A DNA stretch of 64,000 bases from an uncultured Thermosynechococcus sp. (GCF_938074695.1 NZ_CALJEM010000003.1:1-64000), one strand, 5' to 3'. Counted from the stretch's first letter, positions 1 to 64,000 are shown. Numbers and translations are program-made. Notes: generated by a model from the sequence alone, not told the origin.

Positions 1-1
1 C

Positions 2-166
<165 letters not shown>

Positions 167-451
167 ATATCACACTGAGTTCCGCCCCAGTGCCCTAGAT
201 CCCGCCTGAGCCAAGAGATGGAGCACTGCTGAGTGGTGGCCAAACACAAAGATATCAACAGACAGTCCTTTTCCCAAGGATGGAATTAAAACAGTCACAA
301 CTGCTATATGACGGTATTTTCTGCGTACTCCATATTTTAGGGAAAGGGTCGTACCCAGTGGTTCATTACAGCTCTTATCGTCTACTGGGCGATTTCTTCA
401 TTTTCTTTTAGGATCGAAGTAGGGCTGAGTGATGCCGAAAGGAGGCCAACG

Positions 452-1048
452 ATGCGCCAACCACTCTTCAGTACTTTGATAGTTTTAGCTGCTTTTGTTG
501 GTCTCAGCAGGGCTGCTGTAGCACAGCCGATGGCGATCGCCACCTTGACCACACCTGAACTTCAGGAGCTACAACGACTGGTACCCCGCAGTGCTGAGGA
601 CTACTACAACATAGGGTTGATGCACCAAGGGACTGGTAATCTAGATGCTGCCATTGAAGCCTTTAGCCAAGCAATCAGACTCAACCCTAGCGCCGATTAC
701 TACTTTGCTCGTGGCATGGCCTACTACGACCAAGGGGATATGCAGCGGGCGATCGCCGACTTTACTACGGCAGTGCGCAATGACCCACAGTTTATTGCCG
801 CCTACTACAACCGAGGCATGGCCTATCTCGCCCTGCGAAACTATACAGCGGCGATTGCGGACTTTGATGCTGCTCTAGCACGGGATCCCCAATTTGTTGC
901 CGCCTACTACAGTCGGGGTATGGCTTACTTCGACAGCGGCAATGTGGAATTGGCGCAACGGGACTATGCGCGGGCGCGGGCACTCAACCCAACAATGACG
1001 GCTCAGTACTACGATCGCGCCCCCCGTCCCCTCACTGGAGGACCTTAG
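452..1048 (+). CDS. Secreted tetratricopeptide repeat protein
   Basis: Signal peptide-like N-terminus (LIVLAAFVGLSRAAVAQ) followed by four TPR-like repeats (YYxRGMAYxxxGNxxxAxxDFxxAxxxxP). Confidence 0.88.
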   Translation: MRQPLFSTLIVLAAFVGLSRAAVAQPMAIATLTTPELQELQRLVPRSAEDYYNIGLMHQGTGNLDAAIEAFSQAIRLNPSADYYFARGMAYYDQGDMQRAIADFTTAVRNDPQFIAAYYNRGMAYLALRNYTAAIADFDAALARDPQFVAAYYSRGMAYFDSGNVELAQRDYARARALNPTMTAQYYDRAPRPLTGGP

Positions 1049-1122
1049 CACCTGAAGCCACCAAGGAGGGCGATAATAGGGCGATAATATAATGTGCAGG
1101 ATAAGGATGAGCGATCGCGCCT

Positions 1123-1377
1123 ATGCCCAGAACCCCGTCTGAATTTGCGGTTCATTTATTTCTGGATGGCGGTCACCGTGAGGAGGTGCGCTTCCCCACC
1201 ATTCAAGACTTCCAGAAGTGGTACAGCAATGAGTTAGCGGCCAAAGCAAATTCCAACGACTTTATTTCCGTTCCTATTAAAAATATTCAAGGGGAATACA
1301 TGGTGGTGCGTCCCTCGAAGGTGCTTGCCATTCGGGTGGAACCGGTGTTTACCTCTAGTGTGGATCGGTTTGTCTAA
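1123..1377 (+). CDS. Conserved cyanobacterial hypothetical protein (84 aa)
   Basis: Intact ORF with plausible spacing to the downstream gene; no family recognised. Confidence 0.6.
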   Translation: MPRTPSEFAVHLFLDGGHREEVRFPTIQDFQKWYSNELAAKANSNDFISVPIKNIQGEYMVVRPSKVLAIRVEPVFTSSVDRFV

Positions 1378-1382
1378 AGCCG

Positions 1383-2555
1383 ATGGCGGGTTTATTCACT
1401 GGGTGGATTCAGGGGGTCGTCATCCTGGCAATGGGCGCGATCGCCACCGCCCCAACCGTTGCTCCCTTAATCCGCCAAAGCCAACTCCCGCCGACGGTTG
1501 CCCTGGATACAACTCTGGGGGAATCCTCCCGTGAGCGGGCACGACTTCTGCAAGCCATTGAGCACAGTTTGCGCTACCTGCGCAGCGAGAAAGGACGCCG
1601 AGACTATGCCGCCTACACCGCTCCCGGCCAGCCAGGGGCAGCCCTAGGATCCAATCTGCATCAGCGGGTGATTCGCTCCCTGGAACGCTTTCGCCATTTG
1701 GTACACATCCATCGCTCTGCGGCAGAACTCCAAGCAGCGGTGAAGCGGGAATTTGTGTTTTACCAATCCATTGGTAGCGATGGCCAAGGGCGAGTGGAGT
1801 TTACAGGCTACTATGCACCCACCTACCGCGCTAGTTTAGTGCCCACCGCCGAGTACCGCTATCCCCTGTTTCGGCGTCCCCCCAATTTGGAGCAGTGGCC
1901 ACAACCCCACCCAACCCGCTTGGAACTGGAAGGGGCGGATGGTCTGCAGTGGCGCAAAGGGCCTTTGCGGGGTCTGGAACTGGTCTATTTGCGCGATCGC
2001 CTAGAGGCTTTTCTGGTTCACGTCTAAGGGTCTGCGGAACTGCAACTGCCCAACGGTCGCCGCTTTACCGTCGGCTATGCCGCCAAAACCAATCACCCCT
2101 ACACCAGTATTGGCCAAGAACTTATTCGCGATGGCAAAATTGCCCGCGAGGAACTGACCCTGCCGCGGCTTGTTGCCTACTTTAAGGCCAACCCTGCTGA
2201 GCTAGATCGCTATTTGCCCCGCAACGCCAGCTTTGTTTTCTTTGAATACACCCAAGGTCGGCCACCCACCGGCAGTCTCTCCACACCCGTGACCCCAGAG
2301 CGGTCGATCGCCACCGATAAGGCCTTGATGCCACCGGGTGCCTTGGCCGTGATCGACACGAAAATTCCCCTCAAAGCCCAAGGTCAATGGCAGCCAACTC
2401 CCGTCAGCCGTTTTGTCTTGGATCAGGATACAGGCAGTGCCATTCGCGGGCCGGGGCGTGTGGATATTTTCATGGGCACAGGAGATGTAGCCAAGGCGCG
2501 GGCGGGTCTGATCAATACGCCGGGGCAGTTGTACTATTTGCTCCTGCGGGAATAG
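1383..2555 (+). pseudogene. mltA: MltA-like membrane-bound lytic murein transglycosylase interrupted by in-frame TAA at 2025-2027
   Basis: ORFs 1383..2027 and 2214..2555 share a frame; reading through TAA gives ...LEAFLVHV*GSAELQLPNGRRFTVGYAAKTNHPYTSIG...NASFVFFEY...DQDTGSAIRGPGRVDIFMGTG, the MltA/3D domain. Confidence 0.85.
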
Positions 2556-3605
2556 CTAGGGGTGCAGCGCTACTTTAATCACTTGGCGCGCCTTCATTGC
2601 TTGGAGGACGCTTTCAATCTCCGTTAGGGGGGCTTGGCCACTAATCAGTTTCTCGAAGGGGAGCGTGCCACTGGCAATTAACTCTAGAGCTTGGCGGACA
2701 AAGGTGGGCGTGTTGTGAAAGACTCCCTTGAGAGTCAATTCTTCGTAGTGCAGGCGCTCAGTGTCCACGCGGATGGCGGTTTGCCGCGGGCAGCCGCCAA
2801 AGAGGTTAATCGTGGCACCGGGGCGACCACAGGCGATCGCCGTTTCCCAGACTTCGGGAACCCCAGTGGCTTCAATGACAATATCGGCGCCGCGCCCCTC
2901 TGTCCAATCTCGGACGACAGCGGGAATATCGCTGCACTGGTGATGATTGATGGTCTGCTCTGCCCCAAAAGTACCGGCGATCCCCAGCCGCTGATCAGAA
3001 CCGCCAAAGGCGAAGACCCGCGCTCCCTGCTGAGCCAGAACACCAATGAACATCAAACCAATGGCACCATCGCCAAGGACAACAATTTGCGGTGGACTGG
3101 GCCACTGCTCAACCATGGCGGGGTCAAACCCAGAGCGAGCCACACCGTGGAGAACACAGGCAAGGGGTTCTGTGAGCGCCGCCAAGGCAAAGGAGAGGGA
3201 CTCGGGAATGGGCAGCAGATTCTGGCGGACAATGCTGGCGGGAATTTTTAGATATTCGGCAAAGGTGCCATTGTTGAACTCTAGGTGAGGGCAGAGGGAA
3301 AAGGCCTGTCGCTGGCAGTAAAAACATTGGCCACAGGGGGCAGAATTATTGGCCACTACGCGATCGCCCACCTGCCATCCGGTCACCCCCGCTCCTAAGG
3401 CCACAATTTCTCCTGCTGCTTCATGGCCAAAGAGAATGGGCGGCGTCAGCATCCGCGCATGACCTCCCCGCTGCCACACCTTTAAGTCAGTGCCACAGGT
3501 GGTTGCTGCCCGCACCCGAATCACCACTTCCCCCGGCCCCGGCGTGGGATCGGCCACGCTTTCGATGCGCACATCTTCTTTGCCGTAGAGCACTGCTGCT
3601 TTCAT
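2556..3605 (-). CDS. Zinc-dependent medium-chain alcohol/sorbitol/threonine dehydrogenase-like protein
   Basis: GHEAAGEIVALG zinc-ADH signature, CGQCFYCQRQAFSLC structural-zinc lobe, Rossmann VVLGDGAIG. Confidence 0.88.
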   Translation of the reverse strand: MKAAVLYGKEDVRIESVADPTPGPGEVVIRVRAATTCGTDLKVWQRGGHARMLTPPILFGHEAAGEIVALGAGVTGWQVGDRVVANNSAPCGQCFYCQRQAFSLCPHLEFNNGTFAEYLKIPASIVRQNLLPIPESLSFALAALTEPLACVLHGVARSGFDPAMVEQWPSPPQIVVLGDGAIGLMFIGVLAQQGARVFAFGGSDQRLGIAGTFGAEQTINHHQCSDIPAVVRDWTEGRGADIVIEATGVPEVWETAIACGRPGATINLFGGCPRQTAIRVDTERLHYEELTLKGVFHNTPTFVRQALELIASGTLPFEKLISGQAPLTEIESVLQAMKARQVIKVALHP

Positions 3606-3623
3606 CGAGATTCCCCGCCAGAC

Positions 3624-4763
3624 TTAGGTCAGCCATTTCAGGAAGCCACAGAGCACCCCCAAGAGGGCAACCACCCCGTAGAATGTACTCACAACCCGCA
3701 GTTCTGACCAGCCGCCCAATTCAAAGTGATGGTGCAGGGGAGCCATCCGCAGTAGTCGTTTGCCCACACCGTCAGGTCCCTTTGTGGCTTTGTAGTAGAG
3801 CACCTGGGCAATCACTGAGAGCGACTCCACAAAAAAAAGACCGCTAACAATCAACAGCTCCCAAAGGTGGTGACTCGCCAAGCCAATGCCCGCTAGGAGC
3901 GCCCCAAGCGCCAGGGAACCCGTATCCCCCATAAATACCCGCGCCGGATGGTAATTGTGCCCGAGAAAGCCAAGGCAGGCACCACTCATGACCGCCGCCA
4001 AAATTTGCAAATCAGGATGGGGAGTGAGAATCATTCCCAGAACCAACAGGGCGATCGCTGCGGTGCCGGCTGCTAGGCCATCTAGGCCATCGGTGAGATT
4101 TAGGGCATTCCCTTCCGCCATCGGCACAAAAATTGCCAGGGGAATAAAGCCTATTCCCAGCGGCCAGACCCATCCCCACGGAGCAGTGACAATGGTTGCA
4201 GCGGGATCACTACCCACTAGCCAAGCACAGAAGAGCGCTGCCCCCATACCCTCTAGGAGGAGCCGCAGCCGAGCCGATAAGCCTTTATTGGATTTGCGCC
4301 GCAGCACTTGCCAGTCATCCCACCAGCCAATGGTGGCATACCAGAGCACCAACAGGGCGATCGCCCCCACTGTTGCCGATAGTTTCCCCTGAACCAGTCC
4401 CGTCCACAGGAGTGCCAGACCCAACCCCGTTGGCACAAAAAAGATTCCCCCCATCGTCGGTGTGCCCGATTTTTGTAGGTGGGATTGCGGGCCATCTTCG
4501 CGAATAATTTGCCCTGTCTTTAGTCGCCGTAGGATGGGCACCACAGCCATCCCGAGAACCGCAACGACAGCAAAACCCACCACCCAAGGCACCGTTAAGG
4601 TTTGCAGCGGCTGCCGCCACTGAGTTGCCTTGGTGTCGTAGGCAAGACTTGCCATGAGCAGGGCAATGGCAAGAAGGCCAAAAAGTCGCTGTCCTGTGAG
4701 CCAAGTGGCTTTAACTGTGGCGGTGGTTTTGGGCGAGGGCATGGGAATCTTACAGCACGTCAC
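3624..4763 (-). CDS. mraY: Phospho-N-acetylmuramoyl-pentapeptide-transferase
   Basis: KSGTPTMGGIFF, NLTDGLDGLAAG, MGDTGSLALG, MAPLHHHFELGGW motifs. Confidence 0.96.
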   Translation of the reverse strand: MTCCKIPMPSPKTTATVKATWLTGQRLFGLLAIALLMASLAYDTKATQWRQPLQTLTVPWVVGFAVVAVLGMAVVPILRRLKTGQIIREDGPQSHLQKSGTPTMGGIFFVPTGLGLALLWTGLVQGKLSATVGAIALLVLWYATIGWWDDWQVLRRKSNKGLSARLRLLLEGMGAALFCAWLVGSDPAATIVTAPWGWVWPLGIGFIPLAIFVPMAEGNALNLTDGLDGLAAGTAAIALLVLGMILTPHPDLQILAAVMSGACLGFLGHNYHPARVFMGDTGSLALGALLAGIGLASHHLWELLIVSGLFFVESLSVIAQVLYYKATKGPDGVGKRLLRMAPLHHHFELGGWSELRVVSTFYGVVALLGVLCGFLKWLT

Positions 4764-4787
4764 TCCGATAATAGGGGCATCCGTGCG

Positions 4788-5033
4788 CTACTCCTCAAGC
4801 CCTAGGTCCTCTTCTTCGTCGTAATCCCCCAAGGAGTCACCAACAAACTCTTCAATTTCACCCATATCATCAAGGGCGCTATCTAGAAGGGGATCTGCCT
4901 CATTGCCATCGCGAGCAATCAATCGACCCGTTTGCTGTAACCATTCCAAAATGGAGCGATCTGAACGCCCCGCCGCTGTTAAGTTCTTTTGGGAAATGGG
5001 TTCTTCGTACAAGGAGGGGTTGTATAGGGTCAT
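4788..5033 (-). CDS. DUF3134-like small cyanobacterial protein
   Basis: LYNPSLYEEP...SILEWLQQTGRLIARD pattern and acidic C-terminus. Confidence 0.7.
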   Translation of the reverse strand: MTLYNPSLYEEPISQKNLTAAGRSDRSILEWLQQTGRLIARDGNEADPLLDSALDDMGEIEEFVGDSLGDYDEEEDLGLEE

Positions 5034-5216
5034 AGGGCTAGGCTAGACAGGGTTGTGGTAGTCCAATCCTTAAGTGTAACGTCTGGCTACAGGAATGTAA
5101 ATCTTCAGCCTGTGGCGATCGCTTAAGGTGACACATTCCTTGGAACCTGCCTACACTGGAGAAGTCATTAAAGAGTGAATGGACATTCAACATTTGACAC
5201 ACGAGGGATAAAAAGC

Positions 5217-5540
5217 ATGTCTTTACCAAAGAAATCATCCATCGCCTTTGCTGTTTTGAGTGCAGTGTCCCTCGCGGGGGGGGCGATCGCTGCTCCTTAT
5301 CCCCCAGAAGTAGTTTCCCGATTTACGAGTGAATGTACGACTGCTCTGCAACAACAGGTGCCGCAAATGGCACAGTACGGTAACGCTTACTGTAGCTGTG
5401 TGATCAATGAATTGCAATCGTCACTGACCTTAGCCCAGTTTCAGGCAATCGGTGAAGATGTCCAGACCAATGTGACCCCAGAAGTGCGCCAGATGCTTAC
5501 TAAAACGGCACAAACCTGCCTGCAACGAATTACTCGGTAA
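5217..5540 (+). CDS. Secreted small cysteine-containing protein; internal ATG at 5217 preferred over 5175
   Basis: MSLPKKSSIAFAVLSAVSLAGGAIAA signal peptide begins at 5217; mature part has four Cys. Confidence 0.7.
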   Translation: MSLPKKSSIAFAVLSAVSLAGGAIAAPYPPEVVSRFTSECTTALQQQVPQMAQYGNAYCSCVINELQSSLTLAQFQAIGEDVQTNVTPEVRQMLTKTAQTCLQRITR

Positions 5541-5571
5541 GAGGGGGGAGCCACTCCCCCCAATTGGTTGC

Positions 5572-6822
5572 CTAGACTGTGCTGAGAAACTGAGCGGCTG
5601 CCGCTTGCAGCTCTGCAACTTTATCGAGTTTTTCCCAAGGTAAGTCGAGGTCACTTCGGCCAAAGTGGCCATAGGCAGCTACATCTTGGTAGAAGCGACC
5701 GCCGCGATCTTGGGGCAGGTGACACAGGCCGAAGGTTTGGATGATGGCAGCAGGGCGCAGATCAAAGTGGCTCTTAATCAACTCCAGTAATTGCTCTGGA
5801 GCGAGTTTACCCGTGCCAAAGGTATCCACAAACAGGCTCACGGGGCGAGCAACGCCAATGGCATAGCTAATCTGTAACTCGCATTTATCGGCCAGCCCTG
5901 CGGCAACAATGTTTTTGGCGATGTAGCGAGCCATGTAGGCGGCACTGCGATCCACCTTGGTGGGGTCTTTACCGGAAAAGGCGCCGCCGCCGTGGCGGGC
6001 ATAGCCACCGTAGGTATCGACAACGAGCTTGCGTCCTGTCAGTCCCGAATCCCCTTGGGGGCCACCAATGACAAATTTGCCCGTGGGATTGACGAGAAAG
6101 CGAGTCTTGTCATCGGGTTTGATGGCCAGATCTGCAAAGACGGGGTTGACCACTGCTTCCCGCAGGTCGGCTTTGATCTTTTCTTGAACGGCGGCTTCGT
6201 CGCTAATGTCACCAATGGTGGCCGTGTGTTGGGTGGAAATCAGAATTGTATCAATGCCCACGGGCTTGCCATCTTCGTAGATGACGGTAACTTGGGTTTT
6301 GCCATCGGGACGCAGGTAAGGGAGTTGACCCGTTTTGCGGACGGCGGCCAAGCGACGTGCCATGCGGTGAGCCAAGCTAATGGGCAGGGGCATATACTCA
6401 GGGGTTTCGTTACAGGCATAGCCAAACATAATGCCTTGATCGCCCGCTCCAACGCGATCTAATTCGGCATCACTCAGGTGTTCCCGTGCTTCTTGGGCGG
6501 TGTCCACCCCTCGGGCAATGTCGGGAGATTGCTCATCAAGGGCAACGATGACAGCACAGCTATTGGCAGCAAAGCCATTTTCAGCGTCGGTATAGCCAAT
6601 TTCACGGATTTTCTGCCGTGCCAAGTTGACGTAGTTGACCTGTGCTTTGGTGGTAATTTCCCCCGTAATCAACACGAGACCCGTATTCACAACGACCTCA
6701 GCGGCAACGCGACTCTGGGGGTCTTGGGTGAGTAAAGCATCCAGAATGGCATCGGCAATTTGGTCGCAGATTTTATCGGGGTGACCTTCGGTGACGGATT
6801 CCGAACTAAATAAGTAACGCAA
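5572..6822 (-). CDS. metK: S-adenosylmethionine synthase
   Basis: [51 protein letters not shown]. Confidence 0.98.
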
Positions 6823-7182
6823 GATAGCACTCCTATGACATGAATAATTGAAAGAGATGCAATAAGTTTGTCTGCAGCAGCAGGGGCTTTTGACTAAAAA
6901 ACAAGAACCCTTTTCTAAATCCTAGGATTATACCTGAGCGGCAAGACGCCCGGGTGAATGCAAGAATTGGCCAGACTAGAGGCAAATTTTAGGCCTTTCA
7001 AACTGTATGTCTGCTTCACGGGATGCCGACTATGCCGGTTGTGTGGCTCAAGACGCCTGTCGTGAATCGAATTAAATTAAATTACACAAATCCCTCAACG
7101 CGGGCGATCGCTCCCCTGTTGACCATAGAGCCTGTGGAGTCGTCCCCCCACGGGACTTCGCTGCGCTGCGTTTTACGGCTGT

Positions 7183-7191
7183 TGTTTCCTG
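7183..7191 (-). ncRNA. CAGGAAACA motif, possible Yfr2 (Cyano-1)-like sRNA core (motif only; transcript ends unknown)
   Basis: Minus strand reads ...GGGCACACAGGAAACAACAGCC... in a ~490-bp intergenic region, followed by a GUCCC/GGGAC hairpin. Confidence 0.25.
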
Positions 7192-7316
7192 TGTGCCCAA
7201 GGGAGACTCCCCTTTAATTACCCGATTCCCCCCACCTCGATGGCGCAGATATTTGAGGTAGTGAGCCTGAAGAAACCCATAGTCTCGACCCAGCCAGTCT
7301 TAGCAACGCCGGGGCT

Positions 7317-7877
7317 TTAGGTGACCTCAAAGATGCCTGATTCGGTGCAAATCGCTTGGAGGGGCTGATCCCATGGGTCACGGGGCAATTCTTCTACCAC
7401 CGCTGACTCAAACACAATGCCCCAGCGACACACATGTTGCCAGTCAGGGTGGGCGAAGAGACGATCAAAAAAACCGCCGCCATAGCCGAGACGGTAGCCT
7501 TGGCGATCGCAGGCAACCGCAGGAACCAAACACAGATCAACCACCTTTAGATCGATGAGCGGAGCGTTAGCAGCAGGTTGCCAAATGCCATAACGTCCTT
7601 GCTGGAGAGAGTCTTCTTTGCCACCAAAACAATGCCACTGCAAATCCCGACCCACGATGCGGGGCAAGCCCCACTGTTTAGGCAGTGGCCAGAGGGAGCG
7701 CAAATCGGGTTCCCGCCGATGGGGCACGTAGGCCAAAACTGTGGTCGCCCGTTGAAACTGGGGATGACTAAGCAAGTGCTGACAAATGCGCTGACTGCGA
7801 TTTTGCCACTCGCGATCGCTCAAGTGCTGCCGCCATTGGAGATACTGTTGTCGCAGGTTGGTTTTTGCGTCATCCAT
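7317..7877 (-). CDS. 5-formyltetrahydrofolate cyclo-ligase family protein
   Basis: RxxYLQWRQ...LVPAVACDRQGYRLGYGGGFFDR motif. Confidence 0.9.
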   Translation of the reverse strand: MDDAKTNLRQQYLQWRQHLSDREWQNRSQRICQHLLSHPQFQRATTVLAYVPHRREPDLRSLWPLPKQWGLPRIVGRDLQWHCFGGKEDSLQQGRYGIWQPAANAPLIDLKVVDLCLVPAVACDRQGYRLGYGGGFFDRLFAHPDWQHVCRWGIVFESAVVEELPRDPWDQPLQAICTESGIFEVT

Positions 7878-8092
7878 ATTGGTTGTGTGAGCACCGCGGC
7901 TGCCAGTGAATATATAAAATCACAAAAAGTCTCAGGATTGCGTCAACGGATGGTCGGTAACATATCCCCCAAGGAAAACAGGGAAGATTCTTGGGGGCAC
8001 TCAAATCCCGATAAAAATAGTCGGATATATTTGACAGGGCGATCGCCCCCTGCTAAGATGGTCAACAACTTGTCTGAGGCAGTCTAAGACCC

Positions 8093-9391
8093 ATGACCGC
8101 AACCTTGACCTCCACTCCCGAAACCACCTACTTTACCCACCTCAAATGCAAAGAGTGTGGGGCAGAGTACGAACCCCAAGCCATTCATGTTTGCGAATAC
8201 TGCTTTGGCCCCCTTGAGGTGAAGTACGACCTCAACCGATTGGCGGCAGCCGTGACTCGCAGCACGATTGAGGCAGGTCCGAAGTCCATTTGGCGCTACC
8301 GTGCCTTTTTGCCGGTGACTTCGGCAAACCCCATTGACGTGGGGACGGGGATGACGCCCCTCCTCAAAGCCCAGCGGCTGGGGCGCCGCCTCGGACTCAA
8401 GCATCTGTATATCAAAAACGATGCAGTGAATATGCCTACCCTCAGCTTCAAGGATCGGGTGGTTTCGGTGGCGTTGACACGGGCGCGGGAACTGGGGTTT
8501 ACGACGGTCTCCTGTGCCAGTACCGGCAACTTGGCGAATTCAACAGCGGCAATTGCCGCCCACGCCGGGCTAGATTGCTGTGTCTTTATTCCCGCGGATC
8601 TGGAAGCAGGCAAGGTCTTGGGCACGCTCATCTATGGGCCAATGGTGATGGCTGTGGAGGGCAACTATGACCAAGTGAACCGCCTCTGCTCGGAAGTGGC
8701 CAATACCCATGGGTGGGGGTTTGTCAATATCAATTTGCGTCCCTACTACTCGGAAGGGTCAAAGACGCTTGGTTATGAGGTGATTGAACAGTTGGGCTGG
8801 CAGCTCCCTGACCACATTGTGGCTCCTTTGGCCTCCGGTTCTTTGTTCACAAAAATTTACAAAGGCTTCCGCGAATTTGTGGAAGTGGGTCTTGTGCCCG
8901 ACAAGCCGGTGCGCTGTAGTGGTGCTCAAGCCGCAGGTTGCTCTCCCATTGCCCAAGCCTATGCCGAAGGGCGGGACTTTGTGGCACCCGTGAAGCCCAA
9001 CACGATTGCTAAGTCCATTGCCATTGGCAACCCCGCCGATGGGGTCTATGCCCTAGACATTGCCCGCAAAACCAATGGGGCGATCGCGGCGGCCACCGAT
9101 GAAGAAATTGTGGCCGGGATTAAGCTCCTGGCCGAAACAGAGGGTATTTTTACCGAAACCGCGGGCGGCACAACCATTGCCGTGCTCAAAAAGCTGGTGG
9201 AAGCCGGCACTATTGACCCGGAAGAGGTGACGGTTGTCTATATCACGGGCAATGGCCTGAAAACCCAAGAGGCGGTGCAAAACGACATTGGCCAACCCCT
9301 GAGGATTGAACCCAAATTGGCTAGCTTTGAGCGTGCCCTAGAGCGATCGCGCACGCTGGAACGGTTAGATTGGCAACCGGTCTTGGTCTAG
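8093..9391 (+). CDS. thrC: Threonine synthase
   Basis: N-terminal CKECGAEY...[10 protein letters not shown] zinc-ribbon-like motif, PLP motif [28 protein letters not shown]. Confidence 0.95.
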
Positions 9392-9435
9392 GTTTTCTGG
9401 TTCTTTTGAAGTTGATTGAGGGTTTCGAGAAGTCT

Positions 9436-9711
9436 ATGGCTGTTACCGTTTTGATTCCTACCCCCTTGCAAAAACTCACCCGCGATCAGGCCACGCTGGA
9501 GTGCCAAGCCCAATCGATCGCTGAGCTGCTCGAAAAGTTAGAACAGGACTGCCCTGGCATCAAAGGGCGCCTCTGTGATGAAAGGGGTCAACTGCGGCGA
9601 TTCGTGAATTTCTATGTCAACAATGAGGATATTCGTTTCCTGAATGGCCTTGAAACGCCCCTCAAGGATGGCGACGAAGTCAGCATCATTCCCGCGATCG
9701 CTGGGGGCTAA
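9436..9711 (+). CDS. MoaD/ThiS-family ubiquitin-like sulfur carrier protein; start re-assigned to ATG 9436
   Basis: [11 protein letters not shown]...[16 protein letters not shown] with C-terminal Gly-Gly tail. Confidence 0.88.
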
Positions 9712-9909
9712 GGCACAGCCTAGGGAGCATAGCTTGTTCCTGTGGCGATGATTGAATGGTGATCCCAGGAGCATTAGGCTCTTATTCAAATATTTTTCAC
9801 ATCATCCCGAAAAGGCTGGTAGAGAACTTCCCAAAGGGGGCGAAACCTATCTACCAGTTCCGGGGCAGAGATTTGATAGGATCAGGGCACTGTTTGCCGC
9901 TGTCCTCCA

Positions 9910-12189
9910 ATGTTTCAGTCTTGGTTGCAACCAATTGCCAATTCTCCGATGCTGGCTGCCGCCAAAAACGTCGAAGACTCGCTGCTGCTGCGGCTCGGCG
10001 TCTTGGGCATGGTAATTGTTGGCTTGGTGGCCACGGATGTTGCAGCAGAGACTGCCAATAGTTTCTGGGCAGTTCCCCTCTCCATGGTCGGGTTTGCTTG
10101 GAGTTGGTGGGCGCGGCGGCAAAGAAATGTTGTGGCGAAGCTAGTGATCGCCACTGGCATGTTGATGGCATTGGCCATCTTTTTAGGACGACTGGCAACG
10201 CTCAACCAAGATTCGCGAATTCTGCTGACGGAACTCTTAATTCAACTGCAAGTGCTCCATAGCTTTGACTTGCCTCGCCGCAAGGACTTGGGCTACTCGA
10301 TGGTGATTGCCCTCATTTTAATCAGTGTGGCCGCCACCCTCAGCCAAACCATGACCTTTGGGCTGTTTCTTTTGATCTTTCTGGCGATCGCCCTACCTGT
10401 ACTTGTTCTCGACTACCGCTCGCGCCTCGGCCTGCTCTCCACTCCCCTGAAATCGCTGCGCTTGCCCTGGCGGCAATGGGTTGGACTTTTTGCCCTGATT
10501 CTCGGCTTGGGGATGCTGGTCTTTCTGCTGCTGCCGCGCTTCCCCGGCTATCAAATTCGCACTCTGCCCGTTAGTGCCGACATTCAGGTGGAAGGGGAGT
10601 TTGACCAAGCTCGCGTGATCAATCCCGGCTATGTCAGTGGCCGTAGCCGTGGGGGTAGGGGTGAGGAGCTGGCCAATCAAACATTTGCAGACAGGGGCAG
10701 CGATCGCCCTTCTGAAACTTTTGACAGTAATTTTTATTACGGTTTTAACAGCGAAATAGATCAGACCTTTGGCTTGCCAATGGTGCCGCGGGAACTCATG
10801 CGGGTGCGCTCCCAAGCCCCCGGCTTCTGGCGTGTCCTTGCCTTTGATCAATATACAGGGCGCGGCTGGCGGATTAGTCGCAACGATGAGGCAGAAGTGC
10901 TGCGGCGCTCCCCTTGGAGTTTTCGCTATTTGTTGCTGCAGCAACAACTCTCCCAACTGACCACACGGGAAGTGATTCAGACCTACACGATTGTTTCTGA
11001 GTTTAGTAACCTGATTCCCCACCTCTACGAACCCCGCGAACTCTATTTCCCAACCCGTGAAATTGCCCGCGATCCCGATGGGGGGCTGCGCGCGCCTGTA
11101 CCGCTGCCGCAGGGGTTAACCTATTCGGTGATTTCCCAAGTGCCCGTGCGCGATCGCTCCCTGTTGCGTAAAGCCCCCAAAATCAACCATTCCCTGGGTT
11201 ATCAGCGCTACCTTGACGTGCCCCCTGACCTAAAGCCGCGCCTGCAGGCGTTAGCCCAAGACCTCCTTGCCAAGGCCGATCGCCCGATTCCCGAACCCTA
11301 TGAGCAAGCTCTTTACCTTACCCAAGCTCTGAAGCAGTCCTATGCCCTAAAAACCGATATTCCTGAATTGGGCAAAGATCAAGATTTGGTCGAGGCCTTT
11401 CTTTTTGAATGGCGCGGGGGCTATCCCGATCACTTTTCTAGTGCATTGACGCTGCTGTTGCGCAGTATTGGCATTCCCACCCGCCTGGTCACGGGACTCG
11501 GAACGGGAGAATTTAACCCTTTTACGGGTTTATATGTGGTTCGCAACACCGATGCCTATGCCCTCGCAGAGGCCTACTTCCCCAATTTGGGCTGGTTTCT
11601 CTTTGATCCGATTCCGGGGCACGATCTCTATCCAGCAACCCTAGAGGTGGATCAAACCTTTAGCGTTCTGCAGCAGTTTTGGCAGTGGGTGACCGCTTGG
11701 TTGCCCACACCCGTGACGGGGTTCTTGGGTACCCTCTTTGCGACGCTGGAAACTGCCCTGCAAAAATTCTTTGATCTGTTTAGTCAAGGACTAGGGGGCA
11801 TTGTCCAAGGAATTTTAATTCTCTTTGGCGGCATCATTGTTGTTTGGGGCCTATGGTACGCTCTCCATACGTGGCAATACCGTCAACGGTTGCAAAAACT
11901 GCCGCCGATTGCCCGCCTCTATGTGCAAATGCTCGACGGTCTGGCACAGCAAGGCTTACCCAAGCGATCCAATCAAACTCCTTGGGAATACGCGCGATCG
12001 CTGCAAACCTGTGGCCGTCTGGATGCGGTTAGTCAACGCGCCATGGAAACCTTGACACAGGCCTACGTGGCTTGGCGCTATGGGGGTGAGCAGCCTCCCT
12101 TGGCTCCCTTGAAGCGCGCTCTAAATCAACTGCGACAACAGCGCTGGCGATCGCTACAACGCACGATAGTCGGTTTTCGCCGTCGTTAA
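9910..12189 (+). CDS. DUF3488 plus transglutaminase-like membrane protein (TgpA-like)
   Basis: N-terminal TM helices, then LLLRSIGIPTRLVTGLGTGEFN...NTDAYALAEAYFPNLGWFLFDPIPG transglutaminase core. Confidence 0.88.
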   Translation: MFQSWLQPIANSPMLAAAKNVEDSLLLRLGVLGMVIVGLVATDVAAETANSFWAVPLSMVGFAWSWWARRQRNVVAKLVIATGMLMALAIFLGRLATLNQDSRILLTELLIQLQVLHSFDLPRRKDLGYSMVIALILISVAATLSQTMTFGLFLLIFLAIALPVLVLDYRSRLGLLSTPLKSLRLPWRQWVGLFALILGLGMLVFLLLPRFPGYQIRTLPVSADIQVEGEFDQARVINPGYVSGRSRGGRGEELANQTFADRGSDRPSETFDSNFYYGFNSEIDQTFGLPMVPRELMRVRSQAPGFWRVLAFDQYTGRGWRISRNDEAEVLRRSPWSFRYLLLQQQLSQLTTREVIQTYTIVSEFSNLIPHLYEPRELYFPTREIARDPDGGLRAPVPLPQGLTYSVISQVPVRDRSLLRKAPKINHSLGYQRYLDVPPDLKPRLQALAQDLLAKADRPIPEPYEQALYLTQALKQSYALKTDIPELGKDQDLVEAFLFEWRGGYPDHFSSALTLLLRSIGIPTRLVTGLGTGEFNPFTGLYVVRNTDAYALAEAYFPNLGWFLFDPIPGHDLYPATLEVDQTFSVLQQFWQWVTAWLPTPVTGFLGTLFATLETALQKFFDLFSQGLGGIVQGILILFGGIIVVWGLWYALHTWQYRQRLQKLPPIARLYVQMLDGLAQQGLPKRSNQTPWEYARSLQTCGRLDAVSQRAMETLTQAYVAWRYGGEQPPLAPLKRALNQLRQQRWRSLQRTIVGFRRR

Positions 12190-12201
12190 TTCTGGTTTTT
12201 G

Positions 12202-13542
12202 TCAATCCTTGTCCTTTGGGTTGCCCTCATCGGCGAGGGTATCATAGCTCACCAGTTCGGTCACGAGTACTTTATCGACACGATTGCCATCCATATCCAC
12301 CACTTCAAAGCGCAGTCCATCGGTTTCAATGTAATCTCCCGACTGGGGAATGCGGCCAAAAAGGGTAATGATTAGACCGCCAAGGGTGTGGTAGTTTGCC
12401 GTGTCCTCCTCGGGCAAGGTTTCCCGCCGCAGCAACTCCTTGAGTTCATAGGTGGACAGCAGACCATCCAATAGCCAAGACCCATCCTCCCGCTGAATGA
12501 TTTGTGGTTCTTCCCCTTCCTCATCGGGCAACGTGCCAATAATTGCTTCTGTGAGATCGTTGAGGGTCACCAGCCCTTCAATTCCTCCATACTCGTCGGT
12601 AATTAGAGCCATGTGCTGACTCGATTGGCGAAAGAGTTCAAGGACATCGAGGGCCGGTAGACCTTCAGGGACAAACAGCGCTGGTTGTAAAAGCTGGCGG
12701 AGATCAATGGGTTGCTGCGTTAAGCGGGCAGCTAAAAAGTCCTTGGCGGAAATAATCCCCAAGCAGTGATCAATCGTTTCTTCAGCCACGGGAAAGCGGG
12801 AGTGGGAACTGGCCAGAATCTCCGCTTCAATTTCCTCAAGGGGAGATTCAATATCTAGCCAGACAATATCGGTACGGGGGGTCATGATAGACTGAATCGG
12901 GCGATCGCCCAAGTTAAAGATGCGCGCCACCATGTCCTGCTCGGCCACCTCAAAGAGACCTGCCCGTGCCCCCTGCTCAATCAAAACTTTAATTTCATCC
13001 TCCGTGACGGTTTGTTCTGCGCTGGGAGCAATCCCCAGGAGTTGCAGGATGGTATCTGTGGAAACACTGAGTAAATGCACAACCGGGGCTGCTAATCTCG
13101 TCAGCCATGTCATCGGTTTGGCAATGTTGCAGGCGATCGCCTCCGGATACGTCATGGCAATGCGCTTTGGGACTAGTTCGCCAATCACAAGGGAAAGATA
13201 AGTGATACCCGTCACCACCAGGGCAATACTGAGGGGCTGACTGTACTGCCCTAGCCAAGGTACAGAACTGAGAACTGCCTGTAAGCGCTGCGCCAAGGTT
13301 GCTCCCCCCACTGCCCCACTCAGAATACCAATGAGGGTAATTCCAATTTGAATAGTGGAGAGAAAACTATTGGGAGAGTTGGCTAATTTCAGTGCCGCTC
13401 TGGCTTTGCGTTTACCCCGTTTTGCCAGTTGTTCGAGGCGGACTTTGCGAGCAGAGACCACTGCGATTTCAGCACCAGCAAAAATGCCATTGGCGATGAT
13501 CAGCAGCAGCACAAATAAAATTTCTAAGGCAGCGGCAGACAT
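12202..13542 (-). CDS. Hemolysin C/CorC-type transporter (CNNM-CBS)
   Basis: DUF21 TM domain, SIMTPRTDIVWLD CBS pair, C-terminal CorC/HlyC domain. Confidence 0.92.
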   Translation of the reverse strand: MSAAALEILFVLLLIIANGIFAGAEIAVVSARKVRLEQLAKRGKRKARAALKLANSPNSFLSTIQIGITLIGILSGAVGGATLAQRLQAVLSSVPWLGQYSQPLSIALVVTGITYLSLVIGELVPKRIAMTYPEAIACNIAKPMTWLTRLAAPVVHLLSVSTDTILQLLGIAPSAEQTVTEDEIKVLIEQGARAGLFEVAEQDMVARIFNLGDRPIQSIMTPRTDIVWLDIESPLEEIEAEILASSHSRFPVAEETIDHCLGIISAKDFLAARLTQQPIDLRQLLQPALFVPEGLPALDVLELFRQSSQHMALITDEYGGIEGLVTLNDLTEAIIGTLPDEEGEEPQIIQREDGSWLLDGLLSTYELKELLRRETLPEEDTANYHTLGGLIITLFGRIPQSGDYIETDGLRFEVVDMDGNRVDKVLVTELVSYDTLADEGNPKDKD

Positions 13543-13860
13543 TGCAGCTATGCTTCTAGGGGTAACCCCAGATATACAGTCTTGGTTGGCATCGTCGGTC
13601 GTCAGGCTGATTCAAGAGACTGCTCCTTTACTGCCGATGTTGTTTCCATGATGCTAAATAGATTGCTCCTCTGTCAGTGGTATTAACCTGTGGGGGGAAT
13701 GTAATTCCGTCATCAGGCAGTTGTGGCTGTTTTCAGGCTGTGCCAGCCTATTCCAAGGGGCTGTATAGCAGTCAGGATACTGGAATCTGGGAGACTCTAC
13801 AAGGGGGAGAGGGGCACTCAGGGAATCTCAGAATAGACGGGATGTTTCCCTAGCTAGCCA

Positions 13861-13977
13861 ATCCACGAGCGGCTTCAACGCTTCCTTACCCTAGGGGCGA
13901 TCGCGATTCTGGTGCTGTTGATTGTTGCTTTTCTTTGGAGCGAGGAGGCACCCCGGTCAACTGCTGACCCACTCTGA
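13861..13977 (+). pseudogene. Single-TM ORF fragment lacking a normal start codon (possible gene remnant)
   Basis: TAG immediately precedes PIHERLQRFLTLGAIAILVLLIVAFLWSEEAPRSTADPL*; no ATG/GTG/TTG before the TM segment. Confidence 0.3.
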
Positions 13978-14234
13978 CCAGATCAATGAGTTCTTGAGTT
14001 CTACTTTATTGAGCCAAGATTGAGCCAAGGCACTAACCCTCTATGGCCTCTCATTTCCTGCCGTTAGTGCTGGGGTCAGTGAGTCCAGCAGCGGTCATTC
14101 CGACAATCCAGTGCTCCTGGTGGGGGGTCACTGCCACACTCAAGAAGTGCTGCTCACCCCTCCTCCCACGGCCTTTCAGGCGCTTGACCCCCGTGACCCG
14201 CTCATTGTCATGGCCTATCGCCCCATCTATCCAT

Positions 14235-15416
14235 CTATGACTTATGCGGATAAACCCGTCCTTTCCAAGCACCCCCTTGACCTTGCCAGTGGCGACGAGC
14301 CGAATCCAGTGTCATTAGCGTATAGAGGAAGGCAATCACGGGTAGTGTGAGTGCCCAAGTGCTATTGAGGCCATAGAAACGAACCGTTGGCCCGTAGGCG
14401 ATCGCCATCCCCCCCCAGGTGAGTCCCCCCATGGCGGCCAAAGGCAGCGATTGACTAATGAGACCAATACCAAGGGCAAGGGGAGGCCACAAATACACCA
14501 CTGTCATGCCAATCACGGTTCCCGCCAGCCAGAGGGGGGAATAGGACAACTGCGTATAGGCGGTGCGCGCCACCATCTGCCAAATACTGCCGAGGGTATT
14601 GTAGGCTCGCAGACTCACGGTGGTCGGTGTTAGCCCCAACCAAATGCGGTAGCCCGCTTGCTTCACAGCGGTGGCCAAAGCACAATCGTCAATCAGGGCA
14701 TCGCGAATACAGGCCATGCCACCAATCTTATCCAGCGCCACAGGATCGATCAAAATACAACCGCCGGCAGCGGCAGCCGTGGAGCGCTGCGGATCGTTGA
14801 CCCAGCGGAATGGATAAAGCTTGGCAAAGAAGAAGACAAAGGCAGGAATGAGTAATTTTTCCCAGACACTTTGGCAGCGCAGTTTCACCATCAGGGAGAC
14901 AAGGGCGCACTGTTGCTGACGGGCGTGGGCGACCAATTGGCGCAAATTTTGGCGATCATGGGCAATGTCGGCATCGGTGAGGAGCAAGTAATCGGGGGCA
15001 AAGGCACGGGCTGCCTCAATGCCTTGGGACAGTGCCCAGAGCTTGCCAGACCAACCCCTAGGGAGGGGGGCACCTTGCAGCACCGTCAGGCGATCGCCCT
15101 TCCCCAGTTCCAGAGCCGTTTGGCGGGCAATCTCCTCTGTGCCATCCGCGCTTTGATCGTCCACCACAATCAGGTGCAGAGTTCCTGGGTAGTCCTGTTC
15201 TAGGAGCGATCGCACACTGGCACCAATGACGGCTGCTTCGTTGCGGGCCGGAACCACGGCAACAACCGTTGGCCAATCCCTGAGGTCTCCTCCTTGGAGT
15301 CGTTGATCTAGGCGCCAAAACTGTCCCCAAAAGAGCAGCAGGACTAGCCAGATCAGGAGGGCAAGACCCGTTAGACCCAACAGAAGTAAGGTGAACACAG
15401 GAGGCATGGTCATCAC
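14235..15416 (-). CDS. hpnB: HpnB-like hopanoid-associated GT2 glycosyltransferase
   Basis: VAVVPARNEAAVIGASVRSLLEQDYPG...VVDDQSADGTEEIA...GWSGKLWALSQG. Confidence 0.82.
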   Translation of the reverse strand: MMTMPPVFTLLLLGLTGLALLIWLVLLLFWGQFWRLDQRLQGGDLRDWPTVVAVVPARNEAAVIGASVRSLLEQDYPGTLHLIVVDDQSADGTEEIARQTALELGKGDRLTVLQGAPLPRGWSGKLWALSQGIEAARAFAPDYLLLTDADIAHDRQNLRQLVAHARQQQCALVSLMVKLRCQSVWEKLLIPAFVFFFAKLYPFRWVNDPQRSTAAAAGGCILIDPVALDKIGGMACIRDALIDDCALATAVKQAGYRIWLGLTPTTVSLRAYNTLGSIWQMVARTAYTQLSYSPLWLAGTVIGMTVVYLWPPLALGIGLISQSLPLAAMGGLTWGGMAIAYGPTVRFYGLNSTWALTLPVIAFLYTLMTLDSARRHWQGQGGAWKGRVYPHKS

Positions 15417-16459
15417 AGTTCGCTATCGAGGACTTCTTCAGCCATGGGATGAAGATGCTGATGTTGCTGTCGGCGCGATCGGCGGCGATATTTTTTCGGA
15501 TCTAAAAGGGGTTCAAGGCGCTGCTGACCTTGGCTGTCACTCTTGGCCTTGACGCGGGGCGTATTTCCTAGGGATGGCTCTGAACTGGCCGTTGCTTCTA
15601 GCTCATGCAAATACTCAAGGTAGAGGGGATAGCGTTCCCAATCACCGCGTACACAGCAGCCCGGCTCCTGATCGTGGCGACAGTTATCAAAGAGGCACTG
15701 ACCCTTGCTGAGGCGTTGGCGAATCTCTGGAAAAGCTGCCGCCAGTTGCTGAGGGTCTGGGGGTAGTTCGGGCTGATTAAAGCCCGGCGTATCGGCAATC
15801 CAGCCCCCCTCTGGCAGGGGAAACAGTTCCACATGGCGAGTGGTGTGCCGCCCGCGGTGCCAGTGATCGGAGACCGCGCCCACCCGAATTGCCTCCCAAG
15901 GGAGAAGCTGGCGGATCAGGCTACTTTTGCCTACGCCCGACGGGCCACAGACAACAGTGATTTTGTGGGCCAGACGCGGTTGTAGGCACTGCCAACTGTT
16001 CCCCGCAGTGAGGCAAATAACATCACAACTGTAGCCCCATTGCTGCAGGCGATCGCGCCACTGCTGTTGCACCTGCGGCGACACTAAATCCGCTTTGGTG
16101 AAAACCACGTGGATCTCAACCTTCAGTCCCTCGGCGGTCAAGAGAAATCGGGTGATTTGATGCACATCGGCAGGGGGATCAGCCAAGGCAAATAAGAGCA
16201 GGATTTGATCCACATTGGCGATCGCCGGTCGGTGCAATTGATTGCGGCGAGGCAAAATCTCGGCGATCGCTCCCCGCTGTCCTTGCCAGTCGGGATGGCT
16301 CATGACAACCCAATCCCCCACGCACACCTGTTGCCCCATCTTTTTTAGGCGGGCGCGACGCACACACAGTAGCTCCTCAATGCCATTGACGGGTTCCCGC
16401 AGGCGGACACGGTAGTAATTGGCCTGAACGGCTCGCACCAAGCCCACCAGATCACTCAT
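15413..16459 (-). CDS. rsgA: Small ribosomal subunit biogenesis GTPase RsgA
   Basis: Circularly permuted GTPase: TKADLV, GPSGVGKSSLIRQL, IADTPGFNQPEL, zinc motif CLFDNCRHDQEPGC. Confidence 0.95.
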   Translation of the reverse strand: MSDLVGLVRAVQANYYRVRLREPVNGIEELLCVRRARLKKMGQQVCVGDWVVMSHPDWQGQRGAIAEILPRRNQLHRPAIANVDQILLLFALADPPADVHQITRFLLTAEGLKVEIHVVFTKADLVSPQVQQQWRDRLQQWGYSCDVICLTAGNSWQCLQPRLAHKITVVCGPSGVGKSSLIRQLLPWEAIRVGAVSDHWHRGRHTTRHVELFPLPEGGWIADTPGFNQPELPPDPQQLAAAFPEIRQRLSKGQCLFDNCRHDQEPGCCVRGDWERYPLYLEYLHELEATASSEPSLGNTPRVKAKSDSQGQQRLEPLLDPKKYRRRSRRQQHQHLHPMAEEVLDSEL

Positions 16460-16701
16460 GCGGGACGCTGCACCTGAAGGGCAAAATAGTCCTGTCGCGG
16501 CTCAATCCCAAGGACATCGTAGCCCGCCATCCGCAAACTATCCGGCACCTGCTCAATGGGTTCTCCCGCATCCAACCACACCTCAAGGGGCTGCTGGGGG
16601 GGCAACTGTTGCAGGCGCAGTTTTGTGCGCACAAAGTTCAAAGGACAGGGTGTTCCCCGTAGATCCAATGTTTCCATGGCAAGGCAAGTAACCAACTGCA
16701 A
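16456..16701 (-). CDS. TusA/SirA-family sulfurtransferase
   Basis: TLDLRGTPCPLNFVRTKLRL (CPxP motif). Confidence 0.92.
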   Translation of the reverse strand: MQLVTCLAMETLDLRGTPCPLNFVRTKLRLQQLPPQQPLEVWLDAGEPIEQVPDSLRMAGYDVLGIEPRQDYFALQVQRPA

Positions 16702-17550
16702 CTATCTTCCCAAAAAGGCGACCACCTTGGCGAATACCTGCTCCCGCTCCACATCTAGGGGTAGCAAATGATCTGAATCCTTAAGCCAGTGCAATTCCTT
16801 TTGGGAGCCGCCCAGTTGGTCGTAGATGATTTGGGCGCCTTGGGGAGCCACGACGGTGTCACCACGGCTTTGGAGAATGAGTGTGGGGATGGTGATCCTC
16901 GGCAATTCCTGTTCCACTTGGGCAATGAGGTCGAGGGCACTGCGCACGGCTTGGAGGTTAAAACTTTTGAAAAAACAGGCCGCTTCCGCCGCTTGGCGCA
17001 GGGCGCGATCCCGAATCGGCAGGTGCCGCCGCGGCAACCAAGGAATCCACCGCCCAAGGGACTGCACAAGCTTCTCTGGAGCAACGGGACAAAACCAAGG
17101 CCGATAGATCCGCAAAAATGGGGCAAGAAGCACCAAGGCATCAACGGCAAAGTGACAGGCCAGATGCAGAGCTAGGGTTCCCCCTGTGGAAAAGCCAATC
17201 ACCACCACCTTAGGGTAGCGGTCTCGCAGAGCCTGAAAAGCGGTGACAACGGCCTCATACCACTGCTGCCAAGTCGAGGCAGGCATGGGGGCGCGGCGGC
17301 GATCGTGCCCCGGATAGAGGATGCCCTCAACAGTCCAGCCCGCTTTGTGGAGAACCTGTGCCAGAGGTTGCAGTTCATACGTGCCGCCCCCCAAGCCATG
17401 GAGAAGCAAACAGGCGCGATCGCCCTCGGCGTGATCATAGAAAAAGGGAAGATTAAGCAGTGTTACCAATGCACTCGAGCACCATACGTTACCACCATAA
17501 AAATCTACCCCGATCGCCAGAGCAACCGAGGTAGAGGACGCGACGTTCAT
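16702..17550 (-). CDS. Alpha/beta hydrolase (carboxylesterase/lipase-like)
   Basis: LLLHGLGGGTYEL, nucleophile elbow GFSTGG, late SDHLLPLD. Confidence 0.88.
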   Translation of the reverse strand: MNVASSTSVALAIGVDFYGGNVWCSSALVTLLNLPFFYDHAEGDRACLLLHGLGGGTYELQPLAQVLHKAGWTVEGILYPGHDRRRAPMPASTWQQWYEAVVTAFQALRDRYPKVVVIGFSTGGTLALHLACHFAVDALVLLAPFLRIYRPWFCPVAPEKLVQSLGRWIPWLPRRHLPIRDRALRQAAEAACFFKSFNLQAVRSALDLIAQVEQELPRITIPTLILQSRGDTVVAPQGAQIIYDQLGGSQKELHWLKDSDHLLPLDVEREQVFAKVVAFLGR

Positions 17551-17565
17551 TTAGGCGTAGTGAGC

Positions 17566-19836
17566 CTAAAAGCGTTCATGGAACGTGCGGTTAATCACAT
17601 CCAACTGTTGTTCGCGGGTGAGTTTAATGAAGTTTACCGCATAACCGGAGACACGGATGGTGAGTTGCGGGTACAGTTCAGGGTGATCCATGGCATCCAA
17701 CAACATTTCACGGTTTAACACGTTGACGTTGATGTGGAAGCCCTGATCGTGGATGTACCCGTCCAGCAGATTCACCAAGTTGCTGATTTGATCTTCCCGC
17801 GTCTTGCCAAGGGCACTGGGCACGATGGAGAACGTGTTGGAGATGCCATCTTGGGCATGGACATAGGGCAGCTTGGCCACCGAGGCCAGTGAGGCGATCG
17901 CCCCTTTCGTGTCCCGACCATGCATGGGGTTAGCTCCCGGAGCAAACGGCTGACCCGCTTTGCGCCCATCGGGGGTATTCCCCGTTTTCTTGCCATAGAC
18001 CACGTTAGAGGTAATCGTGAGGATGGATTGGGTGGGCACAGCGTTGCGGTAGGTTTTGTGTTTGCGGATTTCATTCATGAAGGTTTCCACCACCCATACC
18101 GCAAGGCTATCCACGCGATCGTCGTTGTTGCCATATTTGGGGAAATCACCCTTGATCTCGTAGTCCACCGCCAGTCCCTCGGCATTGCGAATCACTTTCA
18201 CCTCGGCGTACTTGATGGCCGAGAGGGCATCCGCCACCACCGACAGACCCGCCACCCCACAGGCCATTGTGCGGAAGACATCGCGATCGTGGAGTGCCAT
18301 TTCTAGCCGCTCGTAGCAATACTTATCGTGCATGTAGTGGATGACGTTGAGGGTATTCACATATACCTTCGCCAACCACGCCATCACTTGCTCAAAGCGC
18401 GGCAGCACTTCCTCCCACTTCAGCGTGTCAGCGGTAATCGGCGCAAACATGGGCGCCACTTGCTCACCTGAGATTTCATCCCGGCCGCCGTTAATGGCAT
18501 AGAGGAGAGCTTTGGCGAGGTTCACCCGTGCCCCGAAGAACTGCATCTGTTTGCCGACCCGCATTGCTGACACGCAGCAGGCGATCGCATAGTCATCGCC
18601 CCAGTAAGGACGCATCAAGTCATCGTTTTCGTACTGGATGGAGCTGGTGTCAATCGAAACTTGGGCACAGAAGCGTTTGAAGGCCTCCGGCAAGTTTTCC
18701 GACCACAGCACCGTCAAGTTGGGTTCAGGAGCAGGACCTAGGGTGTAGAGGGTATTGAGGATGCGAAAACTGGTTTTCGTCACCAACGGGCGACCGTCCA
18801 GCCCCATTCCCGCAATGGATTCCGTGACCCAGGTGGGATCGCCAGAGAAGAGTTCATTGTACTCCGGCGTGCGCAGGAAGCGTACCATCCGCAGTTTCAT
18901 CACAAAGTGGTCAATCCACTCTTGGATGTCGGCTTCTGTGGCAGTGCCACGGCGCAAATCCCGTTCAAAGTAGATGTCAAGGAAGGTTGAAACCCGTCCC
19001 AGGGACATGGCGGCGCCATTTTGTTCTTTGACAGCAGCCAGGTAGCCAAAGTAGAGCCACTGTACCGCCTCTTTGCCATTGGCCGCAGGCCGCGAAATAT
19101 CAAAGCCATAGCTGGCGGCCATTTCCTTGAGTTCCTTGAGGGCTTTGATTTGCTCAGAAAGTTCTTCCCGCAGGCGGATGGTTTCTTCGTCCATGACATC
19201 CACTTCTAGGGAGGCCTGCTGAGCCTGTTTGTCGGCAATTAGGCGATCCACCCCATAGAGAGCGACGCGGCGATAGTCGCCAATAATCCGACCCCGACCA
19301 TAGGCATCCGGCAGGCCTGTAATGATCCCCGATTTACGGCAGCGGCGCATTTCGGGAGTATAGGCATCAAAGACCCCATCGTTGTGGGTTTTACGATATT
19401 TGGTGAAGATTTCCTTCGTGCGCGGATCTAACTCATAGCCATAGGCCTTGAGGGCGGTTTCCACCACGCGAATGCCACCAAAGGGCATGATGGCTCGTTT
19501 CAGGGGCTTATCGGTTTGCAGACCAACGATTTGCTCTAATTCGCGATCGATGTAGCCCGGTGCGTGGGCTGTAATCGAAGAGGGGACGCTGGTATCGGCA
19601 TCCAAGACACCTTTTTCTCGCTCCTGTGCCATCAGGTCGCGCACTTTTGCCCAGAGTTGCTGGGTGCGATCGCTCGCCCCTACGAGGAAAGAGCCATCCC
19701 CCGTGTAGGGGGTATAGTTGCGTTGAATAAAGTCGCGCACATCAATGCGTTTAACCCAATCGCCCCCTATAAATCCTTCCCATGCCACTTCGGGCAGTTC
19801 TGTGTAACGTGTACAGTTCATAAGCGTATTCCTCAA
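17566..19836 (-). CDS. pflB: Formate C-acetyltransferase (pyruvate formate-lyase)
   Basis: [38 protein letters not shown] (catalytic Cys-Cys) and glycyl-radical motif [29 protein letters not shown]. Confidence 0.97.
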
Positions 19837-20134
19837 TTAAGCATGCAGCACTGTTTAGCGATCGCCTTTTCCTTCTCGCGATCGCGATTTCTAACTCGCA
19901 AGAACCTACTAACTGCAAAACTGTAAACGGATGAAAAACTTACACCTAGAAAGCTTGGCTCATAAGCCACACTCAGCTATATTCTTGTAGGCTCAGCCCC
20001 CTCAGCTTTTTTGCGGTGCTTACACCTACACCTTCATTTTCATTATACCCCCTGAGTCCTGGAGGCTGATTTCTAGAAAGTTTTTATGAAGTCTTTACAA
20101 AAATCAAAATTTTTTCTCACGAGTTTAGGTTAGT

Positions 20135-21172
20135 TTAGGCGGCGATCGCCTCCCTTTCTGCAGATCTCTGCAAGCGCTCAATTGCTGCATCGAGTAAGGC
20201 TAAACCCGCTTCTAGAGTTTCAATCCGACAGAGTTCACTCCGCAGTTCTGCGGCATCCGCAAAGCCCTTGGCGTACCACGTCAGATGTTTACGCGCCTGC
20301 CGAATGCCCCGTTCCCCCTTGTATTCCCAAAGGGCAATAAGATGATCCCGCGCACATTGCAGACGCTCCACCACCGTTGGCGCAGGCCGCAGTTCCCCGG
20401 TTTTCAAAAAGTGATCAATTTCCCCCACCAAGAAAGGATAGCCCATTGTTCCCCGCGAGCACATCACTCCATCCGCCCCCGTTTGCTCCAAGCAGCGCAC
20501 CGCCGCCTCTACGGAGAAAATATCACCGTTGGCAATCACGGGAATCCTGACGCACTCTTTCACTCGTGCAATCCACTCCCAGCGGGCGGGGCCGTTAAAG
20601 CCTTGGGCACGAGTGCGCCCATGAACCGTAATCATGGCTGCGCCAGCGTCTTCCATTGCTTTGGCAAAATCGAGAATATTAATCTCCTCGTCGCTCCAGC
20701 CAATCCGCGTTTTCACAGTAACCGGTACTGGTACAGCTTCTGAGACGGTGCGCACAATCGTGGCTGCTAGTTTCACATCCCGCAGCAGGGAGGAACCGCC
20801 GCCGTTCTTAGTAATTTTATTCACAGGACATCCCATGTTAATGTCCACGGTATCGGCACCTTCGGCCACGGCCTTGAGGGCTGCCTCTGCCAAAAAATCT
20901 GGCCGGCAGTCAAAGAGCTGAATACTAATGGGGTGCTCATTAGCATCCACTTCCATAATCCGGGGCAGTGTTTTCAGATAGTGCAACCCGGAAGCACTGA
21001 CCATCTCTGTGTACATCATTGAGTGCGGGGCATAGCGGCGCACCAGGCGCCGAAACACCAAGTCAGTTACCCCCGCTAAAGGAGACTGAAACACCCGACT
21101 GTGCAGGGTGAGAGACCCAATCTGTAAAGGGGGTGCCACGCGGGCTTTTAGCTCAGGGGAGAGGGTTAGCAT
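20135..21172 (-). CDS. dus: tRNA-dihydrouridine synthase
   Basis: SPLAGVTDLVFRRL, QLFDCRPDFLAEAA, DINMGCPVNKITKNGGGSSLL, VHGRTRAQGFNGPARW. Confidence 0.94.
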   Translation of the reverse strand: MLTLSPELKARVAPPLQIGSLTLHSRVFQSPLAGVTDLVFRRLVRRYAPHSMMYTEMVSASGLHYLKTLPRIMEVDANEHPISIQLFDCRPDFLAEAALKAVAEGADTVDINMGCPVNKITKNGGGSSLLRDVKLAATIVRTVSEAVPVPVTVKTRIGWSDEEINILDFAKAMEDAGAAMITVHGRTRAQGFNGPARWEWIARVKECVRIPVIANGDIFSVEAAVRCLEQTGADGVMCSRGTMGYPFLVGEIDHFLKTGELRPAPTVVERLQCARDHLIALWEYKGERGIRQARKHLTWYAKGFADAAELRSELCRIETLEAGLALLDAAIERLQRSAEREAIAA

Positions 21173-21186
21173 CTCTGCACACAGGT

Positions 21187-22146
21187 TCAGTGGTGCCCAA
21201 GTACTTGCTCTCGATAGGCTGAATAAACTGCCTGCACATTATACCAATTCAAAAAGATGCGAGCCACTTCAAGGGCAGCTCGGGGGCGATTATTGCGGAT
21301 AAGCCATTGAAGAAGGGGAGCCATTGTTTTTTCATTGAGGATTCCCCATAGGGATAAAACTGCCCAGAGGAAATAGTGAAAGGGGGTCATTTGAATCATG
21401 AGCCTGACTTCCCAAGTGGGATGTTTTTTGTAGAATAAAACGGCCATTTTTCCCCTTTCGATTTCTTTTTGAATTAGCGCCGGAACCTGATCGAGAGTAA
21501 AGGGGGGATGCCAGTGGTAGCCGACGGCCTTAGGGCATTTGAGTAGTCGCAACCCCAATTGCTTTAGGCGAACCCCTAGTTCCAAGTCTTCCCAGCCGTA
21601 AAGTTGAAACTGAGTGTCGAACAAACCTGCCTCTTCTAGCCAATGGCGGGCGATCGCTACATTCCCTGTCGCAAAATAAGCCGCTGAAAAATCAGTGATC
21701 TTATATGGCTCTGAAGTTGGTTCTTCAAAATTACAGGTATTAATCACGCGACCATAGGAAAAAGCAGGAACAGCCAGCAGATCGGCAATGCCCAAACGTT
21801 TCTTTTCCTCAAGCAGCCGTCGCAGATGTGCCTCAATAAAGCCTGCAGTGACCACCAAGTCACTATCAATAAAAATAATCCATTCCCCTTGTGCATGTTG
21901 CAGACCTAAATTGCGCGCCGCTGCTGGACCGCAGTGCTCCTGTTGCAGGTATTTCAAATGGGGCAGTGAGGCAGTAGTTACCTGAAGCCATGCCAGTGTG
22001 CCATCCGTCGAGCCATCGTCCACGACAATCACCTCATAGCCCCTCAGGCCAATATCCTCTGTCCAAGTCTGTTCTGTAATTGCCTTAACACACTTCTGGA
22101 GAATGGGTAACCGATTGTAGGTTGGAATAATCACACTTAGAAACAT
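21187..22146 (-). CDS. Family 2 glycosyltransferase
   Basis: SVIIPTYNR...VIVVDDGSTDGT...GPAAARNLGLQHAQGEWIIFIDSD. Confidence 0.92.
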   Translation of the reverse strand: MFLSVIIPTYNRLPILQKCVKAITEQTWTEDIGLRGYEVIVVDDGSTDGTLAWLQVTTASLPHLKYLQQEHCGPAAARNLGLQHAQGEWIIFIDSDLVVTAGFIEAHLRRLLEEKKRLGIADLLAVPAFSYGRVINTCNFEEPTSEPYKITDFSAAYFATGNVAIARHWLEEAGLFDTQFQLYGWEDLELGVRLKQLGLRLLKCPKAVGYHWHPPFTLDQVPALIQKEIERGKMAVLFYKKHPTWEVRLMIQMTPFHYFLWAVLSLWGILNEKTMAPLLQWLIRNNRPRAALEVARIFLNWYNVQAVYSAYREQVLGHH

Positions 22147-23042
22147 CGGGAAACGCCTTTTGCCAAAGGTGATCCAAGCCGTGTTAGAGCAAGCTCCAGT
22201 TCATGAGCACACCAGCGAAACAGCCCCGCTGTTCCTAAACGCTTTCTGGCTTCAGGATCTTGACAGGCCTGCCTTAGCAACTGAGCAGCACGCCACCATG
22301 TCCAAGGGTGAGCATTGGTCACTCTTGCCTGCTCTGCCGACCAGCCTAACTTTTTCTGTAATAAAGCTTGCCAATGACGATGTCGAATGCAACTGGATTG
22401 GTAAATCCTAGTGCTGCGATCAGATCGCGATCTCTGTCTGTGATGAATCCGATACATCAGGAGAGGTTCTGGAACATTGCCCATCTTGGCGCCTGCTGCC
22501 CACGCTCGCTGCCATAGGTCGTAGTCTTGACAAAGAAAATCTTGAAGATACTGCAGGGAGTTGAGTATTTCTTTTTTAGCAACCACAGAAGGATGACCAA
22601 AAGGGACACCAAATAGCAGCTCCACCTCACAACCTTCATGGGAAATTGGATAGCGCCACAGTCCTCGCCCCTGTCCGGTGAGGGTAAGAAATGTTCCACA
22701 AATATCCAATTGATATTGGTGAATCCACTTTAATTGTTTCTCTAGACGTTCAGGGTGGGCAATGTCATCCCCGTCCATGCGGGCAACATAGTCTCCTTTT
22801 GCTTGGGCAAGAAGTTCGTGGAGTGTCGGCACCAGCCCTTGGTGGTCACGACTCAGAAACGTCACCTTGGGGTTGCCTTGAATATGAGCGGCAATCACCT
22901 CGGCAGAGCCATCCGTTGAACCATCATCCAGAATCAAGAGTTCAAAATCTTGGTAGGTTTGCTGAAGAATTGACTGAACAGCTGCTCCGATGTACCGAGC
23001 TTGATTATAAACTGGCAAGATTACCGAGACTGTAGGTGCCAT
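22137..23042 (-). CDS. Family 2 glycosyltransferase
   Basis: SVILPVYNQARYIGAAVQSIL...LILDDGSTDGS...YVARMDGDDIAHPERL. Confidence 0.92.
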   Translation of the reverse strand: MAPTVSVILPVYNQARYIGAAVQSILQQTYQDFELLILDDGSTDGSAEVIAAHIQGNPKVTFLSRDHQGLVPTLHELLAQAKGDYVARMDGDDIAHPERLEKQLKWIHQYQLDICGTFLTLTGQGRGLWRYPISHEGCEVELLFGVPFGHPSVVAKKEILNSLQYLQDFLCQDYDLWQRAWAAGAKMGNVPEPLLMYRIHHRQRSRSDRSTRIYQSSCIRHRHWQALLQKKLGWSAEQARVTNAHPWTWWRAAQLLRQACQDPEARKRLGTAGLFRWCAHELELALTRLGSPLAKGVSRCF

Positions 23043-23046
23043 CAGA

Positions 23047-23931
23047 CTACATCCTTAACCAAGTGTTAGGAATCAAATCCTCAGTATTCCGTCCTTCGAC
23101 GGCAAACCACTGCTGAGGAGCAATGACTATTTTGTTGGTGAAAGAGTTTAGCCAAGCCCCCCACCAGCTAAAGGTACTGTTGGCAATGATATGGTGTTTG
23201 CAAGCACTCATAAGTCGCAGGTCATTATAACTTTCACCGCCACAATTGTGCTCCACAAAGTAGTGAGAAGCCGGAAGGCGGAGGTGTTCCTTTGCCCAAG
23301 TAATTTCATCGGAGAAGATAAAAAAGGTTGGCTCCTCCAGTTGCTCTGTCAAGTATCTAATTGCCCTGTGGTAATAGGTCAAGGGTAACAGGCCATGCAC
23401 GTTCCGCGTTACTTTTTCTGAAGCGTAGTCACCACGGCGGATGTGGATGCTTACGGCATTGCAGGCTTTGATTCTTTGGAGCCAATCTTGATTTACCTCA
23501 GAAAGGGGCTGGCAAAAAGTAAAGTCTTGGCGCAGAGTGGCAGCAATTTCCTGAAAGTATTTTTCTGACTGCCAGTAACCAACAAGATAGGCTTTGTCGG
23601 GAATCTCCCAAATTTTGGGCCAGTAATGAAAATGGGGTTCAACAATCAGTTGCGGACATAGAAAACGGCGGATGGCAGACTGCTGTTGGGCAAGTCCTCC
23701 CATCCCTGGCAGGGCACACCACCCCAACACTGATCGAATGTGGGCAGCAGTAGCAATTTCGCCAGCACAGTTGAAAATGCGCTTTAGCTCAAATCCCTGA
23801 TGCTTTTTATAGGTTCTGTAGGGGGAAATATCCAGATACAGAGGGACTTTCTTGCGGATTGCCAGCGACCTTGCCACAGCATACTGAAACATTTGGTTGC
23901 CTAAGCCGCCTATCAGATTGACGATGATCAT
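23047..23931 (-). CDS. GT11 alpha-1,2-fucosyltransferase
   Basis: GGLGNQMFQYAVARSLA, HIRRGDY, NSTFSWWGAWL motifs typical of GT11. Confidence 0.92.
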   Translation of the reverse strand: MIIVNLIGGLGNQMFQYAVARSLAIRKKVPLYLDISPYRTYKKHQGFELKRIFNCAGEIATAAHIRSVLGWCALPGMGGLAQQQSAIRRFLCPQLIVEPHFHYWPKIWEIPDKAYLVGYWQSEKYFQEIAATLRQDFTFCQPLSEVNQDWLQRIKACNAVSIHIRRGDYASEKVTRNVHGLLPLTYYHRAIRYLTEQLEEPTFFIFSDEITWAKEHLRLPASHYFVEHNCGGESYNDLRLMSACKHHIIANSTFSWWGAWLNSFTNKIVIAPQQWFAVEGRNTEDLIPNTWLRM

Positions 23932-23946
23932 TATTTCGACTGTTGA

Positions 23947-24963
23947 CTATTTATGAATAGCGCTGACTTGAGCCAAAATGCTGCAAACGATGGTCTCCAC
24001 AAAGTAAGCAATGGAAAACCGTTCTGCTTGAGGAGAGTGCAAAAAATCCCAAATCCCCTGCTGGTAGCCTCTATAGGTTTCTTCTGACATTGTTTTAAGA
24101 AAGTTGTATAAAGATTTGTAGGAAGAAAAATCTCTGCGGTCAATAAAACAGGCCTTAGGAATGTACTCGGTAATGTCTGGTGCCCCCCAATAGATCGGCA
24201 CGTTGCCGGCACAAAAGGCATCAAAGATTTTCTCTGTGACATAACCGCGAAAAATGGCGTTTTCGTAAACAATGGAGAAGCGGGACTGCCTCAACACTTC
24301 AGCTTTTGTAGGTGCAACGCCCCGCCAAGATGGAAACGGAGGGGATGGTCGGCGGAACCGCCGTTTTTCTAGGGCGTGAATGATCCCCCCAACCACCGGC
24401 TGTCGGGCTGATCGATCCCAACCATAACCATACAGGGCAAAGTCCTGTGGTGCATAGCGCTCAAACCAGCGAATCGCTCTAACTCGCTCGCGGTACAGAT
24501 CTCGATGGGGTGCCCACCAAGCTAGAGCCTTGTTGCTGTTAATTAAAACCACTAGCTGAGACCGCTCTCCATAACCATCTACACCACCTGTTACCTTTAA
24601 TGGGTGAGGTAATTGAATTCGCTGAGCCTGTTTGATGGTTATGTCGGGGTTCCAAGTGAAGACAGTTTGATAGCGCTGCAATAAGCATTTCTGCCCATTG
24701 GCTGGATGGATCAATGGATGTTCAGTAAGAATTACAAATTTTGGAGCATCGGAGTGTGGAAACTGGACATTCAAATGGAGTTCAAAATCCGGCTCGTCAC
24801 ACCCTTCGTCGAGGCCAACTAGTTCAACGCCTTGAACACGAAACCTCTCCCGCAGAGCAACCCAAGGTTGTGTCAATCCATCTGGAGACGCATTCGGATC
24901 AAAAAACTGTGCTGTCGGAATATCAGGATAGACAAAAAGACCAGTTAATTTTCGCTTTGTCAT
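23947..24963 (-). CDS. GT10 (alpha-1,3/1,4-) fucosyltransferase family protein; ATG at 24963 preferred
   Basis: C-terminal FSIVYENAIFRGYVTEKIFDAFCAGNVPIYWGAPDITEYIP matches the GT10 donor-binding signature. Confidence 0.85.
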   Translation of the reverse strand: MTKRKLTGLFVYPDIPTAQFFDPNASPDGLTQPWVALRERFRVQGVELVGLDEGCDEPDFELHLNVQFPHSDAPKFVILTEHPLIHPANGQKCLLQRYQTVFTWNPDITIKQAQRIQLPHPLKVTGGVDGYGERSQLVVLINSNKALAWWAPHRDLYRERVRAIRWFERYAPQDFALYGYGWDRSARQPVVGGIIHALEKRRFRRPSPPFPSWRGVAPTKAEVLRQSRFSIVYENAIFRGYVTEKIFDAFCAGNVPIYWGAPDITEYIPKACFIDRRDFSSYKSLYNFLKTMSEETYRGYQQGIWDFLHSPQAERFSIAYFVETIVCSILAQVSAIHK

Positions 24964-24988
24964 AAACCCCCAAGTGTCAGTAATCTGC

Positions 24989-25732
24989 TTACGAACCTGC
25001 AAAAACGACTCCCATCGCTCCCAACGCCCCCACAGTTGTGTTGATGATGTTCACGACCTCATTGCTTAACCAAGGATAGCGTTCTTGAAGGGTTGCTCCC
25101 ACTAGACTCTCCACAAGATTGGCTAGAAAAGCAGCAAGGATACAAATGGGGATGGCGATCGCCCCCATCAAGCCCACACCCCAGCCTAGCACAGCAATAA
25201 CCGCTGCACCGCCAATCCCCGCCAAGGTTCCCTCAAGACTGACGGCGCCCTCTGTCCCTCGCGGCACGGGCTTTAGGGTAGTGATGAGAAAGGTGCGTTG
25301 GCCATAGGCTTTGCCCACCTCACTGGCACAGGTGTCCGAGAGCTTAGTGCTAAAACTAGCCACAAACCCCACCCAAAATAACTCCCGCCATTGGGGAAAC
25401 AACAGAACAAGGAGTGCACAGACGGTGCCTGTGAAGGCTGACCCCCAGACGTTCTCCGGTCCCCGTGCCCCTGAGCGTTTTTCGGCAATGCCTGCGGCCT
25501 CTTTTTCTGCCATGCCGAGGCGGGTGACGGCTGAACCGACCAAGAAATAGACCATGACAATGAGATAGCCCTGCCAGCCCAATGTGCCCCAAATCAGCAC
25601 CCCCAAGAGCCACGCATGGAAGAGTCCTGCTAGGGTAAGTAATTTTTGCCGCACCAAGAGGGCGATCGCCCCAAGGAAGGTATTCACCAACACCCCCGTC
25701 CACCAAGGGTTCAGCCACAGAATGCCATCCAC
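24989..25732 (-). CDS. DUF92/VTE6-like membrane protein (phytyl-phosphate kinase candidate); GTG start at 25732 with upstream GGAGGG proposed
   Basis: VGSAVTRLGMAEKEAAGIAEKRSGARGPENVWGSAF...SFSTKLSDTCASEVGKAYG. Confidence 0.82.
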   Translation of the reverse strand: MDGILWLNPWWTGVLVNTFLGAIALLVRQKLLTLAGLFHAWLLGVLIWGTLGWQGYLIVMVYFLVGSAVTRLGMAEKEAAGIAEKRSGARGPENVWGSAFTGTVCALLVLLFPQWRELFWVGFVASFSTKLSDTCASEVGKAYGQRTFLITTLKPVPRGTEGAVSLEGTLAGIGGAAVIAVLGWGVGLMGAIAIPICILAAFLANLVESLVGATLQERYPWLSNEVVNIINTTVGALGAMGVVFAGS

Positions 25733-25793
25733 GAGAACTGCCCTCCGAGTGTACTGGCAGCACCTTATCATACTTTTCAGGCCTAGGGGACAA

Positions 25794-26639
25794 ATGATGA
25801 TCACTTGGCTACTGGAGCCACTGCAACACGCATTTATGGTCAAGGCGCTGGGGGTAAGTACCCTTGTGGGCTGTGTGTGTGCCGTATTGTCTTGTTTTTT
25901 AACCCTGAAGGGCTGGGCCTTGATGGGAGATGCGGTATCCCATGCGGTACTCCCCGGCGTAGTTTTGGCCTACTGGCTGGGACTGCCTTTTGCCCTAGGT
26001 GCTTTTCTCTTCGGTCTGATGGCAGTTACCCTTATTGGATTTATTCAGCAGCAAACGCGAGTTAAAGAGGATACAGTCATCGGTCTAGTCTTCACAGGCT
26101 TTTTTGCCTTGGGGCTGGTGTTGCTCTCGAAAACTGCCAGCAGCGTTGACCTCATGCATATCCTCTTCGGAAATGTTTTGGGGATTAGCGATCGCGACCT
26201 CTGGCAAACCGTGATTGTAAGCCTCGTCACACTGATCACGATTGTCCTGCGGCATCGGGATTTCATCCTCTTTTGCTTTGACCCCACCCACGCCCGCACC
26301 ATTGGCCTGAATACGACGCTGCTATACTATCTCCTTTTGGCTCTGCTGTCCCTAACCACTGTGGCTGCCCTACAAACCGTAGGTATCATTCTTGTCGTAG
26401 GGATGCTAATTACACCGGGGGCAACCGCCTACTTGCTGAGCGATCGCTTTGGCGTGATGGTGCTCATCGCCCTTGGGGTGGGCGGCCTCGGCAGTTTACT
26501 GGGAACCTATATTAGTTACTATCTAGATGCGTCAACTGGTGGCTGTATTGTTGTCCTACAAACAGTGATTTTTTTGCTGGTGATGATTTTTGCGCCGAAG
26601 CATGGTCTCTTGGCCAAAGCCCGCTCTCCTCTAAGTTAG
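25794..26639 (+). CDS. Metal (Mn/Zn/Fe) ABC transporter permease, ZnuB/MntB family
   Basis: ATG at 25794; GDAVSHAVLPGVVLAYWLG, VVGMLITPGATAYLLSDR. Confidence 0.9.
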   Translation: MMITWLLEPLQHAFMVKALGVSTLVGCVCAVLSCFLTLKGWALMGDAVSHAVLPGVVLAYWLGLPFALGAFLFGLMAVTLIGFIQQQTRVKEDTVIGLVFTGFFALGLVLLSKTASSVDLMHILFGNVLGISDRDLWQTVIVSLVTLITIVLRHRDFILFCFDPTHARTIGLNTTLLYYLLLALLSLTTVAALQTVGIILVVGMLITPGATAYLLSDRFGVMVLIALGVGGLGSLLGTYISYYLDASTGGCIVVLQTVIFLLVMIFAPKHGLLAKARSPLS

Positions 26640-26713
26640 GTTCATGAATTATCTTTGTGGGGTATTGCCGATGCCTTTGCTAGAGTTCATGATATAGTTG
26701 CCCCATATTTATC

Positions 26714-27976
26714 ATGGGTGAAGACAGTTGCGTTATGGAGTCAGATCAACCCTGGCCTACAGAACGGGTTCCCTCTGAAGCCTCCACCTCCTTTGTTCAG
26801 AGAGAGGTAGGCATTGCATCTGACGACGATGGTCATGGCGCACCAACCGATGTGTTAAGGAGTTATGACAGCTTGGTGGAAACTTCAGCAGCGCGCATCA
26901 AAGTGATCGGTGTCGGTGGTGCCGGCGGCAATGCAGTAAACCGCATGATTGCCAGTAACGTCGCCGGTGTTGAGTTCTGGTGTGTGAATACCGATGCCCA
27001 AGCGCTTGCTCAATCCCAAGCCCATCGCTGCCTACAAATTGGCCAAAAACTCACCCGTGGTTTAGGAGCCGGTGGCAATCCTGCGATTGGTCAAAAAGCG
27101 GCTGAAGAATCCCGTGAGGATCTTGCTGCGGCGCTCAAAGACGCCGATTTGATCTTCATTACCTGTGGCATGGGGGGAGGTACCGGCACCGGCGCTGCGC
27201 CAATTGTGGCGGAAGTGGCCAAGGAACAGGGCGCCCTAACTGTTGCCGTTGTTACCCGCCCCTTTACGTTTGAGGGGCGGCGGCGCGCCAGTCAAGCCGA
27301 TGAAGGGATTGAAGCCCTCCAAAGTCGGGTGGACACCCTAATTGTGATTCCCAATGACCGCATCCTTTCAGTTATTTCCGAGCAAACCTCGGTTCAGGAT
27401 GCATTTCGCGTTGCCGATGATGTGCTGCGCCAAGGGGTGCAGGGGATTTCCGATATTATTAACTTGCCAGGGCTGATTAATGTGGATTTCGCCGATATTC
27501 GTTCTGTGATGGCCGATGCTGGTTCTGCCATGATGGGCATTGGCATTGCCTCTGGCAAGTCACGCGCCACTGAAGCCGCTGTCAGTGCAATTTCTTCACC
27601 CCTACTGGAGGGGTCTATCGAGGGTGCCAAGGGTGTGGTCTTTAACATTACGGGAGGCACAGATCTCACCCTCCATGAGGTTAATGCTGCTGCAGAGGTC
27701 ATTTATAATGTGGCCGATGCCAACGCCAATATCATCTTCGGTGCCGTCATTGATCCCCAAATGCAGGGGGAAGTTCAAGTTACGGTGATTGCTACCGGAT
27801 TTAGTGGGGAACCCATAAACCGCACCCGTGCCACAGCCAAAACAACGCCCCTGACGAATCGCCCCTTAACAACAGCACCTCCCCCTCCTGAGACACCTGT
27901 GCCACCACCAGAGGTTGAAGCCAAGCCCAAGCTGGACATTCCGGAGTTTCTCCAGCGACGGCGACCGAACCCCTAG
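26714..27976 (+). CDS. ftsZ: Cell division GTPase FtsZ
   Basis: [31 protein letters not shown] tubulin signature. Confidence 0.98.
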
Positions 27977-28018
27977 CTATTCAAGGTACCCATCCCTAAA
28001 AGGGGCTAGCAAGTCACC

Positions 28019-28885
28019 TCAAAGACCTAATTCGCGGGCGATCGCCATTAACCCCTCGCGGTAGGAAGGATAGTAGAGCTTAACCCCTAAAACTTTCTTG
28101 ATTTTCTCATTGCGCACGCGGCGGGATTCGCGCCAGAAAGACTGAGCCATGGGACTTAAGTTGGCGGCCTCTAAGGGGATAGCTGGCGGGGCGGGGCGAC
28201 CCAAAAGACGATAGGCCTCAAGGAAAACAGGAAGCGACTCTGAAGGCTGATCATCACTGAGGTTGTAAATTTCGCCGGGCGTGGGTTGAACCAGCGATCG
28301 CTGGAGGGTTTGGACAATATCCGCCACATGAATTCGGCAAAAGTAGTGCCCCGGTTTGTCAATGAGTTGGACATCGCCCTTGAGAATACGAGCGAGGGGA
28401 TTGCGCCCTTCGCCGGGGCCATAGATGCCGGGAAGTCGAAAGATATGGGTGGGCAGATTCGAGTTGAGAAGGGTTTGCTCAATTCTGACGCGGTGTTGTG
28501 AGCGCAAATTTTGGGGATTGACCGGCGTGGTTTCATCCACCCAACCCCCTTGGCGATCGCCATAGACCCCTGTGGTCGAAAGATAACCAAACCAGTGCAG
28601 ATTGAGTTGCTCTAACTGGGGCAACAGTGCCAGCACAACCGCATCCTCCCCTTGGCGATCCGGAGGAATACTGTGGAGGATGTGAGTGACTCCCTCAAGG
28701 GCGATCGGGGCTAAGGGAACTTGCTCCCCCTGCTGCTCCCATGCAAAGGGAAAACAGGGAACAGTGCTGAGTTCTGGTGGCGCCTCTCCCCGACGATTGG
28801 TGATGACCACATCAATGCCTTGGGCTTGGAGCGATCGCGCCAACCACGTTCCCGTATAACCGCAACCGAGAATGAGAACCCGCAT
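28019..28885 (-). CDS. NAD-dependent epimerase/dehydratase family protein (YeeZ-like SDR)
   Basis: VLILGCGYTGTWLARSL, YLSTTGVYGDRQGGWVDE. Confidence 0.87.
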   Translation of the reverse strand: MRVLILGCGYTGTWLARSLQAQGIDVVITNRRGEAPPELSTVPCFPFAWEQQGEQVPLAPIALEGVTHILHSIPPDRQGEDAVVLALLPQLEQLNLHWFGYLSTTGVYGDRQGGWVDETTPVNPQNLRSQHRVRIEQTLLNSNLPTHIFRLPGIYGPGEGRNPLARILKGDVQLIDKPGHYFCRIHVADIVQTLQRSLVQPTPGEIYNLSDDQPSESLPVFLEAYRLLGRPAPPAIPLEAANLSPMAQSFWRESRRVRNEKIKKVLGVKLYYPSYREGLMAIARELGL

Positions 28886-28891
28886 TGCCCT

Positions 28892-29725
28892 CTAGTCTTG
28901 GGAAGAGGCTGCCGGTGCATCCACCAAACGCACCTTTGTGGCCAAGCCCAGCACTTGCAAAAAGCGAATCGTGAGCCACGTTAGATCCAATTCCCACCAC
29001 TGCAAGCCATGGCGTGCGGAGTACTGATGGGCATGGTGGTTATTGTGCCAACCCTCCCCAAAGGTTAACAGAGCTACCCACCAGCAATTGGTTGAGTGAT
29101 CCGTAGTTTCAAACGTGCGATAGCCAAAGGTATGGGTGGCACTGTTGACCAGCCAAGTGGTGTGATAGACCGTTACAAGGCGCACAAAAATGCCCCAAAT
29201 CACGAATGGCCAGCCGCCCCAGAGGTAAAGGACAATGGCCAAGACCACCTGAATCGGCAGAAAGTACTTGTCAAGAAACTGATAGACAGGATCCCCGGCA
29301 ATATCTTTGGTGAAACGGGGAATCTCAGCCTCCGCCGGCACCTCACGAAACATCCATTCAATATGACTCCACCAAAAGCCCTTACGGGAATCGTGGTGAT
29401 CATTCGGTTGATCTGAGTAGAGATGGTGATGGCGGTGCAGTCCAACCCACCAAATCGGCCCCCCTTGCATTGAGAGCGTGCCACAAAAAACCAAGAAATA
29501 CTCTAACCATTTGGGCACTTGGAAGCTGCGATGACTGACAAGACGGTGCCAGCCAAGGGTAATCCCAATCCCCGCAGTCAGCCAGTGAAGCACAAGCGCC
29601 AGCAGGACTGCTTTCCAGCTAAACATACCGGGTAAAAAAGCAAGGAGGGCACCGAGGTGAACAAAAATAATAAAGGTCGCCGTAGGCCAGGCAATGGGGG
29701 GTTTGGCAACGGTGGCTTGGGTCAT
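28892..29725 (-). CDS. desC: Acyl-lipid delta-9-type fatty acid desaturase; ATG at 29725 preferred
   Basis: Histidine boxes HRLVSHRSF, HRHHHLYSD, HNNHHAHQYSARHG. Confidence 0.92.
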   Translation of the reverse strand: MTQATVAKPPIAWPTATFIIFVHLGALLAFLPGMFSWKAVLLALVLHWLTAGIGITLGWHRLVSHRSFQVPKWLEYFLVFCGTLSMQGGPIWWVGLHRHHHLYSDQPNDHHDSRKGFWWSHIEWMFREVPAEAEIPRFTKDIAGDPVYQFLDKYFLPIQVVLAIVLYLWGGWPFVIWGIFVRLVTVYHTTWLVNSATHTFGYRTFETTDHSTNCWWVALLTFGEGWHNNHHAHQYSARHGLQWWELDLTWLTIRFLQVLGLATKVRLVDAPAASSQD

Positions 29726-30045
29726 GAACACATCCGCAAAACAACTGAGTAGGCTGCTGTTCTCTCTGGGCTGAGCTTGAACAACAATCATCAGAGTTTA
29801 GTATAGCGAGCGATGGTTGAGTATCTTTACTTAGCGTGTTTTTCCCACGACGAATAATTCAGCAATCCGCTCTCTAAGTTCCCTCGGGCGGGGGAAGTCT
29901 TTTGGAAGAGTGTCCCCCAAAATGCCGGGTAGGATACCGAATAGCAGGCTGATTATTTCGTTTTCTGTGGCTTTGTAACGAAATGTTGCATTTTCTCAGA
30001 TTAATCCCTAGGATATAGGGTAAGGGGTGGTAGATATTAGGAATT

Positions 30046-30243
30046 ATGAAAACGCCACGTTGGACACGACTCATTGACTTCCTGCAGCGGGAGATGGCAC
30101 TGCCCACCGCTGCCATTGACTTTGGCCTCAAGCACTGCGATAAGCAGGTGAACTTGTTACCCGTTGTTCTCTGGCAGTATGGCTTGGTCAGCCTCGAACA
30201 GCTTGACCGCATCTTCGACTGGCTAGAAACCACTCAGTTCTAG
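30046..30243 (+). CDS. DUF2949-like small cyanobacterial protein
   Basis: LIDFLQREMALPTAAIDFGLKHCDKQVNLLPVVLWQYGLVSLEQLDRIFDWLE. Confidence 0.75.
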   Translation: MKTPRWTRLIDFLQREMALPTAAIDFGLKHCDKQVNLLPVVLWQYGLVSLEQLDRIFDWLETTQF

Positions 30244-30272
30244 TGACGCTCTCAGAATTCTTTTATTAAGAC

Positions 30273-30719
30273 TTAATGAATGACTGTTTCCTTAGCTACA
30301 AAGTCATAACTCTGGGAAATTCCTAACTGCTGAGGTAAAGAGATTGGACTTTGCCATCCCACGGATTGAATTGACAACAGGGGCGAAGGATTTTTGAAGG
30401 TTCCCCAGAGGTAAACTTTCTTACCCAGTAGCTCAGGGGGAACGGTAATTTTATAACTACAACCCTTATTACCAGCAGAGGACAGAGTAGCGGTAGCACC
30501 ACCCATTGGAAAGCCGCCGGGGGGATGCAGTGTGGCATTAATTACAATCTCATCGCAGGAGATGGAAGGAGATTTATTGACCTTACCGATAATCGTAGGG
30601 CGCACCCGTACATTACTTGGGGATTGTAATTGCCTGATCGGGGTGGAAGCTACAGGTACAGCACGACCCACAGCGGGGTTGAGAGCAACAGCGAGGAGTA
30701 AACCTTTTTGATTTAGCAT
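30273..30719 (-). CDS. Secreted hypothetical protein
   Basis: Intact 148-aa ORF with hydrophobic N-terminus and two Cys; no family recognised. Confidence 0.55.
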   Translation of the reverse strand: MLNQKGLLLAVALNPAVGRAVPVASTPIRQLQSPSNVRVRPTIIGKVNKSPSISCDEIVINATLHPPGGFPMGGATATLSSAGNKGCSYKITVPPELLGKKVYLWGTFKNPSPLLSIQSVGWQSPISLPQQLGISQSYDFVAKETVIH

Positions 30720-30821
30720 TTAGGTGCCCTTGGTGTGAGTGGAGAGAACAGTTTTCTCTAGCCCCTATGGGCTGAATACTCTTATCGTAGAGGAGCTGAC
30801 TAAGGACTCCTGTAGTGGTTC

Positions 30822-31829
30822 TCACCGGCAATAGATGACGCTCATCACCAAAGCCAGCCCCCCTGTGATCATGAGAGTGATTAAATATACGCAACGACTC
30901 AAATGAAGGGCAGTCCTCACGGTGGTTTGATCAATCGGTTGCAGCGGTTCTCCCAAAAAGGGTTTCACTTTCACCGTGCCGCGATAAGTATTTGTGCCCC
31001 CCAAACGGATGCCCAAAGCAGCCGCATAGGCACACTCACTCCAGCCGGAATTGGGACTGGGATCTTTGGGGGCATCCCGACAACACCACTGCCATACCCG
31101 CTGCCACTGCCCGGAACAGAGGGCAACCAGAAAAACTAACAACCGACAGGGCAACCAGGTGAGAACATCCTCAGTTTTGGCAGCAAACCAGCCCCAATGA
31201 GTATAGGGCGGCTCGCGGTAACCAATCATGGAATCCAGTGTACTGGCGGCTTTATAGGCCATGACAAGGGGCAGAGGCGTGAGTTGAGGACTCATAAGGG
31301 TGGCGATCGCCCCATAAAAAAGCGGCGCCATCATGCCATCGGTGGCATTTTCACTCACGGTTTCCAGAACCGCCCGCAGAATCTCCGGCGCCTCTAGCTG
31401 AGCAGTCTCACGTCCCACATATTTAGCCAAGGACTGGCGTGCCCCCTCAAGATTGCCAGCAGCCAAAGGTTCAAGTACCTCCGTTGCTGCATCCCGCAAA
31501 CTGCGACCGGCAAAGCCACTGGCAGTGCCCACCACCGCAATTCCCCAGCCCAAAAGGGGCGAGATTCTCATTCCCAAGGTGACCAATCCCCAGCTAATGA
31601 GGGCAGACCCCGTGATTAAACTGAGTGCAAGGACTGCCCCCCCCAACCGTTGTCCCCAGAAGGGCCAGCCTTGGCCATAGTTGAATGTGTTGCTGAGGGT
31701 TTGAATATACGCTCCCATCCAGCGCACTGGATGCGGCCAGCCCCACGGATCGCCAAGGCCAAAGTCAAGGAGAGCAGCACCAACAAGAATTGTGTAGGCA
31801 ATAACTTGACAGGACACAGGCAGGAGCAA
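30822..31829 (-). CDS. cobD: Adenosylcobinamide-phosphate synthase (CobD/CbiB)
   Basis: DPWGWPHPVRWMG, SENATDGMMAPLFYGAI, YKAASTLDSMIGYR. Confidence 0.94.
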   Translation of the reverse strand: MLLPVSCQVIAYTILVGAALLDFGLGDPWGWPHPVRWMGAYIQTLSNTFNYGQGWPFWGQRLGGAVLALSLITGSALISWGLVTLGMRISPLLGWGIAVVGTASGFAGRSLRDAATEVLEPLAAGNLEGARQSLAKYVGRETAQLEAPEILRAVLETVSENATDGMMAPLFYGAIATLMSPQLTPLPLVMAYKAASTLDSMIGYREPPYTHWGWFAAKTEDVLTWLPCRLLVFLVALCSGQWQRVWQWCCRDAPKDPSPNSGWSECAYAAALGIRLGGTNTYRGTVKVKPFLGEPLQPIDQTTVRTALHLSRCVYLITLMITGGLALVMSVIYCR

Positions 31830-31855
31830 CGGCGGCGATCGCTCATTTTAGAGCC

Positions 31856-32926
31856 TTAGCGCCACCCAGCCCGATCCATAATCCGCAGGGCCTCGGCATT
31901 ATTGCGGCCAAAAACCGCTGCATTGACATTCTGTCCCCGGAAGTTGCCAAACCGCTGCACAATCGGATGCAAGGGTACCCCTGAGCGCACGGGATACTCA
32001 AAGTTGGCCATAGCAAACATTTCCTGAGCCTTGGGACTGACGAGGTACTCCAAAAAGCGGATGGCTGCCTGACGATTGGGGGCCCCCGCCACCACACCGG
32101 CACCACAGATATTCACGTGGGCACCGCGATCGCGCTGATTGGGGAAAAATAAGCCCACTTTCTCAGCAACTGCCCGGTCTTCTGCTTTATCTGAGGCAAT
32201 TAAGCGTGCTAAATAATAGTGATTTGCAATTGCGACAGTGCCCACTCCTGCGGCACAAGCGCGAATTTGTGCGGTATCATTTCCCTCCGGCGGTCGGGCA
32301 AAGTTCTGCACCAGCCCCCGCGCCCATTCTTCCGTTTTCTTGGCCCCGTGAATCGCCAACAATGACCCTGTCAGGGATTGATTATAGATATTGCTGGAAC
32401 TGCGAGTCAGAATCTGCCGCCGCCACTTGGGATTAGCGAGATCCTCATAGCTGGAGAGTTGGTCGGGATTCACTTTGGCTTTATCGTAAATGAGAACCCG
32501 TACTCGCCGCGAAAGGCCGAACCAATGTCCTTGCGGCTCCCGTAGGTTGGCCGGCACAACGCTGTTGAGAACCCTGGACTGAATGGGCTGTAAAATTCCT
32601 GCCTCTTGGGCGCGCCACAGCCGACCTGCATCCACTGTAATTAACACATCAGCAGGAGTTCGGCTGCCTTCACTGCGAATCCGTTCAATTAGAGCATCCG
32701 CTTCCGCTTCAATAATGTTCACCCGGATGCCCGTCTGCTGGGTAAAGCCGCTGTAGAGGGCTTTGTCGGTGTCGTAGTGTCGCGCCGAATAGACATTGAT
32801 GACCTCCCCTGTTTGTCTCTGCTGAGCATAGCTGGATTCGGCGTCTTGATTCCAGAGGGAATGGGCAACATAGGCGGTCGCTGCAGCGCCCATGCCCAGG
32901 AAAACACGGCGACTTACTTTCTGCAT
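31856..32926 (-). CDS. Fe(III) ABC transporter substrate-binding protein (FutA-like, Tat-type leader)
   Basis: [19 protein letters not shown] leader; [46 protein letters not shown]. Confidence 0.9.
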
Positions 32927-33006
32927 AGTTGAGAATTTCTCCTAATTTCAAGCTGACAAATATTCTAAAACCACAAGTCAGCTTTTGCAATTTCTTCCCA
33001 ATAAGT

Positions 33007-33381
33007 TTAGCCCTTACCGTACCACCACCGGCGATCGCTAGGGCTTAACTCCACCCAATAGAGGGTGATTACCATCATGGCGCCCGTTTCAATGTGACGT
33101 ACCCAATAGCTGGGATGCCGTTTTGTGGCGTTATCGAGGACAAGCCGCCGGCCAATGCGCCGCCAACTGGGTTCTTTGCTGCGCCACGCAATGCGACAAC
33201 AGGGCCACGGCAACTGCTCGCGATCAAAAAGGCGACAACAGGGGCCCACCACTTCGTAGCTAAAGGAGTAACCGGGACTGTGAAGTTGAGTCCCGCTTGC
33301 CAAAACAGGTGGCGGTTCTATTGCTAAAGATGAATGAATCAAAGGGATGCGCTTGAATGAATCAAAGGGATGCGCTAGCAT
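33007..33381 (-). CDS. Hypothetical protein, start uncertain (5' end overlaps a 23-bp tandem duplication)
   Basis: Continuous ORF; N-terminal codons lie in the duplicated segment. Confidence 0.45.
   Translation of the reverse strand: MLAHPFDSFKRIPLIHSSLAIEPPPVLASGTQLHSPGYSFSYEVVGPCCRLFDREQLPWPCCRIAWRSKEPSWRRIGRRLVLDNATKRHPSYWVRHIETGAMMVITLYWVELSPSDRRWWYGKG
33331..33376. repeat. Perfect tandem duplication, 2 x 23 bp (TGAATGAATCAAAGGGATGCGCT)
   Basis: Units at 33331-33353 and 33354-33376 are identical and adjacent. Confidence 0.97.
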
Positions 33382-33415
33382 GCAGGCCGGCTTTTTAGTG
33401 TATCAGGAATTCTCC

Positions 33416-33748
33416 TTAGGGTTCCTGTGCCGCCATCAAAAGGGTACAGCAGCTAAAGCCAACGACAAGTGGAAACAAAGACTGAAGCCAGCCACTCAAG
33501 CCTGTGGTCATCAAAGCGATCGCCAGAGCCAACATCTGCAGGCGGCGTTGCTGTGCTGATAGGGCAACCGGCAGTTCGATGAATTGCAGCCCCTCAGCAG
33601 GCAAAGGCAAGGGCATCGCTCCCCCCGGTGGAAATGCCCAATACTGGTACTGCTCAATAAAAAGATCTGTCCAGCCGTGCTCTTGGCACCAGGCCACTGC
33701 GGACTCATAGGAGTATTTGACTAACTGTAACGAGGGATAACGATCCAT
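33416..33748 (-). CDS. Conserved membrane-associated hypothetical protein
   Basis: Soluble N-terminal half plus two C-terminal hydrophobic segments. Confidence 0.55.
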   Translation of the reverse strand: MDRYPSLQLVKYSYESAVAWCQEHGWTDLFIEQYQYWAFPPGGAMPLPLPAEGLQFIELPVALSAQQRRLQMLALAIALMTTGLSGWLQSLFPLVVGFSCCTLLMAAQEP

Positions 33749-34137
33749 AGGGGCACTGGTCAGGGCAAGACAATCAACATCTCTATTGAGAACATAACAG
33801 AACTGAGAAATCTGTTTGCAACGCTTGTAGTAACTCTTAATCCTTTAGCTTCAGAGAAAATTAAGATTCTCCTAAAGAAGTCGGTAGATATACTGGAAAA
33901 TAGATAGAGTAGCGTCAGAAAACACGAGGGTTCCTACACAACTACTCATTTCAGCTCGATTGCAGCTCGTTAATGTAAAGAAGTGTTTATTTAGATTTTT
34001 CGGTGAGGAGTATTGTTAAGCCACCAATCCAGGGTTTTCAACAATCATTAAAATTCCTGCAAACCCTTATGAAACCTTGCTGGGCAATGAGCCTAACCCA
34101 ATCATGAAATCCCTTAAAAACTATCCAGGAGGCGGTC

Positions 34138-35652
34138 ATGTTGCTGGAGGCACCGACGGTACCAATTTCACCTCTTACCTTGCTCCATAGCCTATTAGAA
34201 CTGCGGCAGGAAATTACTAAAGAGGGGGAAGCCCGTTTTCAACAGTGGTACTCAAAAATTAAGCGATCCGAATTTATACCTAGTGCCCGCAATCTTGCCT
34301 ACTATTTAGCCTTGCGCTGGCGGGATCTGCGGGCAATTCAAATGGCGTTGATGCCCTGGGGACTATCCTCCTTGGGACGCATTGAGTCACGGGTGTTACC
34401 CAATTTGGATGCGGTGATTAACACCCTAGGCGCCCTTTGCCATACCCATGAGGCATTGCCCCCTCGCCCCCCCCTAGAGGCTTTTTTTGCGGGCGATCGC
34501 CAACTGCGCCGCCAGACCGAGGAACTCTTTGGTCCCATTCGCGGCAAACGCCATGTGCGCATTATGGTGACCCTCCCCACGCAGGCGGCCACGGATCCGC
34601 AATGGAGTATTACACTCCTGCGCAAGGGGATGAACTGTGCGCGCATCAACTGTGCCCACGATGACCCCGCCACTTGGGAGGCAATGATTGGCCACCTGCG
34701 AGCGGCCAGTCAGCTAACGGGTCAACCCTGTAAGATTCTCATGGATTTAGGCGGTCCCAAACCGCGCATTGCGGAAATTGCCCCTGAAATGGTGCGTCTC
34801 CATCGGGGCGATCGCCTGCGCTTGACGAGGCAAATTTGCCTTGAAGCCACAGAAATCCCGCAATTTACCTGCTCCTTGCCGGAAATTTTGCCCCAGTTGG
34901 CGGTGGGACAGCGGGTCTGGATTGACGATGGCCACATTGGCGGCCAAATCATTCACAAAGATGAGCAAGGGGTTGAACTCACGGTTACCCACTGCAAGGA
35001 GGGGCAACGCCTCAAAGTGGCCAAGGGCTTGAACTTCCCCGACAGTGATTTGCGCCTGTGTCCTCTAACGGAAAGCGATCGCGCGCATCTGGCCTTTGCT
35101 TGCCGCCATGCCGACATCATTGGCTACTCCTACGTTCAGTCTGCTGAGGACATTGTGCTACTGCAACGGGCGTTGGAAAACTACTGTGGCGATCGCGCCG
35201 ACCAGATGGGCATCATTGCCAAAATTGAGACTCCGAAAGCCATTCGGGCACTGCCAGAAATGATCATCCAAGCAGCGGGGCAGCAACCCTTTGGGGTCAT
35301 GATTGCGCGGGGGGATCTCGCCGTTGAAATCGGCTACCAACGTTTGGCGGAAATGCAGGAGGAAATCCTCTGGCTGTGTGAAGCTGCCCATGTGCCGGTG
35401 GTGTGGGCCACCCAAGTCCTTGAAAACTTGGTGAAAAAAGGCGTGCCCTCGCGGGCGGAAATTACCGATGCGGCCATGGCTGAGCGAGCGGAATGCGTCA
35501 TGCTCAACAAAGGTCCCTATGTGGGATTGGCAGTGGATATTCTCGACGATGTCCTTGTCCGCATGGAAGCTCACCAGCAGAAGAAAACCCCCCAGCTGCG
35601 GGCATTGCACTCGTGGCAGCCCTATGAAACAGCGGCGATCGTGCGCCAATAA
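34138..35652 (+). CDS. Non-canonical pyruvate kinase-like protein (N-terminal extension; no C-terminal PK domain)
   Basis: GMNCARINCAHD, MDLGGPKPRI, GIIAKIETPKAI, MIARGDLAVEI, ATQVLENLVKKGVPSRAEITDAAMAERAECVMLNKGPY; ends shortly after the barrel. Confidence 0.85.
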   Translation: MLLEAPTVPISPLTLLHSLLELRQEITKEGEARFQQWYSKIKRSEFIPSARNLAYYLALRWRDLRAIQMALMPWGLSSLGRIESRVLPNLDAVINTLGALCHTHEALPPRPPLEAFFAGDRQLRRQTEELFGPIRGKRHVRIMVTLPTQAATDPQWSITLLRKGMNCARINCAHDDPATWEAMIGHLRAASQLTGQPCKILMDLGGPKPRIAEIAPEMVRLHRGDRLRLTRQICLEATEIPQFTCSLPEILPQLAVGQRVWIDDGHIGGQIIHKDEQGVELTVTHCKEGQRLKVAKGLNFPDSDLRLCPLTESDRAHLAFACRHADIIGYSYVQSAEDIVLLQRALENYCGDRADQMGIIAKIETPKAIRALPEMIIQAAGQQPFGVMIARGDLAVEIGYQRLAEMQEEILWLCEAAHVPVVWATQVLENLVKKGVPSRAEITDAAMAERAECVMLNKGPYVGLAVDILDDVLVRMEAHQQKKTPQLRALHSWQPYETAAIVRQ

Positions 35653-35660
35653 ACCTGCAA

Positions 35661-36914
35661 TTAACCCTCCGAGAGGATACTGGGGCGAATTTTATCGCCG
35701 TCCCGCAGGGGGCGACTGGCGCGCACGACATAGCGCTCGCCGGGGTTCAACCCCCCGAGAACCTCCACCTTGTCCCCGCGCCGTTGGCCGAGAGTAACCG
35801 GCCGTTCTTGCACGCGATCGCCCACCACCACAAAAACACTGCCCTGGCGTGAGGACAGCCGCCCTTCTTCAAAGCCACTGAGAGCCGACTGAGGAATTAT
35901 CAAGCGTGGTGCATCGGCTCTTTGGAAAGTTACCCGTGCCAGCAAACCGCTGCCTAAGCGTTCATCGGCATTGTCAATCCCCACTTCCACAGGAATCAGG
36001 CGAGCAGCGGCAGCAGCGGGTGAAATGCGGATAATCCGACCTTGGTAGGTGCGATTGGGAACGGCATCAAAGGTGATGGTTGCCCCTTGAGCGGGGGCTA
36101 ATCTGGCCAGTTCCCGTTCTGAGACCTCCACCACCACCTTAAGTTGACGAATATCCCCAAGGCGCAGGATCTCTCCCCCCGGCTGCAGCAGGTTGCCCAC
36201 TTCGGTGAGTCGCTCCAGCACCACCCCATTCAGGGGCGATCGCACAAGGGCTTGATTTAGGCGTGCCCGTGCCTGTTGAACAAGGGCTATTTGGGCTTGC
36301 ACCCGTCCCTGGGCAACGGCCACCCCCTGTTGAACGGTCACCACTTCTGCTTCGCGGGAGCGCAGTACCTGCCGTGCCCTTTGGGCCGTTGTGCGGGCTT
36401 GTTCCACTGCTTGCGCTGAGACGGCACCCTCCCGCCCTAGGGTTTCAAGGCGGCGGGCATCGCTTTCTGCTTGCTGGAGGGTAAGACGGGCTTCTTCGAC
36501 GGCGGTACGGGCACGGTTGACGGCGGCTTGGGCTTGAATCACTTCACTGCGGCGGGCGGCAAGTTCAGCCTCTGCTTGAAAAACCGCGTTTTTGAGGACA
36601 ACCGGATCCACCTCCGCCAGCAATTGCCCCAATTGCACGCGATCGCCCACATCGACCCCAAGGCGAATCACTTGACCTTCTACTTGAGAACGCAGCATCA
36701 CTTCACGATAGGGGCGTGTGGTACCCGTCAGAGTTGCCCCCGCTTCCAAGGGCGCCAACCGTGCCACAGCCACATCGGCGTTGACCCCTTCACGGTCTGG
36801 ACGGGCAACTGCCGGTGATTCTAAGCGACCCATGGCCGACCGGCATCCCCCTAGGAGCACCGCGATCGCGATGGCTCCCAGCCATTGGTGCTTTACCATG
36901 ATTGACCCTGTCAT
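35661..36914 (-). CDS. RND-type efflux periplasmic adaptor (HlyD/MFP), lipoprotein
   Basis: Lipobox LLGGC; GQLLAEVDPVVLKNAV; long coiled coil; ALVRSPLNGVVLERLTEVGNLLQPG. Confidence 0.9.
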   Translation of the reverse strand: MTGSIMVKHQWLGAIAIAVLLGGCRSAMGRLESPAVARPDREGVNADVAVARLAPLEAGATLTGTTRPYREVMLRSQVEGQVIRLGVDVGDRVQLGQLLAEVDPVVLKNAVFQAEAELAARRSEVIQAQAAVNRARTAVEEARLTLQQAESDARRLETLGREGAVSAQAVEQARTTAQRARQVLRSREAEVVTVQQGVAVAQGRVQAQIALVQQARARLNQALVRSPLNGVVLERLTEVGNLLQPGGEILRLGDIRQLKVVVEVSERELARLAPAQGATITFDAVPNRTYQGRIIRISPAAAAARLIPVEVGIDNADERLGSGLLARVTFQRADAPRLIIPQSALSGFEEGRLSSRQGSVFVVVGDRVQERPVTLGQRRGDKVEVLGGLNPGERYVVRASRPLRDGDKIRPSILSEG

Positions 36915-36939
36915 TTTTCCAACTGCTGCTGATAGCCTA

Positions 36940-37875
36940 TCACACTCTCCCCCACTGCATTAGTAATACCTCCCAAACAAGGCGAGGCTGAACGTACTGC
37001 TGCAAATACTGGCGGGCACGCTCCAATTCCTGAAGCATTGAAACACACCGGGGAAACTCTCCCCCTTGCCACAGTTGCTGCTGCATTAGACTCAGAAGCC
37101 ACAGCTGCCGTTCCACATCTAGGGACTGGCTGATGTCCCGTGCCAATTCCAAAGCAGTTTGTAGAGGTAGGGGGGCAGTCAGTTGTTCACCAAGGTGGCG
37201 AAACGCCTCAGGAATTTCTTGCCATGTTTGCCAGGCTTGCAGAATTGCCCCCGGCGACCCTGCTCCCAAAGCCAGCAGGGCGGGAGTGACTTGATGCCAA
37301 AACTCAGGGGGAGCCACCTGTGCCAGTACCTGTTCCATATCCTGACGATTAAGGGGATAGAAGGGAATGTGCTGACAGCGGGAAACAATTGTATTCAATA
37401 AAGCCGATGGACTGGGGGCAATGAGAATTAGCGTGGCACGCCCCGGTTCCTCAAGGGTTTTCAGCAGGGCATTGCCAGCGGCTTCATTCATGGTTTCGGC
37501 TTGGGTTAAAACCACCAGCGATCGCGGGGCGCGCATAGGCGGTTGGCTGAGGTGACGGCTGAGTTGGCGAATTTGCTCCAAGCGCAGTTGAGGCGGGCTG
37601 CGGGGAATCTCCTTATTTGCCGCAAGCAGTTGGCGACGGGTGTAGAGCGTCCCTTGCACACTGTAGGTGGGTTCTAGCCAGAGGACATCGGGGTGGTTGC
37701 TAAGGTCACTGTCCTCTTCGAGAATGGCGTGGAGGAAGCAGCGGGCAGTGAGGGCACGGCCGACGCCTTCAGGACCCACAAAAAGGTAGGCGGGTGCTAG
37801 GCGCTGGCGCTCAAGGGCATGGGTTAACAGTTGTACGGCGGTTGGCTGACCAATAACCGGTTGAAACCAATTCAT
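36940..37875 (-). CDS. holB: DNA polymerase III delta' subunit
   Basis: AYLFVGPEGVGRALTARCF, EAAGNALLKTLEEPGRATLILIAPSPSALLNTIVSRCQ. Confidence 0.93.
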   Translation of the reverse strand: MNWFQPVIGQPTAVQLLTHALERQRLAPAYLFVGPEGVGRALTARCFLHAILEEDSDLSNHPDVLWLEPTYSVQGTLYTRRQLLAANKEIPRSPPQLRLEQIRQLSRHLSQPPMRAPRSLVVLTQAETMNEAAGNALLKTLEEPGRATLILIAPSPSALLNTIVSRCQHIPFYPLNRQDMEQVLAQVAPPEFWHQVTPALLALGAGSPGAILQAWQTWQEIPEAFRHLGEQLTAPLPLQTALELARDISQSLDVERQLWLLSLMQQQLWQGGEFPRCVSMLQELERARQYLQQYVQPRLVWEVLLMQWGRV

Positions 37876-40625
37876 GACCTCGGAAAATGGGCTTCAACAT
37901 AGGCAATGGCACTGGGGCGATCGCTGACAAGGCCATCGAGCATTGCTGAGCGCAGGGCAAGGAGAATCTGCCGTAATTGCGGTCCACGGGCATAGCCCAA
38001 CTGCTGCAGGTCGTGGCCATTCAAGGGGGGCTTTTGCAACCGCCACTGCCAGAGATATTCCCGCAAGAGGGTCACATCCGACAACGCTGCTTCACTCCCC
38101 TTTGCCTGCTGCACCGCTGCCAACAGCACAATTAGAGGGAGGGGCTGATGTTCTAAAAAGTTGCAGTAGCAACTGCGGGGTTGCTGGCTCTGCCGCAATG
38201 TCTGCCATGTCTCTTGAAAGTTAGGAAAAGTGTCGAGCCACTCCCAGATCTGCTCCCCCAGTTGCAGTTGACGGGCGATCGCCCCTGCGGTGGGAACCGT
38301 CACAATCAGTGCCAAGAGTTCTAGCTCCCACAGGGGAAAGCTTTGCCACTCCCGCCGCTCAGGAACCTCTGGCCACCACTCCCAAACCAATTTTAGGCGT
38401 TCTTTAGCTGCTGCATCAAAGGTGACTTGGCGATCTAAACACTCGAGGGCACCCAACTCCGCCAGCATTGTTAAGGCACGCTCACCGCCAAAGTGTTCGC
38501 CAGGGGCAAGGGGGAGTTCCAGAATATAGCGCAGTTCATTGCGCAGCCGACTCTGGAGGGAAGGCCGTTTTGAGGTGGAGCGATCGCCCCCTCGGGGCGC
38601 GCCTAAATGGCGATCGCGGCCGGCAAAAACACCGCTTGTCAGGGCATATTCGATGTACTGGCGGGTTTGCGGCTCTAGGTCAAAGCCAAGGCGCACCGCA
38701 AAACGCACCGCCCGAAAAATCCGTGTCGGGTCTTCAATAAAACTGTTGGGGTGAAGCACCCGAATCAACCGCCGCTGCAAATCCTCCTGCCCCCCAAAGA
38801 AATCCAGAATCTCGCCGTGGCGCGGTGGGGTAAGGCGCATGGCCAGGGCATTGATGGTAAAGTCGCGGCGGTAGAGATCTTGGCGAATCGAACTGGCTGC
38901 CACTTCCGGATGCGCTGCCGGATAGGGATAAAACTCACTGCGGGCAGTGGCAATATCTACGGCAAACCCTGCCAGGGCCGACGTCTTCGGCCAGTGGAGC
39001 GCAGCGGTTTGAAACTGACCGTAGATCTGTAAATCCGTCTCGGGGTAGAGGTCATGGAGCGCTTGCGCCAAATGCACCCCGGCCGCCTCCTCCTGTTGCA
39101 CCCCATCTACAACTAAATCAAACTCCCGTGTGGGTAAGGGGCAATTCCCCTGGGCGATCGCCAGCAGCAGATCCCGCACGGCGCCTCCCACAAGGTAAAG
39201 TTGCCAGCCCTGTTCCTTGGCGATCGCCGCCGCCCGTTGTAGCAGTGCCCACAGTGCCTCCGGCAGCCGTTCCTGTAAAGCTTCGTAAAGATTTAAGGCT
39301 GGCAAAGGGCACACGGTTTCCGTTTCGCGGCTAAGGGCATAGAGATGGCGCAACACATCGGTACGGGTAACAATCCCCACAAGGTCACCCTGATCATTCA
39401 CCACGGGTAACCGCCCAATATCGTACTGCACCATCAGGGCTTGAATCTCCGGTAACGGTGTCGTGGGCGAAACCGTGCGCACCGGTGCTTTCATATAGCC
39501 TTTGACCGGCGCATGGGCAAACCCATGGTGCAGCGCCACATCTAAATCCCGCCGTGAAATGATCCCTTGAAGTTCCCCTTCTGCACTCACCACCGACAGC
39601 CCGGAATGGCCATAGCGCAGCAAGATGCGGTGGGCATCGGCAATGGAGGTCTCTGGGCGGACAGTGCGCACAGGCGAGGACATGAGTTCTGCTGCGGTTG
39701 GCGGACGGGGAATTTGTTCTTTGAGGGTCTCAAACAGCTTTTCGAGCAGCGCCTCTGGATGGTCTGTGGTAACGGTTACTGCGGCAGCTTGGGCATGGCC
39801 ACCCCCCCCCAGGGGAGTCAGCAAATGGGCAACATTGACCCTAGGAATGCGGCTGCGGGCAATAATCGCAAGATGATGTTGCCGATACTGATGCCCAAGG
39901 AGCAGGGCATCGCACTCACTGAGATCCGCCAATTGGCTGACTAACCGTGAGAGTCCAGGGAGATAGTCCGCTGTGTGCAGCAGTACCCAGCCCAGTCGGT
40001 AGCCGTGATGAACTACTTGCTGGAGATTCGCCCACGCCTGCCGCAGATAGGGTTGCAGCTCTGCACTCAAGCCAGCCTCGGAATAGGTGGCGATCGCCCG
40101 CTGATTTGCCCCTTGGTTCAACAGCCAAGCCAGGGCCTGCACATCCCGCACTGTGGTTTGCTCAAAGGTCAAAGAACCCGTATCGGCATGAATGCCCAAC
40201 GCCAGCACCGTTGCTTCTGTCGGGGAAAGGGTAATTTTTTTAGCCTGCAACTGTTCACAGAGAATCGTGCTGGTGGCGCCAACGGGTTCTAACCATTGCT
40301 GCTGCGGCACAATGTCCCCTGTTACCTCTAAATGGTGATCGTATAGACCAATTCGGACGTGGGGCTGGTCTAGCCATCCTGCGGCTTGCCCCAACTGGCG
40401 GCGCCACTGCGTATCCACTACCCAAATTTGCCGCAATTGGCTAGGGTCAACGGCTCTTGCTTCAATGAGGGGATACTCATCGCGGTGATAGGCCAAAAAC
40501 TCCCCCACCTTGGGGTGCGTCCCCCCCGTCAGGACAATTTTGGTACCCGGATACAGACGCGCCAGACCTACGGCTGCCCCTAGGGTATCAAAATCGGCAA
40601 TTTGATGGCAAAGGACAACATCCAT
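37872..40625 (-). CDS. DHH/DHHA1 phosphoesterase + two CBS domains + poly(A) polymerase/tRNA nucleotidyltransferase fusion; ATG at 40625 preferred
   Basis: DVVLCHQIADFDTLGAAVGLARL..., LYDHHLE, GGGGHAQAAA; tandem CBS; LYLVGGAVRDLLL, TREFDLVVDG, RRDFTINALAMRL, RIFRAVRFAVRLGF. Confidence 0.93.
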   Translation of the reverse strand: MDVVLCHQIADFDTLGAAVGLARLYPGTKIVLTGGTHPKVGEFLAYHRDEYPLIEARAVDPSQLRQIWVVDTQWRRQLGQAAGWLDQPHVRIGLYDHHLEVTGDIVPQQQWLEPVGATSTILCEQLQAKKITLSPTEATVLALGIHADTGSLTFEQTTVRDVQALAWLLNQGANQRAIATYSEAGLSAELQPYLRQAWANLQQVVHHGYRLGWVLLHTADYLPGLSRLVSQLADLSECDALLLGHQYRQHHLAIIARSRIPRVNVAHLLTPLGGGGHAQAAAVTVTTDHPEALLEKLFETLKEQIPRPPTAAELMSSPVRTVRPETSIADAHRILLRYGHSGLSVVSAEGELQGIISRRDLDVALHHGFAHAPVKGYMKAPVRTVSPTTPLPEIQALMVQYDIGRLPVVNDQGDLVGIVTRTDVLRHLYALSRETETVCPLPALNLYEALQERLPEALWALLQRAAAIAKEQGWQLYLVGGAVRDLLLAIAQGNCPLPTREFDLVVDGVQQEEAAGVHLAQALHDLYPETDLQIYGQFQTAALHWPKTSALAGFAVDIATARSEFYPYPAAHPEVAASSIRQDLYRRDFTINALAMRLTPPRHGEILDFFGGQEDLQRRLIRVLHPNSFIEDPTRIFRAVRFAVRLGFDLEPQTRQYIEYALTSGVFAGRDRHLGAPRGGDRSTSKRPSLQSRLRNELRYILELPLAPGEHFGGERALTMLAELGALECLDRQVTFDAAAKERLKLVWEWWPEVPERREWQSFPLWELELLALIVTVPTAGAIARQLQLGEQIWEWLDTFPNFQETWQTLRQSQQPRSCYCNFLEHQPLPLIVLLAAVQQAKGSEAALSDVTLLREYLWQWRLQKPPLNGHDLQQLGYARGPQLRQILLALRSAMLDGLVSDRPSAIAYVEAHFPRS

Positions 40626-40710
40626 GAGAGCTTCGATAAGGGGACGGTAGCTACCCTGTATCCAGTCTGCGGCAAGTTGTGTTCCAGCCAAACCAGCAAA
40701 AGAACGGAAA

Positions 40711-41205
40711 TCAGTAAAGGAAGGGAATCAGTTTTTTCACCGCCTGCCGATAACTGGCGTAGTCCTCAAACTTAGCCGCTAGCCACTGCTCCTCTTGAGC
40801 CGCCTTGCGGTCAAAGAAAATGAAGAGGGCGATCGCCCCCAGCCCGTGGGAAAGGCTCATTTGCCAAGCCGTATAAGCCAAGGCCAAAAAGATGACACTG
40901 CTATAGATCGGATGGCGCACCCACCCATAAACCCCCGTGGTCACTAATTGACTGTCTTCCTTAGGATGGGGGAGGGGCGTCAAGTTATTCCCTAGGTGAA
41001 ACAGGCCAGCAATCCCCAGGCCAAGGCCAATCAGCCCCAAGCCAAGGGTCAGTCCTAGGCGCACCGACAAGGGCAAGCTCACCACTCGTACCACCGGCAA
41101 GAGAATAAAGCCAATACTGAGCACCGCTTGGCCAATGACCCAAAATTCTCCCCGTTGGTTGCGCCACCAGTCTTTACTGAATCCCCACTCCTGCAGTTTA
41201 CTCAC
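40711..41205 (-). CDS. Isoprenylcysteine carboxyl methyltransferase-like/PEMT-family membrane protein
   Basis: LVTTGVYGWVRHPIYSSVIF...EEQWLAAKFEDYASYRQAVKKLIPFLY. Confidence 0.85.
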   Translation of the reverse strand: MSKLQEWGFSKDWWRNQRGEFWVIGQAVLSIGFILLPVVRVVSLPLSVRLGLTLGLGLIGLGLGIAGLFHLGNNLTPLPHPKEDSQLVTTGVYGWVRHPIYSSVIFLALAYTAWQMSLSHGLGAIALFIFFDRKAAQEEQWLAAKFEDYASYRQAVKKLIPFLY

Positions 41206-41237
41206 GTTGGTTGCTGTCTTCGGTGGATACCTTAATT

Positions 41238-41760
41238 CTAGTGAATGCTAGCGATCGCCTGCTTACTCCACAGGCAGCAATAATTTTGTGGCTTTAGCAC
41301 TGGCTTTTTGGCTTTCGTTCGCCCACTGCCGAGCTTGCCCAGTGATTCTTGGAGAGTTCCCATGGGGCAAATGGCACACCACGCCCGCTGATTAAAAATC
41401 ACCCCTAAGAGAATTGCCACAATGGATGTGACGACACACAGATTCACAAAGAGACCCCCCACCGCCATCTAATTGCTCCATGCCAAGGTCATGCGAATGG
41501 CAAAAATGGTCAAGCGAAAGACAGCCCAGCGGAAACGCTGTTTTTTGAAGAGTTTGGGATAGGGACGGTGGGGGCTAAAGTGATAAATCAAAGAAGGCGC
41601 CCCGAAGGCAGAGGTTACTACACCAGTAGCGGCTACGAAAATAGGCCAGCACGGGAATACCCAGCATGAGGTAGCCGAGCCACGGCTACCAAAGACCCCC
41701 AATCGCAATCAAGAAAAAATAGCCAAATTGTTGCCCATTGACTGGACTTGCTCCGCAAGG
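41238..41760 (-). pseudogene. Decayed NapH-like 4Fe-4S membrane protein gene
   Basis: Fragments GQQFGYFFLIAIGGLW*PWLGYLMLGIPVLAYFRSRYWCSNLCLRGAFF / FSPHRPYPKLFKKQRFRWAVFRLTIFAIRMTLAWSN*MAVGGLFVNLCVVTSIVAILLGVIFNQRAWCAICPMGTLQESLG; TAGs at 41686-41688 and 41469-41471 plus a frame change. Confidence 0.85.
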
Positions 41761-41778
41761 ATTGTTTCATAACATGCC

Positions 41779-41802
41779 TAGCCATATAGTCTTATATGGC
41801 TA
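41779..41802. repeat. Perfect hairpin/inverted repeat, 10-bp arms, 4-nt spacer
   Basis: TAGCCATATA-GTCT-TATATGGCTA; no adjacent T-tract. Confidence 0.9.
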
Positions 41803-41875
41803 TAGAGTTATTTAGTGGAATAAGTCAAGACCTTGATTCGCTGCCTTTATTGTTCTTCACATAAGGGGGAAGTCC

Positions 41876-42907
41876 CTAGCCGTGCCGTTCTAGCGCCAAC
41901 TGCACCAAGCGATGAACTAACTCTGGAAAAGGCACGCCACTGGCCGCCCACAGTTGCGGGTACATACTCAGGGCTGTAAACCCCGGCAGGGTATTCACTT
42001 CGTTCATCAACACTTCCCCTGTGCTTGGGAGATAGAAGAAATCAAAGCGGGCAAGGCCGGCGGCATCAAGGGCTTGAAAAGCCTGTAGGGACAGGCTGCG
42101 GATCTGCTCACTCACTGCGGGGGGAATGTCCGCAGGGATATGGAGTTGGGCGCGACCCTCGGTATATTTCGTTTCGTAGTCGTAAAACTCACTGTTGTAG
42201 GTAATTTCCCCCACCACCGAGGCTTGGGGTTTGTCATTGCCGAGCACAGCGCATTCTAGCTCACGGGCAACTACACCTGCTTCAACAATAATGCGGCGAT
42301 CCAATTCAGCAGCGGCCTCAAGGGCAGTTGTGAGTTGTTGGCGATTTTTTGCCTTGGTAATGCCCACTGAGGAACCAAGGTTGGCGGGTTTCACAAAGCA
42401 GGGATAGCCCAGTTCGGTTTCAATGCGATCGCACAAATGGTGGTAACGACAGGGATCCGACCAGAGGTCACTGCGCTGAAGGGCTACGTAGCGCACCTGG
42501 GGTAAGCCCACCGCGCCAAAGACCGTTTTCATCAGAATTTTGTCCATACCAATGGCCGAGGCGGCCACCCCTGAACCCACATAGGGGCGTTGCATCAATT
42601 GCAGCAGGCCTTGAATGGTGCCATCCTCACCGTTGGGGCCGTGGAGCATTGGGAACCAAACGTCAATGGTTTCAGCAACCGTAGGAAATTGCCAGAGGGA
42701 CGCCTCTGGTGCTGGCTCAGCGGGGATGCCAACGCGGTCTGTCAAGCGCCAGTAACCATCTTTTTGAATATAGATGGGCACCACTTCATAGCGATCGCGA
42801 TTGTCGCCTTCGGCAAAGGCTTGGGCGATCGCTGCTGCCGAGGCCACTGAAACCTCATGCTCCCGTGAGCGTCCCCCAAACAGTAGCCCAACCCGCAGAC
42901 GACCCAT
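41876..42907 (-). CDS. ddl: D-alanine--D-alanine ligase
   Basis: [50 protein letters not shown]. Confidence 0.97.
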
Positions 42908-42979
42908 AGTGTAAACCCGTGTGAATGTGACGGTTTCTTGGTAGGATTTTCAAGGATTATACAAAGTTTGGGAGTTGCT

Positions 42980-43174
42980 ATGGACGTGGGGCAAAAAGTG
43001 CGCGTCTGTCGAATTCGCGATCGCGTCGCCCAAGACATCATTCAAAAACTCGGCCAAGTGGGTCAAATTACCGGTTTTAAGATGACCGATGGCAGTGGGG
43101 TTGGCGTTATTGTCACCTTTGACGACCGCTCCAGCACTTGGTTTTTTGAGGACGAAATTGAAGTCGTTGGCTAA
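42980..43174 (+). CDS. petP: PetP (DUF2862), small peripheral subunit of cytochrome b6f; start re-assigned to ATG 42980
   Basis: MDVGQKVRVCRIRDRVAQDIIQKLGQVGQITGFKMTDGSGVGVIVTFDDRSSTWFFEDEIE. Confidence 0.88.
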   Translation: MDVGQKVRVCRIRDRVAQDIIQKLGQVGQITGFKMTDGSGVGVIVTFDDRSSTWFFEDEIEVVG

Positions 43175-43374
43175 TTTCTGCCCTGCCGCCTTTTTCGCAG
43201 CAACTGCGCTGGGTCAATGAGACTCCAAACTTGGATCCGACCGAATCCGATAGAAAAAGGCCGCATTAGTGGTACGTTGTATTGTGGTGCGCTTGCACCA
43301 AGCGCTGCATTCCACTTTCAATCGCGATCGTTGTGCCCCTTGGCGAGCGATCGCCCTCTAAAAAACGCAAATGA

Positions 43375-44850
<1,476 letters not shown>

Positions 44851-44919
44851 GTTTTGCAGAAGTAATAGAGGGTGGGGCAACCCACCCTGAGATTCCGATT
44901 GAGTGGCAAAGGAAGCGTT

Positions 44920-45336
44920 ATGGTGATGACTGTTCGGGTAATTGCGCCCGATAAAACTGTTTGGGATGCCCCCGCCGAAGAAGTCATTTTGCCCAGTACG
45001 ACGGGGCAGTTGGGCATTCTTTCCAATCATGCCCCCCTCTTAACTGCCTTAGAAATAGGTGTCATGCGGGTGCGCCAGAACCGCGAATGGGTGGCGATCG
45101 CCCTCATGGGGGGCTTTGCGGAGGTGGAAAACAACGAAGTGACCATCCTTGTCAACGGGGCTGAGCGCGGCGACAAAATTGACCTAGAAAAAGCCAAGGC
45201 CGAATTTGCTGAAGCCCAGGCTGCCCTTGCCAAAGCTGAACAGGGAGAATCCAAACAAGCCAAAATTCAAGCCACCCAAGCCTTTCGCCGTGCCCGTGCT
45301 CGCCTGCAGGCTGCAGGGGGTGTGGTGGAGATTTAG
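44920..45336 (+). CDS. atpC: ATP synthase F1 subunit epsilon; start re-assigned to 44920 (or 44926)
   Basis: [42 protein letters not shown]. Confidence 0.96.
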
Positions 45337-45367
45337 GTTCTCTTTCATTGGCTGAACTTTTGTCAAG

Positions 45368-45399
45368 ACCTCCCCAACCCTTTAGGGGGAGGTTTTTTA
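45368..45399 (+). terminator. Rho-independent terminator downstream of atpBC
   Basis: ACCTCCCC-aacccttta(g)-GGGGAGGT followed by a T-tract. Confidence 0.88.
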
Positions 45400-45400
45400 T

Positions 45401-46514
45401 TTAGCGGGACTCCTCTGTTTGCTGACGGAGATAGGCCTGGATAAAAGGATCGAGGTCACCGTCCATCACGTCCTGAACGGCTGTAGTTTCCACGTCGGTG
45501 CGTAGGTCTTTCACCAGTTGGTAGGGATGGAAGACATAGTTACGAATTTGGTTCCCCCAAGCCGCCTCAACGGCATCGCCACGAATATCGGCAATTTCCT
45601 TTGCTTTTTGCTCTTGGGCAATCACCAATAGCTTTGCTTTGAGAATGGCAAGGGCTTTTTCCTTGTTTTGCAGTTGCGATCGCTCTTGGGTGCAGCGGAC
45701 GGCTAAGCCTGTTGGCTTGTGGACAATGCGCACTGCCGTTTCCACCTTGTTGACGTTTTGGCCGCCCTTGCCGCCACTGCGGGAGGTGGTAATCTCCAAA
45801 TCGCTCTCGGGAATTTCCACTGTAACGGATTGATCTAGCTCTGGCATCACATCCACGCCGGCAAAACTCGTCTGCCGCTTACCATTGGCATTAAAGGGAG
45901 AAATGCGCACCAGGCGGTGGGTGCCCTTTTCCGAGCGCAGATAACCGTAGGCATAGCGGCCGCGAATCTCTAGGGTGGCCGACTTTATACCCGCTTCCTC
46001 TCCTTCCGACAGTTCCGCCAGATGGGTTTGGTAACCGTGACGTTCTGCCCAGCGGGTGTACATGCGCAGTAACATTTCTGCCCAGTCTTGAGCGTCAGTG
46101 CCGCCGGCGCCGGCATTGATTGTTAGGATGGCGTTATTTTTGTCGTAGGGTCCCTTCAGGAGCTGCTCCAGTTCCCAGCGGCTCAACTGGGTTCCTAGGT
46201 CTTTCAGCAGGGTTGTGGCTTCTGCTAGCAAAGATTGATCTGCTTCTAATTCAAGAAGCTCCAGAGCAGTTTCCACGTGCTCAAGTTTTTTTTGCCAATC
46301 CTGGAGTTGGCTGAGGGTGTCCTTAGTTTCAGTGAGCTGCTGTAGCGTAGCTTGGGCGGTTGCCGGATGATTCCAGAAGTCGGGTTGAGCCGCCGTGTGC
46401 TCAAGGTCATGAATTTTTGCCCTCAATGCAGCCGGGTCAAAGATAGTCCTGGGCATGACCCAGGCGATCGCGCAAGAGGGAAAAATCGCGTCTGAGGCTA
46501 CTTAGGTCAACCAT
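45401..46514 (-). CDS. prfB: Peptide chain release factor 2, translated by programmed +1 frameshift at CTT-TGA-C (TGA at 46437-46439)
   Basis: Zero frame from 46514: MVDLSSLRRDFSLLRDRLGHAQDYL-TGA; +1 frame continues DPAALRAKIHD...; body has SGGKGGQNVNKVETAVRI. Confidence 0.95.
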
Positions 46515-46707
46515 GCTACGATGCAAAAAGGTTAGATCAAAGGACAATACTCTAGTATAGCAAAAGCTTAACCATCTTTCCGAGGTTACTGGGCCTTGCT
46601 CAACTCGCCAACGGCGGAGGTGAATTAATCTTAAAGTTCTGACCCTTGCCCTCCATTCCTCCCAAGTGTCACTATGGACAGTAAGTACCCGCTGGGGAGC
46701 GTTTGTT

Positions 46708-48564
46708 ATGGCCATTAAAGACTCACCGCAAGCACCGCGGAGCCGTCAAATTGGTAATTTTTTACTATTGCTGGGGGTAGGCTTTCTTCTACTGAATCTG
46801 TTCTTCCCGCAGTTGTTCTCACCGCGCCCACCTCAAGTTCCCTATAGTGTGTTTATCCACCAAGTGGAAGAAGGGGAGGTGAACCGCGTCTATATCAGTC
46901 AAGACGAGATTCTTTACCAACTCAAACCCAAAGGCGATCGCCCTGCCCAAGTGTTGGCCACCACCCCCATCTTTGACTTAGAGCTACCCAAGCGACTGGA
47001 AGCTCAGGGAGTGGAATTTGCAGCGGCACCCCCACCCCGCAATAGTTGGGTGTTGAACATCCTCGGCTGGGTAATTCCCCCGATTGTGTTTGTGTTAATC
47101 TTTCAATTCTTTGCCAGTCGCCAAGCGGGCGGGCCACAGGGCGTTCTCTCCATCAGTAAAAGCCGTGCCAAGGTTTACGTTGAAGGTGCAAACACAGGAA
47201 TTCGCTTCGACGATGTCGCCGGGGTTGAGGAAGCCAAGGCTGAACTCGTCGAGATTGTTGATTTCCTAAAAAATCCCCAGCGTTATATTCAAATTGGTGC
47301 TCGCATTCCCAAAGGCGTGCTGCTCGTCGGGCCACCGGGAACAGGGAAAACCCTACTGGCTAAAGCGGTTGCCGGCGAAGCCAATGTGCCCTTTTTCTCA
47401 ATTTCCGGATCGGAATTTGTGGAGCTATTTGTGGGTGTAGGGTCTGCCCGTGTGCGGGATCTCTTTGAGCAGGCGAAAAAGCAAGCCCCCTGTATTGTCT
47501 TTATTGATGAGTTGGATGCCATTGGTAAATCGCGTTCCAGCGCTGGCTTCTATGGCGGAAATGATGAGCGGGAACAAACTCTGAACCAACTGCTGACGGA
47601 AATGGATGGCTTTGATGCCACAGGGGCAACGGTCATTGTTTTAGCAGCAACCAACCGACCGGAAACCCTTGATCCAGCCCTACTGCGACCTGGACGGTTT
47701 GACCGCCAAGTGTTGGTGGATCGCCCCGATTTGAGTGGGCGGGAGGCAATTTTGAAAATCCATGCCAAAAAGGTAAAACTAGCCCCTGAAGTGGATCTGC
47801 ACGCGATCGCCGCCCGTACACCGGGGTTTGCCGGCGCAGATTTGGCCAACTTGGTCAATGAGGCCGCCCTACTCGCGGCTCGCAATCAACGGGAAGTGGT
47901 GACCCAACAGGACTTTGCCGAAGCAATTGAACGCATTGTGGCCGGTCTTGAGAAGAAAAGCCGCGTCCTCAACGAGAAGGAGAAGAAAATTGTCGCCTAC
48001 CACGAAGTGGGGCATGCCCTTGTTGGCTGTGCCCTGCCGGGGAGCGGTCGTGTAGAGAAAATCTCGATTGTGCCCCGTGGCATGGCCGCCCTTGGTTATA
48101 CGTTGCAGTTGCCAACAGAGGATCGCTTCCTTCTTGATGAGCAGGAGTTGCGTGCTCAAATTGCCACATTGCTGGGGGGGCGATCGGCAGAGGAGATTGT
48201 CTTTGGCACCATCACCACTGGGGCAGCCAATGATCTGCAACGGGCAACGGATTTGGCGGAGCGGATGGTGCGCAGTTACGGTATGAGCAAAGTCCTGGGT
48301 CCCCTTGCCTTTGAGCAAAAACAGTCCAGCTTTTTAACGACCAATGGCATGATGTTGCGGGCAGTGAGTGAAGAAACCGCTCAAGCCATTGATCGCGAGG
48401 TCAAGGAAATTGTCGAGTCAGCCCACCAGCAGGCGCTCAGCATTCTCAAGGAAAACCGTGACCTTCTCGAAGCGATCGCCCAAAAACTCCTAGAGAAAGA
48501 AGTAATTGAGGGTGAAGAACTCCAGGAACTTCTTGCTCAAGTGAAAACTCCAGCCGCCGCCTAG
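46708..48564 (+). CDS. ftsH: ATP-dependent zinc metalloprotease FtsH; start re-assigned to ATG 46708
   Basis: [57 protein letters not shown] zinc site. Confidence 0.98.
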
Positions 48565-48585
48565 GCGAGGGCGGCTTAAAAAAGC

Positions 48586-48611
48586 AAAAAAAAGACCAGT
48601 AAGCACTGGTC
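48586..48611 (-). terminator. Strong intrinsic terminator on minus strand
   Basis: Minus strand GACCAGT-GCTT-ACTGGTC followed by TTTTTTTT. Confidence 0.9.
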
Positions 48612-48704
48612 ATTCAGTCCAATGTTTTGTCTCCGAAGAGAAGTTAAGGCACCCACCAGGCGGTGAGGGCGATTAAAAAGCTGCACTGCCTTTCCTTCCC
48701 TTCT
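48612..48704 (-). ncRNA. Candidate small RNA body (or tldD 3' UTR) ending at the adjacent terminator
   Basis: TATCAT -10-like box (48716-48711), C(UUCG)G hairpin, CACC/GGTG stem, then intrinsic terminator; no convincing ORF. Confidence 0.4.
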
Positions 48705-48794
48705 TTTTCTATGATAATGTAGCCAAAGTCACAAAAATTCACATATAAAATCTTTAGGTATTTCTACTCAAACCCATAACCGCAGGTAATCAGT

Positions 48795-50270
48795 TTAGCG
48801 GCCACCCACGGTAATAGCGTCCACTTTGATATGGGGCTGACCGACAGTGACGTAAATGCTACCACTAATCGAGCCACAGAAGCCGGGGGCAAGGGCGAGA
48901 TCGTTAGCAGACATAGAAATTCGCTGCAGAATTTCTTTGGCTTCGCCAATCAGTGTGGCTCCTTTGAGGGGGTGTTTGAGTTGGCCATTTTCAATCCAGT
49001 AGGCCTCCTCAACGGCAAAGTTAAATTGACCTGTGGCGCCGACGCTGCCACCTCCCATGCGTTTGCAGTAAATGCCGCGATCCACAGAAGCAATTAAGTC
49101 CTCAACTGTGTACTCGCCGGGAGCAATATAGGTATTGCGCATCCGCGAAGCGGCCGCATAGCTATAACTTTGGCGGCGGCCACTGCCCGTGCGCGGGTGC
49201 CCTGTACGCATCGAACCGGCGCGATCGCTCAAGAAATTCTTGAGGACGCCATTTTCAATCAGCAATGTGCGCTGTGCCGGCATCCCCTCATCGTCCATGT
49301 CAATGCTGCCAAAGGCGCCGGGGGTCATGCCCTCATCCCAGGCCGTCAAGTTTTCATGGGCAATTTTTTCCCCTTTTTTGTCGGCAAAGGGGGTGGTGCC
49401 CCGCTCAATTTGGGTGGTTTCCAAGAGGTGACCACAGGCTTCATGGAAGATCACACCGCCAAATTGGTTGGCCATGATTACGGGATAGGTACCCGATTCC
49501 ACGTAGTCGGCATAGAGCATTTTGCCGGCTGCTTCAGCAACAGTGTCAGTCAAGGCAGTGTAGTCCCACTGGCGCAAAAAGTCGGGGTTACTGGTATCGC
49601 CATGGCGCTCACCAATGGAGGCGCGGTGTTCCCCGTCGGCACAGAGAACCGAGGCCACTGCCGACTGGGTGAGGCGAATATCGCGCCCAAACGTGCCATC
49701 GCTGGCGGCCACCATCACCTCTTGCCAATCGCGAAAATAACTGAGACGACGGGATTGCAGATGCTGAGTTTTCTGGCGCAGGCGATCGCTCCCCGCCAGG
49801 AGAATATCTGCCACTTCAGCAATCGAACTACAGGTGGCCAGCCAGCCTTCCTTGCGGCCTTGGGCATAGTCCCGCAGTGGTTCAAGGTGAACTTCAGGCA
49901 CATAGGCTTGGGGACTGGGTAAGAGCAAGCCCATTAGGCCAAGGGCTTTCTCGAGAGCCGCCCGCAGCCCTTGGAAGCTCAGGTCATTGGTGCTCACATA
50001 GCAATCGCTGGTACCCCGAAAAACGCGAATCCCTGCCCCTAAACTCAGGCGAGGCGAGACACTCGTGAGGCGATCGTCCTCCACAAGGGTACTGAGGTAG
50101 TGGTTGCGCTCTAAGAAAATCTCAACAAAATCAGCGCCAGCCGCCCGTCCCAGTCCCAAGAGAGTGGCTAGGAGAGATTCCCAAGAGCCATCAAAGCGAT
50201 CGCCTTGGGGGGAATAGTTAAGATGGGCAAAATCCGCAGAACGAAGTAGCGTGGCTGGCATTGTTAACAA
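48795..50270 (-). CDS. tldD: Metalloprotease TldD
   Basis: [13 protein letters not shown] zinc motif, [28 protein letters not shown]. Confidence 0.95.
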
Positions 50271-50312
50271 TCACTTAACATATCCCCACTATAGCAAATT
50301 CCCCCTCAGAGA

Positions 50313-50618
50313 CTAGTTTTCAGCTTTGGCTAAAAAGGAGAGGTGGTAGAGGGTATCCCTGGCGGGGTGGGTTTGCACCTCCTGAAGCACCACTGTTCCC
50401 TGCCACGGCAGCTCGGGCACGGAAAGCTGAATGGGGGTTTTCTGAGGACGAGCATCCCGCACCAAAAGTTCGGCGGCATGGCTATCCACCACCAAGGCAA
50501 CGGAGGATGCAATGGCAGGGCCATAGAGGACAGCAGGGGTTTTGCCCTCACGCCGCAGGGCATTGGGCTTAGCATTGGCAGGGCGTAGTTGCCCCTCGAT
50601 GGTTAAGGAACGAGACAT
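50313..50618 (-). CDS. rplY: Ribosomal protein bL25 (short form)
   Basis: LTIEGQLRPANAKPNALRREGKTPAVLYGP. Confidence 0.85.
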   Translation of the reverse strand: MSRSLTIEGQLRPANAKPNALRREGKTPAVLYGPAIASSVALVVDSHAAELLVRDARPQKTPIQLSVPELPWQGTVVLQEVQTHPARDTLYHLSFLAKAEN

Positions 50619-50641
50619 TGCTGCAACTCCAACTAGGATTA

Positions 50642-51994
<1,353 letters not shown>

Positions 51995-52127
51995 TTAACT
52001 CGTTAATTAACACAATCGTCTATTGTAACCCTTGGGGCAGATGGACACAAGCGCGCAATCGCAAAAATTTTTCCACTGCCCTGCCCGTTCTCGGGGCGAT
52101 CGTGCTAGCATAAGTAATGCCTTGAAT

Positions 52128-52199
52128 GCCGATGTAGCTCAGCGGTAGAGCACTCGATTCGTAATCGAGCGGTCATGAGTTCGAATCTCATCATCGGCT
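52128..52199 (+). tRNA. tRNA-Thr (CGT anticodon)
   Basis: Acceptor GCCGATG/CATCGGC; D-arm GTAGCTCAGCGGTAGAGC; anticodon stem CTCGA-TTCGTAA-TCGAG; TTCGAATC T-loop; no encoded CCA. Confidence 0.95.
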
Positions 52200-52240
52200 T
52201 GGCTACTCTATTGCCAAGAATCCGCGAGCAGAAACCGACT

Positions 52241-52888
52241 GTGTTTGCCTACCTCAAAGGAACTGTTGTTGCCCATCAATCCGAGGGTGGTCATCGCTCT
52301 GCCCTCATCCTAGAGGTAAATGGGGTGGGGTATCGCTTGCTAGTCACCTCCCATCTTTTGCGGCAATACCCACCAAGTGCTGAGGTGGTGCAGATTTTTA
52401 CCCATCTCAGTGTCCGTGAAGACCAGATGCTCCTCTATGGCTTTGCCTCGGCAGCGGAGCGGGATCTCTTTGGGCGTTTAATCCGTGTCAATGGGGTTGG
52501 GCCGCAGATGGCGCTATCGTTGCTGGATACCCTGCCTCTGCCGGAACTAGTGCAGGCAATCGTGAGTGGTAATGCCCGTCGTCTAAGCCGCGCGCCAGGG
52601 GTGGGCAATAAAACCGCTGAACGGATTGCCCTTGAACTCAAAGCTGCATTGAGTGCTTGGCGAGAGGAAACAGGGTTAACAACCGCTCCCGCTGGCGTGC
52701 CCACCGCAGCGCTGCGTGAAGAACTGGAGTTGACTCTTTTGGCTCTGGGCTATAGCGATCGCGAAATTGAAGCTGCCCTCACCGCCGTCGGTCAAATGGG
52801 TACTCTCGCCAACAGTAGTGATCCAGAGGCATGGCTGCGGGAAACCATCACCTGGCTAAGTGCTAATACCTATACCAATTCAATTTGA
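52241..52888 (+). CDS. ruvA: Holliday junction branch migration protein RuvA; GTG start at 52241 preferred (track ORF overlaps the tRNA)
   Basis: [13 protein letters not shown]...[11 protein letters not shown]...[15 protein letters not shown]-type Hh[18 protein letters not shown]. Confidence 0.93.
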
Positions 52889-53119
52889 AGATAGGGCTAA
52901 TAAAGGCTTTGTAATGAGTGACCACACTGTCAAAGAGCCATCCTCCCCGCCGTCATCTGAGACAATACAGCTTGCAGCTTTTGACCCAAGGTTTCCAAGG
53001 GAATGATTTGCGATCGCTCCTGGAGGGACTACCCCCCCGTCAAGCCCAACAACTGCTGCTGTGCCAAAGATAATTCTGAGGGGCTTAAACTATTAGCGGG
53101 AACATCTCACGTACTCAGT

Positions 53120-53845
53120 ATGCCCCTAACCCGTCGTCAAACCCTCGGCCTCCTTGTCGGCAGTGCTGCTACCCTCTGGTTGCGATCGCGTCCCGCCGTG
53201 GCTCAAGGTGAGCCGTTAGAAATTTATGGGCTGCCCCCCTTGCCCTATGCCTACGACGCCCTGGAGCCGGTCATTGATGCGGAGACGATGCACCTGCACC
53301 ACGATAAACACCATGCGGCCTATGTGAAGACACTGAACAAGGTCCTGACACCCTACCGCCAATGGCATGGGCTGGCTATTGAAGACCTCCTACGCCGCAT
53401 TCGCCAACTACCCACTGCCATCCAACAAGCCGTACGCAACCATGGGGGTGGCCATGCCAACCATTCCCTCTTTTGGCAAAGTATGGCGCCGCAGGGTGGC
53501 GGTGAACCCACCGGGGACTTGGCCACAGCAATTGCGGCCACATTTGGTTCTTTCTCGGAGTTTCAAACTCAGTTTCAGGAGGCGGGTCTGCGGCACTTTG
53601 GCAGTGGCTGGGTCTGGCTTGTGCTCACGCCCCAAGGGAATCTAGAAATTACCACCACGCTGAACCAAGATTCTCCGCTGATGCAGGGGCAACTGCCCAT
53701 CTTGGGCAATGATCTGTGGGAACATGCCTACTACCTAACGTATCGCAACCGCCGCGATCAATACCTAGAGGCTTGGTGGCAGGTGGTTAATTGGCCTTGG
53801 TTGAGCGATCGCTACGCCCAGATGCGCGCTCTTTTGGCTTCGTGA
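53120..53845 (+). CDS. Fe/Mn-type superoxide dismutase (Mn-like) with Tat-type signal; ATG at 53120
   Basis: MPLTRRQTLGLLVGSAATLWLRSRPAVAQ leader; HHDKHHAAYV, GNDLWEHAYYLTYRNRRDQYLEAWWQVVNW. Confidence 0.93.
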   Translation: MPLTRRQTLGLLVGSAATLWLRSRPAVAQGEPLEIYGLPPLPYAYDALEPVIDAETMHLHHDKHHAAYVKTLNKVLTPYRQWHGLAIEDLLRRIRQLPTAIQQAVRNHGGGHANHSLFWQSMAPQGGGEPTGDLATAIAATFGSFSEFQTQFQEAGLRHFGSGWVWLVLTPQGNLEITTTLNQDSPLMQGQLPILGNDLWEHAYYLTYRNRRDQYLEAWWQVVNWPWLSDRYAQMRALLAS

Positions 53846-54809
53846 GCAAGGCCTGCTCATGGCGATCGTAGGCATCAATAATCCGCTCCACAAGGGGATG
53901 GCGAATCACATCCCCCTTGGTTAAATAGCAAAAGGCAACCCCTTCTACGTCCTTGAGAACTTTTGTGGCCACACTGAGGCCGGAGGTTTGATGGTCTGGT
54001 AAATCCGTTTGCGTCAGGTCTCCGGTCACCACCAAGCAGGAGTTAAAACCAATGCGGGTCAATACCATTTTCATTTGGGCAGGGGTGGTGTTCTGTGCCT
54101 CATCAAGAATGACAAAGGCATTATTCAGGGTACGCCCCCGCATGTAGGCCAAGGGCGCCACTTCAATCACCCCTCGCTGCATCAGGTTACTAATTTTCTC
54201 CGGCTCCACCAGTTCGTAAAGGGCATCGTAGAGAGGGCGCAAATAGGGATCAATTTTTTGCTGCAGATCCCCCGGCAAAAAGCCCAGTCGCTCCCCTGCT
54301 TCCACTGCAGGCCGCGTCAAGATTAACCGCTCATAGGTACCCGCGAGCAACGCCTGAACCGCCAAGACGGTGGCCAAGAATGTTTTGCCGGTTCCCGCCG
54401 GCCCAATGCCAAAGGTCAGCGTATGACTGCGAATCGCTTGCACATACTGGCGCTGGCGAAAGGTTTTGGCGCGAATAATATCACCGCGACGGGTGCGAGC
54501 CAGAATATCCTGTTGCAGCTCTTGGAGGGCTTCCCGCTGTTGGGTATCGTAGGCCTGGCGGACGGTGAGAATATCTACCCCCGACACTGGCCGTCCCTCA
54601 CGCCAGAGGGTACCGAGGTCTTGAATGAGTTGTTGGCAGAGTTGGATTTGTGCAGGGGTGCCCGTGATGCACAGATCGCGCCCCCTTAACACGAGGGTCG
54701 CCCCTGTTTGAGCGGCAAAGATGCGTAAATTGGCTTCTTGCTCACCGACAAGGGCGATCGCGCTCTCCGGGCTATGAAGATCAATCGTGAGGCTTTCCCT
54801 CGTGGTCAT
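53787..54809 (-). CDS. PhoH-like ATPase
   Basis: FGIGPAGTGKTFLATVLAVQAL, AFVILDEAQNTTPAQMKMVLTRIG. Confidence 0.95.
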   Translation of the reverse strand: MTTRESLTIDLHSPESAIALVGEQEANLRIFAAQTGATLVLRGRDLCITGTPAQIQLCQQLIQDLGTLWREGRPVSGVDILTVRQAYDTQQREALQELQQDILARTRRGDIIRAKTFRQRQYVQAIRSHTLTFGIGPAGTGKTFLATVLAVQALLAGTYERLILTRPAVEAGERLGFLPGDLQQKIDPYLRPLYDALYELVEPEKISNLMQRGVIEVAPLAYMRGRTLNNAFVILDEAQNTTPAQMKMVLTRIGFNSCLVVTGDLTQTDLPDHQTSGLSVATKVLKDVEGVAFCYLTKGDVIRHPLVERIIDAYDRHEQALLTKPKERASGRSDRSTKAN

Positions 54810-54818
54810 ACCTCAAAC

Positions 54819-54992
54819 TTAGCGGTTGCGCTTGCGGGCGGCCTCCTGTTTGCGCTTACGGCGTAGGCTGGGTTTTTCGTAACGTTCACGCCGTTTGACT
54901 TCCGAAAGAATGCCCGCCTTTTGGATTTTTTTCTTGAATCGCCGTAGGGCGGACTCAATGGATTCGTTTTCACCTAAACGCACTTCAGTCAC
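54819..54992 (-). CDS. rpsU: Ribosomal protein bS21 (57 aa, GTG start; absent from ORF track)
   Basis: Translates as [57 protein letters not shown]. Confidence 0.96.
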
Positions 54993-54995
54993 GCG

Positions 54996-55349
54996 CTAAC
55001 TTTGCCTCCTTGATGATGGATAGGAACGACGACGGGATCGCCGCGGGCGATCGCCCCCTTGATGATCTATTTTAGGCGTACTTTTGGCATCGTCGTAAAC
55101 ATCTAGGTAAACCTGCTGACCGGCAGCTTGAGCGGCAGCCTGGAGAACTGCTCGAACGGCATGGAGATTACGACCGCCACGGCCATAGACCCGCCCCTTG
55201 TCTTCACCGGCAAAGGCAAGGCGTACCCAAATGCGAGAATTGGCAGGGGAAAACTCTGCATGCAGCCTCAGAGTTTCTGGAGCCTCCATAAACGGCTCAA
55301 GCAGGAAACGAATGAGGGCAGCGTAGTTGGGAGCAGCCGACTCGGTCAT
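54996..55349 (-). CDS. khpA: KH-domain RNA-binding protein (KhpA-like)
   Basis: FAGEDKGRVYGRGGRNLHAVRAVLQAAA KH-like core, directly downstream of rpsP. Confidence 0.88.
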   Translation of the reverse strand: MTESAAPNYAALIRFLLEPFMEAPETLRLHAEFSPANSRIWVRLAFAGEDKGRVYGRGGRNLHAVRAVLQAAAQAAGQQVYLDVYDDAKSTPKIDHQGGDRPRRSRRRSYPSSRRQS

Positions 55350-55352
55350 TGC

Positions 55353-55604
55353 CTATTTTTTGGCAGTTTCGGGGAGAAGATTAGCTTTGACAAAGAGCCG
55401 CCGCACGGTATCTGTGGGCTGTGCGCCCTGCGCCAAACGCCGCTTAATCGCCTCTTCGTTGAGGCGCACTTCATCCCGGATCGGATCGTAGAAGCCCAAT
55501 TCCTCAAGGGCACGCCCATCGCGGCGATCGCTATTATTCATGGCCACAATTCGGTAGGTGGCGTTCCGTTTTTTGCCGTAGCGCTTAAGACGCAGTTTAA
55601 TCAT
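55353..55604 (-). CDS. rpsP: Ribosomal protein bS16
   Basis: [42 protein letters not shown]. Confidence 0.98.
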
Positions 55605-55710
55605 GTCAGCCTATGGAGATAGAAGGGGCAGCTTTTTCTCGACAATTTTCCAGTATAACGGACATGCCAAATCGGGTAAAGTAGATTGCGGTTCGAGTTG
55701 AGCACTGCCG

Positions 55711-56597
55711 ATGACGAAGACAGCATGGTTATTTCCCGGCCAAGGGTCGCAACATCCAGAGATGATGGCGGATTTGCTGACGGCCTATCCCCCAGCCAAG
55801 AAGCGGTGCGAAGAGGCAGCGGCAATCCTGGGGTGGTCGGTTCCAGACTGCTGTGCAGGCCGCATCGGCAATTTGCATCAAACCCTTTACACCCAGCCGA
55901 GTTTGTTTGTGCTGGAGAGCCTGTTGGTGGATGCCCTCAAAGAGCGGGGGGCAAAAGCGGATTTTGTGGCGGGTCACAGTCTTGGAGAATACGCTGCCCT
56001 CTATGCCGCGGAGGTCTTTGATTTTGAAACGGGGCTGAAGTTGGTGCAGCGGCGAGCCGAACTAATGGATGCCGCCGGGGGGGGCAAGATGGTGGCCTTG
56101 CTGGGGTTTGACCGCGAGCAGTTACAAGGGGCGATCGCTAGCACCCCCCATGTCGTTCTCGCCAATGATAACCATCCGGAGCAGGTGGTGATTTCGGGGC
56201 TGCCGCAAGCGGTGGACGCTCTGCTAGGGAAAATTAACGTGAAACGAGCGGTGCCCCTGAATGTGAGTGGGGCATTTCATTCCCCCTTTATGGCGGAGGC
56301 TGCGGCCACGTTTGCCACCCTACTGGATGAGTGTACATTCCAAGAGGCAATCTTTCCCGTCTTGAACAATGTTGACCCCCAACCCACCAGGGATGCAGCG
56401 GTGATCAAGGCACGGTTACAATCCCAGATGACCGGTGCTGTGCGCTGGGTAGAAACCTGTCATGCCCTTGCGGCGGCGGGGGTGAGCCAAGCCTTAGAAA
56501 TTGGCCCCGGCAATGTCCTGGCGGGGTTGGTTAAACGCACCACCCCAGAGATTGCGGTTACTAGCGTTGCCACAATTGCCAGTTTGGAGAGCCTTGG

Positions 56598-56601
<4 letters not shown>
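55711..56601 (+). CDS. fabD: Malonyl CoA-acyl carrier protein transacylase
   Basis: WLFPGQGSQ, GHSLGEYAAL, NVSGAFHSPFM. Confidence 0.96.
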
Positions 56602-58611
<2,010 letters not shown>

Positions 58612-58663
58612 AACTTCCCCTCGATTCTAGAAGGATAGAGCGGAGATCGTCGTGAAATCATCC

Positions 58664-60211
58664 TTAAGATTCGCCCGCGGGGGGAAGGGACTGGTAGGCC
58701 ACCGTCGTCACTGTCGGTTGATTGGCCAGTTGGGGCACATCCAGCACGGCCGTATTCACCAAGTTAAAGAGGGGATTGGCCAAGATACCCGCTAAGGAAG
58801 TGGCAATGACCGTCACCACCAAACCCACCTGCAAAGGACGCATGCCAAAACTCGACCAAGACACCTCTGGGTAGTTTTGCACTGCTAGCGACATTTCGTG
58901 GGGTTCCTTGACCACCATCATTTTGACGACGCGGATGTAGTAGTAAATAGAGATGACGCTCGTCAAAAGACCCAATAGCACTAGACCATAGGCTCCCGCT
59001 TGCCAGCCCGCCCAGAAGAGATAGATCTTGCCAAAGAAGCCGGCCAAGGGCGGAATCCCCCCCAGAGAAAGCAGACATAGACTCAGACCAAGGGTGAGGA
59101 GGGGATCTTTTTGATAGAGACCCGCATACTCACTAATTTGATCGGTGCCCGTGCGCAGGGAGAAGAGAATGACACAGGTAAAGGCACCTAGGTTCATGAA
59201 GAGGTACACCAGCAGATAAAAGAGCATACTGGCGTAACCTGCCTCAGTGCCAACCACAAAACCAATCATCACAAACCCGGCTTGACCAATGGAAGAGTAG
59301 GCCAGCATCCGTTTCATGCTGGTTTGGGCAAGGGCAACCACATTGCCGAGAATCATGCTGAGAATTGCCAGCACTGTAAAGATAAGTTGCCATTGATCGG
59401 TCACACTGGGGAAAGCCAAGGTTAAAAAGCGAATGGCAAGGGCAAAACCGGCAGCCTTGGAGCCTACGGAAAGAAAAGCCACCACGGGCGTAGGGGCGCC
59501 TTCATAGACATCGGGCGTCCATTGGTGAAAGGGGACAGCAGAAATTTTGAAACTAATCCCGGCAATAACAAAGACCAAGGCGACCACCAAACCGAGGGAT
59601 TCCGCGGACAGGGCTTGGGCAATTGCCGGCAACTGGGTGTATCCACCGGAAAGACCGTACAACAGGGATGAGCCGTAGAGAAAAATGGCAGAACTGGCGG
59701 CCCCAATTAGGAGATATTTTAAGGCAGCTTCGTTGGAGCGACTGTCTCGCTTGGTGTAGCCGGCGAGGAGATAGGAGGCAATACTCAGAGTTTCTAGGGC
59801 TACAAAGATAAACACCAGTTCTTGGGCACCGGCAATAAACATGCCACCCACCGTGGCCGTCAGTAGGATGGTCATAAATTCGCCAAGGGAGCTGCCGGTT
59901 TGTTCCACATAGCGAATGGACATGAGAATGGTGCCCAAGGCGGAAAGGGCAATCAGTCCGCGGAAAAACAGGCTGAGGCGATCGCTAATAAAACTGCCGA
60001 AGAAACTGACGGTGTCGGACTGTGTCCAGAGGGGAATCATTGTGGCGATCGCCCCCCCTAAACCCACAATGGCTAAGTAGGGAGTCCAGCGATCCGCCTG
60101 CCGTCCCTGAATCAAATCCGCTAGGAGGACAACAAGTAGCGTTATGATCACGAGGGTTTCCGGCAAAATGGTGCCTGCATTGAGCTGTCCAGCCAGTGTC
60201 ACCAAATCCAT
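58664..60211 (-). CDS. ndhB: NAD(P)H-quinone oxidoreductase subunit 2; ATG at 60211 preferred
   Basis: [16 protein letters not shown]-like TM antiporter core ([21 protein letters not shown]), [22 protein letters not shown]. Confidence 0.96.
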
Positions 60212-60355
60212 AACTCTTTCCGCACCTTGATGGAATCCCCCATATCTTATCACCCAGATTTTCATTTCACTGTTGGCGCGAGATCGGCTTCTGCTTATGA
60301 ATGGGATTAGTTTTTACCAATCGCGGCGACTTGAAGATCGGGTTTTGATTGGTTC

Positions 60356-61252
60356 TCATAGCAGTACGTGTAAAGATCCGCGATCGCCATCTAGCTCAGT
60401 GGCCACCCCCACCGGTAAGGCGGCATTGACTCCTGCATGGCCAAAGGGCAAGTCACTCACAATGGGAATTCCTAAGTCCCCCAGCCGATCGCCCAAAACC
60501 TCAACCACGCGAAAATTGGGTTGGGTAGTTGGGTCTTCACAGCCACTAAAACGGCCAAGGGCAATTCCCTTAACCTGATTCAACGCACCACTACGCCGCC
60601 ACTGCGTCAGCATGCGGTCAATGCGATAGGGGGCTTCACCCACATCCTCTAAGGCCAAGATTACATTCTCAAGCGGTGGACAATCGGGTGTCGCCAGTAG
60701 GTGAGTGGCAACCGTTAAATTCCCTACTAACAGGCGACCTTGAACCGTACCGCCTCCCCAGCCCCTTCCGAATAGCGGCTCTAAGGGTTTACCCTGCACA
60801 AGATCAAAAAGGCGCTGCTGACTCCAAAGGGGTTCCTCGGCAAGCGTCGTCAGTACAGGGCCATGAACCCCTGCCACCCCCTGAGCAGCATAGCTCCACA
60901 GGAGAGCCGTAATATCCGAAAAGCCAATCAACCATTTCGGTGATCCCATAGGCCACTGCCACCGTTCCAGAAGCCGAGTGGCACCAAACCCGCCCCGCCC
61001 GCAGAGGATGCCTTTAATAGAATCATCTTGCAATAAGCGCCACAGGCGATCGCGCCGCTGTTGATCGGAACCAGCTAGGTAGCCCCAGGCCGCAAAGGCA
61101 GCCTCGTCCACAACAACCTCATAGCCCTGGGCGCGCCAACAAGCCACTCCCTGCCAAAAGCGCTCTGGCTCTCTGAGGGCGCCACTGGGAAACGCAACGG
61201 CTAGGCGATCGCCCGGCTGGAGGGGGGGCGGTAAGGCTGCCAGTGCCGTCAC
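60356..61252 (-). CDS. LD-carboxypeptidase/MccF-like S66 peptidase
   Basis: GILCGRGGFGATRLL, LIGFSDITALLW, GVHGPVLTTL, LALEDVGEAPYRIDRML. Confidence 0.92.
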   Translation of the reverse strand: MTALAALPPPLQPGDRLAVAFPSGALREPERFWQGVACWRAQGYEVVVDEAAFAAWGYLAGSDQQRRDRLWRLLQDDSIKGILCGRGGFGATRLLERWQWPMGSPKWLIGFSDITALLWSYAAQGVAGVHGPVLTTLAEEPLWSQQRLFDLVQGKPLEPLFGRGWGGGTVQGRLLVGNLTVATHLLATPDCPPLENVILALEDVGEAPYRIDRMLTQWRRSGALNQVKGIALGRFSGCEDPTTQPNFRVVEVLGDRLGDLGIPIVSDLPFGHAGVNAALPVGVATELDGDRGSLHVLL

Positions 61253-61253
61253 C

Positions 61254-61793
61254 TTAGAAAAAATGAGAATTGCGGTAGAACTGCAGCCGACCCGTGCCGA
61301 GATTTTGACCCAGGGCGCGATCGCCTCCCCGCGGAAAGGCTGTCACGGCAAAAAGATACGTCCCATCCCAGTAGGGATTGCGTAGAGGCGCAACCTTAAG
61401 ACGCAGGTACGACCCCGCTGAGACAGGGGGATCAAATGTCACGCTTAGGCGGGCTGAGGTGCCATCAAATTTCACCTCCCCCAAGGGAATCGGCCGGCGG
61501 GAGCGTTCCCCAACAAAGGCACGGGTGCGTTGGGGCAAAAAGTAAATCGTCTCTATGCTAGAAAGCTGCTGAATATCCAGAGGGGCAAGGGGTTCGCCTG
61601 CAGTAGTCGGTATTTGCACAATAAAATTGTAGGTGGTATGGGTAAGCCCCACTGGGGGAGAGTGGGTATTCGCTGCAACAAAAGCAGGGGGGTGGTCAAA
61701 AGCCACCCGACCATCGGGAAACTCCACCCCTAGGCTTTGGGGCCTCAAACCTGCTATTCCCACAAGGGCGATCGCCAGCGCCTCCAGTCTCAT
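61254..61793 (-). CDS. DUF2808-like secreted protein
   Basis: YNFIVQIPTTAGEPLAPLDIQQL...NPYWDGTYLFAVTAFPRG. Confidence 0.82.
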   Translation of the reverse strand: MRLEALAIALVGIAGLRPQSLGVEFPDGRVAFDHPPAFVAANTHSPPVGLTHTTYNFIVQIPTTAGEPLAPLDIQQLSSIETIYFLPQRTRAFVGERSRRPIPLGEVKFDGTSARLSVTFDPPVSAGSYLRLKVAPLRNPYWDGTYLFAVTAFPRGGDRALGQNLGTGRLQFYRNSHFF

Positions 61794-62311
61794 TTATCGC
61801 GGGAGGGGAGGTCTGCCCCCTGAGCAATTGCTTTATTACAGACCCAGTTTTCCGGGAGTCCAGGGTAGCCCCGCCGCAGCGCCTCTGGACAAATGGTATA
61901 GATCGTCAATTGACAATCAATTAACTGCAAGCCATACTTCTCCGTTTGCTTGAGAGCCTGTTTGAACACCGTATCATTATCGAACTCTATTGTGAGGTTG
62001 CATTGAACACACACCATGTGGTGATGGTGGTGCGGCGACATCGTATTTAGTTCATAGTGCTTGTGCCCCTCAGCAAGTTCTAACTCCCGCAGAATGCCCA
62101 TCCGGGACATCAACTTCACAGTGCGATAAACGGTAGATAAACTAATGGAATGTCCCTGCTTGCGCAGCTCATGGTGGAGGTCTTCAGCGCTGAGGTGGTT
62201 GCCCTTGGGTAGATTCTGGAAAATCTTAAGAATCGTTTCCCGCTGTGGTGTCAACCGCCAACCTTTTTCGTTAAGTTCTGCCTTTAAGGCTGCTGCTGTG
62301 TAAGGTGGCAT
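61790..62311 (-). CDS. fur: Fur-family ferric uptake regulator (FurA-like); ATG at 62311 preferred
   Basis: LKAELNEKGWRLTPQRETILKIFQNLPKGNHLSAEDLHHEL...STVYRTVKLMSRMGILRELELAEGHKHYELN...PHHHHHMVCVQC. Confidence 0.93.
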   Translation of the reverse strand: MPPYTAAALKAELNEKGWRLTPQRETILKIFQNLPKGNHLSAEDLHHELRKQGHSISLSTVYRTVKLMSRMGILRELELAEGHKHYELNTMSPHHHHHMVCVQCNLTIEFDNDTVFKQALKQTEKYGLQLIDCQLTIYTICPEALRRGYPGLPENWVCNKAIAQGADLPSRDK

Positions 62312-62545
62312 AGGAGATTCGCTTAATCTGCTGCTATTGGCTTGCATGATAGCCGACAACAGGTGTCATTTGCAACAATCGCAGCTTATTGAGAATGGTT
62401 ACAACAATCCTACTGAGTTTTCTGCAAATTGGTTGCAATGCCCAACCACAACCCAGAGGTCGCCAACGGCGTACTCCCCGGCTGAATTCAAGCTTCTCCA
62501 TGGGCTACCTCACCCCTTAGACGGATGAGGAGTGGCGCGGAAGAT

Positions 62546-64000
62546 TTAATTGGCTTGGCGTTGCGGCTTCGGTCGCGGGAATTTCGACATGGGCACAAAG
62601 TCCTCAACGGGCACATCCTTGAGCGCCTGAGTCATGAACTCCCGCCAAATGGGTGCCATAAAGCCACCCCCCGTTGCCCCTTGACCTAAGGGGGCATAGT
62701 TGTCATTTCCTGCCCAAACAGCCGCCGCCAACTGCGGGACATAACCCACAAACCAAATATCTCGCTCAGAGGAAGTTGTGCCGGTTTTTCCTGCGGCGGG
62801 GCGGCCAAGATTGGCTGCTGTTCCTGTGCCACTGGTGATCACACTCCGCAGTGTATCGTTCACGGCTGCCGCTGCCCAAGGGTCAAGTACGAGTTTCGGG
62901 CGCGGTGTGTGATCCAAGAGCAAATGACCATCGTTATCGGTAACTTGAATAATAGTTGTGGTGGGGGATTGCCAGCCGTTATTGGCAAACGTGGCATAGG
63001 CCGCTGCCATTTCTAAAGGAGTGAGATCCACAGCTCCCAAAGGCAGGGACACCACCGGCAACATTGGACTGGTAATGCCAAGGGTACGGCAAACTTCAAT
63101 TACGCGCTCAATGCCCACCTCTTGGCCGAGGACAATGGCGGGAATATTGCGGGACAGAGCCAAAGCCATGCGCATCGACATCCCGCCCATAAACGAACCA
63201 TCGTAATTGCGCGGCACATACCAGCCATCGCCATCGCGGTAACGCACCGGGGAGTCACTAATTCCTGAATCGGGGGTATATTTGCCGCTGGCATAGGCGG
63301 CGTAGAAAACAAAGGGCTTAAAGGCAGACCCCGGCTGACGCATGGCTTGGGTGGCGCGATTAAACTGACTGCGGTTGTAATCCACACCGCCGACAAGGGC
63401 TTTGACATAGTGAGTTCGGGGATCCACAGCTGCCAAGGCCAACTGATCTGCCCGCACACCACTGGCTTGCAAGCTTTCATAGCCGCGCTGGATGGTGTCC
63501 TCGGCTATTTTTTGCAATTTTAGGTCAAGGCTGCTTTGTACCCGCATCCCCCCCCGCATGACCGCTTCACGGCCAAATTGGCGGGTCAACTCCTGCAAAA
63601 CGGCATCGGTAATCCACGGGCTGCGACTGCGTTGGAAGGAGGTAATCTCCCCCAGCTGGATTGGCTCTTGGGCAGCAGCGGCAGCCTCTTGGGGGGTAAT
63701 CCAACCCAACTCTACCATCCGATCTAGTACCAATTTCTGTCGTTCTTTGGCCAGCTGAAAATCCACAAAGGGACTGTAGGCCTCCGGCGCTTGAATAATT
63801 CCCGCCATCATTGCTGCTTCGGCAAGGCTAAGGTCGGCAGCATTTTTTTTGAAGTAGCTTTGGGCGGCCGTTTGCACGCCGTAGGTGTTGTGTCCCCAAT
63901 AGACTTGATTGAGGTACATCTCCAAAATCTCGTCTTTGCTGAAGATCTGCTCAAGGCGCATCGCCAGCACCGCTTCGGCAACTTTGCGGCTAATGGAGCG
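62546..64000 (-). CDS. Class A penicillin-binding protein (N-terminus beyond window)
   Basis: Reads in from window edge (RSISRKVAEAVLAMRLEQIFSKDEILEMYLNQVYWGHNTYGVQTAAQSYF); transpeptidase PGSAFKPFVFYAAY (SxxK) and GKTGTTSSERD (KTG). Confidence 0.95.
   Translation of the reverse strand, partial: RSISRKVAEAVLAMRLEQIFSKDEILEMYLNQVYWGHNTYGVQTAAQSYFKKNAADLSLAEAAMMAGIIQAPEAYSPFVDFQLAKERQKLVLDRMVELGWITPQEAAAAAQEPIQLGEITSFQRSRSPWITDAVLQELTRQFGREAVMRGGMRVQSSLDLKLQKIAEDTIQRGYESLQASGVRADQLALAAVDPRTHYVKALVGGVDYNRSQFNRATQAMRQPGSAFKPFVFYAAYASGKYTPDSGISDSPVRYRDGDGWYVPRNYDGSFMGGMSMRMALALSRNIPAIVLGQEVGIERVIEVCRTLGITSPMLPVVSLPLGAVDLTPLEMAAAYATFANNGWQSPTTTIIQVTDNDGHLLLDHTPRPKLVLDPWAAAAVNDTLRSVITSGTGTAANLGRPAAGKTGTTSSERDIWFVGYVPQLAAAVWAGNDNYAPLGQGATGGGFMAPIWREFMTQALKDVPVEDFVPMSKFPRPKPQRQAN

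Follow-up and report, generated by a model that had tools for sequence, protein, structure and literature searches.

Fucosylated blood-group-like glycans have been studied mainly in animals and animal-associated bacteria, and colitose is 3-deoxyfucose. Among the described systems closest to the locus reported here, the GT11 colitosyltransferase WbgN (an alpha1,2-colitosyltransferase of E. coli O55) and human FUT2 each work with GDP-Col as well as GDP-Fuc when lacto-N-biose is the acceptor; that study stressed substrate availability (PMC11987014). The O-antigen of Aeromonas trota carries terminal Col residues, its backbone being Gal beta1-3 GlcNAc. A fragment in its repeat, composed of Gal, GlcNAc, and two colitoses in terminal position, also occurs in V. 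cholerae O139 (PMC3210612). Two colitoses on Gal-GlcNAc, with the beta1-3 backbone of A. trota, resemble type-1 Lewis b in outline (PMC8386440, PMC3210612), a likeness to the product proposed below that is drawn from published chemistry. Te2FT (also FutTe), a GT11 enzyme from T. elongatus BP-1, has been used with GDP-fucose, with activity reported only on beta1-3 galactosides (PMC12723683), and a modest 2'-FL titre has been reported for a T. elongatus enzyme (PMC8381501).

We analysed 64,000 nucleotides of an uncultured Thermosynechococcus sp. (GCF_938074695.1, NZ_CALJEM010000003.1:1-64000), the whole of which is referred to as the window. A literature search on Thermosynechococcus O-antigen or fucose, tll0994, and an intein in gmd found no report on this locus. 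The original prediction, made from the sequence, described four glycosyltransferase genes at 21187-24963 as one fucosylation cassette making a doubly fucosylated, Lewis Y/H-like glycan. The four genes and their families were correctly called: all lie on the minus strand and, like every family in the run, score above the curated Pfam cut-offs (23.9 bits each for PF00852 and PF01531). The interval itself was drawn too narrowly, as the run DUF92-GT10-GT11-GT2-GT2-dus spans 20135-25843 and continues into DUF92 upstream and dus downstream (Table 1). Gaps along the run from DUF92 to dus were 25, 15, 4, −10, and 14 bp, with the two GT2 genes (C0 and C1) overlapping by 10 bp. The GT10 start was placed at an ATG, a TTG at 25002 being the less likely start. 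All reading frames in the cassette were intact and tightly spaced. The spacing suggests a single operon; promoter and terminator scans of the run gave signal no stronger than shuffled sequence and yielded no operon boundaries. The arrangement is not due to chance, because the order is kept in several members of the genus and the order of GT10, GT11, and GT2 recurs in distant proteobacteria.

Table 1. Genes of the minus-strand run in the window, with the profile matches by which they were assigned.
Feature	Position	Strand	Evidence
DUF92 / TIGR00297 integral membrane protein	24989-25843	-	PF01940 E 2.7e-66; TIGR00297 match
GT10 fucosyltransferase-type, 338 aa	23947-24963	-	PF00852 E 2.4e-15, 57 bits
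GT11 alpha-1,2-fucosyltransferase-type, 294 aa	23047-23931	-	PF01531 E 6e-31, 108 bits
GT2 'C0', partner of GT11	22137-23042	-	PF00535 E about 1e-30
GT2 'C1', core gene, GWEDLELGVRLK motif	21187-22146	-	PF00535 E about 1e-30; weak Glyco_transf_7C
dus tRNA-dihydrouridine synthase	20135-21172	-	PF01207 E 1.5e-102

The locus was compared across 11 Thermosynechococcus-type genomes, the window genome being G000. C1, dus, and DUF92 were present in all 11, including genomes without any fucosyltransferase, and C1 adjoined dus in every one; its nearest solved chain was chondroitin synthase. Because C1 belongs to the genus core, it is not to be counted in the cassette, and the claim that the four genes form one fucosylation cassette does not hold. 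The variable cassette is GT10-GT11-GT2 only (22137-24963), with C1 outside it. The DUF92-dus interval is a variable glycan locus bordered by DUF92 upstream and dus downstream. Between DUF92 and C1, nothing was found in G019 and G027, a Capsule_synth-type gene in G023, C0 alone in G021, an inverted GT10 with C0 in G026, and GT11-C0 in G024. The same interval held GT10-GT11-C0 in the window, an FkbM methyltransferase followed by GT10-GT11-C0 in G022 and G025, and GT2-transposase-GT10-GT11-C0 in G020. In G028 the interval was split, with GT2-GT11-C0-C1-dus at one site and DUF92 with a transposase fragment at another. C0 directly followed GT11 in each of the nine annotated GT11 loci of the genus. 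The foreign character of the cassette region is visible in its GC composition, which was 47–49% for C1, C0, GT11, and GT10, compared with 55% for dus and DUF92 (0.554).

Divergence between genomes was uneven along the run. Comparing G000 with G022, G020, and G025, the dS of GT10 (0.59–0.62) was similar to that of DUF92 (0.55–0.59), whereas dS was saturated (>2) for GT11 and C0, whose protein identities were 56–57% and 45–47%, respectively. G024 lacks GT10 at this locus; against it, every gene from dus to GT11 was close (dS 0.20–0.36). C0 divergence tracked GT11 divergence between genomes. The contrast between GT10/DUF92 and GT11/C0, together with the closeness to G024, indicates that the GT11-C0 pair has been swapped between lineages as a unit. 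Within G028, two loci separated by 1.4 Mb share a 1183-bp stretch, running from the GT11 start codon to inside C0, at 98.6% identity, a pattern suggestive of gene conversion. We do not claim two independent GT11 acquisitions, as the test did not reject a topology uniting all GT11s of the genus in one clade (p-AU 0.35). A recognisable duplication relating GT10 to GT11 was also discarded, since direct profile comparison gave no shared signal. GT10 and GT11 are under purifying selection, given dN/dS values of 0.15–0.18 for GT10 (against G022, G020, and G025) and 0.17 for GT11 (against G024).

The GT10 protein contained the conserved E-N...Y-x-T-E-K donor motif, and residues E81, R160, E234, Y241, T243, E244, and K245 were invariant in an alignment of 76 relatives. 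Its sequence matches in the PDB were the H. pylori alpha1,3-FucT, FUT9, and plant FucTs. An AF2 model built from the 76 sequences reached a pLDDT of 94.4, and an earlier model from seven sequences (pLDDT 52) was discarded. The best fold matches of the model were HpFucT structures 2nzx/2nzy (with GDP or GDP-fucose) and FUT9, with plant FucTs also matching; against HpFucT the comparison gave E 8e-12 and a TM of about 0.56. HpFucT and human FUT9 thus have the GT10 C-terminal donor-binding motif and the overall fold in common with the modelled protein, but at a TM of about 0.5–0.56, with 11–18% identity across the fold and an N-terminal half without a sequence match. The modelled fold supports a putative alpha1,3/4 enzyme.

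The GT11 protein carried the motifs HIRRGDY and ANSTFSWWGAW, and the HxRRGD core was invariant in the GT11 alignment. A PDB sequence search with GT11 returned no match at E 0.01, and no NCBIfam model matched GT10 or GT11. The closest described enzyme is Te2FT, presumably the GT11 at L051:8629-9510 of G028, a genome we take to be T. elongatus BP-1. This gene belongs to the same family and the same genus-level locus as the window GT11, adjoining the same C1 and dus, but has another GT2 upstream where the window has GT10 directly upstream; the GT10 of G028 is at a second locus. The window GT11 was about 44% identical to each of the two G028 GT11s, and Te2FT specificity may therefore not carry over. 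WbgN belongs to the GT11 family, as does the window GT11, but comes from an enteric O-antigen cluster.

The GT10 was used to scan 84,980 species, in a set that may omit records of the window genome itself or of genomes very close to it. The scan gave 381 relatives, and the best 80 were kept, mostly from Pseudomonadota and further phyla outside the cyanobacteria. Where the flank was long enough, many of the best-matching loci had the layout gmd, fcl/colC-like, PLP enzyme, variable gene, GT10, flippase-like, GT11, (SDR), GT2, where the variable gene was an acetyltransferase, FkbM, or sulfotransferase-like. The PLP enzyme of L084 matched solved ColD at E 2.8e-163, with the next family at 4e-54. 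ColD exceeded 350 bits in 15 of these best 80 loci, and the 15 clustered on the GT10 tree. By these matches, many of the closest non-genus cassettes among the best matches belong to predicted proteobacterial GDP-colitose clusters, which gives substance to the caveat in the original prediction that GT10 may use another donor.

Both trees placed the genus sequences near such clusters. The genus GT11s fell within a 19-row set (support 99/98) together with six GT11s from ColD clusters. In the GT10 phylogeny, the clade of genus sequences and the two rows nearest to it, L081 (Spirobacillus) and L082 (Pelagibacteraceae), grouped with the ColD-cluster Mariprofundus (L083; support 88); the enclosing group, supported at 98, contained nine ColD loci. 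The available flanks of L081 and L082 lacked gmd, ColD, and GT11. A sulfotransferase-like gene was common to Mariprofundus L083 and the second G028 locus. The same module layout occurred with gmd and fcl and without ColD in Noviherbaspirillum (L085), possibly a parallel case, and GT10 relatives further out lay in gmd/fcl clusters without ColD.

Compared with proteobacterial colitose clusters such as L083, L084, L088, and L093, the window carries GT10, GT11, and GT2 of the same types and in matching relative order, with identities to L083, L084, and L088 of 46–51% for GT11 and 41–45% for GT10. Unlike them, it has no ColC, ColD, flippase-like gene, or FkbM/acetyltransferase gene, and the genome has gmd and fcl at a different site. 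The module, with related sequences in this order, was present; ColD, a PLP 3-dehydratase in which His replaces the Schiff-base Lys, was not. Specifically, a search of the 11 genus genomes found no ColD ortholog; the best matches were 28–38% identical, and the eight best loci had Lys at the Schiff-base position where ColD has His, as in Lys-type aminotransferases. The complete genomes of the genus concur on this absence (G000 itself is 90.8% complete). Flippase-like remnants were observed between GT10 and GT11 at the second loci of G021, where the remnant is frameshifted, and G028, and a weaker trace was seen in G026. This flippase assignment relies on a prediction of 10–13 membrane spans and on a Pfam match below the cut-off (Polysacc_synt_3, E 2e-4, in one of five members). 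Between DUF92 and dus in the window, neither a flippase nor a polymerase of a Wzx/Wzy-type system was found.

The genome also encodes a de novo GDP-fucose pathway, the absence of which the original prediction had named as its main ground for rejection. A full-length gmd (567 bits; TIGR01472 cut-off 415) is followed after 2 bp by fcl on contig C7. Solved GDP-L-fucose synthases were the best matches of fcl (E 2.6e-66), and NCBIfam NF047922 was its best family at 294 bits, below the cut-off of 500. All 11 genus genomes had a gmd match, broken in G024 by a stop, regardless of whether they carried the cassette; gmd was consequently set aside as a cassette marker, being necessary and not diagnostic. 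The presence of gmd and fcl together with the absence of ColD makes GDP-fucose the obvious donor, in keeping with the dual donor use of WbgN and FUT2 (PMC11987014); the genome content suggests that both GT10 and GT11 use it. Double fucosylation, as originally proposed, is the natural reading of a fucosyltransferase-type GT10/GT11 pair in such a genome.

The explanation we favour, with modest confidence, is that the cassette is a stripped proteobacterial colitose O-antigen module that is now fed GDP-fucose and caps a surface glycan with a Lewis b-like end. A three-gene glycan-finishing cassette would occupy the variable slot between DUF92 and the core GT2/dus, having descended by horizontal acquisition from a proteobacterial colitose O-antigen cluster and having lost the flippase-like gene together with colD/colC. 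GDP-L-fucose would come from the host gmd and fcl, so that GT10 and GT11 would now add L-fucose. C0, a candidate acceptor-building Gal transferase, would add the acceptor sugar, probably beta1-3 Gal on HexNAc, GT11 would place alpha1,2-fucose on that Gal, and GT10 would place alpha1,3/4-fucose on the neighbouring residue, giving the type-1 end. Cluster context suggests a donor change from colitose to fucose; the reverse direction could also apply, with an ancestral fucose module gaining ColD. A fuller version adds that the captured module, without its sugar-specific genes and flippase and rewired to GDP-fucose, recombines as a 'serotype' cassette within a housekeeping run, that Te2FT belongs to a colitosyltransferase lineage, and that GT10 is a thermostable alpha1,3/4-fucosyl/colitosyltransferase; we put this forward tentatively, as something short of an even bet.

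An ordinary GDP-fucose cassette without colitose history, making a type-2 Lewis Y/H2-like glycan (Fuc alpha1,2-Gal beta1,4-[Fuc alpha1,3]-GlcNAc), would also draw on gmd and fcl, and is in keeping with HpFucT and FUT9 being among the nearest solved GT10s, the FUT9 structure having been determined with H-type 2, and with the 2'-FL titre of a T. elongatus enzyme (PMC8381501). We consider it unlikely, given the ColD clusters that make up many of the closest non-genus cassettes among the best matches, the restriction of reported Te2FT activity to beta1-3 galactosides (PMC12723683), and the Gal beta1-3 GlcNAc backbone of the colitose-terminated A. trota O-antigen (PMC3210612). That Te2FT restriction makes a type-1 product likelier than a type-2 one, and the Lewis Y product of the original prediction is probably wrong; if the linkages follow the Te2FT and colitose O-antigen data, the product would be type-1 (H1/Lewis b-like). 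Continued transfer of a non-fucose sugar, whether colitose or another GDP-6-deoxy-L-hexose, via an unrecognised pathway would fit the GDP-colitose gene content of related clusters, the donor promiscuity of GT11 enzymes (PMC11987014), and a genome that is about 91% complete, but is very improbable in view of the absence of ColD from the 11 genus genomes, whose aligned best matches are Lys-type aminotransferases, and of the use of the congener enzyme Te2FT with GDP-fucose (PMC12723683). We give equally little credence to a decaying or neutral locus of relic glycosyltransferases with little or no product: cassette presence differs among species, and the second loci of G021, G026, and G028 contain relics and truncations, but the intact, tightly spaced frames and low dN/dS values of GT10 and GT11 in the window speak against it.

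The reading of a colitose module captured and pared down within a surface-glycan locus that recombines is more interesting than the one originally proposed. A free-living hot-spring cyanobacterium with both halves of a Lewis-type motif, swapped between lineages, points to a pressure such as phages or grazers, not to host mimicry. If the colitose origin is true, the donor switch would have come about by loss of two genes, and Te2FT and the window GT10 are predicted to accept GDP-colitose, in which case these heat-stable enzymes would be useful for rare-sugar glycan synthesis.

The gene for GDP-mannose 4,6-dehydratase (gmd), an enzyme of the GDP-fucose pathway, carries an in-frame insert in some Thermosynechococcus genomes, and no such insert was present in the gmd of the window genome. 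The insert begins with Cys, ends with His-Asn directly followed by Ser, and contains LAGLIDADG-like stretches; these sequence features mark it as an intein in the dehydratase. In G019 the insertion site was identical to that of the other members, with a different insert sequence, and in G024 a stop breaks the reading frame.

Positions of the features (local to each locus, or in the window)
Feature	Location	Strand	Remarks
gmd with in-frame insert	L161:740-2857 (G022)		insert of 346 aa
gmd with in-frame insert	L162 (G019)		
gmd with in-frame insert	L164 (G023)		
gmd with in-frame insert	L163 (G024)		
Pyruvate formate-lyase	window 17566-19836	minus	full-length, 756 aa; PFL-like and Gly_radical
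1183-bp tract, first copy	L050:9696-10878 (G028)		
1183-bp tract, second copy	L051:8328-9510 (G028)		
DDE transposase	L045:7159-8142 (G020)		inside DUF92-dus interval
DDE transposase, truncated	L080:6968-7420 (G028)		beside DUF92
Sulfotransferase-like gene	L050:7234-8181 (G028, second locus)		directly upstream of GT10
Sulfotransferase-like gene	L083:4959-5975 (Mariprofundus colitose cluster)		directly upstream of GT10

The window also encodes pyruvate formate-lyase, a fermentative, oxygen-sensitive enzyme, in an oxygenic phototroph; conservation was 96-97% among the genus loci where this gene was seen adjoining dus.

Both transposase copies belong to one common DDE type, and the G020 copy is adjoined by an FkbM remnant of 22 aa. 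The two sulfotransferase-like genes, for which the Pfam match was weak, are 33-34% identical. Within G028, two loci 1.4 Mb apart share the 1183-bp tract, which is 98.6% identical between copies. Its start coincides precisely with the GT11 start codon, its end falls within the adjoining GT2, and one of the two G028 GT2 genes is thereby a chimera.
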